Notes under the pieces: model-generated
Told to the model about the DNA's origin: nothing
The model's database searches: none
The model's input: only the letters and a program-made list of their open reading frames with translations
Part shown: piece after piece, positions 1 to 38,190 of the stretch
How the letters are laid out: every line of letters starts with the position of its first letter
Numbering within the stretch: position 1 is the stretch's first letter
DNA from: an uncultured Oscillospiraceae bacterium
GTDB taxonomy: Bacteria; Bacillota; Clostridia; Oscillospirales; Ruminococcaceae
Direction: 5' to 3'
DNA: 38,190 bases
NCBI GenBank assembly: GCA_934463345.1
Contig: CAKSJL010000011.1
Coordinates: 1-38,190, forward strand
Translations under genes and position numbers: made by a program

Positions 1-635
1 ATGTAGATCATCTTGCACTGTCCCTTTTCAGCGTACGCAAGGCTTCCCTCGACAATACCTGTGTCTCGGCTTTCAACGCACAGACCGCCTATTGAAAGCT
101 CCGGTGAAAAGATCGTTCTTACTGTCGAGTATGTATTTGCGACCTTTACGATAACGCCGACAAGTCCCTCCGAGGTGACAACAGGATCGTAAAGCGAGAT
201 GCCGTCGCTTGAACCTCTGTCAATGACAAATGTTCCATATGGATCATTGACAGATCTTGAAATAACAGTACATGGCGGAGAAAGCTTGAAATCCTCGTTT
301 TCCTCCTTTATGCCTATAAACTTTCTTAGGTCCTCGATTTCGGATTTCATATCCTCATATTCTATAAGTCTGCCGTTTAACTCGGAAATCTTTTCACGCA
401 GCTGTCTGTTTTCCTCGACATACTTTTCCGAATCCAGAAAAAGATCTATGACCAGCCCGACCTTGTCGGAAATTGCATTTGAAAACTGCCTTACCGGATT
501 TAAAACTGTTCCGACAGACTGCGAAATAAACGGTACCTTGCCGCCTTTTGTGGCGGAAAAAAGGGCAATTCCAAGAAAAAATCCGGCAATGCAGAGGATT
601 ATCTTGAATTTGACGCTTTTAAAAAACTGCCCCAC
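1..635 (-). CDS. mreC: MreC, rod-shape-determining protein (3' part cut off by window edge)
   Basis: MreC is a membrane-anchored periplasm-side scaffold that links MreB to the lateral cell-wall synthesis machinery. About 211 codons are visible and the frame runs open off the left edge, so the C-terminal part is missing. I read the start as GTG at 635 because it follows AGGAG at 7 nt spacing; the ATG two bases upstream (637) is in another frame that stops after 12 codons. Visible parts are a short cytoplasmic tail, one transmembrane segment at about residues 9-27, a coiled-coil region rich in Glu/Lys/Arg at about 70-105 (containing EENRQLREKISELNGRL), and the beginning of the beta domain, with family-typical PYGTFVIDRGSSDGI and EGLVGVIVKV. 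It lies 85 bp downstream of mreB on the same strand, the usual mreBC order. Identification rests on motif pattern, length, topology and neighbour. Confidence 0.9.
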   Translation of the reverse strand, partial: MGQFFKSVKFKIILCIAGFFLGIALFSATKGGKVPFISQSVGTVLNPVRQFSNAISDKVGLVIDLFLDSEKYVEENRQLREKISELNGRLIEYEDMKSEIEDLRKFIGIKEENEDFKLSPPCTVISRSVNDPYGTFVIDRGSSDGISLYDPVVTSEGLVGVIVKVANTYSTVRTIFSPELSIGGLCVESRDTGIVEGSLAYAEKGQCKMIY

Positions 636-720
636 ATTGATTCTCCTTTCCGTATTTTCAGGGGGTACTGCCGCAAAAACGGTTTATGCTTCCGGATAAC
701 GGCGGTACAAACACATTTTC

Positions 721-1737
721 TCAGTAATAGCGTGTTTCGTCTGTAAGTGCGTCCTCAAATTTGTCAATGTCCTCTAATATTTTTCCTGTACCCTCAGCAA
801 CGCAGTCCAGAGGATATTCAGCGATATACACAGGCATACCGGTTTCACGGCTTATAAGCTTGTCAAGACCTCTTAAAAGCGCTCCGCCGCCTGCGAGAGT
901 AATACCCTGGTCTATAATATCCGCAGAAAGCTCCGGAGGAGTTTTTTCGAGTGTTATCTTTATCGCTTCAATAACTCTTGAAAGCGGTTCTGTCAGTGCA
1001 TCACGTATTTCAGTGGATGTAACTGTAATATTTTCCGGCAGACCATTTAAAAGGTTTCTGCCCTTTATCTCCATTGTTTTTTCACTTTCTCCCGGAAAGG
1101 CAGAACCAATTTCTATCTTTATATTTTCAGCGGTTCTTTCACCTATCAGAAGATTATATTTTTTCTTTATAAAGTTTATGATGGATTTGTCAAATTCATC
1201 TCCGGCAACTCTGACCGAGCGTGAAGCCACGATTCCTCTGAGCGAAATAACCGCAACTTCGCTTGTTCCGCCGCCGATATCAACTATCATGCTTCCGGAA
1301 GGCTCTGATACTGGAAGTCCTGCGCCTACAGCGGCAGCCATCGGCTCTTCGATTATAAAGACAGGCTTTGCTCCGGCTTTTTCGGCAGCTTCCTTGACAG
1401 CTCTCTTTTCAACAGCCGTTACGCCTGACGGAATGCAGATAATAACCCTTGCTTTGGTAAAAAAAGAACCCCTCAAGGCTTTCTTTATAAATTCCTGAAG
1501 CATGGTGGTCGTCATGTCAAAGTCGGCAATAACGCCGTCACGAAGCGGTCTTACGGCAACGATCGAACCCGGGGTTCTGCCGATGACCTCCTTGGCTTTT
1601 TTTCCGACATATTTTGCTTTTCCGGCTCTGGTGTCAACTGCAACAACTGAAGGCTCTCTTATAATAATACCTTTTCCTCTCATATATACGAGAGTATTGG
1701 CAGTGCCCAGATCTATTCCAATGTCCTTTGTAAACAT
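721..1737 (-). CDS. mreB: MreB, actin-like rod-shape protein
   Basis: Bacterial actin homologue that polymerises under the membrane and directs lateral peptidoglycan synthesis. The 338-residue product has normal family length. Actin-fold ATPase motifs are visible: phosphate-1 GIDLGTANT at 7-15, the EEPMAAA segment at 130-136, phosphate-2 [13 protein letters not shown] from 153, and the adenosine motif with GGGALLRG near the C-terminus. The ATG at 1737 follows AAAGGAG with 9 nt spacing. A good promoter (-10 TATAAT) lies upstream, and mreC follows. This could be an Mbl-type paralogue, but the adjacent mreC supports mreB proper. Confidence 0.96.
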
Positions 1738-1784
1738 TTAAGCATTTCTCCTTTTGTATGTTCCCTTTTCTTTTCTATTATTTT

Positions 1785-1813
1785 ATTATACCACTAAATC
1801 CGACGTTTCACAA
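1785..1813 (-). promoter_or_regulatory. Predicted sigma-A promoter of mreBC
   Basis: On the minus strand, TTGTGA (1813-1808), a 17-nt spacer and TATAAT (1790-1785), about 48 bp upstream of the mreB start. Perfect -10, 4/6 match in the -35. Confidence 0.6.
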
Positions 1814-1827
1814 CAAAATTTTAAGGT

Positions 1828-1850
1828 AAAAAAACCGCAGATAAGCTGCA
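1828..1850 (-). terminator. Possible weak terminator after the zapA-U32-dut-DUF4321 unit
   Basis: On the minus strand a short GCAG/CTGC hairpin with a CTTAT loop is followed by a GG and seven T residues. The stem is only 4-5 bp, so it is a weak candidate. It lies 49 bp after the DUF4321-like stop codon and upstream of the mreB promoter. Confidence 0.35.
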
Positions 1851-1898
1851 ATGATTTGTACAGTTTGTTGAGAATGCATGTAAAAACAGGATCTTAAA

Positions 1899-2156
1899 TC
1901 ATGCAATGGCTTTGGAAAGCTTAGGATAAATGCACAATGATATCAGCATAAAGATGATCTGTGCCACGCTCATGGAAAATTCAAAGCCGACCGTAAGCTT
2001 AATTATCACAAGGTTTATACTTGTCGGAGAAATTCCGATTTCCTTTGAATATGCAAGCCAGCTGAGCATGTCTGAATTTACAGCGCCCTTGGCGGCAATT
2101 GAACCTACTATTGCACCAGCTACTATCAGCATAATCAGCAAAATTTTGTTTTTCAT
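1899..2156 (-). CDS. DUF4321-like small membrane protein
   Basis: Product of 85 residues with two predicted membrane segments (about 4-23 and 61-80) separated by a short loop. The pattern, with a first helix ending GAIVGS, a WLAYSKEIGISP loop and a closing helix ending LCIYPKL, resembles the DUF4321 family of small clostridial membrane proteins, often found close to mreB or division genes. The function of that family is unknown to me. The ATG at 2156 follows AGAGGGA. It is the last gene of the zapA-U32-dut run, 55 bp after dut. The family name is from memory of the pattern and not a profile search. Confidence 0.7.
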   Translation of the reverse strand: MKNKILLIMLIVAGAIVGSIAAKGAVNSDMLSWLAYSKEIGISPTSINLVIIKLTVGFEFSMSVAQIIFMLISLCIYPKLSKAIA

Positions 2157-2211
2157 TCTGTTCCCTCTTTTTTGTCATTTTGTTTGAAAGCGTTTGCTAT
2201 CTGCGGCTGAA

Positions 2212-2649
2212 TTACTGTCCTGTTGAGCCGAAGCCGCCGCTGCTTCTGTCCGTTTCATCAAGTGTATCCGTTTCGGTTATTTCAGGAAGCAGAACAGGGG
2301 TTACGACAATCTGGGCTATCCTCATGCCGTTTGTGACTGTAAAGCTTTCGTGTCCGTGGTTTATAAGCGGAACTTTTATCTCGCCTCGGTAATCGCTGTC
2401 AACAACTCCTACGCAGTTGACAAGAGCAATTCCGTGCTTTGACGCAAGTCCTGAACGGGGATATATCATAAGCGCTGCATTTTCGCAGTCCGGTGCGGCA
2501 GAGATTCCTGTTGGGATCATTTTTATCTCTCCCGGCGCTATAATAATATCTGTGTCTGTGCAGGCTGAAAGATCAAGTCCTGCGCTGCCCTTTGTTGCTC
2601 TCTGAGGAATAACAGCATTTTCGTTTAGTTTTTTTATTTTAAGTGTCAT
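2212..2649 (-). CDS. dut: dUTP diphosphatase
   Basis: Hydrolyses dUTP to dUMP and pyrophosphate, keeping uracil out of DNA and supplying dUMP for dTMP synthesis; cytoplasmic homotrimer. All five trimeric dUTPase motifs are visible: AGLDLSA (23-29), PRSGLAS (64-70), GVVDSDYRGEIKV (81-93), GMRIAQIVV (108-116) and the C-terminal lid RSSGGFGSTG (135-144). The length of 145 residues is typical. The ATG at 2649 has GGAG at 7 nt spacing and begins 12 bp after the stop of the U32 gene, so the two are probably one transcript. Confidence 0.96.
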   Translation of the reverse strand: MTLKIKKLNENAVIPQRATKGSAGLDLSACTDTDIIIAPGEIKMIPTGISAAPDCENAALMIYPRSGLASKHGIALVNCVGVVDSDYRGEIKVPLINHGHESFTVTNGMRIAQIVVTPVLLPEITETDTLDETDRSSGGFGSTGQ

Positions 2650-2661
2650 ATTTTTCTCCAG

Positions 2662-4692
2662 TTATAGAACGCCTCTGTAATAAAGGCCTCTTGTTATATT
2701 TTCTTTTTTTGCTCCACCGTTTTTATAGCTGTCAATAATGTCAGATATCTCCGACGGAGTTTCATCAGTAAAGTAAAGCGTCAGGAAGTCCATTCCTTTA
2801 AGTTCGTCAAGTTTGTCGGCAAGGTACAGAACCTGTGAATTGAGAAGCTCGGTATAGCCGCCATGACAGGCGATTTTAAAACTTCTGCCTGTTCTGTCAG
2901 TAAGCTCCTTACGACACTTTCCGCAGCCGGTTTCATTTTTGACCGGGCAGTTTGCAGTAAGCATGACAGGAAGTCTGCCGTATGCAATAATTCCTTTGGG
3001 AATAGGTGAGGTTAACGCCTGAGCCTGGCTGAGCTTCAGCTCAAACGAAAGGGTGATGCTCTCAAGACCGGATTCTGCGAGAACTCCGGCGCTGTATGAA
3101 TTGGCGACGTTAAGACCGAAATCGCCGTAAAGCTCAAAGCCGTATTCCGCACCAATCTGTATATAAGCTGCATTATTGCACATCAGCCTTTTAAAGCCAA
3201 GCTTTGCCGCACATTCAAGATTTTTTCTGAGCTTTTTTTCATCTGAAATGAACCTTGGCGGCTCTGCAATGATCTTGTCTGCATATTTTGCCGTATCAGC
3301 GCACAGAAGCTCAAGCGGAATAATTATCATGTCTGCTGAAAGTGCAGCGTTTAAATGTTTTAAATCGGCAATTCTTGCCCGTATATGTCTTTTTCTGCTG
3401 TGATATTCAGCTGGTATTTCCGGAAGTCTGCCGGAAATATTTTTCCTGAATGTGTTTTTTTCAATTCTCAGGCTGTTAAGCTCCGATACAGCTCTTCGGC
3501 GCAGTTCGTTCAGTTCGCCGGCGCTGACGGAAAGTCCGTCGTCAATTACAGCTTCGATTTCATCAAGGCTGTAAACTGTATCGCCCAGTTTTGAAAGCTG
3601 TCTTTCAAGAAATTCACAGTTGACCGGCTTGTTTATAGCCTTTTGAGGAACATTTCCCGTTACGGATACGCTGTTGTCCGAATCGTCTGATGCAGTCAGC
3701 CTTAACGGACTGTCATTTTTTATTTCAGCTGAAAAATGTATGCCGCTGACCTTTCTTTCGGTTCTGTAAAGCTTATGTATTTCCGGAAATACTGTTTTTG
3801 CGGAGGTCACATCCTCCTTTTCCCTTGTCCCGAACATGTCGTTTCTTTTCCCGGTGAAATACCCGTCAGTAAAGCCGCTTCGTGAGAAAACCGCTCTGAG
3901 CAGTTCCATATCATACGGTTTCCCTTCAAGGGCATTTCTGAACGACGAAACAGCAGCAGCCACATACTCCGGACGCTTCATCCGACCTTCGATTTTAAGG
4001 GATGTGACGCCCGAATTTATAATTTCATCTGTATGCTCTGCAAGCGAAAGATCTTTAAGCGAGAGTGCGCATGAATTTCTGTTTCCGGCAGCCGAAAAAG
4101 TAAGTCTGCATGGCTGCGCACAAAGACCTCTGTTTGCGCTTCTCTGACCGATAACAGCCGACAGGTAGCATTGACCTGATACGGACATGCAGAGTGCGCC
4201 ATGCACAAAAATTTCAGTTTCAATTCCAAGAGAGGAGATCTCAGCTATTTGTTTCGCTGAAAGCTCTCTTGAAAGCACAACTCTTTTGAAGCCGAGCTTC
4301 TTTGCAAAAAGCGCTCCGGCAGGGGAGTGAACGGTCATCTGTGTTGAGGCGTGAAGCCTGGCTTCCGGACAAACAGATTTTATTATATCAGCTGCACCTG
4401 CGTCCTGAACAATAAATGCGTCAGCTCCGGCAGAAACCGCTGTTTTTATTGCCTGTACAAACTCCCTGACCTGACTGTCAAAAATAATTGTATTTACAGT
4501 TACATAAAGTTTTTTTCCGTAAAGATGACAGAGATCAGCCGCTTTTTCAAGCTCGTCAGTGTCAAAGTTGGCAGCATTCTGTCTTGCAGAAAATGTTTTT
4601 CCGCCGACATAGACAGCGTCAGCGCCGCACCTTAATGCTGCTGTGAGCGATTCGTACGATCCGGCAGGCGCTAAAAGCTCGGGCAGCGGCAT
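2662..4692 (-). CDS. U32 family protein, RlhA/TrhP-like RNA hydroxylation enzyme (annotated as collagenase-like peptidase)
   Basis: The N-terminal 300 residues carry the U32 signature: LLAPAGS near the start, GADAVYVGG, and the cluster HGALCMSVSGQCYLS ... NRGLCAQPCR with Cys168, Cys175, Cys191 and Cys195. In studied relatives this cysteine set binds an Fe-S cluster. At 676 residues, with a DUF3656-like middle section, it resembles Escherichia coli RlhA (YdcP, 23S rRNA C5-hydroxylation of cytidine) more than the shorter TrhP (tRNA uridine hydroxylation). The peptidase name is historical. Its start ATG overlaps the zapA stop in a TAATG arrangement, which implies translational coupling; dut follows. 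Which RNA it acts on cannot be told from sequence alone. Confidence 0.85.
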   Translation of the reverse strand: MPLPELLAPAGSYESLTAALRCGADAVYVGGKTFSARQNAANFDTDELEKAADLCHLYGKKLYVTVNTIIFDSQVREFVQAIKTAVSAGADAFIVQDAGAADIIKSVCPEARLHASTQMTVHSPAGALFAKKLGFKRVVLSRELSAKQIAEISSLGIETEIFVHGALCMSVSGQCYLSAVIGQRSANRGLCAQPCRLTFSAAGNRNSCALSLKDLSLAEHTDEIINSGVTSLKIEGRMKRPEYVAAAVSSFRNALEGKPYDMELLRAVFSRSGFTDGYFTGKRNDMFGTREKEDVTSAKTVFPEIHKLYRTERKVSGIHFSAEIKNDSPLRLTASDDSDNSVSVTGNVPQKAINKPVNCEFLERQLSKLGDTVYSLDEIEAVIDDGLSVSAGELNELRRRAVSELNSLRIEKNTFRKNISGRLPEIPAEYHSRKRHIRARIADLKHLNAALSADMIIIPLELLCADTAKYADKIIAEPPRFISDEKKLRKNLECAAKLGFKRLMCNNAAYIQIGAEYGFELYGDFGLNVANSYSAGVLAESGLESITLSFELKLSQAQALTSPIPKGIIAYGRLPVMLTANCPVKNETGCGKCRKELTDRTGRSFKIACHGGYTELLNSQVLYLADKLDELKGMDFLTLYFTDETPSEISDIIDSYKNGGAKKENITRGLYYRGVL

Positions 4693-5036
4693 TACTTTTC
4701 AGCTTCCTTTTCAAGCTTTTCCAGTCTGACCTTGAGAGCCATGTTCTCCTTTAAAGCAGCGTCACGTTCTATCCTTGCCTTTCCGGCTTCGTCAACATAT
4801 TCCTTTGCCTGTGCCCTTATGCTTTCAGCGTTTGCCTGAGACTTGCTTAAGTCGTCAAGCGTTGAAAGTGCAACCATGATAGCGGCGGAATATGGCGAAA
4901 TAGACGTTGCTCCGGATGATATATCATTTATTTTCTTTTCAAGCAGCTTTGCAAGACCATATACATAGCTCGGAGCTTCCTCGGTCTGGAGCATATACTC
5001 CTTGCCGCAAATAATAACCTTTACTCTGTTAAGCAT
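4692..5036 (-). CDS. zapA: ZapA-like cell division protein
   Basis: Small FtsZ-associated protein that promotes Z-ring bundling. I chose the ATG at 5036 (114 residues, starting MLNRVKVIICGKEY) because GGAG lies 6-7 nt before it; the frame is open to 5096, but upstream ATGs at 5096 and 5048 lack a ribosome binding site. The N-terminal globular ZapA domain is visible (VKVIICGKEYMLQTEE, then YVYGLAKLLEKKI), followed by a long C-terminal coiled coil rich in Ala, Glu, Lys and Arg from about residue 55. Its stop overlaps the next gene's start (TAATG). A U32 gene next to zapA is a recurrent clostridial arrangement as far as I recall. Confidence 0.88.
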   Translation of the reverse strand: MLNRVKVIICGKEYMLQTEEAPSYVYGLAKLLEKKINDISSGATSISPYSAAIMVALSTLDDLSKSQANAESIRAQAKEYVDEAGKARIERDAALKENMALKVRLEKLEKEAEK

Positions 5037-5212
5037 TTTTTTCTCCATTCTGAGTTTTGTAAAAACATGTCTGTCCAGGAAATATATGTGCATCAAGGCT
5101 GCTGAATAACGCCATCTGACAGTAAATTCAGGCAGCCGGCAGCCTATACAATATAATTATAATATATTTTGCACCAAATGAAAATACCCCGGATAAAATT
5201 TTTTCAGGTTTT

Positions 5213-5797
5213 TCAGAAATATCTTATAAGAGCTGCAACCTTTCCGAGTATTTCAACATCGTCTGCTATGATAGGATCCATACTGTCATTTTCAGGCTGG
5301 AGTCTGAAATGTCCGCTTTCCTTGTAGAAGGTCTTGACTGTTGCGTTTTCGCCGTCCACCAGAGCCACGACAACATCACCGTTATCGGCATAGCTTGTCT
5401 GTTCGACAACGATCAGGTCGCCGTCATATATTCCAATGTTTATCATGCTGTCGCCCTTTATTTTCAGGGCAAACAGCGGATTGGAATAGGTTTTTTCAGA
5501 AGTAAAACTTATATATTCAGTTATGTTTTCAATTGCTGTTATCGGAATTCCGGCAGCAACGTTTCCGACAACAGGCACGCTTGTGGAAACCTCCGGACCC
5601 TTGAGCTTTATTGCTCTGTTGTGGTTATCCATTTTTTCGATGTATCCCTCATCAACAAGAATACTTATATATTTATGAACTGTCGATGTTGATTTTATAT
5701 TGAGAGCATTGCATATCTCCCTGATTGTAGGAGGATAACCGTTTTCGATCGATTCCTTTATAAACTGGTAAATGGCCATAGCCTTTTCATTAAGCAT
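5213..5797 (-). CDS. lexA: LexA repressor
   Basis: SOS-response repressor that self-cleaves when RecA is activated. The product is 194 residues from ATG 5797, chosen because CGGGGA precedes it at about 5 nt; an in-frame TTG at 5821 would overlap the end of murC and lacks a site. N-terminal winged helix: PPTIREICNALNIKSTSTVHKY is the recognition helix region. The cleavage site Ala82-Gly83 lies in VAAGIP, the catalytic serine is Ser117 (KGDSM) and the catalytic lysine Lys155 (ATVKTF). It follows murC by 13 bp, so the two are likely co-transcribed. I saw no DinR-type GAAC-N4-GTTC box upstream of murC or of lexA. Confidence 0.95.
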   Translation of the reverse strand: MLNEKAMAIYQFIKESIENGYPPTIREICNALNIKSTSTVHKYISILVDEGYIEKMDNHNRAIKLKGPEVSTSVPVVGNVAAGIPITAIENITEYISFTSEKTYSNPLFALKIKGDSMINIGIYDGDLIVVEQTSYADNGDVVVALVDGENATVKTFYKESGHFRLQPENDSMDPIIADDVEILGKVAALIRYF

Positions 5798-5810
5798 AAT
5801 TTTCCCCGTT

Positions 5811-7223
5811 TCACTGTCCAAGCTTTTTGTATATCATTTTTGCGACCTTATAAACGTCGCCGCAGCCAAGCGTTATTACGAGATCGCCCTCCTGCGCATT
5901 TTCACATACATAATTGCAGACATCATCAAAATTTCTGTATTTTCTTTCATCAGTATATTCAGCATTTCTGTCCTGCGGGAAGCAGACGCAGCCGTCTATT
6001 TTTGCCGCAAGATCCTCAGCAAAAATGTTATAGGTGTTTTTTTCTCTTGAACCCATTATGTCAGTAAGGACTGCTATATCAGGTATTGAAAGCGCCTTTG
6101 CAAAATCGTCAAGCAGAAGGGCGGTTCTTGAAAACGTAAATGGCTGAAATACTGCCCATACACGCTTGTAGCCCATATTTACAGCCGCTTCAAGAGTTAC
6201 TGAAAGCTCTGTCGGATGGTGGGCATAGTCGTCAACGATCGTAACGCCCTTTGCCTTTCCTATAAGCTCAAAGCGTCTGCCGGCGCCTCTGAAATCACAA
6301 AGTCCCTTACGGATATTTTCAAATGAAACTCCAGCATAGAATGAAGCGGCGGCGGCGGCAAGAGAATTTAAGACGTTATGCATTCCGGCAACGTGCAGAG
6401 TGATTTTTCCCAGAGCATCGCCCTTATGCATAAGAGTATATTCTGTTTCCATTCCTGAAACCCTTGTTATGTTTTCAGCGTAATAATCATTTTTCGGATC
6501 AAGACCAAAGGTTATGATTTCCTTTCCCTCAATGCCGTTTACCGCCCGGAGAGTATTTTCATCATCGCCGTTTATTATAAGAGCCTTTGTTGCCATCTGA
6601 GCAAACTTATGGAATGACTTTATAATATTTTCAAGGTTTTTGAAATAGTCGAGATGATCCTCGTCGATATTGAGTATTACCGCTACATCAGGATAAAGCT
6701 TCAGGAATGTATCGACAAACTCGCATGATTCGCAGACCATGATGTCACTTTTTCCCGCACGTCCGCTTCCTCCTATGCAGGGGAGCTTTCCGCCGATAAA
6801 CGCTGAAAGGTCAACGTCTGCCGTCCAGAGAATCTGTGCTGTCATGGAAGTTGTGGTAGTTTTTCCATGAGTTCCCGAAATACATATTGCGTTGCTGTAC
6901 CAGCTTGTAACTATTCCTAATAGTTCGCTTCTTTCCAGAACCGGAACGCCGCTTGCCTTTGCTGCAATAAGCTCCGGGTTGTCAGCCATTATTGCGGCTG
7001 TGTGTACAATCAGGTCTGCGCCTTCGATATTTTCAGCTCTCTGACCGAGAAAAACGGGTATTCCCATTTTTCTGACAGCTTCGAGAGTTTCAGTTTCATT
7101 GTTGTCAGAGCCTGTAAGATAGTAACCCTGTGAGTGAAGTATCTGTGCAAGCGGATACATTCCCGAGCCGCCGATACCTATAAAGTGAATGTGTTTTTTT
7201 CCTTTTAATATATCTTTGTTCAT
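5811..7223 (-). CDS. murC: UDP-N-acetylmuramate--L-alanine ligase
   Basis: Cytoplasmic Mur ligase adding L-alanine to UDP-MurNAc with ATP, the first amino acid of the peptidoglycan stem peptide. Features: Rossmann-type HFIGIGGSGM at 13-22, ATP-binding GTHGKTTT at 117-124, central ILNIDEDHLDYF, and the C-terminal VDDYAHHPTE motif typical of MurC. Length 470 residues is normal. It ends 13 bp before the lexA start (the stop TGA is at 5813-5811). It is divergent from spoVG with 118 bp between them. Confidence 0.97.
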   Translation of the reverse strand: MNKDILKGKKHIHFIGIGGSGMYPLAQILHSQGYYLTGSDNNETETLEAVRKMGIPVFLGQRAENIEGADLIVHTAAIMADNPELIAAKASGVPVLERSELLGIVTSWYSNAICISGTHGKTTTTSMTAQILWTADVDLSAFIGGKLPCIGGSGRAGKSDIMVCESCEFVDTFLKLYPDVAVILNIDEDHLDYFKNLENIIKSFHKFAQMATKALIINGDDENTLRAVNGIEGKEIITFGLDPKNDYYAENITRVSGMETEYTLMHKGDALGKITLHVAGMHNVLNSLAAAAASFYAGVSFENIRKGLCDFRGAGRRFELIGKAKGVTIVDDYAHHPTELSVTLEAAVNMGYKRVWAVFQPFTFSRTALLLDDFAKALSIPDIAVLTDIMGSREKNTYNIFAEDLAAKIDGCVCFPQDRNAEYTDERKYRNFDDVCNYVCENAQEGDLVITLGCGDVYKVAKMIYKKLGQ

Positions 7224-7341
7224 AATAATAACCTCTTGAATTAATATTGTCTTTTGTATATTTTATCCGTAAGTGTTCAATAATATCCCTGTAAACATAG
7301 CAGCCGTAACAGGCTGACAGACAAGGAGGTCATCTTGCCGG

Positions 7342-7626
7342 ATGAATATTTCAGACATTAAAATCAGAAAAACAATTACAGAGGGACGTCTGAGGGCGAT
7401 CGTTTCAATAACAATTGACGATGCCGTTGCCGTTCATGACATCAAGGTGGTTCAGGGGGACGAAAGGCTTTTTGTGGCTATGCCGAGCCGAAAGGACGAT
7501 AACGGTGTTTTTCGTGATATTGTCCACCCAATTTCTCCTGAAGCCAGAAAGGCGATAGAATCCGAGATTCTTGAAGCATACAGCCGTCATCTTGCCTTTG
7601 CGGAGGCAGAAGCTCAGGCGGTCTGA
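7342..7626 (+). CDS. spoVG: SpoVG, RNA/DNA-binding regulator
   Basis: Small regulator named for Bacillus spore cortex formation but widespread in Firmicutes, acting as a nucleic-acid-binding protein. The 94-residue product shows the family pattern: a beta-rich N-terminus with LRAIVSITIDD, VHDIKVVQG, then LFVAMPSRKDDNG and DIVHPIS, and a C-terminal helix. The ribosome binding site is unusual: a strong AAGGAGG (7323-7329) lies 12 nt from the ATG, longer than normal; a TTG in between (7335) is out of frame and soon stops. A small hairpin CAGCC/GGCTG (7301-7316) precedes the site. The gene ends in a strong terminator and appears monocistronic. Confidence 0.95.
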   Translation: MNISDIKIRKTITEGRLRAIVSITIDDAVAVHDIKVVQGDERLFVAMPSRKDDNGVFRDIVHPISPEARKAIESEILEAYSRHLAFAEAEAQAV

Positions 7627-7653
7627 GCTTTCGGACTATATCGTATCAGAACC

Positions 7654-7697
7654 CGTCTTTACAGGTATGGATCTGTAAAGACGAGTTTTTTATTTTT
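7654..7697 (+). terminator. Rho-independent terminator of spoVG
   Basis: A perfect 11-bp stem (CGTCTTTACAG 7654-7664 with CTGTAAAGACG 7673-7683), an 8-nt loop, then AGTTTTTTATTTTT. The T tract follows only on the plus strand. It overlaps the 3' end of the converging Nudix gene. Confidence 0.9.
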
Positions 7698-8238
7698 CCG
7701 GTGAAGCCTTTAACATATGCCATGCCCTGAGAACGCCTATCTGCGTTTTGGAATCTGTTATTTCGCCGTTTAAGACCATGCTTACCGCCTTTTCAAGCGG
7801 TATTTTTTCTACGTCAAGAAATTCGTCCTCGTCAAGGTCCTGTGCGGAAAACTCAAGTTCTGACGCAATGTAAAGGTGTATTACCTCGCTTACATATGCC
7901 GGAGTCGGAACGATCTCTCCGAGATATTCGTATTTTTTGCAGGTACAGCCGGTCTCTTCGAGCAGCTCACGTTTTCCGCAGTCATAATGCTTTTCGCCCG
8001 GTTCGATCTTTCCGGCAGGAATTTCAAGCATTACTTTGTGGTGCGGATATCTGTACTGCCTTACCATAAGTATTTCTTCGTTGTCTGTTACAGGTATGAT
8101 AGTTACACCGCCTGAATGATGCACTACGTCACGCTGTACCTCCTTTCCGTTTTCGAGAAGAGCTGTGTCCTTTGTGACCTCAAAAATTCTTCCTTTGTAT
8201 ACGCTTTCGCTTGAAACTGTTTTTTCCTCAAGATGCAT
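7690..8238 (-). CDS. Nudix hydrolase, ADP-ribose pyrophosphatase-like
   Basis: Probably cleaves ADP-ribose or a related nucleoside diphosphate sugar to AMP and sugar phosphate. A complete Nudix box runs from Gly76 to Cys98 (GKIEPGE, then RELLEETGC), with metal-binding Glu94 and Glu95. The preceding LEIPAGK and the later PAYVSEVIHLYIA are typical of the NudF/ADPRase branch. Length 182 residues fits. The ATG at 8238 has a perfect AGGAGG that lies inside the last codons of the upstream yfhO-like gene, whose stop is 3 bp away, so translation is likely coupled. Substrate is inferred from family only. Confidence 0.9.
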   Translation of the reverse strand: MHLEEKTVSSESVYKGRIFEVTKDTALLENGKEVQRDVVHHSGGVTIIPVTDNEEILMVRQYRYPHHKVMLEIPAGKIEPGEKHYDCGKRELLEETGCTCKKYEYLGEIVPTPAYVSEVIHLYIASELEFSAQDLDEDEFLDVEKIPLEKAVSMVLNGEITDSKTQIGVLRAWHMLKASPEK

Positions 8239-8241
8239 GAT

Positions 8242-10698
8242 TTAGTCCTCCTTATTCTTCTGACTGTTTTCTCTGCCGGAGCAGAGGTTTTCTTCATATA
8301 TGCTCTGGAGCTTCAGAGGCTGCGGATCGTCGTAATCATAGAAGTGAACGTGTCCGCCGCCCGCCTTGTTCTTTCTCATCAGAAACAGGTAAAGTCCAAA
8401 CAGCATAATGCCGCTCAGTGATATCATAAGTCCTTCTTTAAGACCCGGAGTCTCATAGCGGAACTCAATTTTATTTTCGCCCTGTTCAGCCTTTACAGCC
8501 ATAAATCCGTAGCTTACCCTTTCAACGTCAGCAGGCTTTCCGTTTACATATGCCGTCCAGCCGTCATCGTAAGGAACGCTGAAAAATACAAGCTTTGAGC
8601 TGTCGAGCGTAATTTCTGCGTTAAAGCCGTGGGAATCGTAAGTGAAGCTGGAGCATGCGTTTTCTGAAAGCTTTTTACAGTCCTCAAGATATTTCATGCC
8701 GTTTAAACCGACAGCCTTTTCGGCAGGCAGACTTGTTATTATATCAGAATACTTTTCAGCCTGTTCCTTGTCAAGGACCAATGCTCTTGTAAGTATTCTT
8801 TCCTTTGTCTGGTCTGTGTATTTTTCGGTTATATCTGTAGTTATATAATTGTCATAGGTAAATCCCATTGGAATATAGTATTCATTTTCGTATATATAAA
8901 ATCCGTTCTGTTCGGCTATGTACTTAAAGCCCGGCAGACTTATCGTATAGTCATAGGTGTCTTTTTTTCCTGAATAGACCTTGTCAAAATAGTACTTTAC
9001 AGAGAAAAGTCCTCTCAGCGCATAGTTGTCAAGAGGCGCTCTTGACGCAACGTCACGGGTAACTCCTATTTCTGAGTAAAACTGCATAATGCTTCCCGGA
9101 ACAATGCTCTGGAATGTTCTCATTGAGGAAAGTCCCCAGAACATAGGGTAGTTGTCATAATTCTCTGAGATATCGATACGGTAATACTGGTTTTCCTGAT
9201 CCTCCAGTTGTAGATTCTCACTTCCATGTATACCGTTGTTTATGAAGATCTGGTTGTAAGGACCTATCATTGCACCGAAGTATTCAACAGCCGCTGTACA
9301 TGCAATACAGCAGATAAGCACTGAAACGACAGCTTTGGTCATAAAAGGCTTCCGGTTCATTCTGAGCTGGTTCAGATACCATAAAACAGCCAGTCCGGCA
9401 AAGCATATCACAATTGTTATTGCAAAGTGGATCCTGTAGTTTTCAAAGTGGAACCAGACAATATCTCCGTTTTCATCCTTTTTAGGGAACAGTGAGATCA
9501 GGCTGAATGCGGCAAGCATTGCTCCGCAGAGCTTTATTCCGCCCTTTAGGTCAATTCTTGTATCGTCAAAAACCTGTGCGGTCATCATTGCCATTATGAG
9601 AACAGGCATATAGTACCATCTTGCATAATATGAGCTGTTAAACGCATAGAATGAACAGTTGAGAATCGGTATAAAGGCAAAGATGATGCAGACGGTAACA
9701 AGTCTTTTTGCCCAGTGCTTTTTTCTTGAACGTATAAATGCTATAACGCCTGCCATTGAGAACATCGGCAGATAGCCGCCGATAGACGACCACTTTCCTC
9801 CGTCCGAGCTGAAAAGGTTAGGTCTTGCCGGAACGTCGGGAATCATAAAGAAGCTTTGTATTATCCTGAGTATTCTGGTGCGGTCATTATAGGCTACAAG
9901 GCTCAGACCATATAGACGTTCGTTTATTCTGTAGTTTCCGAGGATTGCAAGTGCGGCAGGAAGAAGCATTGCACAGGCAATCATAACGCCTAATACAGCT
10001 TCAATGACAAGAGAGAAAAACTTTTTCCAGGTGATTTCAAAATCCGGCGATTTAAGTCTTACAAGGAAGTATATTACAAGGAAAACAGCCTGACCTGTAA
10101 AGAAAAAGTAATTTATTATTCCCATGAGTGCAACGGAAAGCGCAAAAACGCCTCTTCGGTTGTTGTTTACACGTTCTTCCATTGCAATCAGCATAAGAGG
10201 GAAAAATGCAGTTACGTCATGAAAATGATTAAAGAATATGTTGTATATCTGGAAACCGGAGAATGAATAAAGGAGTCCTCCGATAAGGGCGGCATTCTTG
10301 CCTCTTACAAATCGTCTTATGTAGGCGTATGCAGTCATGGAGGCGACTCCGAATTTCATAGCCAGCAGAACCGGCATAGAAAATGTGACCAGTGACTGCG
10401 GCAGGGGGATAGTCAGCCAGAAAAACGGACTTCCGAGCAGATAAAACGAATATGAACCAAGGAAGTTTGCGCCGAGGTCTGTGCCCCAGTCCCATCCTAA
10501 GCCTTCGCTTTTTATAAATTCATGCGCATGATTATAAAAGGGGATCTGCTGCGAATTGTAATCTCCGTAGTAGATATAGTATCCGCCGTTATAGATAAGA
10601 AGCGGAATTATTACAAGAAGAAATGCGCAGAAGCCCAAAACAAATGCAGTCAGGTATTTTTCCTGCTTTTTTGAAGAGAGCGGAGAGTTGATTTTCAA
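8242..10698 (-). CDS. YfhO family multi-spanning membrane protein
   Basis: Large polytopic protein of 818 residues. The first helix is at about 17-38, followed by the conserved extracytoplasmic YYGDYNSQQIPFYNH loop (43-57), then about a dozen more hydrophobic segments. A large extracytoplasmic domain occupies roughly 490-760 (with YYRIDISE, FSVPYDDGWTAYVNGK), and a final helix near 770-790 is followed by a charged tail. This is the architecture of YfhO (Pfam YfhO), GT-C-fold proteins implicated in glycosylating teichoic acids in Bacillus and Listeria. The start is TTG at 10698: an in-frame TGA lies two codons upstream and AAAGGA precedes it by about 9 nt, whereas the nearby ATG (10705) is out of frame. 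Upstream on the same strand are a fold-back repeat and a phosphoesterase gene; the Nudix gene follows 3 bp downstream. Confidence 0.9.
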   Translation of the reverse strand: MKINSPLSSKKQEKYLTAFVLGFCAFLLVIIPLLIYNGGYYIYYGDYNSQQIPFYNHAHEFIKSEGLGWDWGTDLGANFLGSYSFYLLGSPFFWLTIPLPQSLVTFSMPVLLAMKFGVASMTAYAYIRRFVRGKNAALIGGLLYSFSGFQIYNIFFNHFHDVTAFFPLMLIAMEERVNNNRRGVFALSVALMGIINYFFFTGQAVFLVIYFLVRLKSPDFEITWKKFFSLVIEAVLGVMIACAMLLPAALAILGNYRINERLYGLSLVAYNDRTRILRIIQSFFMIPDVPARPNLFSSDGGKWSSIGGYLPMFSMAGVIAFIRSRKKHWAKRLVTVCIIFAFIPILNCSFYAFNSSYYARWYYMPVLIMAMMTAQVFDDTRIDLKGGIKLCGAMLAAFSLISLFPKKDENGDIVWFHFENYRIHFAITIVICFAGLAVLWYLNQLRMNRKPFMTKAVVSVLICCIACTAAVEYFGAMIGPYNQIFINNGIHGSENLQLEDQENQYYRIDISENYDNYPMFWGLSSMRTFQSIVPGSIMQFYSEIGVTRDVASRAPLDNYALRGLFSVKYYFDKVYSGKKDTYDYTISLPGFKYIAEQNGFYIYENEYYIPMGFTYDNYITTDITEKYTDQTKERILTRALVLDKEQAEKYSDIITSLPAEKAVGLNGMKYLEDCKKLSENACSSFTYDSHGFNAEITLDSSKLVFFSVPYDDGWTAYVNGKPADVERVSYGFMAVKAEQGENKIEFRYETPGLKEGLMISLSGIMLFGLYLFLMRKNKAGGGHVHFYDYDDPQPLKLQSIYEENLCSGRENSQKNKED

Positions 10699-10748
10699 GT
10701 GTCATTTTCCTTTCTTTTGCAGCTTTACTTTCAGCTGTGTTTTGTTTT

Positions 10749-10912
10749 AGAACCTGTCTTCACAAGCGTATGCGCATGTCTTTCCAGCAAATTTTTTTGC
10801 ATACTGCGTTAAAAATGCTTGCCATACACAAGTGTGCCTGCACATTTTTGTCTTGCTTGCGTAAAAATTGTGCTTGGAAATCCGCACACATATCTTGTGA
10901 AGGCGGGTTCTT
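10749..10912 (+). repeat. Fold-back repeat, copy A (164 bp)
   Basis: First of four copies of a 162-165 bp element. It begins AGAACCTGTCTTCACAAG and ends in the inverse complement of nearly the same 18-mer (here CTTGTGAAGGCGGGTTCTT). The two halves are imperfectly complementary over almost the whole length, around a centre CCATACACAAGTGTGCC, so the element can fold into a single long hairpin. It lies in the 257-bp gap between the phosphoesterase gene (upstream) and the yfhO-like gene (downstream), both leftward. No transposase is visible. Open frames in it, on both strands, are by-products of the repeat. Confidence 0.92.
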
Positions 10913-10955
10913 AAAGGGGATATGCACAGTCTGAAGCGGTGCTGAGTATAATATA

Positions 10956-11432
10956 TCAGAGGTCAATTATGCTGGGCATAATGCCGGATTCAGAAACGTC
11001 TATAATTCCGAAGGAAGGCTTTCTGCCGTCTCTCGGGCATGAGGTGCTTCCCGGATTCATAATATAGAGGCCGTTTTCGTAGGAACAGAAGCGTTCATGC
11101 GTGTGGCCGTAAAGTGCAACATTTGCGCCGAGACTTTCCGCCTTTTTTCTGAGCGTGTCAAGAGAATATCTGACATTGTAACAATGACCATGAGTTGCGA
11201 AAATACGGCAGTTATCAGCCGGCATAAGGAAAACTTCATTTTCACTGATGCTTGCAAAATCGCAGTTTCCTTTGACATGGACTATGTTTTTGTCAGGGAA
11301 TTTTCTGGCGATCATATCAAGCTCTCTTTCACCGTCGCCAAGGTGTATATAACAATCGGCGTAAAAATCTGAAAAGATTCTGTCAAGGGAAGCAAAGCTT
11401 CCATGAGAATCAGACATAACAATTATCTTCAT
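10956..11432 (-). CDS. YfcE/MJ0936-type metallophosphodiesterase
   Basis: Calcineurin-like phosphodiesterase of 158 residues. All metal-ligand motifs are visible: DSHG (Asp8, His10), GDGE (Asp33), GNCD (Asn56), THGH (His81), GHTH (His110, His112), and NPGS afterwards. I chose ATG 11432 because GGAGG lies 7 nt upstream; an in-frame start at 11453 precedes the ribosome binding site. Relatives such as E. coli YfcE hydrolyse bis-p-nitrophenyl phosphate in vitro, and the natural substrate is unknown. It has its own promoter and is divergent from the next gene. The yfhO-like gene lies downstream beyond repeat copy A. Confidence 0.92.
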   Translation of the reverse strand: MKIIVMSDSHGSFASLDRIFSDFYADCYIHLGDGERELDMIARKFPDKNIVHVKGNCDFASISENEVFLMPADNCRIFATHGHCYNVRYSLDTLRKKAESLGANVALYGHTHERFCSYENGLYIMNPGSTSCPRDGRKPSFGIIDVSESGIMPSIIDL

Positions 11433-11474
11433 GATTTTCCTCCATCTGATCAAAATAAGGTTATATATAAAAAA

Positions 11475-11503
11475 ATTATATCATAAATATAGAGTAATTA
11501 CAA
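11475..11503 (-). promoter_or_regulatory. Predicted promoter of the phosphodiesterase gene
   Basis: On the minus strand, TTGTAA (11503-11498), 17-nt spacer, TATAAT (11480-11475), 42 bp upstream of the ATG. Perfect -10. Confidence 0.6.
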
Positions 11504-11562
11504 TGGTTTTTATGCTGTTTTGAGAAAAGAAACGGCAAATATTTTTTGGAGTGTGTTTACTT

Positions 11563-11808
11563 ATGGCAAATATTGATCCATCCAAGGTAGATGAGCTGTT
11601 AAAGGTTGCAGGGAAAAAGCTCGGCGTACCTCCGGAGGAACTGAAAAAACAGCTTGAATCCGGAAAATTTGACGCTGCGCTGAAAAATATGAGTAAAAGC
11701 GACGCAGCCAAGTTCAATCAGGTCATGAAAAATCCGAAGCTTATAGAAAAACTGATTTCTGCTCCGCAGGCACAGGCGCTTTACAAGAAGCTCACCGGCG
11801 GAAAATAA
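11563..11808 (+). CDS. Conserved small helical protein of unknown function
   Basis: Product of 81 residues (starting MANIDPSKVDELL), acidic/basic mixed, Lys-rich and almost certainly all helical, with no membrane segment or cysteine. I chose ATG 11563 over GTG 11551 because the latter leaves no room after the TTTGGAG site. The sequence VAGKKLGVPPEELKKQLESGKF, then VMKNPKLIEKLISAPQAQALYKKLTGGK, suggests two helix-hairpin units. It opens a run of four rightward small genes ending in a BofA-like protein, 67 bp before the next. I do not know a function. Confidence 0.75.
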   Translation: MANIDPSKVDELLKVAGKKLGVPPEELKKQLESGKFDAALKNMSKSDAAKFNQVMKNPKLIEKLISAPQAQALYKKLTGGK

Positions 11809-11875
11809 TTAGGGCAGCACTGTACAAAACCTGTCTGTCGGCTTTGTATGGTATTGCTTATTCAGATCCTGAAAG

Positions 11876-12277
11876 ATGAATGAGAGGGGAGGACTTCCGG
11901 AAAATATGGACGATATAATGGGAAAAATTCAGGAGGTTCTTGCTGATGAGGAGAGCATGAAGCAGCTTAACGAGCTTGCTTCATCCCTTTTTTCATCCGG
12001 GGACAGCTCAGATTCAGAAGAGTCGGCAGAAGAGACTGCATCACAGGAGAGTGGCAGTGATGACGACAGCAGCGGATTTGATCTCAGCAAGCTTCTGATG
12101 ATAGGTCAGTTGATGAGTACAGCGTCAAACGACAAAAATGCCGAACTGCTCACAGCATTAAAGCCGCTTTTGAGGGAAGAACGTCAGGCAAGGGTTGACA
12201 AGGCAATTAAAATAATGAAGCTTCTGGCGGTCTGGGGAGTTTTAAAGGAAAGTGGAATGCTCAATGATTTTTTCTGA
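11876..12277 (+). CDS. Conserved hypothetical protein of the small-gene run
   Basis: Product of 133 residues from ATG 11876; a start at 11906 (123 residues, MDDIMGKIQEVL) is as likely because GGGGAGG lies 13 nt before it while 11876 has no clear site. The N-terminal 35 residues and the C-terminal 60 look helical. They are separated by an acidic, Ser/Glu-rich low-complexity linker (about 41-66: many S, D, E). The C-terminal part includes LLTALKPLLREERQARVDKAIKIMKLLAVWGVLKESGML. As I recall, similar proteins sit beside sporulation-type genes in clostridia, but no function is known to me. The next gene begins 16 bp downstream. Confidence 0.75.
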   Translation: MNERGGLPENMDDIMGKIQEVLADEESMKQLNELASSLFSSGDSSDSEESAEETASQESGSDDDSSGFDLSKLLMIGQLMSTASNDKNAELLTALKPLLREERQARVDKAIKIMKLLAVWGVLKESGMLNDFF

Positions 12278-12293
12278 CGGGAGGGAATAGGTG

Positions 12294-12680
12294 ATGAATT
12301 ACAGGAATTCTGACAGTATGCGCAGAGACGCATTAAGGCGCACAAGGGAGATGCACAGACAGAATACGGGATTTGCACAGATGAATGTACAAGCACAGAA
12401 CAGACAGCCGTCAGTTAATATTCCTGCTTCCGGTCAGGATGTGAGAGATAAGCCGCAGCTGGAGTCTGAAAAGTCGTCAGGCTCTGAGAAAAAAACTTAC
12501 GGCAAAGCGGCAGATCCCGGAGAAAAAAAAAGCATGGGGTTTGACAGCCTTTTTTCTGGTCTTTTTCATGACGGAAAGCCGGACAACGACAAAATAATAA
12601 TTATTGCGCTTATCGTGCTTCTTGCGAAGGAGGGCGCTGACATAAAGCTTTTGCTGGCGCTCGGATATATTTTAATGTAG
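12294..12680 (+). CDS. Conserved hypothetical protein with C-terminal hydrophobic hairpin
   Basis: Product of 128 residues. The first 80 are hydrophilic and probably disordered (Arg/Gln-rich start, then Ser/Lys/Glu-rich). The last 35 form a hydrophobic segment, DKIIIIALIVLLAKEGADIKLLLALGYILM in composition (written here in parts: DKIIIIALIVLL, KEGADIKLLLALGYILM). That end looks like a short membrane hairpin. GGGAGG precedes; GTG 12291 and ATG 12294 are adjacent in frame, and I prefer the ATG with 9 nt spacing. It lies between the acidic-linker gene (16 bp away) and the BofA-like gene (29 bp away). Function unknown. Confidence 0.72.
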   Translation: MNYRNSDSMRRDALRRTREMHRQNTGFAQMNVQAQNRQPSVNIPASGQDVRDKPQLESEKSSGSEKKTYGKAADPGEKKSMGFDSLFSGLFHDGKPDNDKIIIIALIVLLAKEGADIKLLLALGYILM

Positions 12681-12709
12681 GCGTATTGCCTGAAAACAGG
12701 AGATTTGAC

Positions 12710-12964
12710 ATGTACGGAATTATATATAAAGTAGTGTGGGCGATACTGGGGATAATAATGATTGTTTATTACGCCAAAAGAAAGCATACGGTGAGTTCGG
12801 CGTTGTTTGGCATGACAAGCGGTGCGGCGGCTCTCGTTCTTTTGCACTATTTCGGAGGATATATCGGGTATGCACCGCCGCTTAACCTTTTTAATACAGC
12901 TGTATCGCTCGTGCTTGGAATACCAGGCGCAGTGCTTGTTACAGCGGTTAACTTTTTCGGATAA
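12710..12964 (+). CDS. BofA-like pro-sigma-K processing inhibitor family protein
   Basis: Product of 84 residues with two to three membrane segments (about 3-22, 29-47 and 56-83). The C-terminal segment reads NLFNTAVSLVLGIPGAVLVTAVNFF; the LVLGIPG motif is the hallmark of BofA, which in Bacillus holds the intramembrane protease SpoIVFB inactive in the mother-cell-side forespore membrane. The ATG at 12710 has AGGAGA at 7 nt; an in-frame TTG at 12686 has none. It closes a four-gene rightward run. No SpoIVFA/SpoIVFB or sigK is in the window, so a sporulation role in this organism is inference only. Confidence 0.78.
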   Translation: MYGIIYKVVWAILGIIMIVYYAKRKHTVSSALFGMTSGAAALVLLHYFGGYIGYAPPLNLFNTAVSLVLGIPGAVLVTAVNFFG

Positions 12965-12979
12965 AGTATTGCTTCAATG

Positions 12980-13008
12980 TTGTTTCTTCGCAGCCGATAT
13001 GGTATAAT
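12980..13008 (+). promoter_or_regulatory. Possible upstream promoter of the mannanase gene
   Basis: TTGTTT, 17-nt spacer, TATAAT (13003-13008), in the 313-bp gap after the BofA-like gene. Weaker than the consensus promoter 60 bp further on. Confidence 0.4.
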
Positions 13009-13044
13009 TATTCCCGTAATGCATTTAAAAATCCATTGTCATCA

Positions 13045-13073
13045 TTGACAAATGATATTTGATTTGTTATAAT
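13045..13073 (+). promoter_or_regulatory. Consensus sigma-A promoter of the GH26 mannanase
   Basis: TTGACA (13045-13050), a 17-nt spacer and TATAAT (13068-13073): a full consensus match. Transcription would start near 13080, giving a leader of nearly 200 nt. That leader contains the whole of repeat copy B and ends in the ribosome binding site AAGGGAGAG directly after the repeat. Confidence 0.85.
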
Positions 13074-13099
13074 TAAATATATATTATGTGCAATTATTA

Positions 13100-13262
13100 A
13101 GAACCCGTCTTCACAAGCGTATGCGCACGTCTTTCCAGCAAATTTTTTCGCATACTGCGTTAAAAATACTTGCCGTACACAAGTATGCCTGCGCATTTTC
13201 ACCTTGTCTGCGTAAAAATTGTGCTTGGAAATCCGCACACATATCTTGTGAATACGGGTTCT
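13100..13262 (+). repeat. Fold-back repeat, copy B (163 bp), in mannanase leader
   Basis: Second copy, same orientation as copy A. It begins AGAACCCGTCTTCACAAG and ends CTTGTGAATACGGGTTCT, so the ends still pair although both differ from copy A: the change CTG to CCG at the left end is matched by GGG at the right. It lies between a consensus promoter and the GH26 start codon, 15 bp before the ATG, so it should be transcribed as a long hairpin in the 5' leader. Confidence 0.92.
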
Positions 13263-13277
13263 AAGGGAGAGTTTTAA

Positions 13278-15284
13278 ATGAACAAATTTTTGAAAAAGGC
13301 TGTACCGCTGCTTTCGGCTGCCGCTATGGCTTTGACAACATCTGCTGTATTGCCGCTGTCGGGCAGTGCAGAGGATCCGAACGTTATATTCCAGTCGGAA
13401 TGTGAAGATCTTGCTGAGGGTCTGCAGGTCTGGACTTCAATTTATCAAGACCAGCTTCCGGGCTATTCAGGTGATGGCTTTATCTACCTTACGAGTGATA
13501 CGGTAACATTCGAGGTGGAAGCGCCGGAGGAAGGCATGTATGAATTTGACGTCAGATTTGCGCAGATACTGAGCGAAGAGGGAAGAATGCAGACAATTGC
13601 TGTAAATGGTTCGGAATACAGTGCAGTTCTGCCGTACTCCAACGAATGGAAAGATTATCAGTTCGGAATATTCAGACTGAAAAAGGGCGTCAATACCATT
13701 CAACTTGTACCTAAATATGGTTATGCTGCGTTTGATACCATAACAATTAAAAAGGCTTCATTCCCGGAGCTTAAGGTTTCACCGCAGCTTACTGACAAGA
13801 AAGCTACCAAGGAAACACAGAGCCTTATGAATTATCTCTGTGACGTTTACGGAAACAATATTCTTTCCGGACAGCAGACTATTTACGGCGGAGGTCATAC
13901 AGTAAGCACTACTATACGATATGACGCAGCTACAGATACATGCGTTGACTCGGATGGCAACAAGTACAGCTTTGATGAGGCGGACAAGGCAACAGCTGAC
14001 GACGGTTCAACCTTTGTATGGAAGTGTGTGGGTGATGACGGTCAGGTTTATGGATATAATCAGCAGAACCGCAACTACACTTACTGTGAGTATGACAGAG
14101 AGCTGAAATACCTGAAAGAAACAGTTGGCGATATGCCGGCAATACAGGGCTTTGACTTCGGCGCAAACTGCCCTTGCTATCAGTGGGATGACGGTATTGT
14201 TGAGCGTATGATAGACTGGACAAACAACAAAAACGGTATCTGCACAGCTTCATGGCATATAAATGTTCCTACAGCTATGGCAGATTATACATTGGGTGAA
14301 CCTCTTGATTTCAGCAAAACAACATACAGCGAAAAGTGTGATTTCAGCCCGTCAAATGCCTATACGGAGGGAACTGCTGAATATGACTATTTCCAGCTTT
14401 GTATAAAGAATTTGGCGGAACAGCTTCAAAGACTTCAGGATGCAAATGTTCCGGTTTTATTCCGCCCTCTTCATGAAGCAGACGGAAATTACTCCAACGG
14501 CGGCGTATCATGGTTCTGGTGGGGCAAGGAAGGTCCGGAAGTTTACAATAATCTCTGGAAATTCCTCCGCAGCGAGCTTGAGGACAAGTACGGAATACAC
14601 AACCTTATCTGGGAGCAGAATCTGTATGCATGGTCGGACGCATCCGCTGAATGGTATACTGGAGACGATTATGTTGATATAGTCGGATATGACAAGTACA
14701 ACACACAGTATAACCGCCATGACGGCAATACAAGCGGTCCAAATCTTGACGCTGAATCGGGAATTTTCTGGAAGCTTTATAATACAGTCAAGGGCAACAA
14801 GATGGTTTCAATGCCTGAAAATGATACGATTCCTTCACTTGATAATATTCAGATAGAGGAAGCCGGCTGGCTCTATTTCTGTCCTTGGTATGATGAGGAA
14901 AGCTCGCCTAAATTCATATCCGGTTCTGACTATCAGGATATCGACGAGCTGAAAAAGATATACACGAGCGATTACTGCATTACCTTGAGCGAGCTTCCTG
15001 ACTGGAAGAATTACGGCTCGGAGCAGCCGACAGATCCGGATATCGGTTTTATTCCTGGGGATGTCAACAGCGATAAGGCTGTCAATGTGTTCGATTCGAT
15101 AGCCATGAGAAGAAGGCTTATAGAGCTTTATCCTGACCCGGACGCAGATTACGCAGCTATGATGCCAGTTGTTTCACCTTTTGATGTGACAGGTGATGGA
15201 CAGGTAATGACTAATGATCTGGTACTTCTTAACGAATACATTCTCGGCAAGGATGTTGAATTGAAATATTACAAAGGCGAATAA
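13278..15284 (+). CDS. Secreted CBM35-GH26 beta-mannanase with C-terminal dockerin
   Basis: Extracellular endo-beta-1,4-mannanase, probably carried on a cellulosome. Of 668 residues: signal peptide 1-31 (KKAVPLLSAAAMALTTSA), CBM35-type beta-sandwich about 36-163 (FQSECEDL, then VNTIQLVPKYGYAAFDTITI), GH26 catalytic domain about 175-575, and a type I-like dockerin 594-668. Catalytic acid/base is Glu400 in RPLHEADG; the nucleophile is Glu514 in SMPENDTIPS, both in the family-typical motif. The dockerin has two EF-hand-like loops, GDVNSDKAVNVFD and FDVTGDGQVMTND. An Asp- and Tyr-rich insertion (about 215-270) follows GGGH and is unlike GH26 members I remember. It is expressed from a consensus promoter with repeat copy B in the leader, and ends in a bidirectional terminator. 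Confidence 0.93.
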   Translation: MNKFLKKAVPLLSAAAMALTTSAVLPLSGSAEDPNVIFQSECEDLAEGLQVWTSIYQDQLPGYSGDGFIYLTSDTVTFEVEAPEEGMYEFDVRFAQILSEEGRMQTIAVNGSEYSAVLPYSNEWKDYQFGIFRLKKGVNTIQLVPKYGYAAFDTITIKKASFPELKVSPQLTDKKATKETQSLMNYLCDVYGNNILSGQQTIYGGGHTVSTTIRYDAATDTCVDSDGNKYSFDEADKATADDGSTFVWKCVGDDGQVYGYNQQNRNYTYCEYDRELKYLKETVGDMPAIQGFDFGANCPCYQWDDGIVERMIDWTNNKNGICTASWHINVPTAMADYTLGEPLDFSKTTYSEKCDFSPSNAYTEGTAEYDYFQLCIKNLAEQLQRLQDANVPVLFRPLHEADGNYSNGGVSWFWWGKEGPEVYNNLWKFLRSELEDKYGIHNLIWEQNLYAWSDASAEWYTGDDYVDIVGYDKYNTQYNRHDGNTSGPNLDAESGIFWKLYNTVKGNKMVSMPENDTIPSLDNIQIEEAGWLYFCPWYDEESSPKFISGSDYQDIDELKKIYTSDYCITLSELPDWKNYGSEQPTDPDIGFIPGDVNSDKAVNVFDSIAMRRRLIELYPDPDADYAAMMPVVSPFDVTGDGQVMTNDLVLLNEYILGKDVELKYYKGE

Positions 15285-15303
15285 AATAACCCTGTAAAGT
15301 AAA

Positions 15304-15347
15304 AATCCCGTACAGAACGGAATATCTGTACGGGATTCATTTTTATT
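15304..15347. terminator. Bidirectional terminator between mannanase and GLUG pseudogene
   Basis: A 12-bp stem (AATCCCGTACAG 15304-15315 with CTGTACGGGATT 15326-15337) with a 10-nt loop is flanked by AAAAA on the left and CATTTTTATT on the right, so it can serve both converging units. Confidence 0.85.
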
Positions 15348-16049
15348 ATAAATTTTCGTTTAAACTTTCGCTGTAAGCTGTTGCTGCCTGATGGTAATTG
15401 TAAATCGTCTTTACAAGATTTTTCAGGTTTTCGCTTGAATCTTTGTCGTCAAGAACAGATTTTGCATAAGTTAAAACGCTGCAATTTGACATGATTACAT
15501 TGCCGTTTATTGATATGGTTTGATTATACGATAGCTCACTTGCTATGATTGGGTCAGTGTCGATGTAGTAAATGGACGAATCGCCTTCAAACTGTTTTGG
15601 CTCGGCAGGATTATCATTGATTTTAAATCCTCTGGGAGTAACAGAATCGCTGAATTTGAAATAGTGTCTTAAAGTTGTTGCATGATTAAGCAGGAGCGTT
15701 GAACCGACATACTCAACGCCCTCCGGCATATTTGAGCTGTTGAAGTTCATGCTGTAATCCTTGAGGTCGTCAGCTGTAACGCCCTCCACTGGTTCAACAG
15801 TGCCGTTTTCGTCAAAATATGCTTTTGCCGTAGATTAAGCAGTAATTTGTAAAGTTAAGCATATCAGAATCTAATAGTATATTTGTCTTCTCCATTACAA
15901 TACTTATAAACCTTTTTGCCGTTCAGGACAGGACAATAAACATAATCATATTCTGCGATTTCATTCTGTTCCCAGAATTCTTCGTCTTTGCCCTGTGAAA
16001 GAAGAAATGCAACCTCGCCTCTTGAGAAATCTGCCCTGGATTTTAACTT
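15346..16049 (-). pseudogene. Decayed GLUG-type secreted protein gene (5'-truncated, internally deleted)
   Basis: Two separate pieces on the minus strand match the intact 877-residue GLUG protein at 25636-28269. The upstream piece (about 16049-15864) reads RGEVAFLLSQGKDEEFW ... CPVLNGKKVYK, like the SGEVAYLLS ... DYPVLKS ends of the GLUG blocks, and then stops. The downstream piece (15836-15346), in another frame, reads AKAYFDENGTVEPVEGVTADDLKDYSM, then YVGSTLLLNHATTLRHYFKF ... SVLTYAKSVLDDKDSSENLKNLVKTIYNY. It matches the C-terminus of the intact protein closely. The homology continues upstream of the first possible start codon in that piece, to an in-frame TAA. The signal peptide, the GLUG repeats and about 100-150 residues between the pieces are gone. 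Repeat copy C adjoins the 5' break. Confidence 0.85.
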
Positions 16050-16211
16050 AGAACCCGTCTTCACAAGATATGTGTGCGGATTTCCAAACACAATTTTTAC
16101 GCAGACAAGGCAAAAATGCGCAGGCATACTTGTGTATGGCAAGCATTTTTAACGCAGAATGAAAAAAAATTGCTGGAAAGACGTGCGCATACGCTTGTGA
16201 AGACAGGTTCT
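16050..16211 (-). repeat. Fold-back repeat, copy C (162 bp), inverted
   Basis: Third copy, in reverse orientation to A, B and D. It begins AGAACCCGTCTTCACAAGAT and ends CTTGTGAAGACAGGTTCT. Its left end touches the broken 5' end of the GLUG pseudogene, and its right end abuts the T-run of the glucokinase terminator (16212-16219). Confidence 0.92.
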
Positions 16212-16249
16212 AAAAAAAAGTCCCGGCTGATTGGTTTCAGTCAGGACTT
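16212..16249 (-). terminator. Terminator of the ROK glucokinase gene
   Basis: On the minus strand, AAGTCCTGACTGA and TCAGCCGGGACTT pair in a 13-position stem with two weak positions and a short loop, followed by a run of eight T residues ending at repeat copy C. Confidence 0.85.
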
Positions 16250-16271
16250 TGGGTATGTATTTAGAGTGTGT

Positions 16272-17228
16272 TTATTTTGCCATTCCGAGGAATGCTGCGC
16301 CGATAATTCCGGCATCATTTCCAAGCTTTGCAATAACGATCTCTGCATTCTTAGGAGAATTTCTTGTATAAACTTCATCCTTGACAAGCGCCTTTACAGG
16401 AAGAAGAAGCGGATCTCCCTCGTTGCAGACGCCGCCGCCGATGCAGAGAATGTCAGGCTGGAATATATTGATCGTGTTTGTGATTCCGGCTGCAAGATAC
16501 TTTATGAACTTGTCAACAACAGCCTTTGCTGTCTTGTCGCCCATTCTCATAGCGTCAAATGAGGTTCTGGCAGTAACCTTTCCGTTTCTCTCGGCTGTAA
16601 TTTTGTGCATTACAGTTTCTTTGTCCTCCGCCATGGCTTCCTTTGTCATTCTGATAAGACCTGTTGCGGATGAAAATACCTCAAAGCAGCCCTTTCTTCC
16701 GCATGTACACTGAGGACCGTCAACCTCAATAACAGTGTGTCCGATCTCAGCTCCGGCAAAATTTGAACCGGAATAGATCTTTCCGTCAATAATGATTCCG
16801 CCGCCTACGCCTGTTCCAAGAGTTATGCAGACAGCGTTTTTAGCGCCCTTTGCAGCTCCTGCGACATATTCGCCGTAAGCAGCCGCATTTGCGTCGTTTT
16901 CAATGAACACCGGCTTGTTGATGTATTCCTTTATGTAATCAACCATAGGGGTATTATTAAAGCCCAGGTTGCAGGAATATTCAATAATTCCCTTTTCGCT
17001 GTTGGCAATACCCGGAGTACCGATACCGACCCATTCGATCTGATCCATATCGAGTCCGGCTTCCTTTACAGCCTGACAGGAAACTTTAGCCATGTCTGCT
17101 GCAATTTCTTTCTCAGGACGAGGAAGATTTGTTTTTGTGCTTGCCTTTGAAACAATTTTGTAATTTTCGTCAACAACCCCGGCTACAATATTAGTTCCGC
17201 CGAGGTCAATACCAATGTAGTACTTCAT
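16272..17228 (-). CDS. glcK: ROK family glucokinase
   Basis: Phosphorylates glucose to glucose-6-phosphate with ATP in the cytoplasm. The 318-residue protein has the ROK signatures: GIDLGGTNIVAG (6-17), catalytic Asp112 in ENDANAAAYGE, GTGVGGG (138-144), EIGH (161-164) and the zinc site CTCGRKGCFE with Cys174, Cys176 and Cys181. No N-terminal helix-turn-helix is present, so it is a kinase rather than a ROK repressor. ATG 17228 follows AAGGAGA at 9 nt. It is monocistronic with its own promoter and terminator. A related sugar kinase specificity (mannose, N-acetylmannosamine) is possible. Confidence 0.92.
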   Translation of the reverse strand: MKYYIGIDLGGTNIVAGVVDENYKIVSKASTKTNLPRPEKEIAADMAKVSCQAVKEAGLDMDQIEWVGIGTPGIANSEKGIIEYSCNLGFNNTPMVDYIKEYINKPVFIENDANAAAYGEYVAGAAKGAKNAVCITLGTGVGGGIIIDGKIYSGSNFAGAEIGHTVIEVDGPQCTCGRKGCFEVFSSATGLIRMTKEAMAEDKETVMHKITAERNGKVTARTSFDAMRMGDKTAKAVVDKFIKYLAAGITNTINIFQPDILCIGGGVCNEGDPLLLPVKALVKDEVYTRNSPKNAEIVIAKLGNDAGIIGAAFLGMAK

Positions 17229-17287
17229 ATATTTTTATCTCCTTGAAAAAATTTGCGGCAATCCTGCCTCAGAAGCTATATACATAT

Positions 17288-17316
17288 ATAATAAACTAAA
17301 TTTGAATAATAGTCAA
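17288..17316 (-). promoter_or_regulatory. Predicted promoter of glcK
   Basis: On the minus strand, TTGACT (17316-17311), 17-nt spacer, TATTAT (17293-17288), 60 bp upstream of the ATG. It lies in the 312-bp divergent gap shared with the NYN gene; the rest of that gap is AT-rich with nothing else I could name. Confidence 0.7.
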
Positions 17317-17477
17317 CACCTTTTGAGGTAATAACATATATGTCCATTTGTTTTGTCTGTATACTCAGGTGAAATCCTTTTTAAAGTTTTTTTATTTCGC
17401 ATAAACCTTTATAAAAAGACAAGATAATGTGAAAAATAAATGAAAATTTTGTTTTTCAACACAAAATTCCTTAACTT

Positions 17478-17510
17478 TTGTCTTTATTAATTGCTGAAAA
17501 TATGATATAA
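17478..17510 (+). promoter_or_regulatory. Predicted promoter of the NYN-domain gene
   Basis: TTGTCT (17478-17483), 17-nt spacer, then TATGATATAAT (17501-17511), which offers two overlapping -10 candidates, about 30 bp before the start codon. Confidence 0.55.
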
Positions 17511-17540
17511 TTATAGAACAGACTTTAAGGAGGTATGTTT

Positions 17541-18875
17541 ATGTATTATAAGGAAAATACAAAGGATATAGTTTCCATAGTTGCATATATGACTGGCGTT
17601 AACCGGCATGCGCTTGAAGAAAACTATTTTTCCGACTGTCCGGATGCAATAGCAAATCTTGATGAAATTTCCGAGCTTAGGATCATAAGAAGCCTTTGTA
17701 AATTGAGGACAACCTTGCTCCTGAGATTCAAAAAGACCGATGACCTTATGAGATTTGACCTGAAAAATCTTAATTCTATTTCATGGTATTCGGCAGGAGA
17801 TATAAGAGATCTTGAAAAACAGGGTATACAGATTATAAAGGTAAATTACAGAGCTTCAAAATATATGGCTGATTTCAACAGACTTATACAGGAGCATATA
17901 AACGACTGTAAGGATATTTTTCCGGCATGGCTTAACTGGGAATATTTGAAGGATCTGTTTGTAATGCCAAAGGGACAGAATGACGCAGAGGTAAAAAAAG
18001 AATTTAACAAATATATGGAAAATCTTAATTGTTACCCTTATCAGGTGTATATTCACTGGAAGCCGTACGACAATGGAAATATACTTTATAATGATAAAAA
18101 ATTTGTAAGTATACTATATGATATGAATGGGGATTTCTTCAATGACAATGAAAAGGTGACGGATGCTTCTGACTCAACCAAGACAAGCATTTATGATTTT
18201 ATACAGGACAATGAGAGTACAGCTATAGTTGTTGATTGTGAAAATTCGGATGTATACAAGCTTTATGCGATGCTTAAAAATTTAAATCAGGAAGAGCTTT
18301 CAAAAATTAAAAAGATCATTCTTTATGATGATTACCATACAACTACCGGCTGGGACTGGCTTGAGAAATTTACAGCTATACCTGTTGAGCATATTGAAGT
18401 TGAAAGAGTTGTTGATAATAAATCGCTGGTTGATATAAAAATGACAGCAGGCGTGTGCCGGGAATACTATAATGAAAATATAACTTCATTTATACTTGCT
18501 TCGAGCGATTCAGACTACTGGGGACTTATTTCTTCTCTTCCGGACGCTGATTTCCTTGTTATTTATGAGTATGAAAAGTGCGGAGAGGCAATAAAACAGG
18601 CGCTGGATACAAGAGGTATATACTATTGTTCAATAGATGATTTCTGCTCGGGAAATATAGAAGCATTTAAAAATAATGTACTCATCGATATTCTTAAAAC
18701 AAGAGCGCATGAGATACCGGATATAAACGGACGTGACCTTGTTGAGGAAATATATGAGACGGCGAGAATCGAAGCCGGAGAAACAGAGAAAAATCAGTTT
18801 TTTGAAAGGTATATCAAGACAATCAGGCTTTCAGTCGACTTTAACGGAACATTTAAACTGCATATTAATGAATGA
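17541..18875 (+). CDS. NYN-domain (PIN-like) protein with uncharacterised N-terminal half
   Basis: Product of 444 residues. The C-terminal half, about 228-370, looks like a NYN/PIN-fold ribonuclease domain. Its acidic residues are Asp232 in IVVDCENSD, Asp298 in LVDIKMTAG and the pair Asp323/Asp325 in ASSDSDYWGL, the spacing expected for a metal-dependent active site. The N-terminal 225 residues are hydrophilic, with no match I recognise (motifs such as HIND, PAWLNWEYLKDLF and YPYQVYIHWKPYDNG). I chose ATG 17541 because AAGGAGG is 7 nt upstream; the ATG at 17535 is only 1 nt after it. It is a single-gene unit with its own promoter, followed by repeat copy D and a terminator. An RNase role is inferred from fold and residues. 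Confidence 0.78.
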   Translation: MYYKENTKDIVSIVAYMTGVNRHALEENYFSDCPDAIANLDEISELRIIRSLCKLRTTLLLRFKKTDDLMRFDLKNLNSISWYSAGDIRDLEKQGIQIIKVNYRASKYMADFNRLIQEHINDCKDIFPAWLNWEYLKDLFVMPKGQNDAEVKKEFNKYMENLNCYPYQVYIHWKPYDNGNILYNDKKFVSILYDMNGDFFNDNEKVTDASDSTKTSIYDFIQDNESTAIVVDCENSDVYKLYAMLKNLNQEELSKIKKIILYDDYHTTTGWDWLEKFTAIPVEHIEVERVVDNKSLVDIKMTAGVCREYYNENITSFILASSDSDYWGLISSLPDADFLVIYEYEKCGEAIKQALDTRGIYYCSIDDFCSGNIEAFKNNVLIDILKTRAHEIPDINGRDLVEEIYETARIEAGETEKNQFFERYIKTIRLSVDFNGTFKLHINE

Positions 18876-18883
18876 GAATTATT

Positions 18884-19048
18884 AGAACCTGTCTTCACAA
18901 GCGTATGCGCACGTCTTTCCAGCAAATTTTTTCGTATAACTGCGTTAAAAATGCTTGCCATACACAAGTATGCCTGCTCATTTTTGCCTTATCTGCGTAA
19001 AAATTGTGCTTGGAAATCCGCACACATATCTTGTGAAGACAGGTTCTT
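18884..19048 (+). repeat. Fold-back repeat, copy D (165 bp)
   Basis: Fourth copy, same orientation as A and B, starting 8 bp after the NYN gene stop codon and ending 10 bp before that unit's terminator hairpin. It is the best palindrome at its ends: AGAACCTGTCTTCACAAG at the left and its exact inverse complement at the right (18 of 18). Transcribed, it would add a second, much larger hairpin to the 3' end of the NYN mRNA. Confidence 0.93.
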
Positions 19049-19058
19049 AGCTGCAAAC

Positions 19059-19098
19059 ATCCGGAATCCATATATAGGGTTCCGGATTTGCATTTTTG
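19059..19098 (+). terminator. Terminator after the NYN gene
   Basis: An 11-bp stem (ATCCGGAATCC 19059-19069 with GGGTTCCGGAT 19077-19087, one G-U pair), 7-nt loop, then TTGCATTTTTG. Nearly the same stem is used after fucO at 29735. Confidence 0.8.
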
Positions 19099-19104
19099 TG
19101 GCTA

Positions 19105-19133
19105 TTGACAAAATGAAGCGGAAATGATATAAT
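19105..19133 (+). promoter_or_regulatory. Consensus promoter of the surface-glycan operon
   Basis: TTGACA (19105-19110), 17-nt spacer, TATAAT (19128-19133): full consensus. It leaves an untranslated leader of about 110 nt, AT-rich, before the GTG at 19252. No other good promoter was seen before 25517. Confidence 0.85.
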
Positions 19134-19251
19134 AAATTTTAAGTGTAATAAGAGGCTTTTAAGCTGATATAAATGCAATTAAGACAATAATGTACAATTA
19201 TGTGGCATTGCTTAAAATCACTTTCAAGTCACTTTCTGGAGGAAAAGCTTT

Positions 19252-20214
19252 GTGAAATTCAGTATAATTATTCCTGTTTATCAGGCAGAGAAATATCTTG
19301 AAAAATGTGTGAATTCAGTTCTTTCCCAGACATTTACGGATTTTCAACTTATCTTGGTTGATGATGGTTCTTCTGACAGCAGTCCTGAAATGTGTGACAG
19401 ATTTAAGGCAGACGACAGCAGAGTTACGGTAATCCATCAGAAAAATTCCGGAGTTTCATCAGCAAGAAACAAAGCTCTTGAACAGGTGAATTCCGAGTAT
19501 GTTATTTTTATTGATTCTGATGACTGGATAGATGAAAACTGGCTTGAGAGAATAAATGGTCTTGCTGATGAAAAAGCTGATATGATTGCTTTTGATTACT
19601 ATGAGTATCATAGTGAGGATTTAAGAAAGAGGTACTTTGATTTTTCCGGATGCACAAGATTTACGAAAGAATCCGGAAATTACAGAAGCTCTGTAAAATT
19701 TATTCAAAACAGCATTCTCTGTCCTGAAAAAGCTCGTATGTATGATTCCAGTTATTCTATGGGAGTTCCATGGGGTAAGGCGTACAGAACTGAAATAATA
19801 AGGAAAAACAGGCTTTTGTTTGACACAGACCTTGTACTTAACGAGGATGTGATATTTAATATAGAGTTTATGTGCAGGTGCAGATGCATTGTGTATGTTC
19901 CGGAGGCATACTATCACTACAGGATTTTTAATGAATCAAGTATGCGGAAAAATGACGCTGATTTAGAACGTGCCCTGAAAAGCCGGTTTAAAGTTATTGA
20001 CAGAATGGAAAAGATGGAAATAGATTATAAAGAGCTGACAGGGGAGTTGATTTGCAGAGAAACAGATCTCCTGGTACAGTGTATGGGGTACTGTTTTTCG
20101 GGCGATAATAATGGCAGAGCTGTTAAAAAGAAACTCATACATATTTTATTGTCAAAACACTGCAGTCTGAGAGTAAAGCTCAGAATACTAAAAAGAATAA
20201 TAATGTGGAAATAA
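19252..20214 (+). CDS. Family 2 glycosyltransferase
   Basis: GT-A-fold inverting glycosyltransferase that uses a nucleotide sugar on the cytoplasmic face of the membrane. The 320-residue protein shows the GT2 N-terminal pattern IIIPVYQAEKYLEKCVNSVLSQT (shown in part), VDDGSSD at 36-42, NSGVSSARN at 65-73 and the metal-binding DSDD at 88-91. A second acidic cluster, LNEDVIF, lies near residue 203. No membrane segment is evident. The start is GTG 19252, with GGAGG 9 nt upstream; no in-frame ATG exists nearby. It is the first gene of the operon, 21 bp before the pyruvyl transferase gene. Sugar and acceptor are not predictable. Confidence 0.9.
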   Translation: MKFSIIIPVYQAEKYLEKCVNSVLSQTFTDFQLILVDDGSSDSSPEMCDRFKADDSRVTVIHQKNSGVSSARNKALEQVNSEYVIFIDSDDWIDENWLERINGLADEKADMIAFDYYEYHSEDLRKRYFDFSGCTRFTKESGNYRSSVKFIQNSILCPEKARMYDSSYSMGVPWGKAYRTEIIRKNRLLFDTDLVLNEDVIFNIEFMCRCRCIVYVPEAYYHYRIFNESSMRKNDADLERALKSRFKVIDRMEKMEIDYKELTGELICRETDLLVQCMGYCFSGDNNGRAVKKKLIHILLSKHCSLRVKLRILKRIIMWK

Positions 20215-20235
20215 AAGGCGGATGGTAAAGGTTAA

Positions 20236-21405
20236 ATGAAGGAAAACAAACTAAAAGTCGGTATAATTACCTTTCACAGAGGAGATAATTACGGAGCAGT
20301 TCTTCAGACTGCGGCACTGAGGGCAAAAGCGGCAGAGTATGCCGGAGATGCTCGGGTTATAGATTACAGGTGCAGCGCAATAGAGGATTTTTACAAAGGT
20401 AATTATTTTCCGCGACCGAAAAAAAATATTCTGTTGTGGATGAAGCAGGTTATAAATTGGAGAAAAAAAGATAAGACCTTTAAGGAAAAAAAAGAGAAGT
20501 TTGAAAAGTTCAGAGAATTGTTTAATATGAGCGAAAGCGTATCCGGAGACTCAGACCGAAGCCGGGTGGAAAGTGAATATGACGTTATTCTGACAGGAAG
20601 CGACCAGATATGGAACGAAAGAATAACAAAGGGCTTTGATCCGTTTTACTGCTTTGTCAGATGCGGCAGCAACAAATCTCTGGTTCTTGCATCATATGCC
20701 GCTTCGCTTGGCTCAGTAAGCAGTTTTGAAAATTGCTCAGGCAAGTACCGGGAAGCAATTATGGCTTATGACTATGTTTCAGTAAGAGAGTCTGACGCAC
20801 TTGAGTACCTGCGTGAAAAATATCGTGACGATGTATGCAAGACTATCGATCCGACGCTTCTGGTCGAACCTGATTTCTGGAGCACCATGGCACCGGGAAC
20901 GCAAAGAAAAAAATATCTGTTTTATTATGATGTGGCTAAGAATGATACAGCAAAGGGGATTGCATTAAAGCTTGCAAAGGAAAATAAGCTTGAGCTTATT
21001 CATTTCTGTGACGATATAATGCCATGCAGAAAAAGAAAACTGGTAACAGATGCAGGTCCTGTTGACTTTCTTAATCTTATACGCAGTGCGGAAATGGTTG
21101 TGACATCATCCTTTCATGCGACTGTTTTTTCAATTGTATTTAAAAAACGCTTTGTTACTGTTGCACATCCTGTTACAGGAAGCAGAGTCAGAACGCTTCT
21201 TGGGGATGTCGGGCTTGAAGAGTGTCTGTACAATGGTGATCTGGAAAAAAATATGTCTTTCAGACCTGATTATGAGAAAGTATTTTCAAAGCTCAGTTTA
21301 TTAAGAAAAAGCTCTGAAGCATATCTGGAAAAAGTTTTTAAGGATGCTGAAAACAGAAAAAACAATTCCGGATATTCCGGAAAGCTAACGGAGGAAAAAT
21401 GTTAA
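20236..21405 (+). CDS. Polysaccharide pyruvyl transferase family protein
   Basis: Probably transfers a pyruvate ketal from phosphoenolpyruvate onto a surface glycan, as CsaB and WcaK relatives do. The 389-residue product has the family pattern: GIITFHRGDNYGAVLQTAAL near the N-terminus (9-28), VILTGSDQIWN around residue 116, a mid-protein KTIDPTLL, and the C-terminal TSSFHATVFSIVFKKRFV. The conserved SSFHA histidine is the expected catalytic or PEP-contacting residue. The last seven bases overlap the flippase start, so translation is coupled. AAAGG precedes the ATG at 5 nt. Confidence 0.9.
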   Translation: MKENKLKVGIITFHRGDNYGAVLQTAALRAKAAEYAGDARVIDYRCSAIEDFYKGNYFPRPKKNILLWMKQVINWRKKDKTFKEKKEKFEKFRELFNMSESVSGDSDRSRVESEYDVILTGSDQIWNERITKGFDPFYCFVRCGSNKSLVLASYAASLGSVSSFENCSGKYREAIMAYDYVSVRESDALEYLREKYRDDVCKTIDPTLLVEPDFWSTMAPGTQRKKYLFYYDVAKNDTAKGIALKLAKENKLELIHFCDDIMPCRKRKLVTDAGPVDFLNLIRSAEMVVTSSFHATVFSIVFKKRFVTVAHPVTGSRVRTLLGDVGLEECLYNGDLEKNMSFRPDYEKVFSKLSLLRKSSEAYLEKVFKDAENRKNNSGYSGKLTEEKC

Positions 21406-22883
21406 AATCCAAGTTTGTAAAAAATATTTTGTTTGGATTTGGTGGGCAGCTGATTATTATAGTTCTTGGAATAATTGTTCCGAGAATAATGATTGACAAT
21501 TATGGCTCTGATGTAAACGGTCTGATAAGTACAGTAATTCAGATATTTACATATATGGCTCTTCTTGAAGCTGGAATAGGACAGGCTGCTAAAAATCTTC
21601 TTTATAAGCCTATAAATGAAAAGGACAGGGAAGGCGTATCATTTATAGCGTCAGTTGCCCGTAGCTACTTTAGAAAGTTTACGGTATACTATGCTATAGG
21701 CGTTGTGATTCTTTCGGTTGTTCTTCCGTTTGTTCTGAAAACGAATGTGGGATACTTTACAGTATTTCTTATAGTTCTGTTTGAGGGTATGTCCGAGGTG
21801 GTTTCGTTTTATTTTATACAGACCCAGACTGTCATTCTTGCGGCAGACGGCAGGGGATATGTAAACAATGGGGTCAATGTAGTAAACAAGGTTCTGAGCT
21901 ATACAGTCAAAATTGTTATGGCTATGCTTGGCGTTAATATTGCATTCTTACAGTTTATATATTTTCTTATTACTGTTGCAAAGTCAGTATACTACAGATT
22001 ATACTTTAAAAGAAACTATCCATGGCTTAATTACACAAAAGCGCCTTCCGGAACAAAGCTTAAAGACAGAAATTCGTATATTATTACAGAAATTGCATGG
22101 GCAATGTTTTCTTCTACTGATATGATAGTGCTTTCAATGTTTATCAGTACTCAGATTTCCAGCGTCTATGGAATATACAATATGGTCTTTACAAATCTCA
22201 ATGTACTGCTTAATGCAGTATATACAAGCGTTAATTACACTCTTGGTCAGACATTTCATGAGGACAAAGAAAAATACAAGAAGCTCCATGACGCATTTAC
22301 GTCAATTTTTATGGGCACAATGACAATACTTATGTGTATAGCATATGTAATGATACTGCCGTTTGTTAAGCTTTATACAAAGGGCGTTACAGATGTAAAT
22401 TATATCTACGAATATCTTCCTGTAATGTTCTGCCTTGTACAGATCATATCCTGGAGCAGATATATCAGCGGAAATCTGACAGCCCTTGCCGGATATGTAA
22501 AGCAGACAAGCAGGGTTTCGCTTATCGAGGCGCTGACCAATATTGTGCTTTCAATAGTGCTTGTTCATAGGTTTGGTTTAATTGGTGTTCTTGCTGCAAC
22601 AGTAATTGCTCTTCCGCTTAAGGTTATATACTGCACATATCTGTCGGACAAAAAGATACTTAATCGTTCCTGTTGGAAGACTATAAGTATTCTTGGAATA
22701 AATTATCTGTTTTTTGCGGCTGTTGTTATCGGAAGCAGATTTATAAACATACAGATGAACAGCTGGGGAGTATTTTTGAAATACGGCGTAATCGTAAGCA
22801 TCATAATGGTTATAACAGGAATAACTCTGAATATTCTTGTAAACAGGGATTGCCTGAATTATATAAATAGAATAAAAAAATAA
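21399..22883 (+). CDS. Wzx-like oligosaccharide flippase
   Basis: Polytopic membrane protein of 494 residues in the MOP/polysaccharide-transport superfamily, with about 12-14 membrane segments. It begins with the family-typical LFGFGGQLIIIVLGIIVPRIMI, then YGSDVNGLISTVIQI. Basic loops separate pairs of helices. It should carry a lipid-linked glycan made by this operon across the membrane. ACGGAGGAAAA precedes the ATG, which overlaps the end of the upstream pyruvyl transferase gene by 7 nt; the next gene starts 35 bp downstream. There is no polymerase or initiating sugar-phosphate transferase in the operon. Confidence 0.9.
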   Translation: MLKSKFVKNILFGFGGQLIIIVLGIIVPRIMIDNYGSDVNGLISTVIQIFTYMALLEAGIGQAAKNLLYKPINEKDREGVSFIASVARSYFRKFTVYYAIGVVILSVVLPFVLKTNVGYFTVFLIVLFEGMSEVVSFYFIQTQTVILAADGRGYVNNGVNVVNKVLSYTVKIVMAMLGVNIAFLQFIYFLITVAKSVYYRLYFKRNYPWLNYTKAPSGTKLKDRNSYIITEIAWAMFSSTDMIVLSMFISTQISSVYGIYNMVFTNLNVLLNAVYTSVNYTLGQTFHEDKEKYKKLHDAFTSIFMGTMTILMCIAYVMILPFVKLYTKGVTDVNYIYEYLPVMFCLVQIISWSRYISGNLTALAGYVKQTSRVSLIEALTNIVLSIVLVHRFGLIGVLAATVIALPLKVIYCTYLSDKKILNRSCWKTISILGINYLFFAAVVIGSRFINIQMNSWGVFLKYGVIVSIIMVITGITLNILVNRDCLNYINRIKK

Positions 22884-22918
22884 ACACATTTTTCATTCTG
22901 CATGAGGAGAATTAGTAT

Positions 22919-24649
22919 ATGGGCTACACTTCGGAAAGAAACAATCAGATAGTACTCGGACTTCTTAAATACCATGGTATAAAAAGAATCGTGGCAAGTC
23001 CTGGTGCAACAAACGTATCCTTAATAGCAAGTATGCAGAACGATTCATTTTTTGAGCTTTATTCAGCAGTTGATGAGCGTTCAGCAGCATACATGGCATG
23101 CGGTATGGCGGCAGAGCTTGGTGAACCTGTGGTGTTGAGTTGTACAGGCGCAACAGCATCAAGAAATTACCTTCCTGCACTTACAGAGGCATATTACAGA
23201 CATCTTCCGATACTTGCAGTAACTTCAACAATGCCTGTAATCAATATAGGTCATAATAAACCGCAGTGTATCGACAGAACAAACGTTATTAATGATACAG
23301 CAAAGCTCAGCGTACATGTTCCGATTGTAAAAAGCGAATCAGAAGAATGGGTATGCAATTTGAGAGTAAATGAGGCAATACTTGAATTAACGCATGGCAT
23401 TCCTGGTCCTGTTCACATTAATCTTGAAACTGAACAGGCAGGGACATTTGACAGTCAGCAGTATTCTCCGGTCAGACCGGTTGACCGATTGACAGTCAGG
23501 GATAAGCTTCCGCAGCTTTCGGGAAAAATTGCTGTGTTTGTCGGCGCACATGCGAGATGGAGCAAAAGGTTTACAGAAAAGGTAGATGAATTCTGCGAAA
23601 AATATAATGCAGTGATTATCTGTGATCATACCAGTAATTACAAGGGAAAATACAGATTTAATGCAAGTATCGTATCTGTGCAGAAAATGTATGAATCGGA
23701 AAATCTTAGTCCGGATGTTCTGATACACATAGGCGATATTTCAGGAGCGTATATAAGCATGTCCCCGAAATCTGTATGGAGAGTTAGTCCGGACGGGCAG
23801 CTTTGCGACAGCTACAGAAAACTCAGATATGTTTTTGAAATGGACGAGGAAGAATTTTTTGGATTGTATAATTCAAAGGCTTCTGCAAAGTCAGATGTTT
23901 CATATTATGAGAGTTGTATAAAAGAATACAACAAAATGGAGAATTCAGTGCCGGAACTTCCATTTTCTAATATGTGGATAGCACGAAATTATTCCGGAAA
24001 GCTGCCGGAGAAATCTGTGCTTCATCTTGGAATTCTTAATTCACTCAGATCATGGAATTTCTTTGGTATAAGCGATAGTGTTGATGTTTTTTCCAATACC
24101 GGCGGGTTCGGTATAGACGGATGTCTTTCATCTGCGCTTGGTGCGGCAGTTGTATCTCCTGATAAGACATTTTTCTGTATACTCGGAGACCTTGCATTTT
24201 TCTATGATATGAACTCTATCGGAAACAGACATCTTCCGGATAATATCAGAGTAATGGTTGTAAATAACGGAATGGGGCAGGAGTTTAAAAACTACGGACA
24301 CAGAGCCGCACAGTTCGGGAAACAGACAGAGAGTTTCATAGCTGCTGCCGGACACTTTGGAATGAAATCCCCCAATCTTATCCGGAATTATTCCACTGAC
24401 CTTGGATTTGATTACCTTGCTGCGGCTGACAAGGACGAGCTTCATAAAGCAATGAAGAAATTTTTGTCGCCTGAAAAAACTGACAGACCTGTTTTGCTTG
24501 AGGTATTTACAAATACTGAGGACGAAACTGAAGCGATGAAGCTTATGGGTCAGCTGGTTGTATCAAAATCAGAATCAACCAAGCAAATGGTGAAAAATGT
24601 GATTGGAGAAAAGGGGTTGGGGACTATCAAGAAGTTCCTGAAAAAGTAA
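22919..24649 (+). CDS. ThDP-dependent enzyme, MenD/acetolactate-synthase-like
   Basis: Thiamine-diphosphate enzyme of 576 residues with the usual three-domain order. The N-terminal pyrimidine-binding domain (about 1-170) has RIVASPGATNVSL and the cofactor-activating Glu53 in VDERSAAYMACG. The middle domain is at about 185-300 and the C-terminal PP-binding domain at about 365-540, with the metal motif from Gly423-Asp424 (GDLAFFYDMNSIGN) to Asn449-Asn450. The SPGATN start is reminiscent of MenD, but no other menaquinone gene is nearby. It follows a flippase and precedes an SDR by 4 bp. It therefore probably makes or decarboxylates a small precursor used in glycan modification. The C-terminal tail (550-576) is strongly basic and helical. 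Substrate unknown. Confidence 0.8.
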   Translation: MGYTSERNNQIVLGLLKYHGIKRIVASPGATNVSLIASMQNDSFFELYSAVDERSAAYMACGMAAELGEPVVLSCTGATASRNYLPALTEAYYRHLPILAVTSTMPVINIGHNKPQCIDRTNVINDTAKLSVHVPIVKSESEEWVCNLRVNEAILELTHGIPGPVHINLETEQAGTFDSQQYSPVRPVDRLTVRDKLPQLSGKIAVFVGAHARWSKRFTEKVDEFCEKYNAVIICDHTSNYKGKYRFNASIVSVQKMYESENLSPDVLIHIGDISGAYISMSPKSVWRVSPDGQLCDSYRKLRYVFEMDEEEFFGLYNSKASAKSDVSYYESCIKEYNKMENSVPELPFSNMWIARNYSGKLPEKSVLHLGILNSLRSWNFFGISDSVDVFSNTGGFGIDGCLSSALGAAVVSPDKTFFCILGDLAFFYDMNSIGNRHLPDNIRVMVVNNGMGQEFKNYGHRAAQFGKQTESFIAAAGHFGMKSPNLIRNYSTDLGFDYLAAADKDELHKAMKKFLSPEKTDRPVLLEVFTNTEDETEAMKLMGQLVVSKSESTKQMVKNVIGEKGLGTIKKFLKK

Positions 24650-24653
24650 TTTT

Positions 24654-25517
24654 ATGAGTATGCTGAGTAAAATTAAAGGTGTTCTGAAAAGAATTGTAAA
24701 GGGAAATAATGTAAAAGTTCCAGTGTATATTCCTGTTATTTATGGTGAATCGCTCAAGGGCAGAAACGTTTTTATTACAGGCGGAAACGGTGGCATAGGC
24801 TATGCTATCGCTCTTGCTTGTCTCAGAAACGGCGCTGATGTGGTGATAGCCGGAAGAAATAAGGAAAAGCTAGAAAAGGCAAAATCTTCTTTAGCAAAAG
24901 AGCTTGACAGAAAGGATGCTTTTATTGGAACGCTTTCTGTGGATATGGCAAATGTCAGTGATTTTGAAGGAAAGGTTTCAGAGGCGGCAAAAATGTTTCC
25001 GTCCGGAAAGACAGATGCGCTTGTAAACTGTGCAGGTATTCAGGCGGGAGGTTCTTTTGGCAATACGGTTGAAAGTGGTTTTGATGATACAATTAATACA
25101 AATCTGAAAGGCACTTACTTTATGTCGGAAGTCTTTTCAAAATATATGATAAGCAATGAGATAAAGGGGAATATTCTCAATATCTCTTCTGTTTCAGGAA
25201 TAAGACCATCTGTTTCAGCTTATATGATATCCAAAAGAGGGATAAATGGTCTTACTGAGGGAATGGCTAAACGTCTGATAAAAAGTGACATTGTTGTAAA
25301 TGGAATAGCGCCGGGACCGACTGCAACTGCAATGCTCAACCTTGATGGTGAAAATCTTGAATATGAAAAAGCTCCTGCGCACAGATATTCTTCGCCGGTT
25401 GAAGTAGCAAATCTTGCAGTTTTCCTGATAAGTGATTTTGGAAGAATGATTGTTGGCGAGACGATCTGCCTTTCAGGCGGATGCGGAAATCTGACGTATG
25501 ACGATATAGGATATTAA
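24654..25517 (+). CDS. Short-chain dehydrogenase/reductase with basic N-terminal helix
   Basis: Classical SDR of 287 residues. NAD(P)-binding TGGNGGIG at 42-49, NCAG at 125-128, catalytic Ser178/179 region and the YxxxK pair Tyr190/Lys194 (YMISK). The C-terminal PGPTATAM and ETICLSGGCGN match the family. An additional 35 residues precede the Rossmann fold, with a Lys-rich amphipathic helix (LSKIKGVLKRIVKG). It starts 4 bp after the ThDP gene with no clear ribosome binding site, so translation probably depends on re-initiation. It should act on the product or precursor made by its neighbour; the substrate is unknown. Confidence 0.88.
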   Translation: MSMLSKIKGVLKRIVKGNNVKVPVYIPVIYGESLKGRNVFITGGNGGIGYAIALACLRNGADVVIAGRNKEKLEKAKSSLAKELDRKDAFIGTLSVDMANVSDFEGKVSEAAKMFPSGKTDALVNCAGIQAGGSFGNTVESGFDDTINTNLKGTYFMSEVFSKYMISNEIKGNILNISSVSGIRPSVSAYMISKRGINGLTEGMAKRLIKSDIVVNGIAPGPTATAMLNLDGENLEYEKAPAHRYSSPVEVANLAVFLISDFGRMIVGETICLSGGCGNLTYDDIGY

Positions 25518-25532
25518 TGTAATTTAAATATT

Positions 25533-25566
25533 GGATGTTCTTTTTTGCAAAGCATCCCATCTTTTT
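25533..25566 (+). terminator. Possible first terminator of the glycan operon
   Basis: A short GGATG/CATCC hairpin with a T-rich loop is followed by CATCTTTTT. The stem is only 5 bp, so it is weaker than the next one. Confidence 0.4.
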
Positions 25567-25580
25567 AGCTTAAAAACCAA

Positions 25581-25623
25581 CAGCCCTTATAAACTAAGAA
25601 AGTTTATAAGGGCTGTATTTTAA
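25581..25623. terminator. Strong bidirectional terminator, glycan operon and GLUG gene
   Basis: Perfect 15-bp stem (CAGCCCTTATAAACT with AGTTTATAAGGGCTG, 25581-25595 and 25601-25615) and an AAGAA loop. TATTTTAAT follows on the plus strand; TTGGTTTTTAA follows on the minus strand. Confidence 0.9.
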
Positions 25624-25635
25624 TACTTGTTATTC

Positions 25636-28269
25636 TCAGCTGAACTTTAATGTTTCCTGATTATAAACATAAATCGCCTTTACAAGGTTTTTCAGATTTT
25701 CATCAGCGTTTTCGTCCTCGAGGACAGATTTTGCATAGCTTAAAACGCTGCTGTTTGTTATGAACGTTTTTCCGTTGCATCCCATTTCATGAGGACTTTG
25801 TAACTGATTGATATTGTTGCTGATTTCAATATATTTAATGTCATCAAGACCAGTGCCAATGAGGGGTGCAATGCTGGTTTGTTCACCGTCAACCGTAAAT
25901 TTAACATTATTCGTGGAAATCTTGAAATAATGCCTTAAAGTAATTTCGGAATTTAGAAGCAGGGTTGAACCTATATATTTTACATTTGACGGGAGATTGC
26001 TGTTGCTGAGAGTCATGCCATAATTTTCAAGGTCAGCGGCTGTAATACCGTCTATATCTGCAACAGTTCCTCCATCGGTAAAGTACTGCTTTGCAGCTTC
26101 GCCGTAGTTTTGAGCCGCCTTGACAAGATTTGCGTATTCAGGCTTTGTATCTGCCAGCTTGTTAAGATATTCATTGACGGTGAATGTCACTTCATCAAGT
26201 GAATCGTTGCCATTTGCAGCAATTTTAAGTGTGATATTTTTATCCATTTCCTTTGCTGCAATCTTAGGATTATCTCCGCTAATGGTGAATCGGTAAACAT
26301 CGCCGTCACGGGTTGCTAAAATACTTGTGTTAGGAATGTCAGTACTGATATTTTTGTCTTCTATTTTGTAGTTTAAGCTGAAATTGTCAAGTCCGTATTT
26401 TTCATCAGCATCATCGGATACTTTAACATATGCTGAAATAATAAAGTTGTCTGTAATAGTTAGGCTTACGCCGGAAATGATGGCGTTGTTTGCGAATCTG
26501 GTTTCGTCCTCATTTGCAAGAACCTTTTGATGACTTGAGTTTAAAACGGGATAATCATCTTTTCCTATAGTCTGTCTCCAGATGCTTCCGTCCTCGCCCT
26601 TTGACAGGAGATATGCAATCTCTCCGCTTTTGAATTTTTCAAGGTCAGTGTCTGTGCCGTAGCAATTGGCAAGTGTTGCATTCTGGTTTCCGCAGATTGA
26701 TCCACTGGTATATTTATATCCACCTTCTATTTTTGCATTGCTATAGCAGTTTATGATGCGTCCATTGCCCAAATTGGCTGCTGAAATACCTCCTACATAA
26801 CCACCGCTGGTATTCGTAGAATTAACAATACCCGTACTGTAGCAATTTTTAATAGTGCCATAGTTGCTTGCACCGCAGAAAGCGCCAACATAACTCTTTC
26901 CCTTAAAGTAGGAATTAATAATACCAATATTCTGAATACATGCATCAAACTGTAAGTTTGTGAATAATCCGACATTGCCGCCGCTGACGCAATACAAACC
27001 GCTTATAGTGTGTCCCTGTCCGTCAAATGTACCACGATAAGTCTGGCTGATCGGCGTCCATGACACAAAGTCGCTGGTGGCTGAGTTCAGACTTCCGTTA
27101 ACAATAACATCTTCATTTATTGTAATATCTTTGGTCAGGACAGCTTTTGCATATTGAAAACTGCCGTTGTCATTGTTGATTTTGTCTGCGAACCAGTAAA
27201 GTTCTCCGACAGTTCCAATCTGGTATACACCATCTACAGAAGTGATTGCCGTCTTTTCGACTGTTCCGCATGTAGTGCATTTTTTACTACCGTCTTTAAA
27301 TGATTCTGTAAATTTATGTACTGACTCCTCTAAACTATTAGTATAAGAAGTACCGTTGCAGCTCTTGTAAACTGGAAAGCTCTTCAAAACCGGATAATCG
27401 TTGTTGCCTAGATACTGTCCCCATGTATATGAACCACATTCTTCGGGAAACTTGAAATTTTCTGAAAGAAGATATGCTACTTCACCGCTTTTAAATGCGT
27501 CCTTGTTCTTTGTTTCAACGTTTTCACCGCTACCATAGGCAATTGGATTCTGAGTACTGTAGCAATTGAAAATAGTACCATTATTATATCCGCATATTCC
27601 ACCAGCTGATTTTTCACCGCTTACTTTTGCAGTACTCCAGCAGTTTAAGATTCTTCCAGAACCTGAGACATGTCTGTTACTTGCAGCGATACCGCCAGGA
27701 TAAGTAGCAGTACTCGAAGGGTTTGTTGATATAATTATTCCTGTGCTATAGCAGTTTATAATAGTACCCTGATTAGATGAACCGCAGAAAGCTCCAGCAC
27801 CGGAAGTGCTTTTGAAGTAGGAATCAATAATGCCAAGATTCTTGATATATGCGCCATTTTCGAGATTATTAAATAAACTAACAGTGTTGTCGCTATCGCA
27901 GTATAATCCGCTGATGGTGTGACCCTGACCGTCAAATGTTCCGTAATAACCTTCGGTAATTGGTGTCCATTGTTTCAGAGAGCTTGTGTCACTCACAAGT
28001 TCTCCGTTTTCCAGAACCTTCTTGTTTACAACGATGTCATTTGTGAGGACAGCGTTGGCACTGTTTTGACTTTTGGCAATGTCAACAAATTCAAATAATT
28101 CGTCCGAATTGGAAATCTGATATGTACCATTTCCATCCGTAGATAATGCACTCACAGTCCCTCCCCATTCAGTATTCCAGAGCTTTGCACCCGGAAAAGC
28201 CAGCAGAGCCGCTGCAAACAGGGCAATTGCTGTCACAATTATGGCTGATTTTCTTTTAAGTTTCGTCAT
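25636..28269 (-). CDS. Secreted GLUG-repeat protein
   Basis: Exported protein of 877 residues. Signal peptide 1-26 or so (KRKSAIIVTAIALFAAALLAF). Two repeated blocks, about 48-300 and 345-600, each begin with YQISNSDELFEF or YQIGTVGELYWF, then GTFDGQGHTISGLYC and GLUG-type turns (NLGIIDSYFKS, GTIINCYSTG, AGGICGYNNGTI). The C-terminal part (about 690-877) is a different domain with YIGSTLLLNSEITLRHYFKI and YAKSVLEDENADENLKNLV. There is no sorting motif, membrane anchor or dockerin, so it may be released or held non-covalently. The ATG follows AAAGGAGG at 8 nt. A truncated paralogue with the same C-terminal domain lies at 15346-16049. GLUG function is poorly known. Confidence 0.85.
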   Translation of the reverse strand: MTKLKRKSAIIVTAIALFAAALLAFPGAKLWNTEWGGTVSALSTDGNGTYQISNSDELFEFVDIAKSQNSANAVLTNDIVVNKKVLENGELVSDTSSLKQWTPITEGYYGTFDGQGHTISGLYCDSDNTVSLFNNLENGAYIKNLGIIDSYFKSTSGAGAFCGSSNQGTIINCYSTGIIISTNPSSTATYPGGIAASNRHVSGSGRILNCWSTAKVSGEKSAGGICGYNNGTIFNCYSTQNPIAYGSGENVETKNKDAFKSGEVAYLLSENFKFPEECGSYTWGQYLGNNDYPVLKSFPVYKSCNGTSYTNSLEESVHKFTESFKDGSKKCTTCGTVEKTAITSVDGVYQIGTVGELYWFADKINNDNGSFQYAKAVLTKDITINEDVIVNGSLNSATSDFVSWTPISQTYRGTFDGQGHTISGLYCVSGGNVGLFTNLQFDACIQNIGIINSYFKGKSYVGAFCGASNYGTIKNCYSTGIVNSTNTSGGYVGGISAANLGNGRIINCYSNAKIEGGYKYTSGSICGNQNATLANCYGTDTDLEKFKSGEIAYLLSKGEDGSIWRQTIGKDDYPVLNSSHQKVLANEDETRFANNAIISGVSLTITDNFIISAYVKVSDDADEKYGLDNFSLNYKIEDKNISTDIPNTSILATRDGDVYRFTISGDNPKIAAKEMDKNITLKIAANGNDSLDEVTFTVNEYLNKLADTKPEYANLVKAAQNYGEAAKQYFTDGGTVADIDGITAADLENYGMTLSNSNLPSNVKYIGSTLLLNSEITLRHYFKISTNNVKFTVDGEQTSIAPLIGTGLDDIKYIEISNNINQLQSPHEMGCNGKTFITNSSVLSYAKSVLEDENADENLKNLVKAIYVYNQETLKFS

Positions 28270-28309
28270 AATATTTCCTCCTTTAAAATTATTATAATTC
28301 GGTAATTGT

Positions 28310-28339
28310 ATTATAACATATTTAACGCCTAAATGTCAA
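28310..28339 (-). promoter_or_regulatory. Predicted promoter of the GLUG-protein gene
   Basis: On the minus strand, TTGACA (28339-28334), 18-nt spacer, TATAAT (28315-28310). Both hexamers are perfect, and the ATG is 40 bp downstream. Confidence 0.8.
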
Positions 28340-28406
28340 ATAAATAAAAAATTATTTTTTAAAAGTCATGACTTTTTGCTGCTATTTGCAATTTGCTGTG
28401 TATCTA

Positions 28407-28454
28407 TCATGAAATATCTTTTAAATAAGTGATATTTTCATGAAATATTCACAA
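28407..28454 (+). promoter_or_regulatory. Inverted/direct repeat upstream of the fucO promoter, possible operator
   Basis: TCATGAAATATC (28407-28418) is inverted at 28431-28443 (GATATTTTCATGA) and repeated directly in TTCATGAAATATTCACAA (28437-28454), ending 8 bp upstream of the -35 hexamer. The 10-mer ATATTCACAA also occurs at 29798-29807. This resembles a regulator binding region; the identity of the regulator is unknown. Confidence 0.4.
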
Positions 28455-28461
28455 TAAACTC

Positions 28462-28490
28462 TTGAAAAAAATATAAAAGTCTGTTATAAT
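28462..28490 (+). promoter_or_regulatory. Predicted promoter of fucO
   Basis: TTGAAA (28462-28467), 17-nt spacer, TATAAT (28485-28490), 62 bp before the start codon. Confidence 0.8.
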
Positions 28491-28551
28491 TATAATATGA
28501 AATATTTAAGACTGTATGAAAATACAGTTAAAAAAAAGGAGAATGATTATT

Positions 28552-29700
28552 ATGGCAGATCGTATAGTACTTAATGCAATTTCGTACCATGGAAGCGGCG
28601 CAATTGAAAATATTGTTCCGGAGCTTACTTCCAGAGGCTACAGGAAAGCCCTTGTATGCACAGATGCTGATCTTATTAAATTTGCTGTGTCTGGAAAAGT
28701 GACAAGTCTGCTTGATAAAGCAGGTTTTGAATACGAGATTTTCTCTGATATAAAGGCAAATCCGACTATTGAAAATGTACAGAGCGGCGTTAAAGCTTTC
28801 CAGAACTCCGGCGCTGACTGTATCGTTGCAATAGGCGGCGGCTCGGTTATGGATACCGCAAAGGCTATCGGCATTATTATCAATAATCCTGAATTTGCGG
28901 ATGTCCGTTCGCTGGAAGGCGTTGCTCCGACGAAAAAACACGCTGTTTTTACAATTGCTGTTGCAACTACAGCTGGCACAGCTGCGGAGGTTACCATTAA
29001 TTATGTAATCACTGATGTTGAGAAAAAGAGAAAGTTTGTCTGCGTAGATACAAATGATATTCCTGAGGTTGCAGTTGTTGACCCTGATATGATGTCATCA
29101 ATGCCAAAGGGACTTACGGCGGCAACAGGTATGGACGCTCTTACTCATGCGATTGAGGGATATATAACAAAGGGTGCGTGTGCCATTTCTGATATGTTCC
29201 ACCTTGAAGCTATCCGTCTCATTTCGTCAAGTCTGCGTGATGCTGTAAATAATGAACCGTCCGGTCGTGAGGGAATGGCTCTGGGGCAGTATATTGCCGG
29301 TATGGGATTTTCAAATGTAGGACTTGGCATAGTTCATTCAATGGCTCATGGACTCTCGGCTCTTTATGATACACCTCATGGGGTTGCATGCGCTATAATT
29401 CTTCCGACGGGTCTTGAGTATAATAAGTCAGTTGCCGGAAAGCGTTATCGTGCAATTGGCAAGGCAATGGGCGTTGAGGGAATAGACGCAATGTCAGATG
29501 ATGAGGCTGCTGATGCAACTGTTGCAGCTGTAAAGAAACTTAGCCTTGATGTGGGAATTCCAGCTGACTTAAAAGAATTCCTGAAGGATGAGGATGTACA
29601 GTTCCTTGCGGAAAGTGCGTATGCCGACGCCTGCCGTCCTGGAAATCCTCGTGAAACAAACGTTGAAGAAATTGCAGAGCTGTACAGAAGCCTTATGTGA
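28552..29700 (+). CDS. fucO: Lactaldehyde reductase (iron-dependent alcohol dehydrogenase)
   Basis: Reduces L-lactaldehyde to 1,2-propanediol with NADH, the last step of anaerobic fucose and rhamnose fermentation. The product of 382 residues is like E. coli FucO in length and in long stretches: NPEFADVRSLEGVAPT, TTAGTAAEVTINYVITD, VALGQYIAGMGFSNVGLG-type and GNPRE. Iron ligands fall at Asp195, His199, His262 and His276, one less than the E. coli numbers. The NAD motif is GGGSVMD (95-101). I chose ATG 28552 (MADRIV) with AAGGAG about 10 nt upstream; earlier in-frame ATGs (28516, 28543) precede or crowd the site. Other fucose genes are absent from the window. Confidence 0.9.
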   Translation: MADRIVLNAISYHGSGAIENIVPELTSRGYRKALVCTDADLIKFAVSGKVTSLLDKAGFEYEIFSDIKANPTIENVQSGVKAFQNSGADCIVAIGGGSVMDTAKAIGIIINNPEFADVRSLEGVAPTKKHAVFTIAVATTAGTAAEVTINYVITDVEKKRKFVCVDTNDIPEVAVVDPDMMSSMPKGLTAATGMDALTHAIEGYITKGACAISDMFHLEAIRLISSSLRDAVNNEPSGREGMALGQYIAGMGFSNVGLGIVHSMAHGLSALYDTPHGVACAIILPTGLEYNKSVAGKRYRAIGKAMGVEGIDAMSDDEAADATVAAVKKLSLDVGIPADLKEFLKDEDVQFLAESAYADACRPGNPRETNVEEIAELYRSLM

Positions 29701-29734
29701 TTTGTCGTTTTTCTTCTTAATTATATAATGTATG

Positions 29735-29775
29735 ATCCGGAATCCTTTTTACTGGGGTTCCGGATATTTTTATTG
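29735..29775 (+). terminator. Terminator of fucO
   Basis: An ATCCGGAAtCC stem (29735-29745) pairs with GGttCCGGAT ending at 29765, with a T-rich loop, followed by ATTTTTATT. The stem is nearly the one used after the NYN gene at 19059. Confidence 0.8.
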
Positions 29776-29782
29776 TTTTAAT

Positions 29783-29807
29783 TTGTGAATTTAGTGAATA
29801 TTCACAA
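29783..29807 (+). repeat. Palindrome with TTGTGAAT/ATTCACAA arms
   Basis: TTGTGAAT (29783-29790) is inverted as ATTCACAA (29800-29807), and a perfect inner palindrome GTGAATATTCAC (29794-29805) overlaps it. It lies just after the fucO terminator and 90 bp upstream of the Nif11 promoter. It resembles Rex-type sites (TTGTGAA-N4-TTCACAA), but the spacing differs. Confidence 0.4.
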
Positions 29808-29897
29808 ATGCCAACAGAATATTATTATAAAATCTATGAGATTTTTGTGAAATGTGATGAAAATATGTATATATAATAAGAATAAACAATAAATTTA

Positions 29898-29927
29898 TTG
29901 ACAAAGCGGTGTATTTTGTGTTAAACT
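29898..29927 (+). promoter_or_regulatory. Predicted promoter of the Nif11/giant-protein unit
   Basis: TTGACA (29898-29903), 18-nt spacer, TAAACT (29922-29927). The -35 is perfect. Transcription would begin near 29934-29936. Confidence 0.7.
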
Positions 29928-29935
29928 ATTTTATA

Positions 29936-29949
29936 ACAACTATAGTTGT
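29936..29949 (+). promoter_or_regulatory. Perfect 14-bp palindrome at predicted transcription start
   Basis: ACAACTATAGTTGT is its own inverse complement and lies at about +1 to +15 of the predicted promoter, the usual position for a repressor operator. The protein that might bind is unknown. Confidence 0.5.
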
Positions 29950-29982
29950 AAATCATGAATTTTTATGAAGGGAGATGAAGTT

Positions 29983-30264
29983 ATGTCAGGAATTAATGAG
30001 CTTAAAAGCAAAATGGCAAGCGATCAGGATTTTCTGAATATGCTTGTAAATGCAGGAGATCTGGCTTATGAGAAGGCAAAAGAAGCCGGATTTGAGGTCT
30101 CAAAGGAAGAATGGAACACACTTTGCGACCAAATAAGCGGTGACAGCGACGGTGAATTATCTTTGGATGACCTTGATAATGTTGCCGGCGGAGTCGGTGC
30201 ATTTGAGGGAATACCAAGAGTACCGATCAACAAGATCGATGATGTACTAAGAGGAAAAATCTAA
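29983..30264 (+). CDS. Nif11-like leader peptide precursor (putative RiPP or exported peptide)
   Basis: Product of 93 residues. The first 68 match the Nif11-like leader: MSGINELKSKMASDQDFLNM, then AYEKAKEAGFEVSKEEWNTL, and an acidic GELSLDDLDNVAGG ending in the double-glycine cleavage site (Gly69-Gly70). The remaining 23 residues (71-93), including PRVPINKIDDVLRGKI, would be the mature peptide. It has no Cys, Ser or Thr, so lanthionine and thiazole chemistry cannot apply to it; the only Cys (48) is in the leader. I chose ATG 29983 because GGGAG lies 8 nt before it; the ATG at 29965 has none. The next gene starts 19 bp downstream in the same direction, so they are probably co-transcribed. No modification enzyme or C39 transporter is in the window. 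Confidence 0.85.
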   Translation: MSGINELKSKMASDQDFLNMLVNAGDLAYEKAKEAGFEVSKEEWNTLCDQISGDSDGELSLDDLDNVAGGVGAFEGIPRVPINKIDDVLRGKI

Positions 30265-30283
30265 ATTGAAAAGGAGTGACATA

Positions 30284-33200
30284 ATGATTAAAAATGTCAG
30301 AAATGTGTGTCTCAGAGCAGTCAGCGCAGTGTTGTCGCTGGCATGTACTGTGACAGCAATTCCGATGCAGGCTTATGCCGATGAGATTATTCCCGATAAT
30401 GTGTATATTCAGGAAATTGAGATGACTGAGGATATTCTTTCGTCTGATGTCTTTTATCTTACAGCCCCGAATGCACGTCTTTTAGAGGGAGCAAATGAGA
30501 GATATTATCTCAGAATAGGCAGAGGCGGCGACTCTTCATCTGCTGCAAGCGTGAATGTAAAGATTGCTGACCTCACTGCGAAATACGGCGATGATTATGA
30601 AATCTATCTTCTTGACAGCGATGTAAAGACTGAGAATCCGGAGGATAATCAGTCGCTTCTGGAGATGATGGAGGGTGAAGATTATACTGTAACGCCTATA
30701 GTTGAGGAAGATGAATTCAATGAAATGGCGGAAAGTGACGATGAGCTGAAACAGAGTGCACAGGAGGCTGTCAATGAATCCATAAAGTTTATTGAGGATG
30801 CTGCGGCGCTTACTCCTGCTGAACCGGCTGACGGTTCAGAAAATGTAAGCACAGATCCGCTTCAGGAGGCTCGTGCAAGATACACAGGTATTGAGGGTGA
30901 ACCGCAGAATGTAACTGCATCACAGGATACCTTTATGCAGATCCAGGAAATTGCCGATGTTCTGACTACAGCGGTGGTAGGAGCTAATCTCAAGGTGGAT
31001 TTTGCTGAGGGAGAGGACTCAAAATATATTGTTATTGATGTTGATAACAATTTAAAGAGCGACGGAGACAGATATTTTTATCTAATGCTTTCTGATCCTG
31101 AGGGTACAACGACAATTAGTTCAGCGTCAAGTTGTGCAATGACAATCGTTGATGACGAGGAACAGGAACCGTCCGAAGTAAGCTTTGGCGAATGCACATT
31201 CAACGAAGAGGGCGATACGCTTTCAGTTGAGATCAAGAGAAAAGGTGCGCTGAATTCGCTCGCAGATGTTCAGCTGATAACTGAGGGTATAACAGCTCAG
31301 GCAGGCAGAGATTTTTCTGTAGTTGATATGTCCGTCGCATTTCCGATGGGTATTGATACAAGAACGATTGATATTCCTGTATGCAGCGATTATCTGACTG
31401 ATGATGCGGAATTCAGCCTGAAACTCACCAATAATCAGGGAGCAAATGTTGTTACAGCTGAAAAGACTATTGTTATTTCAGGTGCAAATAACTTTGAAGT
31501 ACCGCAGCTTTCTGATCTGGATGAGGGTGAATTCTCCAGCACACTGCCTGAATCGCCGGAATACATGGCGGCAAAAAACAAGAGAACTCTTGGAACGATT
31601 GAAACCGCAGGCGGAATAAACCTTACCAACAGAAGCGGTGGAAGTGCTGATAATCATTTTACCGGATATAACGGAATGTATGGAAACAGCTACAAGCTCA
31701 GATGGCAGGGCGGAAACGGCTGGAAGAGATTCTGGCATAACTACAAGGGTTCTGTCGGAGCAGAGTGGAGAATGAGTGCCTACAGCGGATTTGAGTATGC
31801 CGGAGCGCAGGTCAACTGGTCAAAGAGCAACACCTGTGCAAGCATCAGCGCCGGATTCGAGGGACAGTGGGGATATGAAAATTCATCTGCCCGAGAATTA
31901 AAGCATGGTGCTGCGTATTCAAGCAATAATTCTCTGAACAATACAACAACGAATCTTTTCAGTAACATTACAGATCCTATTTATATAAATATTGTAAACA
32001 GAGGAAACTGTGACAACTGTAACGATTTGTGGATAAATTCAATCAAGCCTATCAAACGTCCTTTTATCGTTGAGCTGAGCGAAGCTGATAAGCTTAAATT
32101 CCTCCAGGAAGACGGTTCAATGAAGGTGGACGATGGTACAGCAACTTACCTTGCTGTTGATGGTGCGGAAAATAACGATAAAACACAGTCCGTTATTTAC
32201 TATGCTGATGAAACCGTTACATTCAAGCAGGTTGTCGGCAAAAATGTTTCAACTCCATACACATATCTTAAGCAACTGAAATCAACTGACGGATTCATGT
32301 TTGCTACTTTCGGTAACAACGGAAGCTCAACATACAGCAAGAATCTTTCAACACAGTTTATTAATGATAACAGCGCATACAATAATACTAAGCTTATAAA
32401 GTTTTATGACAATACATACATGAGAAACAGCAATCCGAACAGCGGATGTGAATACGGAAAGTATGGTTCGATCAAGCTGAAGCCGACTTTTGACTATAAG
32501 AATGCAGAAGTCAGAGTAATTGTTCCGTCAGACAATTTTGGTTATCTTAATATAAGCGGAACAGATAAGAAAATTTCTTCTTCGACTTCGTATACTTATC
32601 ATCTTGGCGATACACTTCAGCTTTCCACAAAAATGTATGACCAGTATTCCAAGATATATGAACCGGTAGGTTTTGAAGTTAAGTATAAAACTAATAAGTC
32701 CGATTCAAACTGGAAGGAAATAAAAAAGGTTACATATCAGAACGGAAAAGCATATCTTGATTCAAACCGCCGTCTTGCAAACGGTTACTATGAAGTTACT
32801 CCTCTTTTCCAGACAAAGGGTAATCTGGTTACTGTAAGAATTGCTGAAAGTGATCTGGGTAATTTTGATACGTCATATGGTCTTTTTGCAACAAACATGG
32901 TAAGCAGCAAGACAATCAACTACAAAAAGTATAAGGAATATGTTGTTTACAGTGATGTTAAGAGCAAAAACATTTATTCCCTTGCTGTAAAGTCAAAGAA
33001 TAAGAATGTTTATCCTGTATGGAAATCTGTTTCTGAAAAGGATAAATACAGCGGAGAAGTTTTCTACTTTGAGGCACAGGACAGTAAGGATAAAAATGTA
33101 ATTGAACTTTCTGTTGAAAAATATACTGATTCGCATGATTATTATCACACATTGAGCGGAAAGGTATTGTCACGAGTTTACAACATGCAGACAGACGGTC

Positions 33201-36200
33201 TGGACGAAACAACCATGAAACCGCATTCAGGAGCTTTGATAACAGTTGGTGATTCATATGCAGTTGCTGGAAAGGACGGCTCATTCAAGGTTTCAGGAAT
33301 ACGTGCAGTGCCTGGTACAAGTGTTCGTTATCTGGTAACAGTTAACGGCGAAGTTCTTCTCAAGGAAAAGAAGCTCGGTACAAAGGCAAAATCTTCTGTT
33401 CAGAAAATAACTCTGCCTGACACAACAGTCAAGGAAGTTAAGCTTATTTCCAATGAGGTCGGAAATGTATTTATCAATACTGAAAACGGAAGTATTTTAA
33501 ATAACATTGACGTATGGGTTGAGGATATGAATAATGCCGGCTACAGCATTATTGCCGATCCTGACCAGACTATTAAGGTAAGAGCACAGTGCAGTGCGGC
33601 AGTGTCATATATGATGCCTGAAAAGAGTACTGACGGCAGCGTAGTTGAAAAAGAAGCCAAGGAAAATCTTACAGACGTTACATTTGTTATATATGATAAT
33701 GAAAGCGAAATAAAAGCTGAATACCCGGCAACATTTGACTCAGAAAATTCAAACTATTATTCCTCTATTCCTCTTAAGAATATTAGTCCTGGATATGGTT
33801 TGTATGTAAGAGTCAAGACAGATAAGTCATTGTCCGGCTTGTCTGGTGAAAAGATGGTATATAGTGACGCATACACAGGCTATTTCTTTACACAGGATAC
33901 ATCTGCTGAAATGCCTCCGGTTGAAGCGTCAATACAGCCGATGACAAATATGAACTTCATTGAACTCCCTCTCCTCGGAGATTCAGGATTCAACTTTGAC
34001 TTCCCATTTGTATCCGTTTCAATTGACAAAACTGATACAGGTTATCGAATGAGCATTGGCGTAGGTGTATTACAGGTTGTTGATAAGATAAGAGGAAGCA
34101 ATATATCAGATTTTGATGATGTAACTGGTATAAAGGATATTTTCTCAATAAAGCATCCTTTTGATACATTCTCAAAGGGCATCAAGGAATCTGCAAGCTT
34201 TATCAGCAATTTAAATGATGTTGCAAAGAAATCTGCTGATGCAGCCAAAAAGGCAACAAGTGCGCTCGGAGCGCCGACATGGAAATTCGATGTTCAGTTT
34301 GGAGCTTATTTTGAATTTACCTATGTAGAGCTTACAAATCCTGAAAACGGTGCAGTATATACTGATGCTATATTTACGGGAGTTGGCGGCTATATAGGCG
34401 TATCCGGCGGATTCCAGATGGCATGGTATACAATTATTCCTGTTGTATTCCTCCCGGCATATTTCGGTATTGAAATTGATGCTTCTATTCTGGGATACTT
34501 TGGTGCGGCAACTGACCAGTCAAAGCCGAAAATCACATATGAGAGCGCAACAAATGCTAAGGTGGATTACGGAAAATCTCTCGGCAAGTTTGATATGTCG
34601 GTCCGTATGTCAGCAAAGGTTCAGGTATATGTTGGCGTAGGACTCTGCGGACTGCTTGGTCTGCGAGGAGGAGCGACTGTTGAGGTTATGGGACAATATG
34701 CGCCTTCTGAAGTTGTGAGCGACTGGGGTGCGGCAATTACCTTCACAGCAGGTATATGGGTTGACCTGTTCCTGTTCTCAATTCCGCTACAGTACAAATT
34801 CCCTGAACTGAAGTTTGGTTCATTCAAGGAAATAGCAGAAGCATCTCAGCAGATACAGAACAATGTAAAGGCAAAAAGCAACTTTGAACTCAGAGCGCCT
34901 TATTCTACAAAGGCTTCAAGCTGGCTGCCTTCCGGAACAGCGTCAAATAATACTGTAAAGAGCAATGACGAACTCAGCAGTCTGCTTCCAGGTTCACCTG
35001 AATATATGGCAGGTTTTAGCGAGTCGAGCAGCTATACGCTTGTTTCAGACGGATATGAACATCCGGACGTACAGCTTCTGAAGCTTTCAGACGGCTCAAT
35101 ATTTATGGCGTTCCTTGATACAGACACATCAAGAGAGGATTCAGAGCGTACAGTTCTTAAGTACGCAGTATATAAGGACGGAAAGTGGTCAGATCCAGCC
35201 GTTGTTTCAGATGACGGAACAGCTGACTTCCAGCCAAGCATCTGTGAGATGGATAACAGCAGAGTCATGATCGCATGGCTTTCAAGCGATCCTCAGAAGC
35301 AGATATCTGAGGAAGCAGAAGATTATCTGGCATCACTTGAGGTTTATACGGCAGTAATTGACTATGACGCAAAGACTCCTGTATCAGAAGTAACACGTCT
35401 TACAACAGATGAATACTATGATTATCTGCCTCTTGCTGCATACGATGAAGTGACAGGCGACAGAGCAGTTTACTTTGTTAAGACTGCATCAAATGGTTCA
35501 GCTGTTGAAATGTCAAATTCATACACAAATGACTGTGTAGTTGTTTACATGCTTTATTCCGATCCTGAAAATGACGGTGAGGGAAGATGGCTGTTTGATT
35601 ATTACTATGATGATGAAGTAGGAAGCGAAGAAGAAAAACAGATTCTTATTGATAACTGGAAAGGTCAGAGATTCCTTGCATCTCCGATTCCGGAGTTTGG
35701 AATTGATGTACCAAATATCTCAGACTTTACAGTAACAACATATAATGGTCTTGCAGTATATGCTTATACAATAGACCAGGATTCAAGCAACGATACATCA
35801 TTCGATAAGGAATTGTTCGTACAGTTCTATGACTTTGAAACTCATAAGACATATACGCCGGTAAGACTTAGCAATGATAATGTACCGGATGCAATTCCGC
35901 AGTTTGTAAGAATCGGAAGCGGTGAAGAAGCTTATACAGCGCTTTTCTGGTACAGAGATGAAAAAGACATTGCATATGTTGATATAACAGATCTTATCAG
36001 AAATGGTGTTGATGAAGACGGTCAGATCCTTGATGAGTATATGCAGAGAGAGGGTATGACAGGCATTGACAGAATCTATTCATATGTTGGAATCGGTTCT
36101 GACGACAGCAACGGATACAAGTCTATGTCAGACTTTAAGCCGATTGTTGACGGAGATGATGTATATATCGTATGGACGCAGATAGCTGACGGAAAGAATG

Positions 36201-38170
36201 AAGGAGAATTGTGCCGTGAGGTATTTGCAACAGCGCTTATCCATCCGGATGAGAATGATGAAGAAAACATTGGCTGTGCATGGGCAAATCCATATCGCTT
36301 AACCTATGCTTATGCATGCACTGATGAACCAGCTGTTGCTATTGACACAAACGGCAACATGATGGTAACATATAATCAGTATAATCAGGAGATTACAGAA
36401 GATCCTGAAAATCCGGTTAATATCACTGATTTTGTTCTGAAGGCATCATACATGGAACCATGCGGTGCAGTTGATGTTGAAAACATAGAAATTTCAGACG
36501 CAACACCAGTTGAGGGTGAAACAGTTAATATTACATTTGAGGCAGTAAATAATGGTCTTACCTATGCAGCAGGCTATACTGTCGGAGTGTATGCTGAAAA
36601 GGATGGAAAATCAGAGCTTATCAAAACAATTGAGTCTGATACAAATCTTATTCCTGGAGAAAAGGAAAATTATTTAGTTGAGTGGGAAGCACCGGCAGAT
36701 GCCGAGGGATACGTTATTAAAACAGATTCCTATGAAAACGGCGGAAACTGGACAAATCACTCTTACGCTGAAAGTGAGCCATTTATCAAGAGAGCTGAAT
36801 ACATTGTTGACCATGTAAGTGTGAGTCAGGATGGAGACGGCTTTACAGTAAGCTATGACGTTACAAATACAGGTAATGCTGAATCTACTGATGAAGATGA
36901 ATTTGACATGATCCTTGTCGGTCCTTACTGTGATACATTCGGCTGCACAAAGGAAGAATGCATGTTTGCTGAAGTTCCGGTTGGCGGAATTGCTGCCGGC
37001 GAAACTAAGTCATTTACAGAAAAGCTTGATGTACCGGTTAAGGTATTTGAAAAGTATGGATATGTAAATTGTCTTGCAATTATAAATGACAAGGACGGCA
37101 AACAGCTGACAGACGGTGAGGACATTAGAATTGGTGTTTCACAGCCTCTGAACCTTAAGCTTAACGGAGAGGATTATCCGACAGAAATTACAATGTCAGT
37201 GGGCGAAAGCTTAAACCTTGATGTAAGCTGTACACCAGCATTGATAAGCAATAATCTTGAAACAGTATTTGGTTCAGACGACAGCGATATCGTTGTAGCT
37301 GACGGAAATACAATTAAAGCGGCTGAAGCAGGTACAACTGTAATTCATGCCAGTGCAGGAGCATATGGCAATTCAATTCCGGATATTACTGTAAAGGTAA
37401 TTGACGGCAGTGGATTCACCGTAAGAAATGTTGATGAAGGTATTATTATTAAGAAATATATCGGTGAGGATACAGACAGAATTGAAATCCCGTCAGAGAT
37501 AGACGGCAAAAAGGTTGTAGGTGTTGATGACTTTGCATTTGGTTCAGTTTCTGATGATGTTATAATCACAGTACCTGATACACTTATGAGTGAGTATATC
37601 GGTGATGAGGCATTTATGACATATGCTGTTGTAAATGAACAGATCATTGAGAAGTCAGGCGGTACAACAGTAAATGAAGTACTGAAATACTGGATAAACG
37701 ATGTTGGCGGAATGAACTATACTGATGATCAGATTGCAGATGCTGTTGCAAAGGTTCTTGAACATATTGGTGACACAAAGGGCATGTCAATGTCTGAGCT
37801 TGTTATGGAAGTTCTGAGAAATGCTGATAATCTTGGTTTCTCTCAGGAAAATCTTGATAAGCTTGAACTTGCGCTTTCTCTGATGTCATATAATAAGGTT
37901 AAGCTTGAAGGTCCGGCAGACACTGATTCAGAAAAATATGCAAGCGGTAAGATAAATCTTGAGTATATTATTTCTGAAAATGGTCTTAAGGGTGACGTTA
38001 CGCTTGACGGAAAAGTAAACCTTTATGATGTAATAGCAATAGCTAAATACGTCATGGACAGCAAAAAATATCCGCTTTCAGATGAAGCAATCTCCAATGG
38101 TGATGTAACTGAAAACGAAAAACTGGATATTTATGATGCTATTGAAATTGCAAAGATTATTATGGCATAA
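30284..38170 (+). CDS. Giant secreted multidomain protein with C-terminal dockerin
   Basis: Product of 2,628 residues from ATG 30284 (AAAAGGAG at 7 nt; the TTG at 30266 precedes it). Signal peptide about 1-33 (ending MQAYADE). Calx-beta-like beta-sandwiches about 60-402 (DDYEIYLL, SDGDRYFYLMLSDPEG, VDDEEQEPS, DDAEFSLKLTN). An unassigned region follows to about 950, then a CarboxypepD-regulatory-like fold about 956-1045 (GKVLSRVYN, GKDGSFKVSGI). A Gly- and hydrophobic-rich section of amphipathic strands occupies about 1223-1516. A sialidase/propeller-like section at about 1583-2056 contains LKLSDGSIFMAFLD and CDGKWS-type turns (KYAVYKDGKWSDPAVVS). CARDB-like domains at about 2062-2283, Big2-like 2286-2376, a BspA-like LRR stub 2377-2453, and a dockerin at 2570-2628 (GDVTLDGKVNLYD, GDVTENEKLDIYD). 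The motif LPxSPEYMA occurs at 421-429 and 1568-1576. No catalytic site is recognised; a structural, adhesive or cellulosomal role is inference. Confidence 0.85.
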   Translation: MIKNVRNVCLRAVSAVLSLACTVTAIPMQAYADEIIPDNVYIQEIEMTEDILSSDVFYLTAPNARLLEGANERYYLRIGRGGDSSSAASVNVKIADLTAKYGDDYEIYLLDSDVKTENPEDNQSLLEMMEGEDYTVTPIVEEDEFNEMAESDDELKQSAQEAVNESIKFIEDAAALTPAEPADGSENVSTDPLQEARARYTGIEGEPQNVTASQDTFMQIQEIADVLTTAVVGANLKVDFAEGEDSKYIVIDVDNNLKSDGDRYFYLMLSDPEGTTTISSASSCAMTIVDDEEQEPSEVSFGECTFNEEGDTLSVEIKRKGALNSLADVQLITEGITAQAGRDFSVVDMSVAFPMGIDTRTIDIPVCSDYLTDDAEFSLKLTNNQGANVVTAEKTIVISGANNFEVPQLSDLDEGEFSSTLPESPEYMAAKNKRTLGTIETAGGINLTNRSGGSADNHFTGYNGMYGNSYKLRWQGGNGWKRFWHNYKGSVGAEWRMSAYSGFEYAGAQVNWSKSNTCASISAGFEGQWGYENSSARELKHGAAYSSNNSLNNTTTNLFSNITDPIYINIVNRGNCDNCNDLWINSIKPIKRPFIVELSEADKLKFLQEDGSMKVDDGTATYLAVDGAENNDKTQSVIYYADETVTFKQVVGKNVSTPYTYLKQLKSTDGFMFATFGNNGSSTYSKNLSTQFINDNSAYNNTKLIKFYDNTYMRNSNPNSGCEYGKYGSIKLKPTFDYKNAEVRVIVPSDNFGYLNISGTDKKISSSTSYTYHLGDTLQLSTKMYDQYSKIYEPVGFEVKYKTNKSDSNWKEIKKVTYQNGKAYLDSNRRLANGYYEVTPLFQTKGNLVTVRIAESDLGNFDTSYGLFATNMVSSKTINYKKYKEYVVYSDVKSKNIYSLAVKSKNKNVYPVWKSVSEKDKYSGEVFYFEAQDSKDKNVIELSVEKYTDSHDYYHTLSGKVLSRVYNMQTDGLDETTMKPHSGALITVGDSYAVAGKDGSFKVSGIRAVPGTSVRYLVTVNGEVLLKEKKLGTKAKSSVQKITLPDTTVKEVKLISNEVGNVFINTENGSILNNIDVWVEDMNNAGYSIIADPDQTIKVRAQCSAAVSYMMPEKSTDGSVVEKEAKENLTDVTFVIYDNESEIKAEYPATFDSENSNYYSSIPLKNISPGYGLYVRVKTDKSLSGLSGEKMVYSDAYTGYFFTQDTSAEMPPVEASIQPMTNMNFIELPLLGDSGFNFDFPFVSVSIDKTDTGYRMSIGVGVLQVVDKIRGSNISDFDDVTGIKDIFSIKHPFDTFSKGIKESASFISNLNDVAKKSADAAKKATSALGAPTWKFDVQFGAYFEFTYVELTNPENGAVYTDAIFTGVGGYIGVSGGFQMAWYTIIPVVFLPAYFGIEIDASILGYFGAATDQSKPKITYESATNAKVDYGKSLGKFDMSVRMSAKVQVYVGVGLCGLLGLRGGATVEVMGQYAPSEVVSDWGAAITFTAGIWVDLFLFSIPLQYKFPELKFGSFKEIAEASQQIQNNVKAKSNFELRAPYSTKASSWLPSGTASNNTVKSNDELSSLLPGSPEYMAGFSESSSYTLVSDGYEHPDVQLLKLSDGSIFMAFLDTDTSREDSERTVLKYAVYKDGKWSDPAVVSDDGTADFQPSICEMDNSRVMIAWLSSDPQKQISEEAEDYLASLEVYTAVIDYDAKTPVSEVTRLTTDEYYDYLPLAAYDEVTGDRAVYFVKTASNGSAVEMSNSYTNDCVVVYMLYSDPENDGEGRWLFDYYYDDEVGSEEEKQILIDNWKGQRFLASPIPEFGIDVPNISDFTVTTYNGLAVYAYTIDQDSSNDTSFDKELFVQFYDFETHKTYTPVRLSNDNVPDAIPQFVRIGSGEEAYTALFWYRDEKDIAYVDITDLIRNGVDEDGQILDEYMQREGMTGIDRIYSYVGIGSDDSNGYKSMSDFKPIVDGDDVYIVWTQIADGKNEGELCREVFATALIHPDENDEENIGCAWANPYRLTYAYACTDEPAVAIDTNGNMMVTYNQYNQEITEDPENPVNITDFVLKASYMEPCGAVDVENIEISDATPVEGETVNITFEAVNNGLTYAAGYTVGVYAEKDGKSELIKTIESDTNLIPGEKENYLVEWEAPADAEGYVIKTDSYENGGNWTNHSYAESEPFIKRAEYIVDHVSVSQDGDGFTVSYDVTNTGNAESTDEDEFDMILVGPYCDTFGCTKEECMFAEVPVGGIAAGETKSFTEKLDVPVKVFEKYGYVNCLAIINDKDGKQLTDGEDIRIGVSQPLNLKLNGEDYPTEITMSVGESLNLDVSCTPALISNNLETVFGSDDSDIVVADGNTIKAAEAGTTVIHASAGAYGNSIPDITVKVIDGSGFTVRNVDEGIIIKKYIGEDTDRIEIPSEIDGKKVVGVDDFAFGSVSDDVIITVPDTLMSEYIGDEAFMTYAVVNEQIIEKSGGTTVNEVLKYWINDVGGMNYTDDQIADAVAKVLEHIGDTKGMSMSELVMEVLRNADNLGFSQENLDKLELALSLMSYNKVKLEGPADTDSEKYASGKINLEYIISENGLKGDVTLDGKVNLYDVIAIAKYVMDSKKYPLSDEAISNGDVTENEKLDIYDAIEIAKIIMA

Positions 38171-38190
38171 TGCCAGATATATTTGATTGC

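What the first reader, a model, noticed from the sequence alone, without database searches (positions are those of the whole stretch)
29983..38170. Nif11-leader peptide gene co-transcribed with a giant dockerin protein
A Nif11-like precursor with a GG cleavage site lies 19 bp upstream of a 2,628-residue secreted protein that ends in a dockerin. Nif11 leaders usually accompany RiPP-modifying enzymes or C39 transporters, and dockerin proteins usually accompany plant-fibre enzymes. The pair joins two systems that I do not know to be linked. One possibility is that a processed peptide acts with or is displayed beside the giant protein; another is that a RiPP locus continues beyond 38190.
Basis: partly seen in the sequence, partly recalled or inferred. 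Interest (0 to 1): 0.78.

Follow-up and report, generated by a model that had tools for sequence, protein, structure and literature searches.

The report
Exported peptide paired with giant surface protein
A small gene for a peptide that looks built to be cut and exported sits beside a giant secreted protein, and relatives of the pair recur side by side in many, mostly gut, bacteria, usually with a peptide exporter nearby, which points to an undescribed peptide-plus-giant-protein system at the bacterial surface.

Summary
In detail: a 93-residue Nif11-like precursor (29983-30264) ends 19 bp before a 2,628-residue secreted protein (30284-38170) with a dockerin tail. It is not a one-off. The core VGAFEGIPRVPINKIDDVLRGKI belongs to a peptide family on which my searches found no paper; a profile of 39 relatives without the window picks this ORF alone among 358 (E 7e-14). 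Of 54 related giants with flank on both sides, 38 have such a peptide beside them, and 40 of 62 loci hold an NHLM-type peptide exporter. In 394 genomes sampled from the order, all six core-spanning peptide hits adjoin a giant (one only a 195-residue piece), though 10 of 18 genomes with a giant match showed no peptide. Leader, gene order and wall anchor (S-layer domains, sortase signal, dockerin) are exchanged, while core and giant diverge together. Most likely the peptide is exported, cut at GG and works outside with the surface-held giant; that step is inferred. Against: the two closest draft genomes keep the giant but lack the peptide. No modifying enzyme was seen to recur and no core has cysteine, so a modified RiPP is unlikely.

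The parts
29735..29765 (+). terminator-like hairpin after the upstream iron-type alcohol dehydrogenase gene
   Evidence: 12 pairs, followed by ATTTTTATTG; the dehydrogenase label is by eye from the translation
29898..29927 (+). promoter-like site upstream of the peptide gene
   Evidence: TTGACA-18-TAAACT, 10 of 12; consensus match only, one of 7 in the region
29983..30264 (+). double-glycine precursor peptide, Nif11-like leader
   Evidence: (TIGR03798 E 2.8e-7, below cut-off)
29983..30192 (+). leader, 70 residues, ends ELSLDDLDNVAGG (L-12, L-7, V-4, GG)
   Evidence: motif of C39 substrates per PMC6363468 (passages)
30193..30261 (+). core VGAFEGIPRVPINKIDDVLRGKI, member of the giant-linked core family
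30284..38170 (+). giant secreted protein, 2,628 aa
30440..31165 (+). first Calx-beta domain, with a low-confidence helical insertion (residues 53-294)
31166..31498 (+). second Calx-beta domain (residues 295-405)
   Evidence: Pfam 3.7e-16 at 299-398
31595..32065 (+). jelly-roll domain like those of carbohydrate-binding modules and other proteins (residues 438-594)
34277..34798 (+). region of long antiparallel strands, fold not named (residues 1332-1505)
   Evidence: middling to low confidence
35009..36463 (+). beta-propeller, lectin-like (residues 1576-2060)
37349..38167 (+). tail module that also exists as a stand-alone secreted protein of 287 aa in relatives (residues 2356-2628)
   Evidence: 52% identity in G002 and G410
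37988..38155 (+). type I dockerin (residues 2569-2624)

Best explanation
The two genes are one unit of an undescribed surface system. Shown: a small double-glycine precursor with a conserved core is encoded next to a giant surface-type protein in many, mostly gut, Clostridia, most often in an operon-like row [periplasmic-binding-type lipoprotein and HlyD-like protein, or a short HlyD-like protein only] - C39 peptidase/ABC exporter - NHLM-type ABC exporter - giant - peptide. Inferred: the C39 exporter cuts the leader after GG and releases an unmodified peptide of about 20-24 residues; the giant leaves by Sec and is fixed to the wall by S-layer domains, a sortase signal or, here, by a dockerin gripping a surface cohesin; outside, the peptide binds the giant (or a site made by it) and completes or switches its sugar-binding or adhesive function. 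In the window the leader was swapped for a Nif11-type one, the peptide gene lies in front of the giant, and the anchor looks replaced by fusion to a dockerin protein of the Ruminococcus lineage.
For: Adjacency: 42 of 81 sources have a peptide hit at E<=1e-4, all 42 on the giant's strand, 41 within 150 bp (the exception, L023, has a giant in two ORFs); the profile's 15 seeds are among the hits. Sampled genomes: 6 of 6 core-spanning hits in 394 genomes of the order adjoin a giant and 1 of 1 in 396 genomes of the family. Exporter: TIGR03797 is the best NCBIfam model for all 6 ABC proteins scanned, above its cut-off in 1; C39 120.9 bits in L009; ABC2 in 40 of 62 loci, directly upstream in 27; peptide and ABC2 co-occur, [[28,6],[1,10]], Fisher p 2.3e-5, loci not independent. 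C39 motif: -12 L/I/V 40 of 40, -7 L 39 of 40, -4 V/I 40 of 40 (the script looked for GG/GA sites with V/I/L at -4 and found one in all 40). Core and giant diverge together: Mantel r 0.62, n 38; with n 29, 0.68 against 0.47 for core and ABC2. Anchor exchange.
Against: No binding or secretion data. The two closest genomes keep the dockerin giant yet show no such peptide and no NHLM-level ABC2; in one the export operon is broken, so the giant can outlive the peptide there, unless these draft genomes are incomplete. 16 of 54 giants with flank lack a peptide hit, among them L010 (70%) and L011 (38%), which are not distant. Of 18 genomes with a giant match in the order sample, 10 showed no peptide. 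NHLM-level exporters also exist in genomes whose giant has no peptide (L050, L058). Co-divergence is also expected of genes that are simply inherited together. In the window no exporter lies within the 30 kb upstream.
Confidence: 0.5

Rival explanations
1. The peptide is a pheromone: exported, cleaved and sensed by a histidine kinase so that the giant is made only at high density. The gene sits next to the giant because the two are controlled together.
For: A kinase and a LytTR-type regulator cluster near the giant in 5 loci (L002, L005, L016, L055, L059; Pfam GHKL and LytTR confirmed for L005 only); one database relative is named 'ComC/BlpC family leader-containing pheromone/bacteriocin' (P0151).
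Against: The kinase/regulator pair was found in only 5 of 59 loci (some loci are short). The core motif is kept across distant lineages, whereas pheromones of this kind usually diversify (recalled).
Confidence: 0.18
2. The peptide is a bacteriocin-like weapon and the giant merely fixes the producer to fibre or mucus; both are put out together in a crowded niche.
For: NHLM exporters are a known route for peptide natural products (PMC2887384, passages). In L108, from a genome placed in the genus of the window's nearest relative, a distant giant with a dockerin-like tail stands beside 15 leader-like ORFs (14 with GG) with varied ends and a C39 exporter.
Against: Cores in the pair are conserved, not hypervariable; 0 of 37 have cysteine and 21 of 37 have a negative net charge; no immunity gene was recognised among the shared neighbours, though none was specifically searched for.
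Confidence: 0.17
3. A true modified RiPP whose enzymes lie beyond 38190.
For: Nif11-type leaders are described beside modifying enzymes (PMC2887384, passages); sequence beyond 38190 was not seen.
Against: Neighbour clusters shared by four or more of 59 loci are exporter parts, regulators, the peptide itself and two very large protein families not identified; an enzyme present in three or fewer loci would have been missed. Cores lack cysteine.
Confidence: 0.08
4. A remnant: the peptide gene is a leftover of a lost export operon and is no longer exported in this species.
For: Decayed export operon in the relative G002; no exporter in the 30 kb upstream here.
Against: Full C39 motif and core kept in the window and in two further Nif11-leader relatives (81% and 66% identity).
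Confidence: 0.07

Closest known systems
NHLM/Nif11 peptide export clusters (TIGR03794, TIGR03796, TIGR03797, TIGR03798; Haft et al. 2010, PMC2887384, passages read)
   Same: C39 exporter, second ABC exporter and HlyD-like protein in relatives' loci; Nif11-like leader with GG in the window.
   Different: No modifying enzyme seen, core conserved instead of highly variable, and a giant surface protein is the constant partner; most leaders found are short, not Nif11.
Double-glycine peptides with C39 exporters, such as ComC/BlpC and LahA (AMS/PCAT; PMC6363468, passages read)
   Same: Leader motif L-12, L-7, V-4, GG/GA.
   Different: Paired with a giant wall protein; a kinase/regulator pair in a minority of loci only.
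Dockerin proteins held by surface cohesins such as ScaE of Ruminococcus flavefaciens (PMC5301203, PMC2930009, passages read)
   Same: Secreted protein with C-terminal dockerin in a cohesin-bearing lineage.
   Different: No catalytic domain found; the dockerin stands where most relatives have S-layer domains or a sortase-type signal, so it appears to replace an anchor.
Calx-beta / S-layer-domain giants of Clostridia
   Same: Same protein family up to about residue 2370.
   Different: In one search known only as unnamed entries or by domain names; no peptide partner is noted there.

Membership tests
Nif11-type leader peptide (TIGR03798) | model score at or above 32.3 bits | tested here: not met
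   30.7 bits, E 2.8e-7; so 'Nif11-like', not filed as a member
C39-processed double-glycine peptide | GG/GA with hydrophobic residues at -4, -7 and -12 | tested here: met
   rule from PMC6363468 passages
C39-processed double-glycine peptide | cognate C39 exporter in the genome | not testable with these tools
   no whole genome for the window; present in many relatives' loci
C39-processed double-glycine peptide | cleavage after GG | not testable with these tools
   needs mass spectrometry
Modified RiPP (NHLM/Nif11 cluster) | modifying enzyme linked to the precursor | tested here: inconclusive
   none recognised in 20 other window ORFs scanned (10 with Pfam; 10 with NCBIfam) nor among shared neighbours; downstream of 38190 unseen
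NHLM export operon | ABC2 at the TIGR03797 cut-off next to the giant | tested here: inconclusive
   in relatives best-scoring model in 6 of 6 scanned, above cut-off in 1 of 6; none in the window's 30 kb upstream
Type I dockerin protein | Dockerin_1 above the Pfam cut-off | tested here: met
   27.1 against 22.9 bits on the last 110 residues; but 21.8 on the whole protein, just under
Cellulosome component | binding of the dockerin by a cohesin of the same cell | not testable with these tools
   cohesin genes exist in relatives G001 and G002; no binding data
Calx-beta protein | Calx-beta domain above the Pfam cut-off | tested here: met
   59.6 against 27 bits

The most novel reading that the evidence does not exclude
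A new kind of two-part surface machine: each giant wall protein has its own co-secreted peptide subunit, sent out by a separate peptide exporter, that docks on the giant (as an added strand, or even covalently through the conserved aspartate/lysine of the core) and arms or switches it. Leader, anchor and gene order are exchangeable parts; the core-giant match is the constant.
Probability: 0.4. Interest if true: 0.87.

Novelty: new variant of a known kind. Interest (0 to 1): 0.7.

Why it matters
Double-glycine peptides are routinely filed as bacteriocins or pheromones. A widespread group whose constant neighbour is a giant wall protein gives an unexpected role to test, offers a handle on very large unnamed surface proteins of gut and rumen Clostridia, and suggests a dockerin used as an exchangeable wall anchor rather than as an enzyme tag. 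The listings shown by my searches of the held papers contain no description of the pair (two searches listed 20 of 51 and 20 of 39 papers); most subscription journals are not held.

Tried and rejected
Rejected: chance pairing; core mimicking a stretch of the giant (the core profile against the giants gives nothing better than E 5.3); Nif11 as the essential feature (most relatives have short leaders). Led nowhere: first genome scan with the single giant (0 relatives); phage records (no match); TIGR03798 in 10 genomes gave 2 weak hits, none above cut-off; window peptide in G001/G002 (none, and the tool warns that an empty answer shows nothing); Foldseek against viral proteins listed mainly propeller, sialidase, fibre and attachment proteins; the long-strand region 1332-1505 was not named by the fold searches, whose lists were filled by the propeller, so it is barely tested. 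A first strict pattern for leaders missed many peptides and was replaced by the profile. The anchor pattern script left 22 of 57 giants unclassed and called only the window a dockerin; Pfam on ten tails corrected that. Duplicates L092 (same locus as L018) and L089 (near-copy of L088) were dropped before the 2x2 table and the leader count; L092 alone before the Mantel test, which keeps L019, whose core is only 8 residues. The counts (54 giants, 62 loci) keep the duplicates.
Full report
OBSERVATION. The window holds a 93-residue ORF (29983-30264) followed after 19 bp by a 2,628-residue ORF (30284-38170), both with good ribosome-binding sites. The small one matches the Nif11 leader model just under its cut-off (30.7 against 32.3 bits, E 2.8e-7). 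The large one starts with a signal-like sequence (by eye), has a Calx-beta domain (E 3.7e-16) and ends in a dockerin (27.1 bits on the tail alone, cut-off 22.9). A terminator-like hairpin lies between the upstream dehydrogenase gene and the peptide gene, with a promoter-like site after it and no terminator-like site between the pair; a weaker promoter-like match overlaps the giant's start. One transcript is likely but not shown.

THE GIANT FAMILY. A search of 5.8 billion proteins gave 45 relatives, the window's own cluster among them. 26 of 45 carry S-layer homology domains in their precomputed annotation; others, such as P0005 and P0006, end in sortase-type signals by eye; the window's own cluster and the 69% relative P0004 end in a dockerin. 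The first scan of one genome per species found no relative; a scan with a family profile (18 sequences) gave 59 loci, by their titles mostly draft genomes of gut Clostridia.

THE OPERON. In these loci the gene in front of the giant is often an ABC exporter of about 700-740 residues. For all 6 that I scanned, TIGR03797 (NHLM_micro_ABC2) is the best NCBIfam model, with 1 of 6 above its strict cut-off. Clustering of neighbours and Pfam on single examples give the usual order: periplasmic-binding-type lipoprotein (Peripla_BP_6), HlyD-like protein, C39 peptidase/ABC exporter, second ABC exporter, giant; a second form has a short HlyD-like protein only, whose example matched no Pfam model. By local profiles, ABC2 occurs in 40 of 62 loci with at least 2.3 kb in front of the giant, and directly upstream (600 bp or less, same strand) in 27.

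THE PEPTIDE. Next to the giants, mostly just downstream, lie ORFs of about 45-106 residues with a double-glycine leader. Thirteen loci carry a core of the type GAFDNVPRVPEHKIDDSLREKI, plainly homologous to the window's core although the leader is short and unlike Nif11 (alignment). A profile of 15 seeds run over 11,417 small ORFs of 81 sources gives 42 sources with a hit at E<=1e-4; all 42 are on the giant's strand and 41 within 150 bp. The other, L023, follows a giant that is in two ORFs. The 15 seeds are among these hits. The peptide is in front of the giant in the window and in L088, L089, L090, L091 and L095, and behind it in the rest. Of 54 giants with at least 250 bp on both sides, 38 have a peptide and 16 do not: L010, L011, L034, L035, L042, L050, L053, L054, L057, L058, L094, L096, L097, L098, L099, L102; some of these are broken or very distant, but L010 and L011 are neither. 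Among 45 loci with enough flank, two duplicates dropped, peptide and ABC2 co-occur: 28 both, 6 peptide only, 1 ABC2 only, 10 neither, Fisher p 2.3e-5; the loci are related, so the p-value is only a guide. Against a strict link, the genomes of L050 and L058, whose giants lack a peptide, do have TIGR03797 matches above cut-off elsewhere. A profile of the 39 other peptides finds the window ORF at E 7.2e-14 (core only 2.4e-7), the next of 358 ORFs being above 3.

SAMPLED GENOMES. In 394 genomes drawn from the order of a close relative (G002), 10 have a peptide-profile match at E<=0.01 and 18 a giant match at E<=1e-10. Six peptide matches span the core. Five of them (G283, G298, G329, G365, G395) lie next to a giant by position. 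The sixth (G117) is followed after 35 bp by the first 195 residues of a giant at the contig end (45 bits). The other four genomes (G017, G152, G206, G265) match in the leader only and have no giant match. Of the 18 genomes with a giant match, five are those above, three more (G111, G164, G263) show a peptide beside the giant by the local profile, and ten show none: G002, G023, G032, G048, G067, G162, G268, G296, G319, G348 (G296 was not fetched; in some the giant is distant or cut). G283 is the same locus as L018 of the first scan. In 396 genomes of the family, 12 match; one (G475) spans the core, and it sits 14 bp behind a giant (there in two adjoining ORFs) with ABC1, ABC2 and a short HlyD-like gene. 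The leader-only matches of that set were not followed up. In 11 genomes of the genus no core-spanning match was found.

WINDOW'S OWN NEIGHBOURHOOD. The closest giants, L007 and L010 (about 70% identity), have no peptide next to them in the sequence held, and their genomes G001 and G002 gave no match to the window peptide or the peptide profile and no NHLM-level ABC2 (best 268.8 and 310.8 bits). G002 holds a broken export operon: shortened lipoprotein, whole HlyD-like gene, ABC1 cut after the C39 part, no ABC2. Both are draft genomes of unknown completeness. Two more Nif11-leader precursors with this core exist in the protein database, P0002 (81%) and P0114 (66%), on contigs too short to show the neighbour; the database copies of the window's own two proteins differ from it at a few residues and are both listed with a longest contig of 72,601 bases.

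LEADER AND CORE. In 40 peptides the leader has L/I/V at -12 (40 of 40), L at -7 (39 of 40), V or I at -4 (40 of 40), G at -2 and G or A at -1. The script located the site by asking for G[G/A] with V/I/L at -4 and a hydrophobic residue (or A) a few places before; all 40 had one, but -4 is therefore not an independent count. This is the recognition motif of C39 peptidases described for ComA and LahT (PMC6363468, passages read), which lies in the last 13 leader residues, so a Nif11 leader and a short leader can serve the same kind of enzyme. Among 37 cores of at least 15 residues (one shorter core left out) none has cysteine and the mean length is 22. Core and giant distances correlate (Mantel r 0.62, n 38, p 1e-4); with 29 loci, 0.68 for core and giant, 0.47 for core and ABC2, 0.57 for giant and ABC2. 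This fits physical partnership but shared inheritance alone can give part of it.

ANCHOR EXCHANGE. Pfam finds a dockerin in the tails of the window, L010, L029, L041, L047 and L095, S-layer domains in L009, L003 and L022, and a sub-threshold sortase-type signal in L027 (ten tails scanned). In L108, from the genus sample, a distant Calx-beta-type giant with a dockerin-like tail (by eye) is followed by 15 leader-like ORFs (14 with GG, some of them weak profile hits), a short HlyD-like gene and a C39 exporter. The window's tail (residues 2356-2628) is found as a separate 287-residue secreted dockerin protein in relatives, 52% identical, which points to fusion. In R. flavefaciens, group-4 dockerins bind the wall-attached cohesin ScaE (PMC5301203 and PMC2930009, passages read); cohesin matches are present in G001 and G002, but no cohesin gene with a sortase signal was seen among the six cohesin loci read.

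VERDICT. A real, recurrent gene pair. The best reading is an exported, unmodified peptide that works outside with a wall-held giant protein; the pheromone and bacteriocin readings remain open. The literature searches listed no account of it; of the four papers opened I read passages only.

Noticed in passing
L108 2773-6189 (- strand): Array of 15 leader-like ORFs (14 with GG) with varied cores, several ending KRTYTP, KRSYTP or KRTYD[EK]DD, between a distant giant with a dockerin-like tail and a C39 exporter.
   Followed up: partly
L012 1366-1674, L015 9570-9875, L021 3283-3588: A second kind of leader ORF directly in front of the giant (26 bp in L012 and L015; overlapping the start of the giant ORF as called in L021), with a shared core around YYVMGFGEE or YHIMGFGDE.
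   Followed up: no
L027 8184-9683, L037 8295-9683: ORFs of 499 and 462 residues that begin with a Nif11-like GG leader followed by a hydrophobic stretch with a lipobox-like LTGC, beside further leader ORFs near the giant.
   Followed up: no
L015, L021, L036, L038 downstream of the giant: A second very large protein family (2,261-2,853 residues) follows the giant and its peptide (cluster 12).
   Followed up: no
window 20236-21405: Weak match to CsaB-type pyruvyl transferase (22.9 bits against a cut-off of 213.1) beside a glycosyltransferase-like gene; CsaB serves S-layer-domain anchoring elsewhere (recalled), odd next to a dockerin-anchored giant.
   Followed up: no
L086 10014-12356: Decayed export operon in the genome of a 70% relative (L010), whose dockerin giant is intact elsewhere.
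   Followed up: partly
L018, L027, L037, L043, L055, L059 (STAS cluster); L043, L044 (anti-sigma-type ATPase cluster): STAS and anti-sigma-type ATPase genes near the giant or the short-HlyD form of the operon (Pfam for L027 and L044 only), suggesting partner-switching control.
   Followed up: no
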